Shown here in pieces: positions 1 through 64,000 of a DNA stretch of 64,000 nt. Within the stretch, counting starts at the first letter, position 1, and the number at the start of each line of letters is the position of its first letter. The position numbers and the translations under genes are program-made. The notes below the pieces were generated by a model. It was not told the origin of the DNA. It was given only the letters and a program-made list of their open reading frames with translations, and made no database searches. The stretch is taken from contig CM057057.1 of NCBI GenBank assembly GCA_029945375.1, forward strand, positions 4,960,001 through 5,024,000, written 5' to 3'. This DNA is from Agaricus subrufescens (lineage: Eukaryota > Basidiomycota > Agaricomycetes > Agaricales > Agaricaceae).

Positions 1-2376
1 CTCAATTTTGCTGAATCCGCCAGCAAAAAGGACTCTCCAAACCCTTCCATTGACCTAGGGTTCGAACCATTCACATCCAACACCCCACTCGTTCCCAAGA
101 TGGTGTGGAGATACCTCAGCATCCGCTTCGACCGCAACCTTCACTTCCGGGAGCACGTCAAATACTATGCCACCAAATCGCTCTCAGCAGTTCGCTGCAT
201 GAGAATTCTTGGCAACTCCAACCGAGGCCTCACGCCCAAGCAAAAACGCACCCTCTACATATCGTGCGTCCAACCAATAGCGACATTCGGTCTGCACTGT
301 TGGTACAAACCCGGTACTCGAAGCTTCAAAACCAACATGAACATGCTTCGCCTTACCCACAATCAAGGAGCTCGCTGGATCACTGGCGCATTCCGAACTT
401 CCCCCTTAGGGGGTATTACAGCCGTGGCTGGCCTAATGCCCCTTCACCTGTCCATCAAAAAGCTTTTCGAGCGATCTGTCAATCGCCTAAAAACGCTACC
501 CACGCACCACCCCGTTCTTTCATTACTAGAGCAGCGAAAAGCCAAACTTTCCACCCTCCACCCTAACTCTCTGGAGTATATGTCCAAGAGCCGACGCAAG
601 GTGTTGAAATCCCCACTGGATTCCATCATCGACAACCCTGCACACGAGGTCATCCATCCCTTGTCACCATTCATTAAACCGGGTGAACGATTTGTTGACA
701 AACACCCGAACAAAGTCAAATTCATCATTCCTCCCCCCAACAAGGAAGATAACGACAAGTACCACCTCGAGCTCAACGGTTCAACGACCAGAGAAATCAA
801 TGCCCTCCACCTCATCACGGCGGGCTGCCTCCATAAATGGGATTCGGATTTCAACCCTTCAGAACGATCCCACTCTCATATATCGCTCATCACCCTCTAC
901 AATGGCCAAGCAATTTCATCAAAGGTTCTTGCTGCTGGAAGGCGTATTACCCAAGAGACGATTGTAGGCTGGTCCGCATACCGGGCACTTCAGAAAGCCT
1001 ACAATAAACTTCAAAAAGGATGGAACGTCGAAAAAATCATCCTTTACACCACATCTCCGAGGATTGTTCACAATCTCCTTGCCGCCAACTCCAAACTGGT
1101 GGGCAAGCAATTGTCCATCGCCCTGTCCCTCGCATTTGAAGCCATAGTCGACAAGTATCCTGGAGTGGAAATCGTCGTCAAGGGCTATCATGAGTCATGG
1201 GCCACCTCAGATCCCGACACCAGCGCATGGCAGTTCAACTTTCTCCGTGCGCATGTTTACCAAGCGATCCACAATGCAGCAAAAGAGAGATACTTCACCA
1301 ACGTCTCTCTAACCTTTCCTCAGTCGCAATCCCACGACTTCGCCAAGCAGAGGACCACTTACAACGTCTTAGCTCTCTGGGTCAGAGGCTTTGACGATCC
1401 GAGAGACCGGTCATGTTTTAGGGGACATGGCTGGCTCGAATTATACCAAAAGAAACCTGGACGTCTCAAAGCGAGGGTTCCAGATTTCAATTTTCCATGT
1501 AGTCACGTCGAAGGTGGGTGGTGTAGGCAGGACGCCTCCCTTCCGCCAGACACTGACTACACACGGGTTCTCCCGACACACCTCAACCAAGGCCCTTGGC
1601 TCCGCAACCACGGTGGAGTCACGGCCGCTCACGATCTCAAACTACTTGCTCGTCTCGTACGTTTGATCACAAATCATGCACCTACTGGGGAGTATCGCTC
1701 TAGATTCTTCCCTCGTGAGCCAATGGTAGGCTGTCATGGAACGGTTGACCCACCGTTCCCGGAGTCTCGTGAACATATTCTAAATTGCTGTCCTTGGTAC
1801 GTGAGGAGAGCTAATCACTATACGATAGATGGAATTGGCACCATCCGCGGCCTCATCCTATTCCTTATGGACAACCCAAACGCTTTTACCTTCGAACCAC
1901 CGGAGCAATCGCGCGTATCAGAGTCAAGCTGGCCGGCCTACCGCGAGGAGGTGTACCGCAAGCGAGACGAAGACAACAAGGAGAGGCGCAAACGCAAGCT
2001 GCCTATTCTTGACACAGGTCCTATTTTTTGGCATGAGACCGAGGATTCCCTCTATCAAAATTGTTTCGAAGCTGACGAATGGGCCGGCTTTGATTTCGAG
2101 AAGATGACGCTTGGATCGTTGGAGGTGACAGGAGAGGTCGTTAAAGCCGAAAACGATAAGTTTTATTTCAATTGCTTTGTAGTTTTTCTATTCAGCTATA
2201 TCTTTCGCCGTTTCCTTTTCTCATTTTCACTCTCTCTAGTGTACTTGTACTCGGATCGGTCTCTGGATTCTTTTTCTTTTTTCTTTTTCTCTTCGAGCGA
2301 TGTATTTTCCGCTGGATACGTTGACTGCCCCTTTGTTGTTTGTTCCCTTTGTAATCCCCGTGGGGGGGAGAGGTAG
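1..2376 (+). CDS. LINE ORF2, C-terminal part (end of reverse transcriptase and C-terminal domain), partial
   Basis: The frame is open from base 1 to the TAG at 2374-2376, so the true start is outside the window. ORF2 of these LINEs is an endonuclease/reverse transcriptase that copies the element's RNA at the nicked target. The visible part begins after the catalytic FVDD motif, in the RT thumb (a WRYLSIRFDRNL-like segment, about residues 35-46), and aligns along its length with LINE-B and LINE-C. A Cys/His cluster (SREHILNCC) lies near residues 580-590. The last ~70 codons run through the T-rich start of the 3' UTR, as they do in the sister copies, so the real C-terminus may be shorter. No stop or frameshift is visible, which makes this the best-preserved ORF2 tail here. 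Confidence 0.8.
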   Translation, partial: LNFAESASKKDSPNPSIDLGFEPFTSNTPLVPKMVWRYLSIRFDRNLHFREHVKYYATKSLSAVRCMRILGNSNRGLTPKQKRTLYISCVQPIATFGLHCWYKPGTRSFKTNMNMLRLTHNQGARWITGAFRTSPLGGITAVAGLMPLHLSIKKLFERSVNRLKTLPTHHPVLSLLEQRKAKLSTLHPNSLEYMSKSRRKVLKSPLDSIIDNPAHEVIHPLSPFIKPGERFVDKHPNKVKFIIPPPNKEDNDKYHLELNGSTTREINALHLITAGCLHKWDSDFNPSERSHSHISLITLYNGQAISSKVLAAGRRITQETIVGWSAYRALQKAYNKLQKGWNVEKIILYTTSPRIVHNLLAANSKLVGKQLSIALSLAFEAIVDKYPGVEIVVKGYHESWATSDPDTSAWQFNFLRAHVYQAIHNAAKERYFTNVSLTFPQSQSHDFAKQRTTYNVLALWVRGFDDPRDRSCFRGHGWLELYQKKPGRLKARVPDFNFPCSHVEGGWCRQDASLPPDTDYTRVLPTHLNQGPWLRNHGGVTAAHDLKLLARLVRLITNHAPTGEYRSRFFPREPMVGCHGTVDPPFPESREHILNCCPWYVRRANHYTIDGIGTIRGLILFLMDNPNAFTFEPPEQSRVSESSWPAYREEVYRKRDEDNKERRKRKLPILDTGPIFWHETEDSLYQNCFEADEWAGFDFEKMTLGSLEVTGEVVKAENDKFYFNCFVVFLFSYIFRRFLFSFSLSLVYLYSDRSLDSFSFFFFSSSDVFSAGYVDCPFVVCSLCNPRGGER

Positions 2377-2476
2377 TGTACAGGTGATGTAAAGTACGGG
2401 GTACGCGTCGTGGCACCCTTAAGGTCCATTTTGAAATAAATGCCATTGATACAAAAAAAAAAAAAAAAAAAAAAAA
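1..2476 (+). mobile_element. LINE-A, 3' part of a Tad1-like LINE
   Basis: This is the 3' end of an ORF2-bearing non-LTR retrotransposon whose 5' part lies outside the window. It ends in a 24-base A tract (2453-2476). The 3' UTR has the block TCGAGCGATGTA...TTCCGCTGGATACGTT (about 2293-2322), which recurs in the ORF1-only elements further along. The sequence after the A tract is in the middle of another copy of the same LINE family (LINE-B), so LINE-A appears to be inserted into LINE-B. The matching target duplication would lie left of the window. Confidence 0.85.
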
Positions 2477-3989
2477 GGACTTGAAGCCAAACGAGTCATT
2501 CTATATACCACCTCGCCATCCATCGTTCGCGAACTTATGGCGGTTTCATCCAAGCCATTCGGTAGTCAATTGTCGATTGCTGTCTCGCTCATGTTTGAGG
2601 CTCTAGTAACCAAATTCCCATCAGTGGATATTTGCATGAAGGGCTTCAGAGAGAGTTGGGCAACTCGACCACCGGATAGCAATGTCGGCCTTCAGCCGGC
2701 GGCTTATCAGGCTTATTGGAACGCTAGAAAAGAGCGAACCTTCACTTGGGCGGGGATTCAGTTTCCTCAATCCGCGTCATATAGATGGGCCAGAAGCGAA
2801 ACCACTAAATCAGCTATCGCACTATGGCAACAAGGGTTCGATGACCCAACGAACCGACCTTGCTTCAAGGGACAAGGTTGGTACGACACAAAATCCTGCA
2901 AAGTGGAATCTGAGAGAGCGAAGCATAGCGCTTTGTATCCGGATCACTTTTGGGTATCAAGCAGGGAATTGAGAGCGGGGCTAGCCACCTCCCCCTTTGC
3001 TCTGCATGATGAATTTCACGACGGTAGTTTCGGGACTGGGATGTTGAGGTCGGACGCCTCCTACTCAGACTATCAACTCCGTCTGGGGAAGAAGAAATCT
3101 GGCCGGTTAAAACAGGGTGGTGCCGCTGGCTCAGATAATTCGGATCGGTTAAAACAGGGCGGTGCCGCTGATCACGAAAATAGTTGTAAGTTCACGGTTG
3201 ATAAACCAACTCACCTCAATTTAGGCTTATGGCTCCGCAACTACGGTGGGGTCTCTGTCACTCATAACTCCCCTTTGTGTGCTCGGCTTGTGCGCACAAT
3301 TACCAATCATGCCCCAATCGGATCTTATCGCACCAGATTCTTCCCGAATGAACCATTCAAGATGTGTCCTTGCTCTCCCAACTCCCAACTCACCCGAGAT
3401 GCGTCAGCATATTCTCAATGTCTGCCCCCTATTCGTCAGAAGGGCGGAACACTACTCTATCGGCGGGATCGAATCCATTCAAGGTCTCATCTTATTCCTG
3501 ACCGACAATCCTAAAGCATTCGCATTTGAAGATGACTCTGATCTTCCAAGAGTGCCATGTATATGTGAACCAGACTGGCCTGCGTATTACAAGCAGGTAT
3601 ACCAGCAACGGAAGGATGAGAATCAAGAGAGGAGGAAGCGCAAGCATTCTCTTCTAATGGGGCCAATTTTCTACCATGAAACGATTATGAGCCAGTTTGA
3701 AACCGTGTTCGAGGCGGATGAATGGAGAGAGGTGTTTGTGAACTCGGTAATGGAGATGAAGCCGTGGACTCGGCGGAATGTACACAAAAGGTGCAAGGAG
3801 TTTCTATTTTTTGTGCTTGTATTTGAACGTTTTCTTTTCCTCTTGTTCTGCAGTAATGTACTTGTATTTCAAGCGATTGTTCTCTCTTCTTTTTCTTTTT
3901 CTCTCTCTCATATAGCGTTGACCAAGTCCACTGGATACGTTTCTTTTGCTCATTTGTTGGTCGTTTTTCAATGTAATGTCTTGAGCTGA
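2477..3989 (+). pseudogene. LINE ORF2 C-terminal fragment with frameshift
   Basis: The translation starts GLEAKRVILYTTSPS and matches LINE-C from 29579. A 7-base tandem duplication (ACTCCCA, around 3381-3387, absent at the equivalent site in LINE-C near 30477) shifts the frame just before the conserved Cys/His cluster (CPCSPNSP...RQHILNVC). The original frame continues to a stop at 3987-3989. Between 3100 and 3180 a ~42-base unit containing GGTTAAAACAGGG.GGTGCCGC is repeated twice and still reads in frame. Confidence 0.8.
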
Positions 3990-4092
3990 CAGAGGTAGTG
4001 TACAGGTGATGTAAAGTACGGGGAACGCGTTATAGCTGCCTGCAGGTTGATTTTGAAATAAATCCCATTGATTACAAAAAAAAAAAAAAAAG
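2477..4092 (+). mobile_element. LINE-B, 3' fragment
   Basis: This second LINE 3' end is closely similar to 29579-31186 of LINE-C and begins abruptly mid-ORF2 straight after the A tract of LINE-A. It ends in a 17-base A tract (4076-4092). About 26 bases of unassigned sequence (4093-4118) then lead into copia RNase H sequence. Its 5' portion was presumably separated from it by the LINE-A insertion. Confidence 0.85.
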
Positions 4093-4118
4093 CTTCCATT
4101 TAATTTCATATTCCACCC

Positions 4119-4503
4119 AGGTCGATACAGGTGGATATGTGACTCTGGTGTCTGGAGCTGCTGTAGGATGGTCCTCAAAGCGTCAGCCCTTTGTGACTCT
4201 CTCGAGCACTGAGGCTGAATTTGTTGCTGCCGTCGAAGCTGGAAAGGAGATCAAGTGGACTAGGAACATTCTGACTGAGTTTGGCTATCACCAGACACTC
4301 CCTCAACGCTTTTTGTGGATAACAAGTCTGGTATCAGTGTAGCCAAGAATCCTGAGCACCATGGGTGCATGAAACACCTAGATCTTCACTTCTATTGGCT
4401 CCGCGAGGCTGTAAAAGATGGAGTCATTGATCCTCTCTATGTATCCACTGACCAGCAAGTTGCGGACATCCTAACCAAGGCTGTATCAAGGGAAAGTTGT
4501 TGA
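4119..4503 (+). pseudogene. copia RNase H C-terminal fragment
   Basis: The residues TLSSTEAEFVAAVEAGKEIK identify the conserved C-terminal part of Ty1/copia RNase H. A single-base loss near 4310 separates the frame ending at 4342 from the next block (NKSGISVAKNPEHHG). A further change near 4480-4500 gives an early stop at 4501-4503, compared with copies that continue to an LGLGH ending. It is a dead remnant. Confidence 0.85.
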
Positions 4504-4563
4504 CTTTGCTGTGCCATTGTTAGGACTTGGAGCTTAGTGTGGACTGGTTGGATCAAGGGAGTG

Positions 4564-4860
4564 TGTTAGACTGCCCCAGCAGTCTGTGTTAGAGTGCCCC
4601 AACAGTCTTGTATATGGACTTAGAGATGGTACAACTTTCTGATCATGTGATATATTAGTAAGCACATGTTGAACTTGTCTGTGAACGCTCTAGAAGCCTT
4701 TAGCTTCTTAGACTTGTTCACAGGTGAGTATAGAGTTCTGTATATTCATAGATAGCTTCTTAGACTTGTTCACAGGATTGCTCAATCAATTCTTATCCGA
4801 TTCACTCGTGACTACCACTGTTAGAACCGTCTCCGCACGCGCTACGTTCTACGTCCAACA
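4564..4860 (+). repeat. copia LTR, subfamily A (297 bp)
   Basis: It begins TGTTAGACTG and ends GTCCAACA. It shares internal blocks (a twice-repeated GCTTCTTAGACTTGTTCACAGG) with the LTRs at 46749 and 52781. The first ~23 bases are a tandem doubling of the LTR start (TGTTAGACTGCCCC / TGTTAGAGTGCCCC), also present at 46749 but not at 52781. Confidence 0.9.
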
Positions 4861-7445
4861 GAATACATGTCTAAAGCGTTCCTAGCCTTCACGGAGCAGT
4901 GTGGCATCGATAGGAGGCATTCTACTCGCAACAGGCCTCAGCAGAACGGTCTAGCTGAAAGGGCTAACAGAACTATGGGGGAAAGGATCACTGCAATGCT
5001 CTCTGAGTCGAACTTGCCCCCAAGTTTCTGGGGTGAATGCATCTCCTCTATGGTGCATGTATGGAATAGGCTTCCTACGTTGTCTCTCCCTGGTTCTACA
5101 CCCTTCCAAGCGTTCTATAAGCGAAAACCCGACGTTTCCCACCTCCGGGTATGGGGGTGCACTGCCTACGTGCATATACAGCGAGATAAACGCAATTCTC
5201 TTCAGCCCCACTACGAAAAATGCGTTTTCATAGGCTATCCTACTGGCTACAAGGGCTGGAAGTTCTATAACCCAGTTCAATCATCTCTGAAAGGGCAGAA
5301 TCCGATGAAAGGTACTTTCCTGGCACTTCTAGAGCTCAACTCGATGCTGTTCCTTCATTTGCTGGCCCTCCCAGCTCTCCCGAAACTCCTATCGCTTCAG
5401 AGCCCTCTCCAGCGCTCCCCTCGTCGCATTTCGGCTTCCCACCTCTCCAGGATGAAGGGGGTGGTATCTGGCCTCTCCCTGCACCATCTCCGCTGCCTAG
5501 TTCGACTCCTGCAAGTGATATTCCTCCTGAAGAGTCTAAAGCACCTCAGAATGCTTCTGAAGCTCCTGTGATCGCTCCTGCATCTCCTGTGCTCGCTCCT
5601 GCATCTCCTGTCGCTCCCTCTCCACCTAGAACGCCTCTACAACCTCCTACACCACTCCCTGTCACTCCTCCGACCGCTCCTGTGCCTGCTGAGCCCCCAC
5701 GAGTCCCTAGGCGCACCAATCGAGTTAGACGACCCCCTGGTGAGTGGTGGAGGGTCAAAAACATCGACCTACCTGGAGACAACCCAGAACTGGAAGAGGA
5801 GGCCGCTTTTTTGGTTGACAGTGACTTCTGTGATGTAGAGTTTGCTGGAGCAGTTTCTAATGCAGATCCTCGCTCCTACAGGCTGGCTATGCAGTCCCCT
5901 GATCGCTCTCACTGGCAGGATGCTTGTAACACTGAGATTTTCAATCTGGAGGCCAACAGGACCTGGGAACTCGTTGATTTGCCTCCTGGAAAGAAGGTAG
6001 TCAACTCTGGATGGGTATTCAAGGTTAAAAGGCATGCCGACGGCTCAATTGAGCGCTACAGGGCTCACCTTGTTGCTAAGGGCTTCTCCCAGCGTCCTGG
6101 CTTTGATTACACCGAGGTTTTTGCTCCTACATTTCGCCCTGCCTCCCTGTGCCTCATTGTAGCCTTAGCTGCAAGAGAAGGCTTCAAAATGCGCTCTGTT
6201 GACATCTCTTCTGCCTTTACCTATGGGGAACTTGAAGAGGAGATCTACATGAGACAACCAGAAGGCTACCACACTGGGGGACCTAATATGGTCCTCAGGC
6301 TCCGAAAATCGCTCTATGGCCTTAAGCTGGCTGCCAGGCAATGGAACAAGAAGCTCAGAAGTGTCCTAGAAGGTATTGGCTACACCAGGCTTCACTCCGA
6401 CAACTCTATCTACATTTATTCCAAGGGAGACATCAAGGTCATAGTGCCTGTCTTCATTGATGATATAACTCTGGTGTCAAAAAGCGATTCTGCTGTCTCT
6501 GCTGCTGTCTCTGAGCTGTCTAGCCACTTCAAACTTCGAGATCTCGGGTCTACCACTCTGCTACTGGGTATTCAGGTGAAGCAGGACCGTTCTAAGCGCA
6601 CTATTTCGCTCTCACAAGAGCACTACATCAAGGAGCTGCTAGAACGATTCAATATGGATGATTCCAACTCCCTTTCCACCCCACTTCCACCTGGTTCTGA
6701 GCTCTCCGACATTGTGCCCTCTCTCGAGGAGCAAGCTGAGATGAAGTCAGTTCCTTATCTCTCTGCTGTAGGTGCCCTGCAGTATCTGGCCACCATGACT
6801 CGTCCCGACATCGCTTATGCTGTCTCCTACCTTGGGAGATTCAATCATAGCCCTGCTCCTGCCCATTGGCTTGCAGTGAAGCATTTACTTCGCTATTTGA
6901 AGGGCACCCTGCACTACCAGCTTGTCTACAGAGGTGGTGACTCTGGGGAACTGTTTACCACCTATTCCGACGCCTCTCACAGCGGCTGCAAGGCCACAGG
7001 TCGAGCTACAGGTGGATATGTGACTATTGTCTCTGGTGCTGCTGTGGGCTGGTCCTCAAAGCGTCAGCCTTTTGTGACTCTCTCGAGCACTGAGGCCGAG
7101 TTTGTGGCTGCTGTTGAGGCTGGAAAGGAAATCAAGTGGACCAGGAACATTCTCAGCGAGTTTGGCTACCCCCAGACACTTGCTTCCACTTTATTTGTTG
7201 ATAACAAGTCTGGAATCAGTGTGGCAAAGAATCCTGAGCATCACGGGCGCATGAAACACCTAGATCTTCGGTTCTACTGGCTCTGGGAGGCTGTAGAAGA
7301 AGGAATCATCGATCCACTCTATGTTTCTACTGATCAGCAAGTGGCAGACATTCTGACCAAGGCTGTGGCACCAAAGGTGATTGATTTTGCTGTCCCGCTA
7401 TTGGGACTTGGACACTGGACTGCTTGGATCAAGGGGGTGTGTTAG
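4861..7445 (+). pseudogene. copia polyprotein: integrase C-terminus, reverse transcriptase, RNase H
   Basis: The order is integrase (RPQQNGLAERANRT; WNRLP; FKAFYKRKP-like block), a linker rich in Pro/Ala/Ser, then RT with the FIDD catalytic box (about 6453-6464) and RNase H (SSTEAEFVA). A ~10-base deletion near 5277, relative to the copies at 45740 and 47860, throws the frame in the linker between integrase and RT. From 5568 to the TAG at 7443-7445 the RT/RNase H frame is uninterrupted. The stop codon lies inside the LTR. Pol cannot be made as one protein from this copy, although the RT-RNase H half looks chemically complete. Confidence 0.85.
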
Positions 7446-7756
7446 AATGCCCCAAGCATTCAGTTATTAGAGTGACTGGTTAATTTGTTTTGAGTATATC
7501 TCGACTTAGAGTATAGCGGACGCTTCCGCTCACGTGATAGATTAGTCAGCGCATGTTGAACTTGCCTGTGGACGACTTAGAAGTCTTTAGCTTCTTATAC
7601 TTGTCCACAGGTGAGCAATCTCTTTGTATTGTTGTTTTAGCTTCTTATACTTGTCCACAGATTAACTGTGCTAATACTAGCTCATTTCTTATCCGATCCG
7701 CTCGATACTAGTGTCGTTAGGATCGCCACTGCGAACTCTACGTTCTACTTCCAACA
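7440..7756 (+). repeat. copia LTR, subfamily B (317 bp)
   Basis: It runs TGTTAGAATGCCCC...CTTCCAACA. This is the reference copy for subfamily B, also found at 34028, 34746, 43253, 51119 and 61640. It contains two copies of a GCTTCTTATACTTGTCCACAG block. It is related to LTR-A but clearly diverged from it. Confidence 0.92.
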
Positions 7757-9694
7757 TTCAAATAGCGAAGTAAATGCTTCACTGCAAGCCAATGGGCAGG
7801 AGCAGGGTTATGATTGAATCTCCCAAGGTAGGAGACAGCATAAGCGATGTCGGGACGAGTCATGGTGGCAAGATACTGCAGGGCACCTGCAGCAGAGAGA
7901 TAAGGAACTGATTTCATCTCAGCCTGCTCCTCGAGAGAGGGCACATTAGGGACCCCAGTGTGATAGCCCTCTGGTTGCCTCATATAGATCTCCTCCTCGA
8001 GTTCCCCATAGGTGAAGGCAGAGGAGATGTCAACAGAGCGCATTTTGTAGCCCTCTCTAGCAGCCAGAGCTATAATGAGTCTCAAAGAGGCAGGACAAAA
8101 TGTAGGGGCAAAGACCTCGGTGTAATCGAATCCAGGACGTTGGGAGAAGCCCTTAGCAACAAGACGAGCCCTATAGCGCTCAATAGAGCTGTCGGCATGC
8201 CTTTTCACCTTGAAGACCCAGCCAGAATTGACTATCTTCTTACCAGGAGGCAGCTCAGTGAGTTCCCAAGTCCTGTTAGCCTCGAGATTGAATATCTCAG
8301 TGTTACAAGCATCGACCCAGTGTTCCCTGTCAGGGGACTGCATAGCAAGCCTGTAGGTGCAAGGATCAGCTGTAGAAACAGCTCCAGCAAACTCAACCTC
8401 GTAGACGTCAGTATCCACTGAGAGAGCAGCTTCATCGTCATCTTCTGGGTCTCTAGCAGGCAGATTAGGTTGTCTGACCTTCCACCAGTCACCAGGAGGC
8501 TTCCAAACGCACCCAGTGCGACGTGGCACTCTAGGAGGCTCAAGGGGCACTCCAGAAGTGGGAGGAGTCACAGGGAGCGGAATCGGAGCTTGTGGAGGTG
8601 GAGTAGCAGGGCTAGGAGGAGGAGGACCAGGTAGAGGAGTCTCCTCTTCGAGAGGAATAGCAGGAGAACTGGGAATGGGAGGCTGAAAGCGAGCAGGGAC
8701 AGGGCTAATATCACCCCCTTCATCTAGGAGAGGTGGCACTCCGAAATGCGACGTCGGTGGTGCAGGAGAATGCTCAGAAGTAGTCTGAGGCTCAGGGAAG
8801 GGGGGAGGGCCAGCAAATGAAGGTATAGCATCGAGTTGGGCTCTAGAAGTGCCAGGAAAGTACCTCTCGTCGAAATCAGCCCTCTCCGAGATCACTGAAC
8901 ACTTAGTGACTGGATTATAGAACTTCCAGCCCTTGTAGCCTGCAGGATAGCCTATAAAGACGCATTTTTTGTAGTGAGGCTCCAGAGAAGTCCTCTTATC
9001 TCGCTGTACATGCACATAGGCAGTGCACCCCCATACTCGGAGGTGGGAGACATCAGGCTTTCGCTTATAGAAAGCCTGGAAGGGTGTAGTCCCAGAAAGC
9101 GACGCAGTAGGCAGCCTATTCCACACATGGACCATAGAAGAGATACACTCCCCCCAGAAAGAGGGAGGAAGTCGAGATTCAGAGAGCATAGCAGTGATTC
9201 TTTCACCCATAGTCCTATTAGCTCTCTCCGCAAGGCCATTCTGCTGAGGCCTGTTGCGAGTAGAATGCCTCCTTTCGATGCCAGACTGCTCCGTGAACGT
9301 TAGGAAGGCCTTAGACATGTATTCACCGCCTTTATCATCCTGTAGAGCCCAAATTTTGACTCCAAGTTGATTTTCGGCCCAAGATTTGTAGACTTTGAAT
9401 GCTTCAAAGGCTTCTGACTTGCTTTTGAGCAAGTGTACAGCCCGGAATCGCGTCGTGTCGTCTATAAAGGTGATCCAGTACTTGTAGCCTGAGTGGGAAG
9501 CGACTGGGAGTGGTCCATGAAGATCTGAGTGCACCAGCTCAAGAGGAGATCAATTATGGCTGGAGGAGGGGGGAAATGGAAGTGAATGCATCTTTCCTGC
9601 AAGGCAGGGCTCGCATATTGGGTCAGGAGGAGCATTAGAATCGAGTTTAAGGCCTGTAACAAGGTCCTTACTCAACATAGACTTCACATCAGCA
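7757..9694 (-). pseudogene. copia integrase-RT-RNase H with in-frame loss of the RT catalytic core
   Basis: The reading frame from 9534 to 7757 is open through integrase (HSDLHGPLPVASHSGYKYW; RPQQNGLAERANR), the Pro-rich linker, the first half of RT (WVFKVKRHADSSIERYRARL; DISSAFTYGELEEEIYMRQP) and RNase H. Compared with cop1b or cop4, about 430 bp between EGYHTG and VPSLEEQ are missing, and the frame is kept. The loss removes the FIDD catalytic box, so this RT cannot be active. A TGA at 9552-9550 (SHN-stop-SPLEL) interrupts the integrase start. cop7 carries the same TGA, while cop4 has CGA there. Confidence 0.85.
9682..9694. other. Target-site duplication of LINE-C, left copy
   Basis: CTTCACATCAGCA here and CTTCACATTAGCA at 31187-31199 (one mismatch) flank LINE-C. 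The copia reading resumes after the right copy, which confirms the insertion boundaries. Confidence 0.85.
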
Positions 9695-9986
9695 CACCGC
9701 TTCTTGATCTGTAACCACCACCTTCCTGTTTAGGATATTGGTGTTGGACGGCATTTAGTAGTGGTAATACACGTTCTACAGGGATAACGCTTGATATCTC
9801 GCGACCCCCTGCGCTCTAGTATGTCTGGGTTACGCAACCAGCCGTACAACCAAGAAGCCATCGTGAGCCGCCCACGTCGCCATCGGGAAGTGTTCGTTCA
9901 CTATATTTAAGCGTCCAAGAAGTCTTCTTTTTTAAAGGACCAAGGACCTAGTGTCAAGAACAGCTGCTCCTAAGAAGAAGAGGAGT
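9695..9986 (+). promoter_or_regulatory. 5' UTR and probable internal promoter of LINE-C
   Basis: The first ~45 bases (CGCTTCTTGA...ACCACCACCTTCCTG) are closely similar to the 5' ends of all the complete half-LINEs here (D, F, H, J, K) and of element N. Conservation of the very start across elements with different contents suggests a promoter or RNA signal. That function is an inference. A TAA in the ORF1 frame at 9933-9935 rules out an earlier ORF1 start. Confidence 0.6.
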
Positions 9987-12815
9987 ATGGCTAGAGAGTT
10001 GAAGGGGATGTTGGCACCTAGTGCCTTCAGAACTTTGGATATGGAGGAAGTTGTACCGACTTCCCAGGAGTCTCAAGACGGACCCGCTCCCAAGGATCCG
10101 TCACTGGATAAGGAGATCGAACCTCAGGAGGAGGTAGAGGAGAGTGAAAGCGAGGGGGAGAGCGATATTGAGGACGATCCGAGGATATTGGAGAGGTTGG
10201 AGAGGGAAAGACTCGAGAAGTTGCACCATGAGGAGGAGGAAGAAGCCCGGGCAACCAACCAGACCTCCAGCGACTGGGGCATCCCCATGCCCACTGGAGA
10301 TGAACTTAGGCATCCTGCCCTCGCTGCTCACCACAGCGAGACCCCCCTACCCTATAAGACTGTCACTCCAGGCGACGTCTTTTCCACCCCCAACTCTGCG
10401 CTTTTAGACCACGAGGCTCTAAAGGCCACGTCAGCCCCCCGCAGCCAATCGGAGAGTTACGGCTTTCCGACACCCGATCCGGCCCTTCTTAGTCATCCGG
10501 CTTTGAAGGTAACCGGTGCCACCCCAGCTAACCCGCCAGACTCCCTCGCCACATCAGCGCCGCCGTCCGGCATCATCGCTCCGGCTCTTAAGACCCGGCA
10601 AATCACACCTCCTTCTCGAGGCCCAATCCCGGACCTCGACAAAACGCCCACGACGCCCAGAATAGTCAAAACTACTGAGGCTCAACTCAATGCCCTTAGG
10701 GCACAGGAGCAAGAGCGGGAATCCTCGCTTGACAGAGTCATTGGGGGCAATACAATTACTGCCACCCAATATTACCTTAACATCGAAGCGGCCAAGAAAT
10801 GCGTCGATGAGATTCCGGAGATGGAGGAAAGACACTCCTCTCCAGCCTTTATAGGAGACGATGGGAGAAAGATACACTTCTACCCAGACGAGTTGGCCAA
10901 TCTTGAGAGGAAATTGTTCGACGTTTTCGGGCCCCTCATCAAAATGGCACCCAACAACTGCTCCAACCCTGGTGTTGTAGCAGAGCTTATCTGCAATGCT
11001 TTCGGGGCGGTCCTTGGCACGGACTGGGCCCATGTCAAGGTTCAAAACAAAGGTTCGCTCAACCATCGGTTGAGCAAATATATCCATGAAATGGACGATG
11101 AGAATAAGAAAGCTCTCCTCCCCATGACCACCACCCCCGCCCAGTCACCCCCTGCTCAACAAGTTTGGGCCCCGGCTCCAACTCCTGCCGCCCCAATGGA
11201 AATCGATCCTGCGCCGGCACTATCCCCAGCATGCATCCCCGCCGCTGCCAAAGGTAAGGGCAAGGCACCCCCTCCCCCTCCCACCCCAGTTCAGCCCCCC
11301 CCGGCTCCCAAACCCATCACTATTGCGGCCTTACCCAAGGCCAACAAGTTCACTCAGATCGCCGCAAACAAGACGGCACACAAGAAAGGTAAGACCCAGC
11401 CTTCCGCTGGTCCATCCAAACCCCGTGAGCTCTACATCCAATTGGAAGAGCCACTCCAAGGCCAGGCTATTCCTCCTCCCATCCCTCTCCACTCCAAGCC
11501 TGCCGCCATCGCCACTCGCAAGCAGAACACTGCTCAACGGATTGCGAACCAATCACGTGCTCCCCCTCCCCCAGCACCTAAACCAACCTCTTACGCTTCA
11601 GCCCTCAAAAAGCCGACCGTCACTGCCCCCAATGTCGCCCCCAATATGCCTTCCCAGGCCATCCAATGGGCGGTCGAACTCAAGAAGTCATTCCCTGAAA
11701 TGAGTGTTCAGGAAGCAATGGCAATATGCGCTCCGTTGGTATACACACCGACGAACTCTACGGCTTCGGCCGGATCATCTGGGTCGGCGTCTAAAGGACG
11801 TAAGCCGACTCTGGCCCAACAGGCCACACAAGGAATCTCGGGTGGACTCAATAGGAAGTCCGCCCAATTTGGCTTCACCCATATCGTTCAGCCAGAGCGA
11901 TTTAATGATATGGGAATCATTGTTGATAAGATGAATAGGTATCTTATCTCTATATCTTCACAACTCCGCGTTCAAAGCGGCCGTCTATTCAAGACGGTCG
12001 TCCATTTCTACCTTAACCTTGTTCCTTCCAAACAGGGTTTCACCAATGTCAAGGAAGCCTTATATAAGGCCCTTGGCCAAGATCTCACCCCAGAGGCGCC
12101 AGATCCACAGGCCCCTCAATCAGTCGCCCATCTCGTCATGACGGGCTTCAACTATTGGACTAATGTGCACAACAGGAGACCGGAGGACGTACTAACCGGT
12201 GCACAGGTCCTTGAAGGCATGAAGTCGGTGGTCCAGTTCAACGACCTCGAAGCCAAAGCCCCGCCCGCCGTTGTCAAATGCAAAGGCTCTAACGACAAAG
12301 CGGTAGTATTCTTAGATGTCTGGGATTCCAAATCAGGCATCATGACCAAGCACCTCGTGAATAAGGTATATCATATTCGAGGACGACTCATTAAACTAGC
12401 GTACGCTCACCAGCGTGAGTTCGTCCCACAGTGTCAAAACTGTTGGCGATGGAATCACGGTACGTCCCGATGTTGCATTAACCACAAGAAATGCGCCAGG
12501 TGTTATCAACCCCACGACACCAAAAACCACGACATCTTCGCTCCTTGCTGCGGAGAACTTAGGAAGAAACCGGAGTGGACAGGTACATGTACTCATGCTC
12601 CGAAATGTGTTAATTGCGGTGGTGCCCACCCTGCCAATCACTCTAACTGTGTCTATAAATGGCACCAAAACAATGAATCCTGGCACGCCCAACGCCGGAT
12701 TGCCGATAATAATGGAGAGAAGACTAAGCACAATAGGCGCAAAGCTAACATCACACAGGCTTTGGAGGTTCCACCTTCTCAGATCATCGAAGTCCCCTCC
12801 TCGTCCGCTGAATGA
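9987..12815 (+). CDS. LINE ORF1 (Gag-like RNA-binding protein with zinc knuckles)
   Basis: This open frame of about 940 codons is intact. The first in-frame ATG is at 9987 (MARELKGMLAP). The N-terminal third is acidic and the middle is very rich in Pro, Ala and Lys. The last third holds the conserved Gag-like region and Cys/His clusters (CQNCWRWNHGTSRC, CARCYQPHDTKNHD, CVNCGGAHPANHSNC), typical of LINE ORF1 proteins that coat the element's RNA. The stop TGA (12813-12815) overlaps the ORF2 ATG (12812-12814) as ATGA. The sequence is distant from the shorter ORF1 of the half-LINEs but has the same layout: Pro-rich middle and C-terminal knuckles. Confidence 0.85.
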   Translation: MARELKGMLAPSAFRTLDMEEVVPTSQESQDGPAPKDPSLDKEIEPQEEVEESESEGESDIEDDPRILERLERERLEKLHHEEEEEARATNQTSSDWGIPMPTGDELRHPALAAHHSETPLPYKTVTPGDVFSTPNSALLDHEALKATSAPRSQSESYGFPTPDPALLSHPALKVTGATPANPPDSLATSAPPSGIIAPALKTRQITPPSRGPIPDLDKTPTTPRIVKTTEAQLNALRAQEQERESSLDRVIGGNTITATQYYLNIEAAKKCVDEIPEMEERHSSPAFIGDDGRKIHFYPDELANLERKLFDVFGPLIKMAPNNCSNPGVVAELICNAFGAVLGTDWAHVKVQNKGSLNHRLSKYIHEMDDENKKALLPMTTTPAQSPPAQQVWAPAPTPAAPMEIDPAPALSPACIPAAAKGKGKAPPPPPTPVQPPPAPKPITIAALPKANKFTQIAANKTAHKKGKTQPSAGPSKPRELYIQLEEPLQGQAIPPPIPLHSKPAAIATRKQNTAQRIANQSRAPPPPAPKPTSYASALKKPTVTAPNVAPNMPSQAIQWAVELKKSFPEMSVQEAMAICAPLVYTPTNSTASAGSSGSASKGRKPTLAQQATQGISGGLNRKSAQFGFTHIVQPERFNDMGIIVDKMNRYLISISSQLRVQSGRLFKTVVHFYLNLVPSKQGFTNVKEALYKALGQDLTPEAPDPQAPQSVAHLVMTGFNYWTNVHNRRPEDVLTGAQVLEGMKSVVQFNDLEAKAPPAVVKCKGSNDKAVVFLDVWDSKSGIMTKHLVNKVYHIRGRLIKLAYAHQREFVPQCQNCWRWNHGTSRCCINHKKCARCYQPHDTKNHDIFAPCCGELRKKPEWTGTCTHAPKCVNCGGAHPANHSNCVYKWHQNNESWHAQRRIADNNGEKTKHNRRKANITQALEVPPSQIIEVPSSSAE

Positions 12816-14402
12816 ATAGCGACGACCACTCTCACTCAAGCGGAAATCGAAAACCCGCACCACACTCGTTAAGTAATCTCACTATTATTTCTTTTAATGC
12901 ACGTAAGAACTGGGAAACCACTTCTACGGTGCTTGACAAATGGGCCGGGTATGTGGACATTATCATGTTCCAGGAACCCGGGTGGAAAGGTGTGCGCAGG
13001 CAACCATCCACCAAAAATAAGTCTGGGGACATGGCCTTCGGCCCCCCTATTCATCCCTCATGGACGCCGTTCACTGAAGCGTTTGATAATACTAACAAGT
13101 CGAGACCCGAGCGAAGGGTTTTGACTTACATAAACAAAAGACTTGACGTTTTCAGACCACAGCTTCGATCTGACGTCATCAAGCACAGAGACGTGTCCTT
13201 AGTCACACTCCACCTCAATCGACCTCGAAACGGCATACCAAACGAGTTCAACATCCTCAACGTGTACAACGACGGCCAATCGCAAGCCGCAGTACACCAA
13301 ATAACAGCAGTAAGTGAAAATTTTCCTAAAATATCACTCTGCGCCGGGGATTTCAATATCCAAGACTGGGAATGGGACAATGGAGCGGCGTCACAAGTAC
13401 GGCCCTCCTCCCCATACATGCGCCTCAAAGATTTATGCACTAACCTTGAAATTCAATACGTGTTCCCCTCTAACAGAGGGGAACCGACTCGAATCCCGGA
13501 TGAACCCAATTCAAGGGCATCTGTAATAGACTTGGTGTTCGCTTCAGCAGGCATTATTAACACACAGGGATTTTATTATGAAATCAAGACCAATGAAGCG
13601 GAATGGTGGGGATCAGATCACCGGCCCCTTCAAATCGAGGTACCCATCTTAGGAGAAGAACCAGAATTAAGAGGGAAATTTAAGATTGAAGCCTTCTCGG
13701 AGGAGGAGAAAGACTACGTCAACATGATAGCCATGGAGCTTGGGAAGCTAGGGCGGAGAGAGGCACCGGGGTCTATGGGAGAACTGGTAGCGATTATGGA
13801 GCAGATGGAAGCAACGTTTGAAAGTGCGTGGTTAAAGTTTGCGGAGGAAAGAAAACCGAGTCGACATGGGAAGAAGTGGTGGAACTCGGAGTGTAAGGAG
13901 GCCTATCAGAGGATGATGAAAAACGGAGGGTCTCGGAATCACATCGAACGGGGCAATCTCAAAAGAACCATTCGAAAAGCTAAACGCGAGCACTTTGACA
14001 AGAAAATCGAAGAAATGGCGACAGACAACAAGCAACCATGGGATCTCATGCCTTGGGTGTGCAAACGCAAATTACCGGCTGTTGAAGCTATTCTAGACAA
14101 CCAAGGACTATCGTGTAACTCCCCCGAGAAGTTATTCGACACTCTCCACTCCACCTACAACTCCGCCAACAATCGTTCTATCAATCTGGAGAAATTCACG
14201 GCGAGCGTAGACAAATTACCGGAAAGAGAATGGCCCCAGTTCTCTATCCAGGAGTTTCACGACGGTCTCAAAGGATGCGCCAAGAACACGGCCCCAGGCC
14301 CGGATCACGTCTCATGGAGGATATGGAAACTGCTCGCATGCAGTGACGCTGTATGTGAGCTAGTGGTTAAGATTGCTAATGCCTGTATCGACCTAGGACA
14401 TT
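12812..14402 (+). pseudogene. LINE ORF2, 5' half: endonuclease and start of reverse transcriptase
   Basis: This is an apurinic-type (EEP) endonuclease: Asn29 in SFNAR, Glu55 in FQEPGW, GDFN at 179-182, VIDLVF near 240 and SDHRPL with His270, so the catalytic set looks complete. The RT domain begins at NTAPGPDHVSW and is cut at 14402 by the KDZ element. The frame then runs about 20 codons into the terminal inverted repeat before a stop. The start at 12812 overlaps the ORF1 stop. The protein resumes at 27831. Confidence 0.9.
14396..14402. other. Target-site duplication of the KDZ element, left copy
   Basis: GGACATT occurs here and again at 27824-27830. The LINE ORF2 frame becomes continuous (...DLGHWPKHF...) if one copy and everything between are removed. 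KDZ-type elements are known for duplications of about 8 bp. Only 7 match exactly here, with an uncertain eighth base. Confidence 0.85.
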
Positions 14403-15665
14403 CACTAGTAGCTGCTATCCATTATCATAAAATATTGGCTACTGCCAATCGAAACTTTTCATAATAACCAATGCACTGAGGCAGAAGAATATTATCATAA
14501 CTCCAATGATTCTTTTCATTATATCTATTGTAGTTCTCATTGGAATGGATTGAAGTTATCATAATGCTATTGCCATCTCATATTGAGCATTTTCATTCCT
14601 AGTTGTTGGATATTTCAATGTATATGAATTGATATTTTCATTGTTGTGAATAAGCCTTTTATTGTTCTCTATAAGCATTTTCATTACTGTTTCATGTTAC
14701 TCTCTTGATTTGGAACTGGCTATTTCATTACTTTTGGAGCTATTTCATTAGATACTATCAGTTGTTTCATTACTATACCACAGCATTTTCAATGTTATAT
14801 ATTGGAACTTTCATGATAGACTATGAATGTTTTCATTAGCAATCTCATTATCATGTATTAGTTATTGAATGTTTCATTACCATCTGATAGTGTTTTCATT
14901 GTTGCATATTGGGATTCTGAATATTTCTATTGACCTTTTTCATTTCCACAACATGGCATGTTCATAGCATATGATAGCATTTTCATTTGCTTTTATTGGC
15001 TTTTTCATTGCCATTTGATAGCATGTTCATTGTTGCATATTGGAATTCTCAATATGTCTACCAGCCTTTTCATTGTTACACTACAACATATTCATTACTA
15101 TGTGCTGTCATTTTCATTTCCTTTTATTGGCTGTTTCATTGCCATTTCATAGCATTTTCATTGTTGTGTATTGGGATTCTCAATATGTCTACCAGCCTTT
15201 TCATTGCTACACTACAGCATATTCATTACCATGTGCTGTCATTTTCATTTCCTGTTATTAGCTGTTTCATTGCCATTTCATAGCATTTTCATTGTTGCAC
15301 ATTGGCATTCTCAATATGTCTACCAGCCTTTTCATTGTTACACTACAGCATGTTCATTACCCTGTGCTGTCATTTTCATTTCCTGTTATTGGCTGTTTCA
15401 TTGCCATTTCATAGCATTTTCATTGTTGCACATTGGGATTTTCAACACCTCTACCACCCTTTTCATTGCTACACTACAGCATATTCATTACCATGTGCTG
15501 TCATTTTCATTTCCTGTTATTGGCTGTTTCATTTCCATTTCATAGCATTTTCATTGTTGCACATTGGCATTCTCAATATTTCTATTAGCCTTTTCATTGC
15601 TATATTACAGCATATTCATTACCTTTCATTTCCTGTTATTGGCTGTTTCATTTCCATTGATAGCA
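14403..15665 (+). repeat. KDZ terminal inverted repeat, left
   Basis: This 1.26-kb arm is inverted relative to 26694-27823. The outermost ~100 bp match nearly base for base (for example CTGCCTCAGTGCATTGG in the right arm against its complement at the left). The inner part consists of 131-bp units. The left arm carries one unit more than the right within the paired region, and about two and a half extra units beyond it. Confidence 0.88.
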
Positions 15666-15990
15666 TTTTCATTGTTGCACATTGGGGTTCTCAATATTTC
15701 TATCAGCCTTTTCATTGTTACACTACAACATATTCATTACCATGTGCTGTCATTTTCATTTCCTGTTATTGGCTGTTTCATTTCCATTTCATAGCATTTT
15801 CATTGTTGCACATTGGCATTCTCAATACCTCTACCAGCCTTTTCATTGTTACACTACAGCATGTTCATTACCCTGTGCTGTCATTTTCATTTCCTGTTAT
15901 TGGCTGTTTCATTGCCATTTCATAGCATTTTCATTGTTGTGTATTGGGATTCTCAATATTCATTGCTACACTACAGCATATTCATTACCA
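14985..15990 (+). repeat. 131-bp tandem repeat array in the left arm
   Basis: There are about seven to eight copies of a 131-bp unit containing TTTCATAGCATTTTCATTG, AGCCTTTTCATTG and TGTGCTGTCATTTTCATTTC, plus one shortened copy of about 118 bp near 15600. CATTTTCATT is itself repeated within each unit. 131 is not a multiple of three, so the overlapping hydrophobic open frames seen here rotate with the repeat and are not genes. Confidence 0.9.
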
Positions 15991-16084
15991 TGGATTGTAA
16001 ATCTCATTTTAGATGGGGGCTTTGATAATGCAACTCAATAATAGGCAATTTCATTAACACTCATAGGGTTTTCAATAGTAACAT

Positions 16085-19000
16085 TCAATTATCTAAGTCA
16101 GACTCTTCTTCACTCTCTTCATCCTCTACTCTAACTCCATTTTCACTCTCATACTTGCTTGCCCATCCAACATCTCCTCCATTTTTTTTCAGAAGTGGAA
16201 CCCACTTTCTGACACAACTCTTTGCCATTTCTTCTTGCAAATATGCCTGCTGGTATGCATATGCTTGCAAACCCTGACCCAAGCTCTGATCACCAACAGC
16301 CCGCTGTTTACCCTGTTCCTGCCACCACTTTGCCTTCCATTCCAAGTATGCAACAGTACGTCGCATCTCCTCCTGAACCAATAGGTACTCCTCATTCCAC
16401 CTGTCTCGTCTTGCTAGTGCTTTGACCCACTCAACTTGCATTGAACCAATAAACTCTTCTGAATCTTCATCCAGATTCTGGGACCCCTTACTGGCTAACC
16501 AAATCCAAGACATTTGATATCTTCCTGCAGCTTCTTTCTCACTGGATCCCCGGCCTGGTCCACGAATATCTTCTGGGTGAAGTTCCTTAAGTCGAATAAG
16601 TGAAGGATTATTGGGTTGAAAAGTAGTTATCAATTTGTGAGCATGTCGATAAATGTCTGCAGAAAGTTGAATGCGATGGTTGTAGCGATCAAAAAGATTC
16701 CGAATGCGGGTATTTTGCTTGTTGCCTGTACCAGAAATATTCAACTGCTTGAATATAGTGAGACTTGTAATAGTGCGACGATTTCGGCGAATTGTTTCAA
16801 GAGCTTCATCAGCCTGCCCAATCCGCAGTTGAACTTCTGTTTCCATCAATGACTTCATTGAAGGAAGATCATGAAAACTTGTGGGAAGAGATAGAGGTAA
16901 AAACAATGAAATGTGTTCAGTAGCATCACTTATCACCGGATTATCAGAATCTAGAGCACCAGATGTAGTTAGCAGTGATCCAAGAAATGGCATATGATCA
17001 AGCTGAATATTTCGCCATTGGATAATACGTTGATAAAGAGCATTACGCTTTTCTTGAAAATCAACTTGCTTCTTGGTAGGTTTTGTAGCAGAGTTCAGTT
17101 CCCTTGTCAGTGAACTCTCTTGTAATAATTTACGTCTAGATAAATCAGTTAGTAGTCACTCTACTGATAATGACTACACTCACTGCTGTTCCTCAAGCTC
17201 AAATCCTTTTATAATAAAATCGCTCACACTTGTTTTGTGTACCGAGATGGCTCCTTGAATAGCCTCTGCTGCTTCTTTTCTTGCCAACTCATAGCGGATC
17301 TCCTGAATTGTCTTTGCTATAAACTGTGATTAATGGTAATATTATCCATAATAAACGACAACTTACATATCTCATGCTCCAAATATGGATTAGGCTTTGA
17401 CGGAGTGAGTGCCAACTTGGACTGGACCCATCGTAAACGGTCTTCTTCCCAATCATCTACCATTTTCTTCCATTTAGCAAGTGTAGCCTCTGAAAACCCT
17501 GAGGAAAGAAGTGATAGATTTTCTTCATGCATTTTTCTCATCACGACGGCATCTTCAAATCGCCTTGCAAATAAGGCACCTATGAAGCTAGCTCAGATAT
17601 AAGGAAAAAACATTTAACGATGAATGCACTCACGAAAACCCACGTATTTCCGAAAATTCCACCCAGCCCACTGATAATTGAGAGTTTCACGCCTCATGGC
17701 TGGACCCATTTCCCTCACACTGGGCCCTAGTGCATTGGTGTGAGACCAACCAATTTCGATATCTTCTCCACAGGTGCGCCCAACTCCCGGAATATGGTTC
17801 AAGGAATAATTTGCCCGACAAAACATTCCATGCCCATTAACATGCCAGTTCAGGATTCCAACGTCAACAATGGTATCACGTGGAAGTTGCATTTCCCCTG
17901 GATATTCACCCATACGACGATAGAAGTGTTTCATCCATTGACATCCAATGTCATAGGATATCAACACGCGTAGAAGAGAGATACCCATCAGAGCTGAAAG
18001 TATCATGTAGTCCATACTCGAATATCTATCGCAATATGAGCATAGTTGTCGTACCACCACAGTTACACTTACTTTTCACCCTTCAGTAGATCTACTACAC
18101 CATTACGGCGAATTAGGGAATGGCGAGAACATATGCTAGCCCCAACACCGTTTACACCATATCCAGGAATGGATGTATTAGCACGTGTAATTGCTGCATG
18201 ATCGGACGAACACGTATTTAGCTGAAACAGTTTTTTAGCATTTATATATGCAGCGAGTCATTCATACAAACCTCAGGTTCAGTTTCGTGACCCGAAATGT
18301 GCTTTTGATAAGAAGTATGTTCAACGTAACAACCGAGCCCTGGATCCAACTCGAAATCTCGAATACCACGTTCCTTATTCTTCAGCTTGAAGTTTGCATC
18401 AACGGCTATGAACAAAGTGAAAAGGAATCTACGTATGGGGGATAAGTAGACATATCATGGGCCAGAGAGGTACAACACTCACTGGAGATTACGTGGGAGG
18501 TTCTTCCAATTCTCGGGAAGGTTCTTACTCGGATGAGGGCAAGCGGGACACTCTAACGCGAGTTCTCCATGGGATGTAGCACCCGGGCCTCCAAGATCAT
18601 GTGCCCGACCTGCTTGCTTCAACGATTTCAGATGACGCCAAATACGGAACACGTGTTGAAACTCTTGGTATCGATGCTTTATGAAACGAGTGTCAGAAGG
18701 TTTGGATAATCTGTAAGAAAGGGGACATACCACTGGCTTCCCGAGCATTAAATTGTCCGTTCGATGAACCAAGGAATGATAATAATCATATAAAGTTGTT
18801 TTTCCTTGTAAGGTCAGCTGATGAAACATATTCAAGACATTGAAGGTGAATGCGGTGCGAGGTCGCTCAGATGAAGCCGGGAACCATCCCGCCCGCAGTA
18901 GTTGGACACGCGGAGGAACACAGAGTGGTGAAGTACAGCCACAGAAATCTATGTTGACTCGCGAAAACCCATTTGTGTCAAAGACAACAAAGTCTGTTGA

Positions 19001-19854
19001 CCCCGGGCGTGGCACCGGACAAGGGAAACCACCGTGACCCAATTGACAACGCAGTCCGACATCCCGGAGACTGGTACCAATAAAAAAAGCTCCCGCCCAT
19101 TCCTATGGAGTCGTTAGTATGCTCAGACCTGTAGGAAAGGGTTACTTACATTGACGCGATGCAGTGGGTTTTGCTGGTGGCGTTTTATAAGACAGTCTCT
19201 ACACGTTAGGTTAGAGATACCCTCAATACAATCCATGCATTGAAAAAAGCCTCCTGTCGCGTCACTTGAGGAACAGACAAAGCATAAGATGTTCCCCTGC
19301 GAGTCATGATTTACCCCGGGGCCCTCGAGCCGCAGAAGTTCGTCGAGAGTTGAATCACGGTATTGCAACCATTCTTGAAGCCTCGTCTGAGCTGTATAGA
19401 CTGTGGTAAGGGAACAATATTATCCAAGCTGGCGCATGGCTCACGGTTGTGGTATACTTCTTTTTTTTACTCTTATTTGTTGCTTCTAGGTCTTCAGTTA
19501 CAAATTCGGTATCAACGTTCAGATCCCCAGATGAATGGCTGGCCTAATGACGCGAAGTGTCAGTGACAGGAATCCTTACATACCGTCGGATGCACTCACT
19601 GGAGCCTGTGCCTCTGCGGTCTCTCCCTTTTCCACCAGTGCTGGCAACGCATGCTCCAACTTTTCATGCCTTATCTTCCGTGATCTGTAAGTGCCCGTGC
19701 TGCTCTTGACGCGAACCGACGTGATGAGTCCTTGTTCTCGGCCTTTGGGGTTGACCTTCGTACACCGAGTGGTTTTCTTGGGTGGCCGTCCTTCGTCTGC
19801 CAAACCTACAGAGCCGGGAGAGGGGGGTTGTTTGGGTGGGCCTGTACTGGACAT
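16085..19854 (-). CDS. KDZ transposase (CxC2-type cysteine cluster), multi-exon
   Basis: The exons run leftwards. The first is a basic N-terminus (19854 to about 19585, start MSSTGPPKQPPS). Next is a cysteine cluster (CFVCSSSDATGGFFQC..C...CRDC...H..NPLH; 19368-19140). The CxC2 block (LGHGGFPCPVP, FCGC, RVQLLRAGWFPAS, ECPACPHP; 19050-18479) follows, then the RNase H-fold core. Candidate catalytic acids are Asp in VDANF (18398-18400), Asp in SYDIGCQW (17950-17952) and Glu in GEDIEIGW (17755-17757). A long helical C-terminal region (16993-16085) ends in an acidic tail. Short introns with GT..AG ends separate the exons, for example a GTATGT donor near 19584 and an acceptor near 19401. I see no stop in the assigned exons. 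The exact splice sites are my inference. KDZ transposases are established as fungal cut-and-paste enzymes. Confidence 0.85.
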
Positions 19855-20187
19855 CCTTCTAATAGACAGCAGGTTCAGCACGCGTTAGTGACATTCAACA
19901 AAGCGCAGGTGCAGTGACTCAACATACGTGGGATACAATCTTGTTGGGTAATGCTCGCTACGTCGTAAAGCGAGACCGGTGGTTTGAACGCTGTTCAATG
20001 AACTGCGCAGATGACATGGAGTAAGGATTTTTCGTAAGATCACCTGATCTAATGATAATACTGAAGAATATTGAAAGTGGGCCTTCACGAAAATTCAGCG
20101 TGTGTGGTTGATCCGTCTAGCCACATGGGAAGCGTCATGATGCTCAGACCTCTGATCTCGTTGTTGGTGATTGGACAAGACGACGCT
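19855..20187. other. Upstream region of the KDZ transposase
   Basis: About 330 bases lie between the transposase start and the internal inverted repeat. No conserved coding sequence is visible. It presumably holds the 5' UTR and core promoter of the minus-strand gene, but I recognise no specific motif. Confidence 0.4.
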
Positions 20188-20741
20188 GAAGGTAACGACG
20201 CGACGTGTTTTAGTAACTATGAGTACAATAGTCCCGAACATATCGATAAACAGTACCGATGTACACTAAGCTTCGGTGGCTTGATAAGAACTATGCAGTC
20301 TTGATTAAATATACCGTTTATGGAAGGTATATACGTCGGAGACTTAAAGTCAGAAGGGCGGAAATAAGTAGGTCATATGACTGAGTTGGCATAACCCAGG
20401 TGCCCGACGGCTAAGAACTATACAGTATTGATGAGCTATACTGTTTATGGAAGGTATTTGCTGTCGGAGACTGAAAATCGGAGGGGCGGCATGCGCATTG
20501 CGGAAATAACTAGGTCATATGACCTAGTTGGTCTGTATACAGTAGCGATGTACACTAAGGGCGGCATGGTGAAATGACTATGTCATATGACCTAGTGGGC
20601 ATAACCAGGATCCCCGATCACCGTTGATCAACGCTGATCGTCGCGTGGGACGATCAGAGGGGCTGTTTCCCCACTGTTAGCTGTACGCGTGATGCGGAAT
20701 CCCGCCCCATCAGGTCTTTCCCACGCATGCCTGGTGAACGT
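20188..20741 (+). repeat. Internal inverted repeat, left arm
   Basis: This arm matches the complement of 22051-22515. Shared blocks include GATGTACACTAAG.TTCGGTGG, AACTATACAGTATTGATGA, GTTTATGGAAGGTAT, GTCGGAGACTGAAA.TCGGA, GGTCATATGACC, CGCGTGGGAC and CCCGCCCCATCAG. Some blocks occur twice within the arm (GTCGGAGACT near 20336 and 20463). It lies between the two divergent genes of the KDZ element. Confidence 0.85.
20369..20595. promoter_or_regulatory. Three palindromic TAGGTCATATGACCTA-type sites
   Basis: The sites are at 20369-20384 (right half degenerate), 20508-20529 (a perfect 22-bp palindrome around TAGGTCATATGACCTA) and 20578-20595 (one mismatch). A fourth is in the right arm at 22189-22204. 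Spacing and symmetry suggest binding by a dimeric protein, either a transcription factor or the transposase. The function is inferred. Confidence 0.55.
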
Positions 20742-22050
20742 CTGGCCGACTTCTTCAGCTATCCAAGTGCAGATATGGTGCCCAACGCAGCATTATGGAG
20801 TGTATATGATGTCTATGACACTACGTGCATGTAAAAGTGGCATATTTAGCTGTGCTCAATACGACACTGGGGAGAAGTGTCGCTGAGACGAGATCACGAC
20901 AAACGACAGATGCAGAGTGGGATTCTGATGCTGAGAGTAAATACTATATATGAGCTTTACGCTGCGCATGTATTTCCATAAAAAGACTGGAAAGACAGTG
21001 ATGCGTAGAAGCTCTGTGTCCTGTTTTCAAATCAAACCGTTTTCGAGTAGTAGATGGCACCCATAGGAAGGTTTGCTACGGCGCGTGTCCTAGAAACTAT
21101 GCGCCTCAATGCCCATTGAGTTCAGGTACAGTCACAAAAAGAGATCTTGTCAAACGGACGATAGATCGGGTAGATAGCTCAAGTTCTTGTTCATACAGAA
21201 GAGTCATCAGTGACATGATATGGTTGATTTCGCAATTCCAACTTATGCGATGGATAATCTAACACACAAACTATATGGCTACGTAGCACTCCCCAGGGGT
21301 TTTGCATAGCAAAAGACAGCTCGAAAATCGACCGAGAGAACAAAATGATATGGTCAAAAGTATCGCATAGTTGTTCTTGATTGCACACTCGTGAAGGGAA
21401 ATCGTGTATAACCAAACACATCAAGTACCCAATTCCTTGTAACAATTTCGTTGCTCGCTCGATTTGCGAGATTTCTTCGGCTTATTGAAGCCCTTGTAAA
21501 TGGCTACATGATTATGTATATTCTAGATCTCAGCTTGGGGTACAAACGTGTTGAGATAGGTGTTTAAACGAGTGTTACTGAATGCAGTTTCTATCAGGAC
21601 ACCAAAGTTGAGCTATCTACGCCATTACGGCCCCATTTTATAAGTTCTTTTTTTTAATTTGTACCCCTTAATAGTGCGTACAAATGCACACATTATATGA
21701 CACACGCGCCAGGGAATAAAGGTGTAGAACAGTCGTTTACTTCTCAGAAACATCTATAATCGGAAGTGAGGTACAGTGCCACTACCTCGCCCCCTCTTGA
21801 GACGAGTTTTGACTATTCTTATGGTCATTGCACTGCATGCATTCCATGTATCAGAGTAGGGTTTTGTTCAATTGGCTGCGAGGTATTTGTCTTCCATTGC
21901 AATTCGGTATTTGCAATATTCTATATCATACTGCGCAATAGATGTCAAACTTATCATTTCCGGGTCTACACACAGTTTGTATCATAATGTACATGTTCTC
22001 TCAGTTATTTTAAAGTGATATTACGGTGAGGACAGCGGAAAAGCGTTGTT
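20742..22050. other. Non-coding core between the internal inverted-repeat arms
   Basis: These 1.3 kb lie between the two arms. I see no conserved protein, RNA gene or further element. The open frames present are short and resemble nothing I know. Confidence 0.4.
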
Positions 22051-22515
22051 TGATGTGTACCGAGCATGCGTGGGAAGGAACTGATGGGGCGGGGTTTCGC
22101 ATCACACAGTGTGGAAACAGCCCCTCTCATTGTCCCACGCGATGATCAGGGTTCATCAACGATGGTCGGGCATCCTGGTTATGCTAATTAGGTCATATGA
22201 CCTACTCATCTCTGTATGCCGCCCTTCCGACTTTCAGTCTCCGACAAGATATACCTTCCATAAACAGGATAGTTCATCAATACTGTATAGTTCTGTTCAA
22301 GCCACCGAATCTTAGTGTACATCGGGATTGTTAGCGGTTATTGCCACCCTTCTGACTTTAAATCTCCGACGATATATAGCTTCCATAAACAGTACATACC
22401 ATCATTACTGTATAGTTCTTATCAAGCCACGGAATCTTAGTGTACATCGACACCGTATATAGATATGTTCAAGGGGTTTTGTACTCGTAGTGATTAAAAC
22501 AGCTGTTACCTTTCA
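22051..22515 (-). repeat. Internal inverted repeat, right arm
   Basis: This is the complement of the left arm, about 90 bp shorter because the left arm has duplicated sub-blocks. It contains one full palindrome TAGGTCATATGACCTA (22189-22204) and two copies of the TTCCATAAACAG / CTTAGTGTACATCG blocks. It lies ~600 bp upstream of the plus-strand partner gene. Confidence 0.85.
22189..22204. promoter_or_regulatory. Palindrome TAGGTCATATGACCTA in the right arm
   Basis: This is a perfect 16-bp palindrome matching the core of the sites in the left arm (see 20369-20595). Confidence 0.55.
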
Positions 22516-23123
22516 CTTTGCTGAGCTTGGAGTACAGCTAGTCGTCCTTTTTTTAGTTGAACTAAATTGAGGACGTTGTTACCTTTTGCTTTTTTTAGTT
22601 GAACTAAATTGAGGTCAAGCCAAATACAAAATCTAGTACATGTTCGTGCTCAAAATCCAACACACCATTGTATGCACATAGTACAACCATTAACGAATCA
22701 CTCAGGCCAGCCACCTCTGTCCTAGCCGCGGGCACAATTTTTTACGTCCCAGTTGGGCTTGCGGTCAAGGTTGTCCAAATAACTGACTGGCTTCTTGCCG
22801 CATCAGCGCGTTCTGAAGGATTCCCTTTCCTTCACTTTCCTTCAAGATAGAGTCGAACGCAAGTCTGCTAGGTAGCTGGTTACTGTTTGACAAATGTAGG
22901 CATAGACGGCTTACCGTTACTTCGCGAGACTGTCAGCAACTCAATTTTTACTCTGCTATCCATAAACTATTCGCCGGCCCACTTGGCCATACCGAGAAAC
23001 ACATTAGGACCTGTCCATACTTACTAGATGTCGTGCTTATGCGTGACGTGGCATGACTTGGCTGCAAATGGAGATATGCTGAGGAGTTCAAATTTTCATT
23101 CTGCTAGGCGGTTTTCAAAAACC
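22516..23123. other. Upstream region of the KDZ partner gene
   Basis: It contains a ~41-bp tandem duplication (about 22550-22630), each copy including TTTAGTTGAACTAAATTGAGG, a near-palindrome around one central base. No gene is recognised. It probably holds the 5' UTR and promoter of the gene starting at 23124. Confidence 0.4.
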
Positions 23124-26100
23124 ATGACACGCGCTCAGTGGACCACACCTGCCCAACGCAAATGGCTCGAGGGACGCTATCCTGAATGGGTGAAGGCTCA
23201 AACAGACGGCACCACCAGAGAGTTCAAGAGCCAGGTAGCTGTCGAGTTTTTTGCTGTTTTTGAGCCCAAGCGACCAAGCGAAGAGGAACTACGCAAGCAT
23301 GAGAATGACAGGGAGAAGGCTATGGCATCCAAGCGTGCATCTACAGTTGGAGTAAGGATACCATACACTCACTTTGGTATAGCTAACACATGCTCATAGC
23401 GAATCGGAGCGTGGTTCTACAACCATTCCCGGGATACTTCATCGCAACAAACAATTGAGCTTGGCAAGAAGCCACGACAGCCATCGGTCACCCAAGTCTA
23501 CCAAAGCCTTTATTGGGAGCCGAAGCTGAAGGCTATGGTGGAGGCGGCATGTGCAAAGTTTCTTGAGTCGAGTGAGGGCGAGAAGAACAAGCTTACAAAG
23601 AAAGAAACAATGAAGATCCGGAACGAAGTTGTTCAAGAGGAGTTTGCCAAGGAGACAGAGGAGGTAAAGGAACGCGTCCGTAATGAACACCAAGCAAGGA
23701 AGGGCCGAGACGACGTCGAGGACACTGACAAAGACGAGCAACAAAAGTCAGTATTGCCACGTGTCCCCAAGATTTCGAGCTCACCGGATGTACTAGGAAT
23801 ATTACTTTGTTGATAAATACCCTATCCTCTTGTGTTCAGTCTCTGCACAAAAAGACGGGGTGGGTTTTTACAATCCTAGCTGGTGGCCCCGACTACCGCG
23901 ATGGGATTCTGAGGTCGTTGATGTGAGTATAACACTTATTTAGTCTATCAACGTTGACTGACGGAATCTTCAACGTAGAGTGAATGGTGATACAGAGGAG
24001 AGTGGTTTAGACTTTGCGACATACCTTGGTAAAGAACAATATCAGGAACAGGCCCAACGTTGGGACAAGTTCATTCGAGAAGTATATCGTGAGTAGCGAT
24101 TACATCCATCAACACGATGGTGCTGATGGGATCGTGCCAGCGAACTTCTCACGTGTCACTCCTCCTATTGCTCTGACACCTCCAGAGTCTGCGCCGGCGC
24201 CTTCAGAATCTGCGTCAACGCCTTCAAAAACCACCGTATTTGATGAAGCTGATGTGCAACTGGCTTCCCGAGCCAAGAAGGCGCCACCCCCCCTTTCAGA
24301 ATACGAACTTCAGAGGGAAGCAAACATCCCTGAGATCCAGGGCATTTTTACCTCATTGGGGATCCCATCGATCAAGGATGTGATTGGGGCGGATAAAGGG
24401 GAACATAAGAGGACGAAGAGGACGAGAAAGGGTGTAAAGGGTAAGAAGAAACAGAGGTATGTGCATCTTGTTACTGGTGTGTCAAGCAAGTTAGCTGACC
24501 GATTACAAGTCCTGACGCAGACCCATCGGCCTCTGAGGACGAGCAGCCCACCAAGAGATACAAGCTCCGGTGAGTTCTCGGTGCTTTGCCCATGATTTCC
24601 TCGCTGATTTGATCCCTTGTGTTGTAGCTCTGCTCTTAATACGACCACAGCCCAAGAGATTGGTGAGGGCGGCGCGGCGCTCCCACTCTCATCGTCTGCT
24701 CTTGATACGACTACAGCCCAAGATAATGGTGAAGGCAGCGCGTCGCTCCCACGCTCATCGGAGGATGGAGGAACAGAATCAACCCCAGACACATCTACCC
24801 GAGATGTTTTGACACAAAGCACCGCTGCCAATTCACACACGTCATCTGCAGTAGATGTCTCAGATCCTAACATGCCTGCACAACCTCACAACGTTTCAAT
24901 GCATGCTGCGGCGACTATTATGCCTCCAGTGAGCTCAGACTCAGCTGAGGATGCCAGATCATCGCCCGGGGATGCTACCGAAGGTGCGTGATGTACCTTC
25001 AGAGATCGTTAGAGATTTACGAAACTGTACATTAGTCACTGCTACCCCCCACATCAAAGATGGCCCGCGTAACAAGTTGCCGGGTATTGAAGGCATGTCG
25101 TTTAAGAGATGGTTAGTCATCTGCTTTAACTTCGATGATAGACCCCGTGGTCCCTCAAGTTTCTATGCAAGTTCAAGACACCACAACCATGCCTGCACAA
25201 CCTCACAATGTTTCAATGCATGCTGCGGCGACTATTATGCCTCCAGTGAGCTCAGACTCAGCCGAGGATGCCAGATCATCGCCCAGGGATGCTACCAAAG
25301 GTGCGTGATGTACCTTCAGAGATAGTTAGAGATTTACGAAACTGTACATTAGTCACTGCTACCCCCCACATCGAAGATGGCCCGCGTAACAAGTTGCCGG
25401 GTATTGAAGGTATGTCGTTTAAGAGGTGGTTAGTCATCTGCTTTAACTTCGATGATAGACCCCGCGGTCCCTCAAGTTTCTATGCAAGTTCAAGACACCA
25501 CAACCAACGATATCACGAATATCACGCCTTCAAAAAACTCTTCCGAGGGCCCGGATAAAGGTGCGTAATTTGACATTCCGCGATGGCTATTCAACAGCTT
25601 GATCCCCTCGATGATAGACCTTGCTGTCCCTCAAAATTTTATGCATGTTCAAGACAACACAACCAACGATACCATGAATATCACGTCTTCGGAAAACTCC
25701 TCCGGGGGCATTAATCAAGGTGCGTAATTTGACATTCAGTGATTGCTTTGATAGTGGTTGTTTTACTAAATAATCATAGGTTTAAATGGCCCTATCTCTA
25801 GTGTTCATGGAAATGGTAAGTGTTACTCTTCAAGGCCACATTGATATTTACGTCATGTTAGTCCCTCGTGATCTTGTTGGCTCACTTCCTGCATTTGTAC
25901 GCAATGCCGAGGAATTTTTCCAAACAGTAGGGGGTGGTTCGCAATTATGGTTGACACTTGTAAACAATTGGCTTCAGTTGGAAGTCATATGTAGTAAGAG
26001 TGGTGTGCGTGTTTCTTTTTTGTGCTCTGTTTTATTACTCATAAGAAAAATAGAACTTGCGCTGTGTAGGTCGACCACCTCAAGTTGGTATTTGGATGAA

Positions 26101-26549
26101 GAATGCTCGAAAACTAGCCATGATACCAAATATCTGTATCAGCAAGTATAGTATAACATTTTGTAAGTGGTGGAAGTCACTTCAGCCTCCAGAACGTGTT
26201 TCGGTGGATGGTGAATTGACTCAGGACATTCCTGGGACTATTGACTGGTCATGCCTTAGCCGCTCAGGTCCAAATGGGTTTTTCATAATTGTATTAACCT
26301 TAGCATGGTGGGCATTTCACGCAAAGACATTATCTCTGATGATGGAGTTGGAGACTATTCTTGATGATGTCAATTGGGTTCTTGTCATGATTCTCAACTC
26401 TCTTCCTACAAAGGGGATGAAACATTCCCAGGTAGATGAAAATAGTGATAATGGACCAAGGAAAAAGTAAGTCTCAAATTGAACTTTGATGTAAACTAAG
26501 TTTGACTATTTTTTATAGGAGTCGTGTATCAAAGTCACTTGGCTTGTGA
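23124..26549 (+). CDS. KDZ-element partner gene, multi-exon, function unknown
   Basis: The gene starts at ATG 23124 (ACCATGAC context). Exon 1 (23124-23351, MTRAQWTTPAQRKWLEGRYP) joins in phase to 23400 (RIGAWFYNHSR) through a GTAAGG..TAG intron. Later blocks are TGWVFTILAGGPDYRDG (about 23855), SEYELQREANI...SLGI (about 24295-24370) and a C-terminal block PPQVGIWMKNARK...WW.SLQP...LSRSGPNGFF (26078-26290). The last exon ends at TGA 26547-26549. I associate these blocks, in this order, with a recurrent Agaricomycete protein family of unknown role. The WTTPAQR start resembles a helix-rich DNA-binding segment, but that is inference. The region 24871-25505 is a 317-bp tandem duplication that may disrupt or enlarge the gene. 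Exon borders between 24600 and 26050 are not resolved. No TET/JBP dioxygenase is seen. Confidence 0.65.
24871..25505 (+). repeat. 317-bp direct tandem duplication inside the partner gene
   Basis: CATGCCTGCACAACCTCAC begins copies at 24871 and 25188 with only a few differences. A more diverged third partial copy (CTTCGATGATAGACC-like, AAGACAACACAACCAACGATA) follows to about 25715. A smaller 66-bp duplication (CTGCTCTT.ATACGAC) precedes it at about 24630-24760. Confidence 0.85.
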
Positions 26550-26693
26550 TATTCTATGATTAAATATGCTACCTAATAGTCTATATTGAATATACTGAGT
26601 GTCTCATATGAAAATGTCTTATTGAGAGCATTAATAGACAAGGATACAGTTTTGATAAAAATAAATGGGCTATATATAAGAGTAATGAAAATG

Positions 26694-27823
26694 TTAATCA
26701 ATGGAAATGAAACAGCCAATAACAGGAAATGAAAGGTAATGAATATGCTGTAATATAGCAATGAAAAGGCTAATAGAAATATTGAGAATGCCAATGTGCA
26801 ACAATGAAAATGCTATGAAATGGAAATGAAACAGCCAATAACAGGAATTGAAAATGACAGCACATGGTAATGAATATGCTGTAGTGTAACAATGAAAAGG
26901 CTGATAGAAATATTGAGAACCCCAATGTGCAACAATGAAAATGCTATCAATGGAAATGAAACAGCCAATAACAGGAAATGAAAGGTAATGAATATGCTGT
27001 AGTGTAGCAATGAAAAGGCTAATAGAAATATTGAGAATGCCAATGTGCAACAATGAAAATGCTATGAAATGGCAATGAAACAGCCAATAACAGGAAATGA
27101 AAATGACAGCACATGGTAATGAATATGCTGTAGTGTAACAATGAAAAGGCTGGTAGACATATTGAGAATGCCAATGTGCAACAATGAAAATGCTATGAAA
27201 TGGCAATGAAACAGCCAATAACAGGAAATGAAAATGACAGCACATGGTAATGAATATGCTGTAGTGTAGCAATGAAAAGGCTGGTAGACATATTGAGAAT
27301 CCCAATACACAACAATGAAAATGCTATGAAATGGCAATGAAACAGCCAATAACAGGAAATGAAAATGACAGCACATAGTAATGAATATGTTGTAGTGTAA
27401 CAATGAAAAGGCTGGTAGACATATTGAGAATTCCAATATGCAACAATGAACATGCTATCAAATGGCAATGAAAAAGCCAATAAAAGCAAATGAAAATGCT
27501 ATCATATGCTATGAACATGCCATGTTGTGGAAATGAAAAAGGTCAATAGAAATATTCAGAATCCCAATATGCAACAATGAAAACACTATCAGATGGTAAT
27601 GAAACATTCAATAACTAATACATGATAATGAGATTGCTAATCAATATGAGATGGCAATAGCATTATGATAACTTCAATCCATTCCAATGAGAACTACAAT
27701 AGATATAATGAAAAGAATCATTGGAGTTATGATAATATCCTCCTGCCTCAGTGCATTGGCTATTATGAAAAGTTTCGATTGGCAGTAACCAATGTTTTAT
27801 GATAAAACTAGCAGCTACCAGTC
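26694..27823 (-). repeat. KDZ terminal inverted repeat, right, with 131-bp units
   Basis: This 1.13-kb arm is the complement of 14403-15665, including about six 131-bp units (26694 to about 27490) and the unique outer part. The outermost bases are TTTTATGATAA.ACTAGCAGCTACCAGTC. No gene is present. The open frames are repeat artefacts. Confidence 0.88.
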
Positions 27824-27830
27824 GGACATT
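27824..27830. other. Target-site duplication of the KDZ element, right copy
   Basis: GGACATT is identical to 14396-14402. LINE-C ORF2 resumes immediately after it. Confidence 0.85.
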
Positions 27831-30800
27831 GGCCCAAACACTTCAAAGCCTCAACGTCGGTCATCATTCCGAAACCAGGCAAACCTTCCTACGACAAGGC
27901 CAAGTCATTTTGGCCCATCGTCTTACTCAACACAATGGGGAAACTCATTGAAAAGATGATCACTCGATGGCTCCAGTTCGAGGGCGTCGAGAGTGGAGCC
28001 ATCCATCCATGCCAAACCGGGGGTATCATCCAACGGTCTGTTGAAGACGCGGCCACCGCCCTTACACATCACGTTCGAGCCGGGTGGTCCAACAAAAAGG
28101 TAACGTCAGTCATTGCGTTTGATGTGGCCCAATTTTTCCCCTCCCTCAATCACATCGCACTTTCTAAAATCATTGAACATTTTGGTTTCGCGAACAAAGT
28201 TGTTTCTTTCTTCTCTAATTATCTCGTTGGTCAAAAAACTCAATATTCTATTAACAATTTCACCTCTCCTTTCTTCGACTCTGATGTAGGTGTAGGACAA
28301 GGTAGTGCGCTTTCTCCAATCCTTTCAGCATTGTATTTAGCTCCTGTTTTCCATCTTCTGGACTTATGGTTATCGGACGAGGATTCTCATATTCATTTTC
28401 CTTTAACTGCTTTTCTTTCCTTTGTTGATGACAGACTACTTGTTGCAACGGGGGATTGTAGATCGGACGTTCTGGACTCTCTAAAAGAGGCATATGCCCA
28501 AATCACTTCCATTCTCACCGACTTTGGTCTGATTATGGAACATTCAAAGACAGAACTCTTCAACTTTGCGGACTCCGCCCGCAATTACCATTCGGCCAAC
28601 CCTTCGCTCCCCCTCGGGTTCGCCCCATTCACCTCGACCAATCCTCTTACCCCCAAGACAATCTGGAGGTACCTTGGAATCATGTTTGACCGCAACCTCA
28701 CCTTCAAGGAACACGTCAAATTCTACGCCACGAAATCTATTTCTGCAGTCCGATGCATGAAATCACTTGGCAACTCAGCGCGTGGACTCACAGTCAAGCA
28801 AAAACACACGCTTTACATCTCGTGCGTTCAACCAATAGCGACCTTTGGACTTCGTTGTTGGTACATCCCATGGACCCGATGTTTTAGGACCAACGTCAAA
28901 ATGGTCGAACTCACCCATTCTCAAGGAGCTCGCTGGATCACTGGCGCATTCCGAACCACTCCCATAGGTGGAATGAGTGCCGTGGCTGGCCTCATGCCCA
29001 TCTCTATCACCCTCAAAAAGCTGTATGAGTGATCCAATATTCGCCTCAACACGCTACACCCCAATCATCCCGTTCTTACACTTATAGAGCGGCGGAAAGC
29101 CAAGGGCTTGACCCTACACCACAACTCCTTGGAATTCAAAACCGAGGCAATTCGACAGAAGATGAAGTCCCCCCTTGACTCCATCATCAACGTTCCATGC
29201 AAGGAGATCTTCCACCCCCTCTCCGAGCACATCAAACCTGGGTGTCGACTCATCGATCGATGCCCAGACCGCATTAAATTCATCCACCCCCCCGCAGACA
29301 AGGATGACTCATTCCTCTATCACCTCGACATTCATGGGGCGAACATTCATAACACCAGCGACCTCCATGTCATCACTGCTGGTGCCCTTAACCCAATCGA
29401 TCCCTCCCACCCCTTGGAGAATCAGAGTCATTCCCACATCGCTTTGTCCACCGTCTTCAATGACAAAACGATATCGTCCAAAACCCGTGCCGCTGGACGC
29501 AGAGTCACGAAGGAAACACTTGTAGGATGGTCCGCATTCCTCGGCCTCCTCAAAGCATATCGCAAATTAGAGAAAGGACTTGAAGTCAAACGAGTCATTC
29601 TCTACACCACCTCGCCATCCACAGTTCGCGAACTTATGGCGGTTTCATCCAAGCCTTTTGGTAGTCAATTGTCGATTGCCGTCTTGCTCATGTTTGAGGC
29701 TCTAGTAACCAAATTCCCATTAGTGGATATTTGTGTGAAGGGCTTCAGAGAGAGTTGGGCAACTCGACCACCAGATAGCAACGTCGGCCTTCAGCCGGCT
29801 GCCTATCAGGCTTATTGGAACGCTAGAAAAGAGCAAACATTCACTTGGGCGGGGATTCAGTTTCCTCAATCCACGTCATATAGATGGGCCAGAAGCGAGA
29901 CCACTAAATCCGCTATCGCATTATGGCAACAAGGGTTCAAGGACCCAACGAACCGGCCTTGCTTCAAGGGACAAGGCTGGTACGATACAAAATCCTGTAA
30001 AGTGGAATCTGAGAGGTTGAAGCATAACACTTCATACCCGGATCACTTTTGGGTATCAAGCAGGGAATTGAGAGCGGGGCTAGCCACCTCCCCCTTTGCT
30101 CTGCATGATGAATTTCACGACGGTAGTTTTGGGACTGGGATGTTGAGGCCGGACGCCTCCTACTCAGACTATCAACTCCGTCCGGGGAAGAAGAAAGTCT
30201 GGCCGGTTAAAACAGGGCGGTGCCGCTGGCTCAGATAATTCGGATCGGTTAAAACAGGGCGGTGCCGCTGATCACGAAAATAGTTGTAAGTTCACAGTTG
30301 ATAAACCAACTCACCTCAATTTAGGCTTATGGCTCCGCAACTATGGCGGGGTCTCTGTCGCTCATAACTCCCCTTTGTGTGCTCGGCTTGTGTGCACAAT
30401 CACCAATCATGCCCCAATCGGATCTTATCGCGCCAGATTCTTTCCGAACGAACCGTTCAAGACGTGTCCTTGCTCTCCCAACTCACCCGAGACGCGTCAG
30501 CATATTCTCAATGTCTGCCCCCTATTCGTCAGAAGGGCGGAACACTACTCTATCGGCGGGATCGAATCCATTCAAGGTCTCATCTTATTCCTGACTGACA
30601 ATCCTAAAGCATTTGCATTTGAAGATGACTCTGATCTTCCAAGAGTGCCATGTATATGCGAACCGGACTGGCCTGCGTATTACAAGCAGGTATACCAGCA
30701 ACAGAAGGATGAGAATCAAGAGAGGAGGAAGCGCAAGCATCCTCTTCTAATGGGGCCAATTTTCTACCATGAAACGATTATGAGCCAGTTTGAAACCGTG

Positions 30801-31082
30801 TTCGAGGCGGATGAATGGAGAGAGGTGTTTGTGAACTCGGTAATGGAGATGAAGCCGTGGACTCGGCGGAATGTACACAAAAGGTGCAAGGAGTTTCTAT
30901 TTTTTGTACTTGTATTTGAACGTTTTCTTTTCCTCTTGTTCTGCAGTAATGTACTTGTATTTCAAGCGATCGTTCTCTCTTCTTTTTCTTTTTCTCTCTC
31001 TCATATAGCGTTGACCAAGTCCGCTGGATACGTTTCTTTTGCTCATTTGTTGGTCATTTTTCAATGTAATGTCTTGAGCTGA
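27831..31082 (+). pseudogene. LINE ORF2, 3' half: reverse transcriptase core and C-terminal domain
   Basis: The RT continues with IPKPGKPSYDKAKSF.PIVLLN, VIAFDVAQFFPSLNH, VGQGSALSPILSALY and the catalytic FVDD (28421-28432). A TGA at 29030-29032 replaces the Arg codon (CGA) of LINE-A, after LKKLYE. The frame is otherwise open to 30238, where one extra G in GAAGAAGAAAGTCTGG (near 30199) shifts it. The final domain with CPCSPNSPETRQHILNVC is in another frame from about 30240 to the stop at 31080-31082. Without these two changes and the KDZ insertion the protein would be full length. Confidence 0.88.
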
Positions 31083-31294
31083 CAGAGGTAGTGTACAGGT
31101 GATGTAAAGTACGGGGAACGCGTTATGGCACCCTTAAGGTCAATTTTGAAATAAATCCCATTGATTACAAAAAAAAAAAAAAAAAACTTCACATTAGCAT
31201 AATTGTGATGAATGAAGCGACGATGCCACAGGGAGAGGTCAGCTGGCAGTGTAGAAACAGCAAAAGCGGCCTCGGAAGTGATTGTAGAGCCATC

Positions 31295-33558
31295 TTTTTT
31301 TTTTTTTGTAATCAATTCACCTCTCGGTGGACCGATTCAATAGCTATTTACTACGGTTAGATACTCTGAGCGTACGCTAAGAACCGGATGCCATGCGGCG
31401 TTTCCATATGAGCCCGAGTCCATTACATGGAGTCATTCTGTACATGGGTGGGGGAGAAACCGTATCCTGCGCGACGTGGTCAAGCGCTCGATGATAAGAA
31501 AGAAAACATATCAAAATGAAAAAGAAAAAGATAATGGGGGAAAAGAAAAAGTGCCCGAAGCGAGCGCGATGCTACAGCGAAAACATTACACTTAACTTTA
31601 ACCCCGGATACAACAGCTTGAGGGCCGTCGGTGTCAAACGCGGACGATATAGCGGTGAGGAAATGATGGGTGCATTATACAACAACTCCCGAAAAGGCCG
31701 ATGAAAGCCTCTACTTGCGCGATGGGAACTGGCGCCTGAGCCAGTCCCGGTCGAACCGATTGTCCCAGAACGGACACGAAGTGTCCGTTGTGGAGTGCGC
31801 CGTCTTCTTCTTCTTCGCTGCAGAGCAGTTAGCGCAGTGGCGGGCATCGGGATCCTTCTTCATCACAATCGCGGCCTGGACATGGGACTCCGCAGTATGC
31901 GGTCCCGCGCAGTGGGGGCATCGGACGCCTTTGGATTGGCAGATGTCGGAGTGGTGGCCCCACCTCTGGCACCGAGTGCAGAGGGCAGAGCCGGGCCGGG
32001 GGGCAGCGCCCCGGATTTGACAGTTGTGGCCTCCAATGAAGACCTGCTTACCAATGAAGTCTCGGGCAACTCGGCCAGAGACAGTGTCAGAGATGTCCAA
32101 CCACGCTACGCACGTGTCGGAGTGTCGTGATGTCCGCATGAAACGGACGGAGTGTTTGAGGGCGCGGGACAGAGAAAGTCCGACGGGGGAATCGTTAAGG
32201 GCGAGGGTGAAGGCCTCGCGCTGCGCAGTGAGCCATCGAGCTGGTTCGGCGGGGACAAGAGGAATGTCAATGACCTTGAGGTACGACGTGGATGTGGGAG
32301 TGGCGGCCTGGAGAGGGATGAGGCCGTTGGGATCGACGAGTCGGCGGATGTGCTTGAGCACGAAGGCGGACTCGGGTTGAGAGAGGACCCGGTTTGCGGC
32401 AATGTGAATGCCGGTGGCGGTGTCGGAAGAAGATTCGAGAACGACCTCGGACTTGAGGTCGCTCTTGAGCCGGTTATTGCACTCCCGGAGAATCCCAGGA
32501 GTGATGTTGATGGCGCGGATGTTAGATCCGGCCGGGGGGGTGATGTGGACGCCTCATCGTGTAGCGCCATGAGAAGTGTGTTTCCCCTTGCGTGCCGGGG
32601 CACGCTTGGAGACAGTGGGGGCAGTGGAGGGAGCTGGGGCCTTGGGGAGGGAGGGGACACTGGCCGGCTTTGCCTTGAGGATCGGTTTCAGGAGAACTCG
32701 CTTGGCTGCGGGAGCAGCCGGAGTCCTTCCAAATCCGGATTTCTTGGGGGTCGAAGGGGGCGATTCGATTCGAACTTTCTTCGACTGAGGTGCCGCAGCC
32801 TCATGCTCAACCTCGGCCATCGGGGACCGGGGTCTAGAGGGGGCACTCAGAGTCAAAGGTGGGAGGGGAGCGGGGGGTTTGACTGGGGAGGGGGGAGCAG
32901 CGGCGCCAGTCTGGCCAATGATAATGGCAAGGGCGGTCTCGAAAGAGGTTACGCCGGCCATGTTCTGAAATTCAATGTTCTTGTGAGCGCCACTCGAAAG
33001 AATATTGAAAATGAGACGCAAAACTTCGCTGGCGTAGCCAGTGAAGTCTGCGTCGGGGCTCATCTGGGGTACCAAGTCGGCCGCGGTTGCGATCGACGCA
33101 GCGAGACGGTTCTTCTTGCCCGGTTGGGCCGATGGCGAGAAGAGTTGGGAGCGGGAGGGGGTCGATGGTTGGCCACGGACCGGGGTAGTCAGATCCCCAG
33201 ACGCATACGACAACGGAGTCGTCGCAGCTTGGGAGGGACCTGGAATGGGAGTGACGGGGGGGTCGGGCGAAGAGAAGAAGCCAGCGCCGCCAGCCTTGCC
33301 CTTCGCTTTGAGATGTGAGCGCATCTTCTCGATGCGACTCGCCTTCGGTGTTTGAGGCACCTGTAAGATCGCTTTCTCCACATCTCTGCGGAGTCCGCGC
33401 GGCAGCTCAGAGTCGGAGTCTGTCTCCCAGTCGCCATTGTCGAAATCGGGTCGTGTATCCATGGCTAGACGCTATGTAGAACGATGTACTGCTACTTAAT
33501 GCTACAACCACTGAGGCTTCCAAAAGAGGAAGGTAGTGGAGCAGAGTCAAGAAGCGAT
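31295..33558 (-). mobile_element. Half-LINE D (ORF1-only LINE, 2264 bp)
   Basis: This element is complete: a 13-base T tract at the 3' end (31295-31307, minus strand), and a 5' end at 33558 with the CTTCTTGAC...CCACTACCTTCC motif. A 15-bp target duplication GATTGTAGAGCCATC flanks it (31280-31294 and 33559-33573). It contains ORF1 and a ~400-bp 3' UTR and has no endonuclease or RT sequence. It is inserted in cop2. Confidence 0.9.
31711..33462 (-). pseudogene. Half-LINE D ORF1, one in-frame stop
   Basis: ORF1 starts at ATG 33462 (MDTRPDFDNGDW). Blocks in order are a Pro-rich N-terminus, a conserved Gag-like segment (RLIFNILSSGAHKNIEFQNM), a basic Pro-rich middle, then RAINIT...RARDFIGK-like and knuckles LCTRCQRWGHHSDIC / CPHCAGPH..ESH / CANCSA. 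It ends at a stop at 31711-31713 after FDRDWLRRQF. The only lesion seen is TGA at 32554-32556 (GATR-stop-G), where half-LINE F has CGT. Half-LINE J has the same TGA. Confidence 0.85.
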
Positions 33559-34027
33559 GATTGTAGAGCCATCTAGCTCAGCAGAGTTGTTGGAGTGAAT
33601 AGTGGCCGTAAAAAGTGTTGTTCCCTTGCACTGGAAAGCGATAGAGCGAGCAGAAATGGTGATATTGAAGCCCTTGTGCTGAGCAAGGTATAAACATGAC
33701 AGCAGATTACTCCTGAGGTCAGGAACATGTAGTACCCTCAAAAACTCGACCGCTCTAGCCTCCTTTCCATTAACAACTGGTTTAAACACCACAGAACCTA
33801 TCCCTGCAGAGTATACCACTGAATTATCAGCTAATCGGATGGGAATGTGGTTGGGGGAGTAGTTCTTGAACCAGTGACGATGTGGGGTCATATGAGAAGT
33901 GGCCCCAGTGTCTGCAAGCCAATGGAAGTCAGCATTGAGCTGTAGAGGCATAGAAAGCGAAGGGGAAGGGGAGGGATGTGAGGCACTTGCATTTACAGCA
34001 AATTCACGGACTCTCTGCACTTTTTCG
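33559..34027 (-). pseudogene. copia protease segment of cop2
   Basis: This segment encodes FHWLADTGATSHMT, the aspartic protease active site (DTGAT) of Ty1/copia, followed by the NLLSCLYLAQHKGFNI region. It is in phase with the piece at 31294 across half-LINE D. Its gag side is cut by the solo LTR. Confidence 0.85.
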
Positions 34028-34344
34028 TGTTGGAACGAGAACGTAGAGTTCGCAGTGGCGATCCTAACGACGCTAGTATTGAGCGGATCGGATGAGAAAT
34101 GAGCTAGTATTAGCACAGTTAATCTGTGGACAAGTATAAGAAGCTATAACAACAATACAAAGAGATTGCTCACCTGTGGACAAGTATAAGAAGCTAAAGA
34201 CTTTTAAGTCGTCCACAGGCAAGTTCAACATGCGCTGACTAATCTATCACGTGAACGGAAGCGTCCGCTTTACTCTAAGTCGAGATATACACAAAACAAA
34301 TTAACCAGTCACTCTAATAACTGAATGCTTGGGGCATTCTAACA
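34028..34344 (-). repeat. Solo LTR-B with 5-bp target duplication
   Basis: It is a complete 317-bp LTR-B with TTTCG on both sides (34023-34027 and 34345-34349) and cop2 gag/protease continuing outside. This is the classic trace of an intact copia insertion reduced by LTR-LTR recombination. Confidence 0.93.
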
Positions 34345-34745
34345 TTTCGGGGCTAGAAGTCGAAGAGGAGCTTGCTGCAGAGCCTGAGGCGTCATTTGAA
34401 GCGTCCTGAGCCTTGTTAGCCTTATTTCCACGAGTTCTAGGCTTCTGGGCGTCCTCCTGAGCGCGTTTTCTCGCGTTTTCGAACGCCCTACACGTCTCCA
34501 CCTTGTGACCCAGCCTCCCACAGAAATTGCAGCTCACTGACGCGTTTTTGAAGCCAGAGCGAGCAGCTAGAGCCTGGGAGCCTCCCAAAGCGTCCCCAGC
34601 GCGTTTTTTGCGTTGAATATCCTCTGTGACAAAGGCCTGATGAATGGTGTCCAGAGCCTCCCACATCTTCACGGGGTCGTCCTGGATGCCATTAAAGTGT
34701 ACCCTCTGCTCCTCTTCAACCATCAAGGATAGCCAGCCAGCAGCC
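34345..34745 (-). pseudogene. copia gag segment of cop2 with zinc knuckle
   Basis: The knuckle is CNFCGRLGHKVETC (CX2CX4HX4C), followed by a Ser/Ala-rich tail. Compared with cop7, about 270 bp of gag between WEAL and HQAFVTED are missing. The 5' part of gag is cut off by the LTR-B of cop3 at 34746. Confidence 0.85.
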
Positions 34746-34893
34746 TGTTGGAAGTAGAACGTAGAGTTCGCAGTGGCGATCCTAACGACACTAGTATCAA
34801 GCGGATCGGATAAGAAATGAGCTAGTATTAGCACAGTTAATCTGTGGACAAGTATAAGAAGCTAAAACAACAATACAAAGAGATTGCTCACCT

Positions 34894-35144
34894 TGTCAGG
34901 TGATGACAGGTCAAGTCATCTGACAGCTTTGGAGCTCTGAGTTCTCACAAGAAACTGCCTAGTGCCCCAGCCCCTGGAGTGGGCCTGCAGTAGTGAGTTC
35001 CAACTCTAGGCCTAGGGTACATATATATGTATAATATCCTAGCTCCTATAATACCAAGACCATGTAGCTCAGTGGTTAGAGCTCCCTGGTGCAATTGGGG
35101 TGGTCCCAGGTTACCCTGGTGTGGTCGGCTTTCACGTCCCAACA
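34894..35144 (+). mobile_element. TG...CA element carrying a tRNA-like gene, copy 1 (251 bp)
   Basis: It starts TGTCAGGTGATG and ends CGTCCCAACA. It is the reverse orientation of the copy at 51280-51528, with high identity, and is inserted in the LTR-B of cop3. The expected 5-bp duplication is only partly kept (CACCT at left, CATT at right). It contains TATATATGTATAATA just before the tRNA-like gene. Confidence 0.8.
35058..35126 (+). pseudogene. tRNA-Cys(GCA)-like sequence, damaged T-arm
   Basis: It has the same 5' half as the intact copy at 51297-51368 (box A TAGCTCAGTGG), but three bases of the T-loop are lost (CCAGGTTACCCTGG in place of a 7-nt loop). Box B and folding are broken. It is probably inactive. 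Confidence 0.75.
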
Positions 35145-35321
35145 CATTGTGGACAAGTATAAGAGCTAAAAGACTTCCTAAGTCGTCACAGGCAAGTTCA
35201 ACATGTGCTGACTAATTCTACCACGTGAGCGGAAGCGTCTGCTATACTCTGAAGTCGAGATATACTCAAAACAAATTAACCGGTCACTCTAATAACTGAA
35301 AATGCTTGGGGCATTCTAACA

Positions 35322-37217
35322 CACCCATGATCCAAGCAGTCTAGTGTCCAAGTCCCAATAGCGGGACAGCAAAATCAATCACCTTTGGTGCTACAGCCTT
35401 GGTCAGAATGTCGGCCACTTGCTGATCAGTTGAAACATAGAGTGGATCGATGATTCCTTCTTCTACAGCCTCCCAGAGCCAGTAGAACCGAGATCTAGGT
35501 GTTTCATGCACCTGTGGTGCTCAGGATTCTTTGCTACACTGATTCCAGACTTGTTATCAACAAATAAAGTCGAAGCAAGTGTCTGGGGGAAGCTAAACTC
35601 GCTGAGAACGTTCCTAGTCCACTTGATCTCCTTTCCAGCCTCAACAGCAGCTACAAACTTGGCCTCAGTGCTCCAGAGAGTCACAAAAGGCTGACAATTT
35701 GAGGACCAGCCCACAGCAGCACTAGAGACAATGGTCACATATCCACCTGTAGCTTGACCTGTGGCCTCACAGCCACCATGAGAGGCATTGGAATAGGTGG
35801 TAAACAGTTCCCCAGAGTCACCACCCCTATAGACAAGCTGGTAGTGCAGGGTGCCCTTCAAATAGCGAAGTAAATGCTTCACTGCAAGCCAATGGGCAGG
35901 AGCTGGGTTATGATTGAATCTCCCAAGGTAGGAGACAGCATAAGCGATGTCGGGACGAGTCATGGTGGCGAGATACTGCAGGGCACCTACAGCAGAGAGA
36001 TAGGGAACTGATTTCATCTCAGCCTGCTCCTTGAGAGAGGGCACAATGTCTGAGAGCTCAGATCCAGGAGGTAGAGGGGTGGAAAGGGAGTTAGAATTGT
36101 CCATATTGAACCATTCTAGCAGCTCCTTGATGTAGTGCTCTTGGGAGAGGGAGATGGAACAATTAGTGCGATTCTGCTTCACCTGAATGCCCAGCAGAAG
36201 TGTGGTAGAGCCTAGATCTCGCAGTTTGAAGTGCTGAGACAGCTCCAAGACAGCAGAGGCCATAGCTGCATCACTTTTAGAGACTAGGGTAATGTCATCA
36301 ATGAAGACAGGCACTATGACCTTAATGTCTCCATTGGAATAGATGTAGATGGAGTTGTCGGAGCGAAGTCTGGAGTAGCCAATACCCTCTAGAACACCTT
36401 GGAGCTTCTTACTCCATTGTCTGGCAGCCTGCAGGCCTGTAGAGACGATTTTCGGGCCTGAAGACCATATTAGGTCCCCAGTGTGGTAGCCCAACTGGTT
36501 GTCTCATGAATCTCCTCTTCGAGTTCCCCATAGGTAAAGGCAGAGAGATGTCGACAGAGCGCATTTTGAAACCTTCTCTTGCAGCTAAGGCTACAATGAG
36601 GCACAGGAGACGGGGCGAAATGTAGGAGCAAAAACCTCGGTGTAATCAAAGCCAGGACGCTGGGAGAAGCCCTTAGATGCTGGGAGAAGCCCTTGGCAAC
36701 AAGGCGAGCCTGCGGCGCTCAATTGAGCCGTCGGCATGCCTTTTAACCTTGAATACCCATCCAGAGTTGACTACCTTCTTTCAGGAGCCAATTGGCAGAG
36801 TTCCCAGGTCCTGTTGGCCTCCAGATTGAAAATCTTGGTGTTACAAGCGTCCTACCAGTGAGAGTGATCAGGGGACTGCATAGCCAGCCTGTAGGAGCGA
36901 GGATCTGCATTAGAAACCACTCCAGCAAACTCTACATCACAAAAGTCACTGTCAACCAAAAAAGCGGCCTGCTCTTCTAGTTCTGGGTTGTCTCCAGGTA
37001 GGTCGATGTTTTTGACCCTCCACCACTCACCAGGAGGTTGTCTAACTCGATTGGTGCACCTAGGGACTCTTGGAGGCTCAGCAGGCACAGGAGCAGTTGG
37101 AGGAGTGACAGGGAGTGGTGCAGAAGGTTGTGGAGGCATTCTAGGTGGAGAGGGAGCAACAGGAGATGCAGGAGCGATCACAGGACCTTCAGGAGCATTC
37201 TGAGGTGCTTTAGACTC
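35322..37217 (-). pseudogene. copia RT-RNase H remnant of cop3
   Basis: RT with VFIDDITLVS and RNase H are readable from 36494 down to 35463. Both have substitutions in conserved spots (WSTEAKF for SSTEAEF), and the C-terminus is frameshifted near 35480. From 36480 to 37000 many small deletions and a duplicated GATGCTGGGAGAAGCCC-like block scramble the start of RT. The linker (PPRVPRCTNRVRQPPGEWW) is at about 37000-37110. Confidence 0.82.
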
Positions 37218-37306
37218 ATCATCGCTTCTTGACTTCTTACCACCACCTTCCTGTTTTGGAAGTCTCAGTGGTTTAGCTGTACTTGGAGCAATATACGTTC
37301 TGCACT

Positions 37307-38025
37307 ATGGATACCCGCAAGGATTTCGATTCTGGCAACTGGGAAACCAATAGCGACGATGATTCGAAGCTGCCGCCTGCTATGCGGGCTGCAGGTGAAG
37401 CGTTGGAAATGGAGTTGGAGACTCCAAAGGCCGCGCGTATCGCGAAGATGCGTGCACATCTAGCAGGTAAGGGCAAGACCAAGGACGTTTCGTTCTCGGA
37501 CACTGCCCCCGCCGTCTCCTCATCCGACTTCAATCGCGTCCTCGCAGATGCATCGGAGTCAATTTCCAGGCTCATGAAGGAGGATTCCCCCGCCCCTCAA
37601 GCCAAGACTCGCGCCGAACGCAGGCGCGGACAACCTAAGGAGCCGATCTGGCCGTCCACCCCCGTTACCCCCACCCCATCGGGCTCTCGCCAGCCCGGTG
37701 GGACCGCTCAGTCGCTGCTTGAGGCTATCTCCTCGCCAGCCACCCCCAAAACCCCTCGTGCCGCTTCGATCTACACGCCTACCAAGGTACCTGGAAAGAA
37801 GCGTGGACTCGCTGTGTCGCTGTCGACCGCCGCTGACATCGTCCAGCAAACCCCCCCCGACGACAACTTCATCGGCTATGCTGATGAACTGTTACGTCTT
37901 ATTTTCAATATTTTGTCGAGTGGCGCTCACAAGAATATTGATTTTCAGAACATGGCTGGAGTCTGCTCATTTGAGACGGCTCTTGCTATTATCATAGGTC
38001 AAACTGGTGCGGCGTCGCCCCCTCC
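37307..38025 (+). pseudogene. Half-LINE F ORF1, N-terminal half
   Basis: ORF1 starts at ATG 37307 (MDTRKDFDSGNWE) and is open up to the insertion of element N. It contains the Gag-like segment LLRLIFNILSSGAHKNIDFQ and ends in TGAASPP. The C-terminal half resumes at 39453. ORF1 is otherwise undamaged, so this is an intact gene broken by one insertion. Confidence 0.85.
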
Positions 38026-39452
38026 TTTTTTTTTTTTTTTTTTGTATCAATGGCACCTCTCGGTGGACCTTTTATTCAAGTAGCTATACGACATCCGGTT
38101 AGATACTCCGGGCATACTACAAGAATATGGCAGCCATGACGCGTCGCCGAAAGAAACATTAGCCCCAAACAACATTATAATCATATATCGTATCCGGCGG
38201 AATTTACATCGCCTCGAGGAGTAAAATAAAAGAAAAAGGGAAATAATGATAAAAATAATGGGCCGTAGGGAAAAGTGTACGAAACGAGCCTTAGCTCAAG
38301 CAAACATAACACCTACATAACAGCCCGGATACGCCCCCGATTTTCTGACGAGGCGGTTGCAGTCGCGCGCGCAGCGCAGCGAGTGCAGATGGTGGGTGCC
38401 GGTGGAACGCGCTCCCGTGAAAAGAATGACGAAGGCGGCTAGGCGCCTGAAGAGATCGTGGAGGGCTGGCCATCGCATAGAGTAGCCAGGGCCGGGAGAG
38501 AGTGTTGGGGCAGCTGGGTGCCGGGAACGAATGAGGGGACCGGCTACGAAGTAGCCGGGGCCGGAAGGGACAGGATGGAGAAGTCGGGGGATTTACGACT
38601 TTCCAAGTGTTGGGTCGAAAGACCCGGAGCGTGAGGTCACGTCACAAAGTAACGCGACCACTCGGTGCCAGCCAAAAATAGCTAGCCAATGGTGGACGGA
38701 CCCAGGGTAGGATCCGGCCGAGGAGAGGACGGAGGAGCCACGCACAAGTGCGCAGCAAGGTGGTGGCCGCCAGAAAATGGACGACCGGAGGGGATCGAGC
38801 AGCGCGATGCTGCTGAAAAATGGTGCACGGCGGGAGGGTCTCTTGAAGACACCGCAGCCCGGTGCGGAAGGGGATCGGACCGTCCGATGGGGAAAAAGAA
38901 GGGGGGACGGCAAAAGTTGGACGTGGTCGCATCCGACGTCCGTTGAGAGAAGGGAATGTGGGCGCTGTGAGCGGCGCCGACGCGGTGGTGTCCGGAGGGT
39001 GTTGGCCAGTCCAGACGAGAGGGTGCGCCCATGAGAAGAGTGGGCGCGAGTGGTGGAACGAAGGTTTTTCGTCCCGAGTAGAAAAGGAAAGTGAGGCGCA
39101 AAGAGCGGCGCCAGCGCAGTGGTGTCCAAGAGGTTTGTGACCGTCCTGGACGAGGGGTGCGCCCCCAAGAAGAGAGCGCGAGGGTGGGACGCAGAAACTA
39201 CGCCCCGAGGGTCAAGCGGAAGGGGAGTAACATACCCCAAGGCCGCCCAACAGTGGTCGACACGACATCCATCGATAGCACAGATGCCGACCGCGCTATT
39301 CAACTCGAACCTCTGGGATATCAGCAGGGAGTGAGACCCCGCCTACACAGCGCCCCCTACGATTTCACCGAGGAGTGGACATCTCAGCTACTAAGGCGTA
39401 GGCCCCACCCATCCCAAAAGGGAAGGTGGTGGTTAGAGGTCAAGAAGGGAAT
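38026..39452 (-). mobile_element. Element N: 1.43-kb LINE-ended element without ORF1
   Basis: It is flanked by GGCGTCGCCCCCTCC (38011-38025; right copy at 39453 with one extra C) and ends in an 18-base T tract (minus-strand A tail). Its first ~45 bases (minus strand, TCCCTTCTTGACCTC...CCACCACCTTCCC) match half-LINE 5' ends. Its last ~380 bases (38044 to about 38425) match the complete half-LINE 3' UTR. The ~1 kb between (38426-39400) replaces ORF1 with GC-rich sequence matching nothing else here. It contains a diverged ~145-bp tandem duplication (about 38942-39215). A 236-codon open frame (39303-38593, no ATG at its start) is of doubtful meaning. Confidence 0.8.
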
Positions 39453-40647
39453 GGCGTCGCCCCCCTCCCCAGCCAAACCCACCACCCCCCTCTTCCTCCC
39501 TTCCACCCCCGTCGTTCCCTCATCGCGTCCCCGGTCCCCGATGGCCGAGGACGAGGTAACTACCCCGGTCCCGAAGAAAGTCCGGATCCAGTCGCCCCCT
39601 GGACCACCCAAGCAACCCGCTTTAGGGAAGCGTGCCCCGGCTGCTCCCGCAGCTGTTCGAGCACCTCCCAAGAGCGCTCTCAAGGCCAAGCCGGCCTCTG
39701 TTCCCTCCCTTCCCAAGGCCCCGGCTCCCTCCTCTGCTCCCGCTGTCTCTCGCCGTGCTCCTGCATGCAAGGGTAAGCACACCAGCCACGGCGCTTCACG
39801 CCGTGGCGTTCTCATTCATCCACCGGCCGGATCTACAATCCGTGCTATTAATATCACTCCCGATATCCTCCGGGAGTGCAACCGCCACCTCAAGGATGAC
39901 CTCAAGTCTGAGGTCATTCTGGAATCTTCTTCTGACTCGGCTTCCGGCATCTTCATTGCCGCCTCCCGGGTACTCTCTAAGCCCGAATCTGCGTGCGTGC
40001 TTAGGCATGTACGCCGCCTCGTCGACCCCAACAGACTCATCCCCCTCCAGTCCGCCACTCCTACCTCCACGTCCTACCTTAAGGTTTTGGACGTACCACT
40101 CATTCCGGCCCCCCCCGCCACATGGATCCAAGCGCAGCGCGAGGCGTTCACCGTCGCGATGCACAACTCGCCAGTGGGTAAATCCTTATCCGCTCACATC
40201 AAACACGCTGTCCGGTTTATGCGGACCTCACGTAAATCCGACACTTGCATTGCTTGGGTCGATATCGCAGACTCCGTCTCTGGCCGCACGGCCCGGGACT
40301 TCATTGGTAAGCACATCTTTATAGGTGGGCGCAACTGTCAAATCCGCGGCGCTGCTCCGCGGCCCGGCTCAGCTCTATGCACTCGTTGTCAACGATGGGG
40401 CCATCATTCCGACGTATGCCGATCTAAGGGCATACGCTGTCCTCACTGCGCGGGCCCGCACTCGGCCGACTCGCATATTCCGGCGTCCATAGCGATGAAG
40501 AAGAATCCGGACGACTGCCATTGCGCCAACTGCTCTGCAGCGAAGAAGAAGGATAAGGCGCACTCCACAACGGACACTTCGTGTCCGTTCTGGAACAACC
40601 GTTTCGATCGGGATTGGCTCAAGCGCCAGTTCCCATCGAAGAAGTAA
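39453..40647 (+). pseudogene. Half-LINE F ORF1, C-terminal half
   Basis: It continues from SPAKPTTPL through a Pro/Lys-rich middle (KVRIQSPPGPPK), SRRGVLIHPPAGS, TARDFIGKHIFIGGRNC, the knuckles LCTRCQRWGHHSDVC, CPHCAGPHSADSH and CHCANCSA, and ends FDRDWLKRQFPSKK with TAA at 40645-40647. No internal stop is present. This is the best-preserved C-terminal half of the family. Confidence 0.87.
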
Positions 40648-41059
40648 GAAATCTCATCGTTTCTTTCAGGAGCACGCGCCGCCGGTACCCACCATTTTCC
40701 CTCGCCATCTCGTCCGCGATCGTCAACCGGCTTGTCTGAAAATCGGGGCTGTATCCAAGTCTGAACGTAGGTGATTCGTGTTTGCTTGAGCTAAGGCTCG
40801 CTTCGCTCGCTTCTCTTTCGGACTTATCATTTCTTTTTCACTTTGTTATGTTTTCTTTTCTTTTCTTTCCTCGAGGCGATGTACATTCCGCCGGATACGT
40901 TTTTCTTTTAATCATGTTGTTAGGGGCTTAATGTTTTCACTTGGATACGCATCATGGCATCCATATTCTTGTAGTATGCCCAGATTATCTACCTGGATGT
41001 CGTATAGCTACTTGAATAAAAGGTCCACCGAGAGGTGCCGTTGATACAAAAAAAAAAAA

Positions 41060-41367
41060 GGTGCTTTAGACTCTTCAGGATGAATAGCAGTTGCAGGAGT
41101 CGGACTGGGCAGTGGAGACGGTGCAGGGAGAGGCCAGATACCACCCCCTTCATCCTGGAGAGGTGGGAAGTCGAAATGCGATGAGGGGAGCGCTGGAGAG
41201 GGCTCTGAAGCGATAGGAGTTTTGGGAGAGCTGGGAGGGCCAGCAAATGAAGGAATAGCATTGAGTTGAGCTCTAGAAGTGCCAGGGAAGTACCTTTCAT
41301 CGAATTCTGCCCTTTCAGAGATGATTGAACGCTTGGTGACTGGGTTATAGAACTTCCAGCCCTTGTA
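41060..41367 (-). pseudogene. copia integrase/linker piece of cop3
   Basis: It encodes the linker (cysteine-free, Pro/Ser-rich) and the GYKGWKFYNP end of integrase on the minus strand. It continues the cop3 body interrupted at 37217. It is cut at 41367 by the T tract of half-LINE G. Confidence 0.8.
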
Positions 41368-43252
41368 TTTTTTTTTTTTATCAACGGCACCTCTCGGTGG
41401 ACCTTTTATTCAAGTAGCTATACGACATCCGAGTAGATAATTCGGGCATACTACAAGAATACGGATGCTATGACGCGTATCCAAGATAAAACATTAAGCC
41501 CCTAACAACATGATTAAAGAAAAACGTATCCGGCGGAATGATCATCGCCTCGAAGAAAGAAAAGAAAAAGAAAAAACATAGCAAAAGGAAATGATAAGTC
41601 CGAAAGAGAGGCGAGCGAAGCGAGCCTTAGCTCAAGCAAACACGAATCACCTACGTTCAGACTTGGATACGGCCCCGATTTTCTGTCGAGCCAGTTCACG
41701 ATCGCGGACGAGATGGCGAGGGGAAATGATGGGTACCTGCGGCGCGTGCTCCCGAAACAGGCGGTGAAACCTACTACTTCTTCGATGGGAACTGGCGTTT
41801 GAGCCAATCCCGATCGAAGCGATTGTTCCAGAACGGACACTTCGTGTCCGTTGTGGAGTGCGCCTTGTTCTTCTTGCCTGCTGCGGCACAGTTAGCGCAG
41901 TGTCGGTCGTCCGGATTCTTCTTCATCGCAATGGCGGCCAGGATATGGGATTCTGCAGAATGCGGTCCCGCGCAGTGAGGGCATCGTATACCTTTAGCTC
42001 GGCACACGTCAGAGTGGTGGCCCCACCTCTGGCACCGAGTGCAGAGGGCAGAGCCAGGCCGCGGGGCAGCGCCGCGGATTTGACAGTTTCGTCCTCCAAT
42101 GAGAACGTGCTTACCAATGAAGTTGCGGGCCGTATGGCCCGAGACGGAGTCGGAGATGTCGAGCCACGCAACACAAGTGTCAGCACGGCGGGAAGTCCAC
42201 ATGAAGCGAACGGCGTGCTTGAGGTGTCGGGAGAGGGCGGTGCCGACGGGCGAGTTGTGCATAGCAAGGGTGAAGGCCTCGCGTTGCGCAGTAATCCATG
42301 AGGCGGGAGGGGCCGGAATAAGTGGAACGTCAATGACCTTGAGGTAAGACGTGGATGTAGGGGTGGCAGACTGGAGGGGGACGAGTCTGTTGGGATCGAC
42401 GAGGCGGTGAATGTGCTTGAGCACGCAGGCGGTCTCGGGCTTGGAGAGGACCCGGGAGGCGGCAATGTGGATGCCGTCAGCCGTGTCGATGGAAGATTCC
42501 AGAATAACCTCTGACTTGAGGTCATTCCGGAGATGATTGTTGCACTCCCAGAGGATATTGGGAGTGATATTAATAGCTCGGATGGAAGATCCGGCCGGGG
42601 GGTGAACGAGAACACCACGGCGCGAAGCGCCGTGGCTAGTGTGCTTGCCCTTGCGTGCAGGAGCACGACGAGAGACAATGGGGGCAGAGGAGGGAGCCGG
42701 GGCCTTGGGGAAGGAGGGGACAGAGGCCGGCTTAGCCTTGAGAGAGCTCTTGGAAGGTGCTCGAACAGCTGCAGGAGCAGCCGGGGCACGCTTTCCTAAA
42801 GCGGGTTTCCTGGGTGCAGAGCCAGGTGGGGACTGGATGCGGACTTTCTTCGGGACCGGGGTAGTGACTCCGTCCTCGGCCATCGGGGACCGGGGACGAG
42901 ATTGAGGCACTAGTGGGGTCGAAGGGGGAAGAGGGGTGGTGGGTTTGGCGGGGGAGGGGGGGGAGGCAGCGCCAGTTTGGCCAATGATGATAGCGAGAGC
43001 TGTCTCAAAGGAGCAGACTCCAGCCATGTTCTGAAAATCAATGTTCTTGTGAGCGCCACTCGACAAGATAGTGAAAATGAGACGGAGAAGTTCATCGGCG
43101 TAGCCGATGAAGTTGTCGTCAGGGGGGGTTTGCTGGACGATGTCGGCGGCAGTCGACAGCGAGACAGCGAGGCCATGCTTCTTACCTGGCACCTTGGTAG
43201 GTGTGTAGATAGAGGCAGCGCGGGGGGTGCGGGGGGTAGCCGGCGAGGAGAG
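41368..43252 (-). mobile_element. Half-LINE G, 3' part
   Basis: It has a 12-base T tract at 41368-41379, a 3' UTR and most of ORF1. The 5' end is missing because cop4 begins at 43253. Only the 3' flank (GCCCTTGTA in cop3) is known, so no target duplication can be confirmed. Confidence 0.85.
41774..43252 (-). pseudogene. Half-LINE G ORF1, 5'-truncated
   Basis: The frame is open from the cut (about ...YTPTKVPGKKHGLAVSL) to the stop at 41774, including the Gag-like segment, SRRGVLVHPPAGS, and knuckles LCTRCQRWGHHSDVC and CPHCAGPHSAESH. No stop or frameshift is present in what remains. It is closest to half-LINE F. Confidence 0.85.
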
Positions 43253-43573
43253 TGTTGGAGGTGGAACGTAAAGTTCGCAGTGGCAATCCTAACAACGCTA
43301 GTATCGAGCGGATCGGATAAGAAATGAGCTAGTATTAGCACAGTTAATCTGTGGACAAGTTATAAGAAGCTATAACAACAATACAAAGAGATTGCTCACC
43401 TGTGAATAAGAAGTATAAGAAGCTAAAGACTTCTAAGTCGTCCACAGGCAAGTTCAACATGCACTGACTAATCTATCACGTGAGCAGAACCGTCCGCTGT
43501 ACTCTAAGTCGAGATATACACAAAATAAATTGTCCAGTCACTCTAATAACTGAATGCTTGGGGCATTCTAACA
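43253..43573 (-). repeat. LTR-B of cop4 (321 bp)
   Basis: It is a complete LTR-B with a few indels relative to 7440-7756. It is inserted in half-LINE G ORF1. Confidence 0.9.
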
Positions 43574-43590
43574 CATGCCAGTCAAGCAGT

Positions 43591-46500
43591 CTAGTGTCCA
43601 AGTCCCAATAGTGGGACAGCAAAATCGATCACCTTTGGTGCTACAGCCTTGGTCAGAATGTCGGCCACTTGCTGATCAGTTGAAACATAGAGGGGATCAA
43701 TGATTCCTTCTTCTACAGCCTCCCGGAGCCAGTAGAACCGAAGATCCAGGTGTTTCATGCGCCCGTGGTGCTCAGGATTCTTTGCCACACTGATTCCAGA
43801 CTTGTTATCAACAAATAAAGTCGAAGCAAGTGTCTGGGGGTAGCCAAACTCGCTGAGAATGTTCCTAGTCCACTTGATCTCCTTTCCAGCCTCAACTGCA
43901 GCCACAAACTCGGCCTCAGTGCTCGAGAGAGTCACAAAAGGCTGACGCTTTGAGGACCAGCCTACAGCAGCACCAGAGAGAATAGTCACATATCCACCTG
44001 TAGCTCGACCTGTGGCCTTGCAGCCGCCGTGAGAGGCATGGGAATAGGTAGTAAACAGTTCCCCAGAGTCACCACCTCTGTAGACGAGCTGGTAGTGCAG
44101 GGTACCCTTCAAATAGCGAAGTAAATGCTTCACTGCAAGCCAGTGGGCAGGAGCAGGGTTGTGGTTGAATCTCCCAAGGTAGGAGACTGCATAGGCAATG
44201 TCGGGACGAGTCATGGTGGCCAGATACTGCAGGGCACCTACAGCAGAGAGATAAGGAACTGACTTCATCTCAGCCTGCTCCTCAAGAGAGGGCACAATGT
44301 CGGAGAGCTCAGAACCTGGTGCAAGTGGGGTGGAAAGGGAGTTGGAATCATCCATATGGAATCGTTCTAGCAGCTCCTTGATGTAGTGCTCTTGGGAGAG
44401 CGAAATAGTGCGCTTAGAGCGGTCCTGCTTCACCTGAATACCCAGTAGCAGAGTGGTAGACCCGAGATCTCGAAGTTTGAAGTGGCTAGACAGCTCAGAG
44501 ACAGCAGCAGAGACAGCAGAATCGCTTTTAGACACCAGAGTTATATCATCAATGAAGACAGGCACTATGACCTTGATGTCTCCCTTGGAATAAATGTAGA
44601 TAGAGTTGTCGGAGCGAAGTCTAGAGTAGCCAATACCCTCTAGGACACTTCTGAGCTTCTTGCTCCATTGTCTGGCAGCTTGCTTAAGGCCATAGAGCGA
44701 TTTTCGGAGCCTGAAGACCATATTAGGTCCCCCAGTGTGGTAGCCTTCTGGTTGTCTCATGTAGATCTCCTCTTCGAGTTCCCCATAGGTAAAGGCAGAA
44801 GAGATGTCAACGGAGCGCATTTTGTAGCCTTCTCTTGCAGCTAAGGCTACAATGAGGCGCAGGGAGGCAGGGCGGAATGTAGGAGCAAAAACCTCAGTGT
44901 AATCGAAGCCAGGACGCTGTGAGAAGCCCTTAGCAACAAGGCGAGCCCTATAGCGCTCAATTGAGCCGTCGGCATGCCTTTTGACCTTGAATACCCATCC
45001 AGAGTTGACTACCTTCTTTCCAGGAGGCAAATCAACGAGTTCCCAGGTCCTGTTGGCCTCCAGATTGAAGATTTCGGTGTTACAAGCGTCCTGCCAGTGA
45101 GAGCGCTCAGGAGACTGCATAGCCAGCCTGTAGGAGCAAGGATCTGCATTAGAAACTGCTCCAGCAAACTCTACATCACAGAAGTCACTGTCAACCAAAA
45201 AAGCGGCCTCCTCTTCTAGTTCTGGGTTGTCTCCAGGTAGGTCAATGTTTTTGACCCTCCACCACTCACCAGGAGGTCGTCTAACTCGATTGGTGCGCCT
45301 AGGGACTCATGGGGGCTCAGCAGGCACAGGAGCAGTCGGAGGAGTGACAGGGAGTGGTGCAGGAGGTTGTGGAGGTGTTCTAGGTGGTGAGGGAGCGACA
45401 GGAGAGGCAGGAGCGAGCACAGGAGATGCAGGAGCGATCACAGGAGCTTCAGGAGCATTTTGAAGTGTTTTAGGCTCTTCAGGAGGAATATCACTTGCAG
45501 GAGTCATACTAGGCGCCGGAGACGGTGTAGGGAGAGGCCAGATACCACCCCCTTCATCCTGGAGAGGTGGGAAGTCGAAATGCGATGAGGGGAGCGCTGG
45601 AGAGGACTCTGAAGCGATAGGAGTTTCGGGTGAGCTGGGAGGGCTAGCAAATGAAGGAACAGCATCGAGTTGAGCTCTAGAAGTGCCAGGGAAGTACCTT
45701 TCATCGAATTCAGCCCTTTCAGAGATGATTGAACGCTTGGTGACTGGGTTATAGAACTTCCAGCCCTTGTAGCCAGTAGGATAGCCTATGAAAACGCATT
45801 TTTCATAGTGAGGCTGAAGAGAATTGCGTTTATCTCACTGTATATGCACATAGGCAGTGCACCCCCATACTCGGAGGTGGGAAACGTCGGGTTTTCGCTT
45901 ATAGAACGCTTGGAAGGGTGTAGAACCAGGGAGAGACGACGTAGGAAGCCTATTCCACACATGCACCATAGAAGAGATGCATTCACCCCAGAAACTCGGG
46001 GGCAATTTCGACTCAGAGAGCATGGCTGTGATCCTTTTACCCATAGTTCTGTTAGCTCTTTCAGCTAGACCGTTCTGCTGAGGCCTGTTGCGAGTAGAAT
46101 GCCTTCTATCGATGCCACACTGCTCCGTGAAGGCTAGGAAGGCTTTAGACATGTATTCACCGCCTTTATCGTCCTGTAGAGCGCGCATTTTCACTCCTAG
46201 TTGGTTTTCAGCCCAAGATTTGTAGATTTTGAACGCTTCAAAGGCCTCTGACTTGCTTTTCAGCAGATAAACAGCCCGGAAACGCGTTGCATCGTCTATA
46301 AACGTGATCCAGTACTTGTAGCCTGAGTGGGAAGCGACTGGGAGTGGTCCGTGAAGGTCTGAGTGCACCAGCTCGAGTGGGGATCGATTATGGCTGGTAG
46401 AGGAGGGGAAAGGAAGTGAATGCATCTTGCCAGCAAGGCAGGGCTCACATATGGGGTCAGGGGACGCTTTAGAGTCGATTTTAAGGCCTGTAACAAGCTC

Positions 46501-46748
46501 CTTGTTCACCATAGACCTCACATCAGCATAATTATGGTGAATAAAGCGACGATGCCATAGGGAGAGGTCACAGGGAAGTGTAGAGACCGAAAAAGCGGCC
46601 TCCGAGGTCAGAGTTGAGCCATCTAGCTCAGCAGGGTTGTTAGGATGGATGGTGGCCGTGAAAAGCATCGTCCCCTTGCAGCAGAAGGCCATAGAACGAG
46701 CAGAAATTGTGATAATAAAGTTCTTGTGCTGTGCAAGGTATAGACAAG
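43591..46748 (-). pseudogene. copia pol: integrase, RT, RNase H with two stops
   Basis: The integrase is readable from LCHRRFIHHNY-like (WHRRFIHHNYADV), with HSDLHGPLPVASHSGYKYW and RPQQNGLAERANRT. RT with VFIDDITLVS (about 44545) and RNase H are complete to GLGH. Two Arg CGA codons have become TGA, at 45837-45835 (HIQ-stop-DKRN) and 45309-45307 (EPP-stop-VPRR). Otherwise the frame is continuous apart from the linker, where I did not verify every codon. Confidence 0.85.
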
Positions 46749-47046
46749 TGTTAGACTGCCCCAGCAGTCTTGTGTTAGAGTGCCCCAACAGTCTTGTATA
46801 TGGACTTAGAGATGGTACGACTTTCTGATCATGTGATATATTAGTAAGCACATGTTGAACTTGTCTGTGAACGCTCTAGAAGCCCTTAGCTTCTTAGACT
46901 TGTTCACAGGTGCGTATAGAGTTCTGTATATTCATAGATAGCTTCTTAGACTTGTTCACAGGATTGCTCAATCAATTCTTATCTGATTCACTCATGACTA
47001 CCACTGTTAGAACCGTCTCCGCACGCGCTACGTTGTACGTCCGACA
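46749..47046 (+). repeat. LTR-A, 5' LTR of cop5 (298 bp)
   Basis: It runs TGTTAGACTGCCCC...CGTCCGACA, with the same tandem-doubled start as at 4564. It is inserted in cop4 at TATAGACAAG. Confidence 0.9.
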
Positions 47047-47062
47047 GGTTATGGGCCCCAGC
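47047..47062 (+). promoter_or_regulatory. Primer-binding site (half-tRNA-iMet type)
   Basis: GGTTATGGGCCCCAGC directly follows the 5' LTR. Its complement contains GGGGCCCATAACC, the anticodon stem-loop of initiator tRNA-Met. Priming from a cleaved half of tRNA-iMet is established for Drosophila copia and yeast Ty5. The same site follows the LTRs at 53055 and, on the minus strand, at 61639. Confidence 0.75.
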
Positions 47063-47170
47063 TTCTAACTACTGGAAAAACGAGTTTTTCATTCACAACT
47101 TCATTCATTCTCCTCTCCTTCTCTACTTCCTTAAATCTATTTCGCTTCCCCTGCTCTCAAATCAACTCCG

Positions 47171-49198
47171 ATGGCTTCCGGATCGCCAACGTTTGCGAAA
47201 CTCAATGCGGAGAACTATACGACGTGGTCTGGCGAGATGGAGGCGTGGCTGCGAGCTTCTGGGCTATGGAGAATCATCTCTGGCAAGCAGAAGTCCCCCA
47301 CTGTCTCCTCTACTGTTACCCAGGCTGAAGCGGATGCTCTGGACGCTTTTGAGGCTCGTTGTGACATTCAAAATCTACAAATCTTGGGCTGAAAACCAAC
47401 TAGGAGTGAAAATGCGCGCTCTACAGGACGATAAAGGTGGTGAATACATGTCTAAAGCGTTCCTGGCCTTCACGGAGCAATGTGGCATCGATAGGAGGCA
47501 TTCTACTCGCAACAGGCCTCAGCAGAACGGTCTAGCTGAAAGAGCTAACAGAACTATGGGGAAAGGATCACTGCAATGCTCTCTGAGTTGAAATTGCCTC
47601 TGAGTTTCTGGGGTGAATGCATCTCTTCTATGGTGCATGTGTGGAATAGGCTTCCTACGTTGTCTCTCCCTGGTTCTACACCCTTCCAAGCGTTCTATAA
47701 GCAAAAACCCGACGTTTCCCACCTCCGAGTATGGGGGTGCACTGCCTATGTGCATATACAGCGAGATAAACGCAATTCTCTTCAGCCTCACTATGAAAAA
47801 TGCGTTTTCATAGGGTATCCTACTGGCTACAAGGGCTGGAAATTCTATAACCCAGTCACCAAGCGTTCAATCATCTCTGAAAGGGCAGAATTCGATGAAA
47901 GGTACTTCCCTGGCACTTCTAGAGCTCAACTCGATGCTATTCCTTCATTTGCTGGCCCTCCCAGCTCTCCCAAAACTCCTATCGCTTCAGAGCCCCCTCC
48001 AGCCAATCAAGTTAGACGACCCCCTGGTGAGTGGTGGAGGGTCAAAAACATCGACCTACCTGGAGACAACCCAGAACTCAAAGAGGAGGCCGCTTTTTTG
48101 GTTGACAGTGACTTCTGTGATGTAGAGTTTGCTGGAGCAGTTTCTAATGCAGATCCTCGCTCGTACAGACTTCGCTCCGACAACTCCATCTACATCTATT
48201 CCAAGGGAGACATCAAGGTCATAGTGCTTGTCTTCATTGATGATATAACTCTGGTGTCCAAAAGCGATTCTGCTGTCTCTGCTGCTGTCTCTGAGCTGTC
48301 TAGCCACTTCAAACTGCGAGATCTCAGGTCTACCACTCTGCTACTGGGTATTCAGGTGAAGCAGGACCGTTCTAAGCGCACCATTTCACTCTCACAAGAG
48401 CACTACATCAAGGAGCTGCTAGAACAATTCCATATGGATGATTCCAACTCCCTTTCCACCCCACTTCCACCTGGTTCTGAGCTCTCCGACATTGTGCCCT
48501 CTCTCGAGGAGCAGGCTGAGATGAAATCAGTTCCTTATCTCTCTGCTGTAGGTGCCCTGCAGTATCTCGCCACCATGACTCGTCCCGACATTGCTTATGC
48601 TGTCTCCTACCTTGGGAGATTCAATCATAACCCTGCTCCTGCCCATTGGCTTGCAGTGAAGCATTTACTTTGCTATTTGAAGGGCACCCTGCACTACCAG
48701 CTTGTCTACAGAGGTGGTGACTCTGGGGAACTGTTTACCACCTATTCCGATGCCTCTCACGGCGGCTGCAAGGCCACAGGTCGAGCTACAGGTGGATATG
48801 TGACCATTGCCTCTGGTGCTGCTGTGGGCTGGTCCTCAAAGCGTCAGCCCTTTGTGACTCTCTCGAGCACTGAGGCTGAGTTTGTGGCTGCTGTTGAGGC
48901 TGGAAAGGAGATCAAGTGGACTAGGAACATTCTCAGCGAGTTTGGCTACCCCCAGACACTTGCTTCGACTTTATTTGTTGATAACAAGTCTGGAATCAGT
49001 GTGGCAAAGAATCCTGAGCACCATGGGCGCATGAAACACCTGGATCTTCGGTTCTACTGGCTCCAGGAGGGTGTAGAAGAAGGAATCATTGATCCCCTCT
49101 ATGTTTCTACTGATCAGCAAGTGGCAGACATTCTGACCAAGGCTGTGGCACCAAAGGTGATTGATTTTGCTGTCCTGCTATTGGGACTTGGACACTAG
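47171..49198 (+). pseudogene. copia gag-pol with three large internal deletions
   Basis: Gag starts MASGSPTFAKLNAENYTTW (ATG 47171). At about 47372 it jumps into integrase (FKIYKSWAENQLG), which deletes the rest of gag, protease and the integrase start. One G is missing near 47562 (ACTATGGGGAAAGG). From 47576 the frame is open to TAG 49196-49198, although the linker (SEPPPA to NQVRRPP) and the RT start (RSYRL to RSDNSIYIY) are deleted in frame. The VFIDDITLVS box and RNase H remain. Confidence 0.85.
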
Positions 49199-49212
49199 AC
49201 TGCTTGGATCAA

Positions 49213-51097
49213 CATCCCTTCTTGAACTGCTACCACCACCTTCCTCTTTTGGAAGTCTCAGTGGAAGTGCTTGAGTAGGAATATACTGCGTCTACAGCGT
49301 TCGCTATGGATACCAGAGAGGATTTTGATAACGGAGGGTGGTCTACGGACAACGATGCGCCACTCCCCGAGGTTCTACAGGCCGTGGTCCTCAAAACACC
49401 GCAAACCCCCAAGGCAACTCGTCTCGAGAAGATGAAGTCTCATTTATGGTCCAAAGGCAAGTTAACTGATGCTGTTTGGGCTGAAGCCACCACCCCCACA
49501 CCTGCTGGCCCTTTGCAAGCGTCGGCAATGACCCCGTTGTCGTATGCGTCTCGGAGCCCGCACACACCTGGTAACCCCCCAGCTACCCCCTCCTGTGCTT
49601 CTTCAATCTTCTCACCCTCTGCAGTACCTGGAAAGAAGAACTGACTTGCATCCATGTTGGCCACAGCATCTGACATGGTCCGCTCCACTTCCCCAGACAA
49701 GGACTATGTGGCATATGCCTTGGAGCTCTTGATTCTGATTTTCAACCTCCTCAACTCCCCTGCCTACAAGCAGATGGAGTTCCAAAACATGACCGGCTCG
49801 ACCTCATTTCACTACTCATGGTGCGTCTCGCAAAGGTGTCCACATCACTCCCCCAGCTGGATCTAGTATCTGTGCTATTAATATCACTCCAGAAGTCCTG
49901 CTGGAGTGTAACTGCCACCTTAAGGACGATCTCAAATCCGAGGTCATTCTCAAGAGTTCTATCGACTCAGGGACTGGCATCTTCATTGCTGCTTCCCGGG
50001 TATTATCCCATCCCGAATCTGCATGCGTGCTTAGGCACATTTGCTGCCTCGTCGACCCCAACAGCCTCATCCCTCTCCAGGCTGCCACTCCCACATCCAT
50101 GTCCTATCTTAAAGTGATAGACATACCTCTCATCCCGGCTCCCCCTGCCTCATGGATCGTCGCGCAGTGCACCACCTTCGTCGCTGCTATGCAAAAATCA
50201 CCGATTGGACAATCTCTTGCCCGACACATCAAGCACACAGTCTGGTTTATGCAGACTTCAAAACATTCAGACACCTGCGTTGCGTGGGTGGACATTCAAG
50301 ATTCTGTCTTGGGCCGTATGGCCCACGACTTCATCGGTAAGCACGTCCTCATTGGAGGGCGTAACTGTCAAATCCAAGGCACTGCCCCCCGGCCCGGCTC
50401 CATCCTCTGCACTCACTGCCAGAGGTGGGGTCATCATGCTGACGTATGCCGCTCTAAGGGCATATGGTGTCCACATTGCGCGGGTCTGCATACTGCCAAC
50501 TCGCATATTCAGGCCACGATTGCCATGAAGTGCAATCCCGATGACTGCCATTGTGCCAACTGTTCCGCAAGCAAGAAGAAGAAGATGGTGCACTCCACAA
50601 CAGACACCTCGTGTCCGTTCTGGGTCAACAGATTCGACCGGGACTGGCTTTGTCGCCAGTTCACATTGAAGTAGTAATCGGCTGTCATGGTTGTTTTTGG
50701 GACCTTGTGTTATCTGGACCCTCAATTTTCTTTCGCTTCAACGTTTGCGATGAACACCGCTGGTCATCATGCTGGTAGACACAGAGCTTGGGTTTGCGGG
50801 GATGTTTGCTTGAGCTAAGGCTCGTTTCAGTCTGTACCATCTTTGCTTCATTATCTTGATTCATATGTTTTGTGTTTGTGTTTGGGTTCCTCGAGTGCTT
50901 GACCTTGTTGCATGGATACGTTTCTTTCCTGCCCATGTATGAGTTTGATTTTGTATGTGTCTGGCAGCTGCACCTGGATACACGTGAAGGCATCCGTATT
51001 AGACTAGTAAGCCCGGAGTATCTAACCGGATGTCGTATAGCTAGTTTAATAGAAGGTCCACCGAGAGGTGCCATTGATTAAAAAAACAAAAAAAAAA
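49213..51097 (+). mobile_element. Half-LINE H with internal deletion
   Basis: The 5' end is CATCCCTTCTTGAAC...CCACCACCTTCCTC. The 3' tail is TTGATTAAAAAAACAAAAAAA, followed by the 14-bp target duplication ACTGCTTGGATCAA. It is inserted between the cop5 pol stop and the 3' LTR. Confidence 0.88.
49306..50674 (+). pseudogene. Half-LINE H ORF1
   Basis: It starts at ATG 49306 (MDTREDFDNGGW). A TGA at 49642-49644 (PGKKN-stop-LAS) replaces an Arg codon. A deletion near 49817 joins the Gag-like segment (EFQNMTGSTSF) directly to GASRKGVHITPPAGS, removing the basic Pro-rich middle. The C-terminal part with CTHCQRWGHHADVC and CHCANCSA is open to the stop at 50672-50674. Confidence 0.83.
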
Positions 51098-51290
51098 ACT
51101 GCTTGGATCAAGGGGGTGTGTTAGAATGCCCCAAGCATTCAGTTATTAGAGTGACTGGTTAATTTGTTTTGAGTATATCTCGACTTAGAGTACAACGGAC
51201 GGTTCTGCTCACGTGATAGATTAGTCAGCGCATGTTGAACTTGCCTGTGGACGACTTAGAAGTCTTTAGCTTCTTATACTGTTAGGATGG

Positions 51291-51294
51291 AAAA
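51291..51294 (-). terminator. Pol III terminator TTTT of the tRNA-like gene
   Basis: Four T residues on the minus strand lie two bases beyond the 3' end of the tRNA, still inside the element. Confidence 0.65.
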
Positions 51295-51296
51295 GT

Positions 51297-51368
51297 GACC
51301 ACACCAGGGTTTGAACCTGGGACCACCCCAATTGCACCAGGGAGCTCTAACCACTGAGCTACATGGTC
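51297..51368 (-). tRNA. tRNA-Cys(GCA)-like gene inside a mobile element
   Basis: This 72-nt minus-strand sequence folds as a canonical cloverleaf: acceptor GACCATG/TGTGGTC (7 pairs, two G-U), D-arm GCTC/GAGC with an 8-nt loop, anticodon arm CCCTG/TGGGG with loop GTGCAAT (anticodon GCA), a 5-nt variable loop, and T-arm CCAGG/CCTGG with loop TTCAAAC. Box A (TAGCTCAGTGG) and box B (GGTTCAAACCC) match the Pol III consensus. A TTTT terminator follows two bases downstream. Whether it is charged with cysteine is unknown; it may serve mainly as a promoter for the element. Confidence 0.82.
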
Positions 51369-51710
51369 TTGGTATTGTAGGAGCTAGGATATTATATATA
51401 TGTACCCTAGGCCTAGAGTTGGAACTCACTACTGCAGGCCCACTCCAGGGGCTGGGGCACTAGGCAGTTTTTCGTGAAAACTCAGAGCTCCAAAGCTGTC
51501 AGATGACTTGACCTGTCATCACCTGACATATACTTGTCCACAGGTGAGCAATCTCTTTGTATTGTTGTTAAAGCTTCTTATACTTGTCCACAGATTAACT
51601 GTGCTAATACGTACTAGCTCATTTCTTATCTGATCCGCTTGATACTAGCATCATTAGAATTGCCACTGCAAACTCTACATTCTCGTTCCAACAGTAACTA
51701 GCTCCTTGTT

Positions 51711-52360
51711 TTTTTTTTTTTTTTTTTTATAATCAACGGCACCTCTCAGTGGACCTTTTATTAAACTAGCTATTTGACATCTGGTTAGATACTCTGGGCT
51801 TACTAGTCTAATATGGATGCCATAATGCGTATCCAAGTGCGGCCGCCAGACACATACAAAATTGAACTCTTACATGGGCAGGAAAGAAACATATCTGCAC
51901 GACGAGGTCAAGCACTCAAAGAACCCAAACCACAAACACACATACCAAAAGAAAAAAGATGATGAAGCAAAGAAATCTACAGACCGTGATGAGCGATGCT
52001 CAAGCCAACATCCCCATAGTACTCCACCCTGTATACACCAGCCTCCGACCAGCGGTTCCAAACGTGAACGATATAGTGATAAAGTGAATGGAAATTGTGG
52101 GCGCGCTTGCTGCAGCTCCCGAAACTGACCACGACAGACGATTACTACTTCGATGTGAACTGGCGTTGGAGCCAGTCCCGGTCAAACCTATTGGACCAGA
52201 ACGGACATGAAGTGTCCGTTGTGGAGTGTGCCGTCTTCTTCTTCTTGCTTGCAGAACAATTGGCGCAGTGGCGGTCATCGGGATTGCGCTTCATAGCAAT
52301 CGCAGCCTGAACGTGCGAGTCGGCAGTGTGTGAACCCGCGCAGTGTGGACAGCATATACC
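51711..52360 (-). mobile_element. Half-LINE I, 5'-truncated (650 bp)
   Basis: It has an 18- to 20-base T tract, the 3' UTR and the last ~75 codons of ORF1 (CPHCAGSHTADSH to FDRDWLQRQF). TAACTAGCTCCTTGTT flanks both sides (51695-51710, 52361-52376). 5' truncation is the usual outcome of incomplete target-primed reverse transcription. It is the only half-LINE here truncated in that way. Confidence 0.85.
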
Positions 52361-52376
52361 TAACTAGCTCCTTGTT

Positions 52377-52780
52377 CACCATAGACCTCACATCAGCATC
52401 ATTATGGTGAATGAAGCGATGATGCCATAGGGAGAGGTCACAGGGGAGTGTAAAGACCGAAAAAGTGGCCTCCGAGGTCAAAGTTGAGCCATCTAGCTCA
52501 GCAGAGTTGTTGGGGTGGATGGTGGCTGTGAAAAGCGTTGTTCTGTTGCAGCAGAAGGCCATAGAGCAAGCAGAAATTGTGATAATGAAATTCTTGTGCT
52601 GTGCAAGGTATAGACAAGACAGCAAATTACTGCAGAGAGCAGGAACATGCAAAACTCTAGTAAACTTGACTGCTCTAGCCACTTTTCCACTCAAAACTGG
52701 CTCAAAGACCACAGACCCCACCCCAGCAGAGTAGACAACTGAATTATTAGCTAATTGAATGGGAATGCAATGGGGGGAGT
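52377..52780 (-). pseudogene. copia protease-integrase fragment of cop6
   Basis: It encodes the C-terminal part of the protease region (SVVYSAGVGSVVFEPVLSG) and LWHHRFIHHND of the integrase zinc region. It resembles cop4 most closely. Confidence 0.8.
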
Positions 52781-53054
52781 TGTTAGAGTGCCCCAACAGT
52801 CTTGTGTATGGACTTAGAGATGGTACGACTTTCTGATCATGTGATATATTAGTAAGCACATGTTGAACTTGTCTGTGAACGCTCTAGAAGCCTTTAGCTT
52901 CTTAGACTTGTTCACAGGTGAGTATAGAGTTCTGTATATTCATAGCTAGCTTCTTAGACTTGTTCACAGGATATCTCGTTTAATTCTAATCTGATTCACT
53001 CGTGACTACCACTGTTAGAACCGTCTCCGCATGCGCTACGTTCTACATCTGACA
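52781..53054 (+). repeat. LTR-A, 5' LTR of cop7 (274 bp)
   Basis: It runs TGTTAGAGTGCCCC...CATCTGACA and lacks the tandem-doubled start of the two other LTR-A copies. It is followed by GGTTATGGGCCCC (primer-binding site, 53055-53067). Confidence 0.9.
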
Positions 53055-53067
53055 GGTTATGGGCCCC
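53055..53067 (+). promoter_or_regulatory. Primer-binding site of cop7
   Basis: GGTTATGGGCCCC directly abuts the LTR and is complementary to the anticodon stem-loop of initiator tRNA-Met, as at 47047. Confidence 0.72.
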
Positions 53068-53178
53068 GGCTTCTAACTACTGGAAAAACGAGTTTTCATT
53101 CACCAACCTCACTCAATCTTCTCTTCCTCTTTCCCTTCTTGAATCTATTTCGCTTCCCCTGCTCTCAAATCAACTCCG

Positions 53179-55814
53179 ATGGCTTCCGGATTGCCAACAT
53201 TTGCGAAACTCAATGCGGAGAACTATACAACGTGGTCTGGCGAGATGGAGGCATGGCTGCGAGCTTCTGGGCTATAGAGAATTATCTCTGGCAAGCAGAA
53301 GTCCCCCACTGTCTCCTCTACTGTTACCCAGGCTGAAGCGGACGCTCTGGACGCTTATGAGGCTCGTTGTGACAAGGCTGCTGGCTGGCTATTCCTTATG
53401 GTTGAACAGGAGCAGAGGGTGCACTTTAATGGCATCCAGGATGACCCCGTGAAGATGTGGGAGGCTCTGGAGGCTGTACACAGGCAGAAGAAGGCTGGGA
53501 TGCGATTTAATGCTTATGATGAGCTGTTCAGCATCCGAAGGCTCGAGGAGGAGTCCCTACAATCACTCATTAACAGAGTAGAAGGCTGCAAGCGACGCAT
53601 TAAGGAGCTTAGACCCACAGACTTCACTCTGGACATGCTGGATGATGAGCTGGCATCAATGGCACTCATCAGAGCCCTCCCTGATCATTATTCCGCCTTC
53701 TCCTCGTCTCTTTTGCTTATGGACAAGCTGGACAAGGCTACCATTCATCAGGCCTTTGTCACAGAGGATATACAACGCAAAAAACGCGCTGGGGACACTT
53801 TGGGAGGCTCCCAGGCCCTAGCCGCTCGCTCTGGCTTCAAAAACGCGTCAGACACCTGCGATTTATGTGGGAGGACTGGTCACAAGGTGGAGAAGTGCTG
53901 GCCATTCGAAAAGGCGAAGAAACACGCCCAGGAGGACGCTCAGAAGCCTAGAACTCGTGGAAACAAGGCCAACAAGGCTCAGGATGCTTCAAATAATGCC
54001 TCAGGCTCTGCAGCAAGCTCCTCTTCGACTTCTAGCCCCGAAAAAGCGCAGAGAGTCCGTGAATTTGCTGGAAATGCAAGTGCCTCACATCCCTCCCCTT
54101 CCCCTTCGCTTTCTACGCCTCTACAGCTTGATGCTGACTTCCATTGGCTTGCAGACCTTGGGGCCACTTCTCATATGACCCCACATCGTCATTGGTTCAA
54201 GAACTACTCCCCCAATCGCATTCCCATCCAATTAGCTGATAATTCAGTGGTATACTCTGCAGGGATAGGTTCTGTGGTGTTTAAACCAGTTGTTAATGGA
54301 AAGGAGGCTAGAGCGGTCGAGTTTTTGAGGGTACTACATGTTCCTGACCTCAGGAGTAATCTGCTGTCTTGTTTATACCTTGCTCAGCACAAAGGCTTCA
54401 ATATCACCATTTCTGCTCACTCTATCGCTTTCCAGTGCAAGGGAATAACGCTTTTTATGGCCACTATCCACTCCAACAACTCTGCTGAGCTAGATGGCTC
54501 TACAATCACTTCCGAGGCTGCTTTTGCTGTCTCTACACTGCCAGCTGACCTCTCCCTGTGGCATCGTCGCTTCATTCATCACAATTATGCTGATGTGAAG
54601 TCTATGTTGAGTAAGGACCTTGTTACAGGCCTTAAACTCGATTCTAATGCTCCTCCTGACCCAATATGCGAGCCCTGCCTTGCAGGAAAGATGCATTCAC
54701 TTCCATTTCCCCCCTCCTCCAGCCATAATTGATCTCCTCTTGAGCTGGTGCACTCAGATCTTCATGGACCACTCCCAGTCGCTTCCCACTCAGGCTACAA
54801 GTACTGGATCACCTTTATAGACGACACGACGCGATTCCGGGCTGTACACTTGCTCAAAAGCAAGTCAGAAGCCTTTGAAGCATTCAAAGTCTACAAATCT
54901 TGGGCCGAAAATCAACTTGGAGTCAAAATTTGGGCTCTACAGGATGATAAAGGCGGTGAATACATGTCTAAGGCCTTCCTAACGTTCACGGAGCAGTCTG
55001 GCATCGAAAGGAGGCATTCTACTCGCAACAGGCCTCAGCAGAATGGCCTTGCGGAGAGAGCTAATAGGACTATGGGTGAAAGAATCACTGCTATGCTCTC
55101 AGAATCTCGACTTCCTGCCTCTTTCTGGGGAGAATGTGTCTCTTCTATGGTCCATGTCTGGAATAGGCTGCCTACAGCATCGCTCTCTGGCACTACACCC
55201 TTCCAGGCCTTCTATAAGCAAAAGCCTGATGTCTCCCACCTCTGAGTATGGGGGTGCACTGCCTATGTGCATGTACAGCGAGATAAGAGGACTTCTCTGG
55301 AGCCTCACTACGAAAAATGCATCTTTATAGGCTATCCTGCAGGCTACAAGGGCTGGAAGTTCTACAATCCAGTCACTAAGCATTCTGTTATCTCGGAGAG
55401 AGCTGATTTTGATGAAAGGTACTTTCCTGGGACTTCTAAAGCCCATCTCGATGCTGTACCTTCATTTGCTGGCCCTTCTCCCTCCCCTGAGTCTCAGAAT
55501 GTTTCTGAGCCCTCTCCTGCACCACCAACGTCGCATTTCAGAGTGCCACCTCTCCTAGATGAAGGGGGTGATATTAGCCCTGTCCCTGCTCACTTTCAGC
55601 CTCCCATTCCCAGTTCTCCTGCTGTTCTTCTTGAAGAGGAGACTCCTCTACCTGCTCTTCCTCCTCCTAGCCCTGCTACTCCGCCCCCACAAGCTCCAAT
55701 TCCGCTCCCTGTGACTCCTCCCACTTCTGGAGTGCCCCCTGAGCCTCCAAGAGTGCCACGTCGCACTGGGCGCGTTCGGAAGCCCCCTGGTGACTGGTGG
55801 AAGGTCAGGCAACC
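53179..55814 (+). pseudogene. copia gag, protease and integrase of cop7
   Basis: This is the most complete gag here: ATG 53179 (MASGLPTFAKLNAENY), a stop at 53275-53277 (TAG for Trp of the LWRIISGK motif), then an open frame through the gag helical region, zinc knuckle CDLCGRTGHKVEKC, protease and integrase. The protease site reads DLGATSH instead of DTGATSH, so the usual Thr next to the catalytic Asp is lost. TGA occurs at 54730-54732 (shared with cop2) and at 55243-55245 (VSHL-stop-VWGC), where other copies have Arg CGA codons. The linker ends at the half-LINE J insertion. Confidence 0.86.
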
Positions 55815-58086
55815 TTTTTTTTTTTTGTAATCAGTGGCACCTCTCAGTGGACCTTTGATTCAAAGTGCTATTTACTACAGTTAGATACTCTGAGCGTACG
55901 CTAAGAATCCGGATGCCATAATGCGTTTCCATATAGGGGCCCAAGTTCATTACATTGAGTCATTCTTACAAAGGGGCAGGAGAGACCGTATCCTGCGTGA
56001 CATGGTCAAGCGCTCGATGAGAAGAAGAAAAGCATATCAAAATGAAAACGAAAAAGATAATGAGGAAAAAGAAGAAGTGCCCGAAGCGAGCGCGATGCTA
56101 CAGCGAAAACATTACACTTAACTTCAACCCCAGATACACCAACTTGAGGGTCGGTGGTGCCAAACGCGGATGTGATAGCAATGAGGAATAATGATGGGTG
56201 CATATAACTACAACTCCCGAAAAGGCTGATGAAAGCCCCTACTTGTGCGATGGGAACTGGCGCCTGAGCCAATCCTGGTTGAACCGATTATCCCAGAACG
56301 GACACAAAGTGTCCATTGTGGAGTGCTGCGTCTTCTTCTTCTTGGCTGCAGAACAGTTGCAGCAGTGGTGGGTGTCGGGATCCTTCTTCATCGCGATTGC
56401 AGCCTGGACATGGGACTCTGCAGTATGCAGTCCCACGCAGTGAGGGCATCGGACGCCTTTGGAGCGGCAGATGTCGGAGTGGTGACCCCACCTCTGGCAC
56501 TGAGTGCAGAGGGCAGAGCCGGGCTGGGGGGCAGCGCCCCGGATTTGACAGTTGCGGCCTCCAACGAAGACCTGCTTACCAATGAAGTCTCAGGCAACTT
56601 GGCCAGAGACAGTATCAGAAATATCCAACCATGCTATGCATGTGTCGGAGTGGCGTGATGTCCGCATGAAGCGGACAGAGTGTTTGAGGGCGTGGGATAG
56701 GGATAACCCGACAGGGGAATCATTGAGGGCAAGGGTGAAGGCCTCGTGCTGCGCTGTGAGCCATCGAGCTGGTTCGGCGGGGATGAGAGGGACGTCGATA
56801 ACCTTGAGGTATGACGTGGAGGTGGGAGTGGTGGCCTGGAGGGGGATGAGGCCATTAGGATCGACAAGCTGGCGAATGTGCTTGAGCACGAAGGCAGACT
56901 CGGGTTGGGAGAGGACTCGGCTTGTGGCTATGTGAATGCCGGTGGCCATGTCAGAAGAACTTTCCAGAACGACCTCGGACTTGAGGTCGCTCTGGAGCCG
57001 GTTATTACATTCCCAAAGAATGCCGGGAGTGATGTTGATGGCACGGATGTTAGATCTGGCCGGGGGGGTAATGTGGATGCCTCATCGTGTAGCGCCATGT
57101 GAAGTGTGCTTCCCCTTGTGTGCCGGGGCATGCTTGGAGACAGCAGGGGCAGTGGAGGGAGCCGGGGCCTTGGGGAGGGAGGGGACAGTGGCCAGCTTTG
57201 CCTTGAGGATCGGTTTCAGAAGAACTCGCTTGGCCGCAGGAGCAGCCAGAGTCCTTCCAAATCCGGATTTCTTGGGAGTCAAAGGGGGCGATTCGATTTG
57301 AACTTTCTTCTGCTGAGGTGCCGCAGCCTCATGCTTGACCTCGGCCATCGGGGACCAGGGTCTAGAGGGGGCACTCGGAGTAGAAGGTGGGAGGGGGGCA
57401 GATGGTTTGACTGGGGAGGGGGGAGTGGTAGCGCCAGTCTGGCCAATGATAATGGCGAGGGCGGTCTTGAAGGAGGTTACGCCTGCCATGTTCTGAAACT
57501 CAATGTTTTTGTGAGCACCACTCGACAAAATATTGAAAATGAGACGCAAAACCTCACTGGCATAGCCAGTAAAGTCCGCATCAGGGCTCATCTGAGGTAC
57601 CAAGTTGGCCACCGTGGCGATCAACGCAGCAAGATGGTTCTTCTTGCCCAGTTGGGCCGATGGCAAGAAGAGTTGGGCTCGGGAGGGGGTCAATGGTTGG
57701 CCACGGACCGGGGTAGTCAAGTCTCCCGAGGCATACAACAACGGGGTTGTCGCAGCCTGCAAGGGGCCTGGAATGGGGGTAACAGGGGGGTCAGGGGATG
57801 AGAAGAAGCCAGTGCCGCCAGCCCTTCCCTTCGCCTTGAGATGTGAGCGCATCTTGTCGATGCGGCTCGCCTTGGGTGTTTGAGGCACCGTAAGTATTGC
57901 TTTCTCCACATCTCTGCGGAGTCCGCGGGGCAGCTTGGAGTCGGAGTCCATCTTCCAGCCACCATTGTCGAAGTCTTCGCGCATATCCATAGCTAGTTGC
58001 TGTGTAGTACGATGTAATGCTACCTAACGTCTAAACCACTGAGACTTCCAAAAGAGGAAGGTGGTGGTAAGAAGTCAAGAAGTGAT
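55815..58086 (-). mobile_element. Half-LINE J (ORF1-only LINE, 2272 bp)
   Basis: This complete element has a 12-base T tract (55815-55826), the 3' UTR, ORF1 and a 5' end (minus strand) reading CATCACTTCTTGAC...CCACCACCTTCCTC. A 15-bp target duplication GAAGGTCAGGCAACC flanks it. It is the closest relative of half-LINE D. Confidence 0.9.
56239..57990 (-). pseudogene. Half-LINE J ORF1, two stops
   Basis: ORF1 starts at ATG 57990 (MDMREDFDNGGWK) and ends at 56239 after the final DWLRRQF block. The same reading frame runs throughout, with TGA at 57082-57084 (GATR-stop, the same site as in half-LINE D) and at 56590-56592 (SGQVA-stop-DFIGK, Arg CGA in sister copies). One knuckle Cys has changed in the CNCSA region context (HHCCNCSA for HCANCSA). 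Confidence 0.84.
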
Positions 58087-58101
58087 GAAGGTCAGGCAAC
58101 C

Positions 58102-59008
58102 TAGTCTGCCTGCTAGAGACCCAGAAGATGACAATGAAGCTGCTCTTTCAGCTGATACTGACTTCTATGAGGTCGAGTTTGCTGGGGCTGTTTCTACAGC
58201 TGATCCTTGCACCTACAGGCTTGCTATGCAGTCCCCTGACAGGGAACACTGGGTGGATGCTTGTAACACTGAGATATTCAATCTCGAGGCTAACAAGACT
58301 TGGGAACTCACTGAACTGCCTCCTGGTAAGAAGGTAGTCAACTCTGGCTGGGTTTTCAAAGTCAAAAGGCATGCCAACGGCTCCATTGAGCACTATAGGG
58401 CTCGCCTTGTTGCTAAAGGGTTCTCCCAACGTCCTGGCTTTGATTACACCAAGGTCTTTGCCCCTACATTTCGTCCTGCTTCTCTGAGACTCATTATAGC
58501 TCTGGCTGCTAGAGAGGGCTACAAAATGCATTCTGTTGACATCTCCTCTGCCTTCACTTATGGGGAACTCGAGGAGGAGATCTACATGAGGCAACCAGAG
58601 GGCTATCATACTGGGGGACCTAATATGGTCTTCAGGCTCCGTAAATTGCTCTATGGCCTTAAGCAGGCTGCCAGACAGTGGAGTAAGAAGCTCCGAGGTG
58701 TTCTAGAGGGTATTGGCTACTCCAGACTTCGCTCCGACAACTCCATTTACATCTATTCCAAGGGAGACATCAAGGTCATTGTACCAGTCTTCATTGATGA
58801 CATTACCCTAGTCTCTAAAAGCAATGCAGCCATGGCCTCTGCTGTCTCTGAGCTATCTCGGCACTTCAAACTGCGAGATCTAGGCTCTACCACTCTTCTG
58901 CTGGGCATTCAGGTGAAGCAGGATCGCTCTAAGCGTTCCATCTCCCTCTCCCAAGAGCACTACATCAAGGAGCTCCTAGAACAGTTCAATATGGACGATT
59001 CTAACTCC
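58102..59008 (+). pseudogene. copia RT of cop7
   Basis: The RT is continuous from PSLPARDPEDDNE through WVFKVKRHANGSIEHYRARL, DISSAFTYGELEEE, LLYGLKQAARQW and VFIDDITLVSK to LLEQFNMDDSNS, with no stop. It ends where half-LINE K begins, so RNase H is missing. Confidence 0.86.
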
Positions 59009-61239
59009 ATCGCTTCTTGAACGCAAACCACTACCTTCCTCTTTTGGAAGCCTCAGTGTAAGAGCTATGAGTAGCAATAAACGCAGTGATATGGACACGT
59101 CTGGTGACTGGTTTGAAGACACTGCCCCCGCTGTCTCTGATACGGACTTCGAATGCCTTCTCGCGGAGGTGCAGGAGTCCACATCTCGTATAATGGCCGA
59201 GGATGACCCGCCGCCCAAGCCAAAGACACGCACTGAGAAGATGCGTGCAAAATTCGGAAAGGCCATCGCTCGTGACGACCCTCCACTCCCCACCACCACC
59301 CCGGTAACCCCCACCCCCTCGTCCTCTCGCCAGGGCAGGGGAATGACACCTGAGCATCTGACGAACCTCCTCAATTTGCCAGCGCTCTCTACTGCCTCAA
59401 GAGCCACTTCGATCTACTCGCCCTCCCAGGTGCCTGGAAAGAAGCATCGCCTGGCCAACATGCTGTCAATGGCCGCCGACATCATGCAAACCACCTCCCC
59501 TGACGAGAACTTCATTGGTTATGCCGGCGAGCTTCTTCGACTTGTTTTCATCATCTTGCAAAGTAGCGCTCACAAGAACCTTGAATTTCAGAACATGGCA
59601 GGCCACACCTCTTTCGAGGTCGCGCTCGCAATGCTTATCACTCAAGCTGGACCGCTGCCCCCTTCCCCGGTCAAGCCCACCACCCCCCTCCCCCCTTCAA
59701 CCCCCCAGTCGTTCCCTCAAGTTGCCCTCAGTCTCCTATGGCCGAGGACGAGGTAGCCACTCTGGTCCCGAAAAAAGTCCGGATCCAGTCACCTGGGTCC
59801 ACCCCAAAGGAAACCGCACCTAAGAAGCGTGCCCCGGCTGCGCCCACAGCTGTTTGAGCACCTTCTAGGAGCAATCTCAAAGCCAAGCCAGCCTCCGTCC
59901 CCTCTCTTCCTAAGGCCCCGGCTCCCTCCTCTGCCCCCGCTGTGTCCCGCCGTGCTCCTGCACGCAAGGGCAAGCACACCAGCCACAGCGCTTCGCGCCG
60001 TGGGGTCCTCATTCATCCACTGGCCGGATCTTCTATCTGTGCTATTAATATGACTCCCGATGTCCTCCGGGAGTGCAACCACCATCTCAAGGATGACCTC
60101 AAGTCCGAGGTCATTCTAGAATCTTCTGTCGACTCGGCATCCGGTATCTTTATTGCTGCCTCCCGAGTTCTTTCCAAGCCCAAGTCTGCATGCATGCTTA
60201 GGCATGTACACTGCCTCGTTGACCCCAATGGACTCGTCCCACTCCAGTCCACCACTCCAACCTCCACATCCTACCTCAAGGTTCTGGATGTACCACTCAT
60301 TCTGGCTCCCCCCGCCACTTGGCTCCAAGCGCAGCGCGAGGCGTTCACTGTCGCGTTGCACAATTCTCCCGTGGGTAAACCTTTATCCACTCACATCAAG
60401 CACGCCGTCCACTTCATGTGGACATCACGTAAGTCAGACACCTGCATTGCTTGGGTTGATATTGCAGACTCCATCTCAGGCCGCATGGCCCAGGACTTCA
60501 TTGGTAAGCACGTCTTCATTGGCGGGCGCAACTGTCAAATCTGCGGTGCTGCCCCGCGGCCCGGCTCTGCCCTCTGCACTCGGTGCCAGAGGTGGGGTCA
60601 CCATGCTGATGTATGCCGCTCCAAGGGCATATGCTGTCCTCACTGCACAGGCCTGCACTTGGCTGACTCGCACATCCAGGCGTCCATAGCGATGAAGAGG
60701 AATCCGGACGACCACCACTGCGCCAACTGCTCTGCAGTGAAGAAGAAGAATTCGGCGCACTCTGTTTTGGAATAATCGCTTTGATTGGGATTGGCTATGC
60801 CACCAGTTCCCATCCAAGAAGTAGTAGGAGTCATGTCTTATTTCGGGAGCGTGCACTGTTTGGTACCCATCATTTCCCCTTCGCTATCTCGTCCGCAATC
60901 GTGAACCGGCCTGTCTTGAAAATCGGGGCTGTATCCAAGTCAATATGTAGGTGGTATGTGTTTGCTGAGCCATGGCTTGTTTTGCCCATCTTATTATGTA
61001 TGGACTTATCACTTCTTTTCCTTTATGATTCGTTTTCTTTTCTCTCCTTGAGGCAATGATCTTTCTGCCGGATACATTTCAATTTTGTTGTTCAGGGCTT
61101 AATGTTTTCTCTCTTTTGGCAACACATCATGGCAGCCATATTCTTGTAGTGTGCCCAGATTATCTACCTGGATGTCCTATAGCTACTTGAATAGAAGGTC
61201 CACCAAGAGGTGCCATTGATACAAAAAAAAAAAAAAAAA
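59009..61239 (+). mobile_element. Half-LINE K with mismatched flanks
   Basis: The 5' end is ATCGCTTCTTGAAC...CCACTACCTTCCTC and the 3' end is a 17-base A tract (61223-61239). The left flank is cop7 RT (CTAACTCC). The right flank is copia gag on the opposite strand (CATCCTGGATG). No target duplication is found, so the element or its surroundings were rearranged after insertion. Confidence 0.85.
59067..60824 (+). pseudogene. Half-LINE K ORF1
   Basis: It starts at ATG 59067 or 59091 (MDTSGDWFEDTAP). The N-terminus lacks the first ~40 residues seen in F, aligning instead from DTAPAVS. The Gag-like segment is LLRLVFIILQSSAHKNLEFQ. A frameshift lies near 59720, TGA (from CGA) at 59855-59857, and an open C-terminal half with LCTRCQRWGHHADVC runs from 59942. 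A ~20-base deletion near 60763 removes the TTDTSCPFW motif and shifts the last 20 codons. It is a dead copy. Confidence 0.83.
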
Positions 61240-61504
61240 CATCCTGGATGCCTGCAAAATGCACCCTCTGGTCTTCTTCAACCATAAGATACAGCCAGCC
61301 AGCAGCCTTGTCAAGTTTGTCCTCCCAGAGTGACTGGGAAGCGAAATCCTGGGGAGTAGGGGAAGAGGGAATGGAAGGAGCACTTTGCTTGCCTGAAACA
61401 AGTCTCCATAGGCCAGAGGCATGTAGCCAGGCCTCCATCTTGCTGGACCACGTGGCATAGTTCTCCCCGTTGAGCTTAACAAACGCTGGTGAACCCAAAG
61501 CCAT
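61240..61504 (-). pseudogene. copia gag N-terminus of cop8
   Basis: It starts at ATG 61504 (MALGSPAFVKLNGENYATW) and is open to the junction with half-LINE K (VHFAGIQD). It aligns with cop5/cop7 gag but is clearly diverged (SKMEAWLHASGLWRLVSG), a second gag subfamily that goes with LTR-B. Confidence 0.85.
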
Positions 61505-61623
61505 ACAAGCAAAAATTGTGGGCAGGGGAAGCAAAATAGTTTGAGGGAGGAGGGATGAGAGAGAGTAGGAGTTGAGTTGAAGATGGTTGAAGAAAGAAAA
61601 AATTGATTTGTAGGTCATTAGAA

Positions 61624-61639
61624 GCTGGGGCCCATAACC
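61624..61639 (-). promoter_or_regulatory. Primer-binding site of cop8
   Basis: GGTTATGGGCCCCAGC on the minus strand directly follows the LTR-B end, so both LTR subfamilies use the same half-tRNA-iMet type of primer site. Confidence 0.75.
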
Positions 61640-61948
61640 TGTTGGAAGTAGAATGTAGAGTTCACAGTGGCAATTCTAACGACACTAGTATCGAGTGGAT
61701 TGGATAAGAAATGAGCTAGTATTAGCACAGTTAATCTGTGGACAAGTATAAGAAGCTAAAACAACAATACAAAGAGATTGCTCACCTGTGGACAAGTATA
61801 AGAAGCTAAAGACTTCTAAGTCATCCACAGGCAAGTTCAACATGCGCTGACTAATCTATCATGTAAGCAGAAGCGTCCGCTTTGCTCTAAGTTGAGATAT
61901 ACACAAAACAAATTGTCCAGTCACTCTAATAACTAAATGATTCTAACA
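61640..61948 (-). repeat. LTR-B, 5' LTR of cop8 (309 bp)
   Basis: It runs TGTTGGAAGTAG...GATTCTAACA on the plus strand. A deletion removes most of the CTTGGGGCATT segment near the outer end. Confidence 0.88.
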
Positions 61949-63167
61949 GCTCCTGCATCTCCTGTGCTCCCTCTCCACCTAGAACACCTCCACAACCTCC
62001 TGCACTGCTCCCTGTCACTCCTCCGACCGCTCCTGTGCCTGCTGAGCCTCCACGAGTCCCTAGGCGCACCAATCGAGTTAGACGACCTCCTGGTGAGTGG
62101 TGGAGGGTCAAAAACATTGACCTACCTGGAGACAACCCAGAACTAGAAGAGGAGGCCGCTTTTTTGGTTGACAGTGACTTCTGTGATGTGGAGTTTGCTA
62201 GAACGGTTTCTAATGCAGATCCTTGCTCCTACAGGCTGGCTATGCAGTCCCCTGATTGCTCTCACTGGCAGGATGCTTGTAACACCAAGATTTTCAATCT
62301 GGAGGCCAACAGGACCTGGGAACTCGTTGATTTGCCTCCTGGAAAGAAGGTAGTCAACTCTGGATGGGTATTCAAGGTCAAAAGGCATGCCAACGGCTCA
62401 ATTGAGCGCTATAGGGCTCGCCTTGTTGCTAAAGGCTTCTCCCAACGTCCTGGCTTCGATTACACCGAGGTCTTTGCCCCTACATTTTGTCCTGCCTCTC
62501 TGAGACTCATTATAGCTCTGGCTGCTAGAGAAGGCTACAAAATGCGCTCTGTTGACATCTCCTCTGCCTTCACTTATGGGGAACTCGAGGAGGAGATCTA
62601 CATGAGGCAACCAGAGGGCTATCACACTGGGGGCCCTAATATGGTCTTCAGGCTCCGAAATTGCTCTATGGCCTTAAGCAGGCTGCCAGACAGTGGAGTA
62701 AGAAGCTCCGAGGTGTTCTAGAGGGTATTGGCTACTCTAGACTTCGCTCCAACAACTCCATCTACATCTATTCCAAGGGAGACATCAAGGTCATAGTGCC
62801 TGTCTTCATTGATGACATTACCCTAGTCTCTAAAAGCGATGCAGCTATGGCCTCTGCTGTCTCAGAGCTGTCTAGGCACTTCAAACTGCGAGATCTAGGC
62901 TCCACCACACTTCTGCTGGGCATTCAGGTGAAGCAGGATTGCTCTAAGCATTCCATCTCCCTCTCCCAAGAGCACTACATCAAGGAGCTCCTAGAACGGT
63001 TCAATATGGATGATTCTAACTCCCTTTCCACTCCTCTACCTCCTGGCTCTGAGCTCTCGGACATTGTTCCCTCACTGGAGGAGCAGGCTGAGATGAAATC
63101 AGTTCCCTATCTCTCTGCTGTAGGTGCCCTGCAGTATCTTGCCACCATGACTCGTCCCAACATTGCC
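61949..63167 (+). mobile_element. cop9, copia linker and RT fragment
   Basis: It starts in the Pro-rich linker after the cop8 LTR and is cut at 63167 by half-LINE L in the middle of the RT tail (MTRPNIA). Its 5' part was separated from it by cop8. Confidence 0.85.
61949..63167 (+). pseudogene. copia reverse transcriptase fragment of cop9
   Basis: It reads PPRVPRRTNRVRRPPGEWW, WVFKVKRHANGSIERYRARL and DISSAFTYGELEEE. A one-base deletion follows at about 62661 (CTCCGAAATTGCTC for CTCCGAAAATCGCTC), then LYGLKQAARQW and VFIDDITLVSK in the shifted frame. The LTR insertion and the deletion make it non-functional. Confidence 0.85.
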
Positions 63168-64000
63168 TTTTTTTTTTTTTTTTGTAATCAATGGTACCTT
63201 CTGGCGGACCTTTATTCCAAGTAGCTATTACATAATGTGAATACTAAAATGCATACTGCAAGGAAATGGATGCCATAATGCATTTCTGAGGCAGCCACCA
63301 ATCCGCTACATGGAGTCAAGCTATACATGGGTGGGGGAGAGACCATATCCTGCACAACTAGGTCAAGCGCTTGGTGAGACAAAGAAAATCATATCAAAAT
63401 GAAAAAGAAAGAGATAATGGGGTAAAAGAAGAAATGCCTGATGCGAACCGTAGCTCAGCTTTAACATCACACTTAACTTAAGACCCTGGATACACCAGCT
63501 TGAGGGCTGGCGGTGTCAATTGCAGACGTAGATGGTGAGGGAATATGGTGGGTGCATATGTCAACAACTCCCAAAAGGACCGATGAAAGTCCCTACTTGT
63601 GCAATGGGAACTGGTGCTGAAGCCAGTCCTGGTCAAACCGATTGTCCCAGAACAGACACAAAGTGTCCATTGTGGAGTGCTGTGTCTTCTTCTTCTTGGC
63701 TGTGGAACAGTTGCAGCAATGGCAGGCATCGGGATCCTTCTTCATCGCGATCGCGGCCTGGACATGGGACTCTGCAGTGTGCAGTCCTGCACAGTGAGGG
63801 CATCAGACACCTTTGGAACAGCAGATGTCGGAGTAGTGGCCCCACCTCTGGCACCAAGTGCAGAGGGCAGAGCCGGGCTGCAGGGCAGCGCTGTGGATTT
63901 GACAGTTTTGGCCTCCAATGAAGACCTGCTTACCAATGAAGTCTCGGGTGATGCAGCCAGAGATGGTGTCTGAGATATCCAGCCACACTATGCATGTGTC
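63168..64000 (-). mobile_element. Half-LINE L, 3' part, runs off the window
   Basis: It has a 16-base T tract (63168-63183), a 3' UTR of about 400 bp, and the end of ORF1. The 5' end and target duplication lie beyond 64000. It is related to D and J, with many transitions. Confidence 0.85.
63593..64000 (-). pseudogene. Half-LINE L ORF1, C-terminal part
   Basis: It reads WLDISDTISGCITRDFIGKQV, GSALCTWCQRWGHYSDICCS, a degenerate CPHCAG region and a stop at 63593-63595. Arg-to-Cys/Trp changes and small indels around 63840 mark it as decayed. It is partial at the window edge. Confidence 0.75.

What the first reader, a model, noticed from the sequence alone, without database searches (positions are those of the whole stretch)
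51280..51528. A ~250-bp LTR-like mobile element that carries a complete tRNA-Cys(GCA)-like gene
Seen: termini TGTTAGG...CCTGACA, a perfect 5-bp duplication TATAC, and inside it a 72-nt canonical cloverleaf with intact A and B boxes and a TTTT terminator. A second copy (34894-35144) is damaged in the T-arm and sits in a different copia LTR. Known: Cassandra elements of plants carry a 5S RNA gene in their LTRs. By analogy this could be a fungal terminal-repeat retrotransposon in miniature (TRIM) that brings its own Pol III promoter. I do not know of this exact arrangement in basidiomycetes, but I cannot rule out earlier reports.
Basis: partly seen in the sequence, partly recalled or inferred. 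Interest (0 to 1): 0.88.

Follow-up and report, generated by a model that had tools for sequence, protein, structure and literature searches.

The report
Solo-LTR-like repeat carrying a tRNA-like gene
A mushroom genome carries about forty copies of a very young 249-base mobile repeat with a tRNA-like gene inside it; this kind of element was described in 2024 under the name Helenus, so it looks like a new family of a known kind, seen here only as single units.

Summary
Window 51280-51528 is a 249-bp unit (TGTTAGG...CCTGACA) inside a perfect 5-bp duplication, with a tRNA-Cys(GCA)-like gene on the minus strand (Rfam 52.4 bits). The 44.65-Mb genome holds 40 loci of it. Of 30 two-ended units tested, 19 have perfect 5-bp duplications; for 22 of 31 junctions an uninterrupted target relative is held. 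Six distinct sites carry identical 249-bp units, so the family moved recently. No same-orientation pair lies within 14 kb except one unit split by a LINE-like insert, and no internal sequence abuts the units: the full form (LTR-internal-LTR) was not found. Best reading: solo LTRs of a Copia-mobilised TRIM with a Pol III promoter, the type Kojima described in 2024 as Helenus (fungi included, 5-bp duplications, some families solo-only). A working tRNA-Cys is unlikely: the discriminator base is A where the host tRNA-Cys has T. Two extras, for which I made no literature search: near-total CpG loss in a young family, and five of five clean insertions of other elements falling in the tRNA-like part (post hoc). 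New member of a known kind; membership provisional.

The parts
51280..51528 (-). 249-bp LTR-like unit; strand given as that of its tRNA-like part
   Evidence: 40 loci in the genome; the two-ended ones are 93-100% identical to this copy
51275..51279 (.). target-site duplication TATAC, left
   Evidence: uninterrupted site with one TATAC in the Copia LTR at 7451-7746
51529..51533 (.). target-site duplication TATAC, right
51296..51368 (-). tRNA-Cys(GCA)-like gene, 73 nt with A73
51351..51361 (-). A box TAGCTCAGTGG
   Evidence: sequence; box motifs recalled and as quoted in PMC10886601
51307..51317 (-). B box GGTTCAAACCC
   Evidence: sequence
51291..51294 (-). TTTT, possible weak Pol III terminator, 1 nt after A73
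51280..51290 (-). 11 bp between TTTT and the end of the unit; U5 in the inferred model
   Evidence: role inferred
51369..51528 (-). 160 bp upstream of the tRNA-like part; U3 in the inferred model
   Evidence: role inferred
51119..51693 (+). host Copia LTR interrupted by the unit
34894..35144 (+). second, older copy (93%), tRNA part on +, T arm damaged
34889..34893 (.). remnant of the second copy's duplication (CACCT = AGGTG); partner CATT at 35145-35148
34746..35321 (-). host Copia LTR holding the second copy (same LTR family as 51119-51693)

Best explanation
The unit is a solo LTR of a short non-autonomous LTR retrotransposon (TRIM) whose LTR carries a tRNA-derived Pol III promoter, the Helenus type. 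Shown: LTR-type ends, 5-bp duplications, dispersed recent insertion, intact A and B boxes. Inferred: Pol III starts at the tRNA-like part of the 5' LTR, reads through the weak T4 and the internal region, and stops at the same T4 in the 3' LTR, so that the tRNA-like part is the terminal repeat R needed for strand transfer; a Copia element supplies RT and integrase; LTR-LTR recombination then removes the internal region and leaves one 249-bp unit. The tRNA-like part serves as promoter (and R), not as a working tRNA-Cys.
For: TG...CA ends and perfect 5-bp duplications in 19 of 30 two-ended units tested (16 after dropping three duplicate loci); uninterrupted target relatives for 22 of 31 junctions, 18 of them aligning without a gap when one copy of the 5 bp is kept, some with a base change in it. 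7 of 31 aligned rows are identical to the majority sequence, at six distinct sites. Several targets are Copia LTRs or frames with a Copia RT domain. The T-run is 4 nt, whereas 24 of 27 nuclear tRNA 3' flanks examined contain a run of 5 or more within 30 nt (some of these genes are duplicates, and three of the 24 have a T4 first). Published precedent with the same anatomy in fungi, Copia dependence, 5-bp duplications and solo-only families. The first ten bases TGTTAGGATG differ by one from the host Copia LTR's TGTTAGAATG (weak).
Against: No paired units: 41 rows in the genome, and the only same-orientation pair under 14 kb is one unit split by a LINE-like insert. No sequence is shared next to the units at 34 upstream and 36 downstream junctions except in duplicated or recombined loci and two insertions in the same Copia LTR. 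A Copia LTR family of the same genome does show same-orientation pairs (6 within 11 kb among the 40 scored of 279 candidates), so finding none among 16-30 insertions is mildly unusual (0.085 to 0.010 under a 14% rate; below 0.001 under the 37% rate that I derive from the paper's counts for one rust family). Eight of 30 two-ended units have no recognisable duplication. Orientation of the LTR is unknown; the Copia end similarity would put the tRNA-like part in antisense.
Confidence: 0.75

Rival explanations
1. The 249-bp unit is itself the transposon: a MITE-like DNA element moved in trans by an integrase-like transposase with TG...CA ends, so no paired form ever existed.
For: Explains why all 40 loci found are single units although six distinct sites are identical; DNA transposons with integrase-type transposases and similar termini exist, with 5-bp duplications in TDD-4/TDD-5 (passages of PMC2836005).
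Against: Terminal inverted repeat is only 7 bp and imperfect (TGTTAGG / TGTCAGG), whereas Ginger elements have 40-270 or 50-180 bp repeats and 4-bp CCGG/CCGT or AT-rich targets; here the duplicated 5-mers differ from site to site. A close published LTR precedent exists.
Confidence: 0.12
2. A SINE: a tRNA-headed element inserted by a LINE.
For: tRNA-like part with A and B boxes.
Against: TG...CA ends at both sides, 5-bp duplications, no tail, tRNA part 160 bp inside the unit in tRNA sense.
Confidence: 0.02
3. A host tRNA-Cys gene family spread by a mobile element that supplies working tRNA-Cys to the cell.
For: Rfam score 52.4 lies inside the range of the 63 tRNA matches listed (49.5-69.4 bits); fewer substitutions in the tRNA part (5 of 2117 sites x rows against 38 of 5104, p=0.011).
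Against: A73 where the host tRNA-Cys (C9:1536387, by the Rfam boundaries) has T73 (U73 as a Cys identity element is recalled); the MFE fold is not a cloverleaf, z -1.1, 28 of 200 shuffles as stable; counted by distinct sites the deficit is not significant (4 of 73 against 22 of 176, p=0.11). PMC10886601 also judges Helenus tRNAs mostly non-functional.
Confidence: 0.06
4. Solo LTRs of an ordinary autonomous LTR retrotransposon, now lost, into whose LTR a tRNA gene fell by chance.
For: Only single units are seen.
Against: A whole autonomous family would have had to lose every internal region although copies are identical; the tRNA region is unchanged over 80 of 80 bases in 25 of 38 matched rows, and the published pattern favours a working promoter.
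Confidence: 0.05

Closest known systems
Helenus (Kojima 2024, PMC10886601; TRIMs with a tRNA-derived sequence in the LTR, part of TRIMp3)
   Same: tRNA-like sequence with A and B boxes inside an LTR-type unit, 5-bp duplications in fungi, basidiomycete hosts incl. Agaricaceae, short units, non-functional-looking tRNA, some families solo-only
   Different: No paired form, primer site or purine tract found here; the tRNA part reads as Cys(GCA) (the paper's Table 2 lists Thr, Ser, Ala, Pro, Val, Sup); near-total CpG loss is not mentioned in the parts of the paper that I read
Cassandra (TRIM with 5S rRNA sequence in the LTR, plants)
   Same: Pol III gene inside the LTR, used as promoter, transcript redundant at both ends (as described in PMC10886601)
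   Different: 5S, not tRNA; plants; paired LTRs known
Ginger2/TDD DNA transposons (PMC2836005, passages)
   Same: LTR-like termini; TDD-4/5 give 5-bp duplications
   Different: Long inverted repeats and a transposase gene; none of that in the unit
tRNA-headed SINEs (recalled)
   Same: tRNA-derived Pol III promoter
   Different: Integration signature differs

Membership tests
Helenus | tRNA-derived sequence with A and B boxes inside the LTR | tested here: met
Helenus | 5-bp target-site duplications (fungal families) | tested here: met
   19 of 30 two-ended units perfect; empty sites
Helenus | Two LTRs flanking a short internal region | tested here: not met
   but the paper accepts families with no full-length copies
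Helenus | Primer-binding site and polypurine tract next to the LTRs | tested here: not met
   no shared internal sequence at 34 + 36 junctions
Helenus | Mobilised by Copia | tested here: inconclusive
   5-bp duplications and similar first ten bases only; frames with Copia domains are present in the window
Helenus | Sequence similarity to a published Helenus family | not testable with these tools
Solo LTR | TG...CA ends and 4-6 bp duplication around a single unit | tested here: met
SINE | LINE-type integration (variable long duplications, tail) | tested here: not met
Ginger-type DNA transposon / MITE | long terminal inverted repeats | tested here: not met
   7-bp imperfect repeat
Functional tRNA-Cys gene | U73 discriminator and clean anticodon stem | tested here: not met
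   A73, two G-U pairs; host tRNA-Cys has T73

The most novel reading that the evidence does not exclude
The 249-bp unit moves as a single LTR-like unit and never passes through a paired LTR-internal-LTR genomic form: an integrase takes a lone LTR-ended DNA made from, or primed by, a Pol III-associated transcript. This would explain 40 loci, all single, with six distinct sites identical.
Probability: 0.06. Interest if true: 0.75.

Novelty: new member of a known kind. Interest (0 to 1): 0.33.

Why it matters
It adds a very young tRNA-bearing LTR family in an Agaricaceae-like mushroom; the published list names three Agaricomycete species. Identical copies at known empty sites allow a test of whether Pol III drives such elements; the family has lost almost all CpG yet moved recently, so it can show how a Pol III promoter fares in a genome that probably methylates repeats; and the elements seen to land in it landed in the tRNA part, which may mark Pol III-opened chromatin. 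It also warns annotators: 24 of the 63 tRNA matches listed for this genome are copies of this repeat.

Tried and rejected
Full TRIM: searched with the 249-bp unit (40 of 42 candidates scored), a 149-bp part without the tRNA (37 of 37 scored) and the 80-bp tRNA region (38 of 38); no pair. Junction comparison for a shared internal region: none; flanks run on past the junction in other sequences for 32 of 34 upstream and 30 of 36 downstream flanks. That test miscounts L012 downstream, because its target itself contains CACCTGA.

Unit with a 2-kb insert (L091): first looked like a pair 2 kb apart; it is one unit split by a poly-A-ended insert with a 16-bp duplication. I call it LINE-like from these signs; no family search was run on it.

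Copia LTR as a control for solo formation: the first query included 19 bp of internal sequence and so favoured 3' LTRs; repeated with the LTR alone. Only 40 of 279 candidates were scored, so its pair count is a lower bound; the 14% rate used was set before the pair list was printed (6 pairs within 11 kb, 4 within 7 kb).

A degenerate A-box pattern for a host tRNA-Cys found nothing; the host tRNA-Cys came from the Rfam search, which scored 63 of 1614 candidates, so other host tRNA-Cys genes and other tRNA-bearing repeats may exist unseen. A DNA search at E<=10 with the tRNA region found no host tRNA gene.

Species: not identified. Two window proteins were searched; their named relatives are mainly Agaricus bisporus and, for the Copia RT, Leucocoprinus birnbaumii at the top (only the candidates sharing most words were scored). 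Viral contigs: no match to one 21-base piece. Six of the 10 allowed paper searches were answered. PMC10886601: abstract, introduction, start of the methods, results, discussion, legends and tables read; PMC2836005: passages only; other papers: search listings only.

Selection on the tRNA part: p=0.011 by substitutions, p=0.11 by distinct sites (L030 and L099 dropped as old copies, L029's missing first 18 bases kept in the denominator), so not claimed.

Full report
Observation. The window is G000:C1:4960001-5024000 of a 44.65-Mb genome in 44 contigs. At 51280-51528 a 249-bp unit begins TGTTAGG and ends CCTGACA, between two copies of TATAC. ARAGORN and Rfam find a tRNA on its minus strand, with A box, B box and, one base after A73, a TTTT. 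The unit splits a Copia LTR (51119-51693). A second copy at 34894-35144 splits another LTR of the same family about 13 bp away, with its own worn duplication.

Copies. The 249-bp query gives 40 matches (40 of 42 candidates scored); the 149-bp part without the tRNA gives 37 (37 of 37); the tRNA region gives 38 (38 of 38), adding one fragment. That is 41 rows and, merging the two halves of L091, 40 loci. I aligned 31 of them (L001-L030 and L099): 7 equal the majority sequence, and since L003 and L006 are one duplicated locus these are six distinct sites. Three locus pairs are duplicates with the same duplication and flanks (L003/L006, L016/L021, L018/L025), and L011/L099 share their flanks.

Integration signature. 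Thirty two-ended units were tested (L001-L028, L030, L091; L099 was not). Nineteen have a perfect 5-bp duplication, sixteen after dropping duplicates, and the 5-mers differ. For 22 of 31 junction rows an uninterrupted relative of the target exists among the window and the fetched flanks. In 18 of these one copy of the 5 bp aligns without a gap, in some with a base change; L015 and L022 show 5 extra bases, L030 shows 4, and L004 has lost 8 bp. Nine rows have no such relative. Eight two-ended units lack any recognisable duplication (L004, L008, L011, L014, L020, L023, L027, L028); L004 shares its upstream flank with L028 and its downstream flank with L020, as expected from recombination between copies. 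This is the signature of a retroviral-type integrase, not of a LINE.

No paired form. Among the 41 rows the only same-orientation neighbours under 14 kb are the halves of L091, one unit split by a poly-A-ended, LINE-like insert with a 16-bp duplication. At 34 upstream and 36 downstream junctions the only sequences shared (11 of 15 bases or more) are those of the duplicated loci, of L004 with L028 and L020, and of L030 with L094, which sit in the same Copia LTR; 32 of 34 and 30 of 36 flanks match sequences that run on past the junction. So neither primer site nor purine tract is visible. A Copia LTR family of the same genome shows 6 same-orientation pairs within 11 kb among 40 scored of 279 candidates. 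With a 14% rate, none in 16, 25 or 30 insertions has probability 0.085, 0.021 or 0.010; with the 37% full-length rate that I derive from the paper's counts for LTR-1_PTrit (529 LTRs, 144 internal portions) it is below 0.001. This is unusual but not decisive: short internal regions may recombine away easily (inference), and the paper reports families without full-length copies.

The tRNA-like part. Against the tRNAs found in 30 host loci its best identity is 66%, to Ile and to a mitochondrial-contig Asp, then Val and Gln; Cys is not among the best 14. The one nuclear tRNA-Cys seen has T73 by the Rfam boundaries; the unit has A73. The minimum-energy fold is not a cloverleaf. Its Rfam score lies within the range of the listed matches. 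A promoter role fits better than a tRNA role.

CpG. The unit holds 1 CpG against 15.4 expected; its tRNA part holds none, while the 26 nuclear tRNA genes counted (introns included) hold 3-8 each; the Copia LTR at 7440-7756 is at 1.02 of expectation and the window at 0.69. The one CpG is changed in 11 of the 31 aligned rows. As the copies are young, the loss happened in the source lineage: it either lived long in methylated DNA or is selected against CpG (inference). Against uniqueness: 148 of 2551 windows of 249 bp in this region have at most one CpG, at least 56 of them from one repeat near 14400-16020.

Insertions into the unit. Five copies are interrupted at a clean end of another element: a poly-A end at position 19 (L029), the insert at 74-89 (L091), Copia-LTR-like ends at 62 (L097), about 52 (L098) and 70 (L100). 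All five lie in the tRNA part, 73 of 249 bases (p=0.002 by length, post hoc); with all ten breakpoints seen it is 6 of 10 (p=0.043). If real, it suggests that the Pol III promoter keeps this stretch open (inference).

Comparison. Kojima 2024 (PMC10886601; abstract, introduction, results, discussion, legends and tables read) named TRIMs with tRNA-derived sequence in their LTRs Helenus. [quoted passage not shown] The unit here fits this, except that the paired form was looked for and not found. I therefore call it a provisional Helenus-type solo-LTR family. Whether this very family is in Repbase could not be tested. Searches for other reports; only this paper in those listings describes a tRNA-like sequence in a TRIM's LTR, judged from titles and the abstract starts shown.

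Mechanism. In tRNA sense the unit reads 160 bp, tRNA-like part, C, TTTT, 11 bp. If Pol III starts at the tRNA-like part of the 5' LTR, passes the T4 (24 of 27 host tRNA 3' flanks have a run of at least 5 within 30 nt) and stops at the T4 of the 3' LTR, the RNA would carry the tRNA-like part at both ends as R, with a U5 of 11 bp. This is inferred; orientation and terminator strength are untested.

Noticed in passing
L029:1500, L091:580-2915, L097:558, L098:530, L100 (unit positions 19, 74-89, 62, ~52, 70): All five clean insertions of a LINE-like or Copia element into the unit fall in its tRNA-like part; post hoc, p=0.002; all ten breakpoints 6 of 10, p=0.043.
   Followed up: partly
window 51280-51528 and copies: 1 CpG where 15.4 are expected, in a family with identical young copies.
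   Followed up: partly
window 51497-51528: Subterminal near-palindrome TGTCAG...CTGACA at the end of the unit away from the tRNA part.
   Followed up: no
window 14450-16020: Stretch of about 1.6 kb, T-rich, without CpG in the 249-bp windows listed, with a recurring TTTTCATT-like motif in the 300 bases looked at.
   Followed up: no
window 50880-51098 and 51712-51930: Inverted 219-bp arms (87%) that end in poly-A and poly-T on the two sides of the interrupted Copia LTR; look like LINE 3' ends facing each other.
   Followed up: no
G000:C8:580738-599359 and C13:1250064-1268663: Two ~19-kb stretches with three units each in the same order and spacing and matching flanks: probably a duplication.
   Followed up: partly
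window 9936-12815 +: 959-aa open frame without Pfam match whose 18 relatives at E<=1e-10 are all named from Agaricus bisporus; one is called Gag-like protein.
   Followed up: partly
G000 genome-wide: 70 exon matches to the Peroxidase_2 family PF01328, many on C3 and C4.
   Followed up: no
L001, L007, L009, L030, L094: Five units sit in the same Copia LTR family at different positions; the LTR is abundant (279 first-look candidates), so this may be chance.
   Followed up: partly
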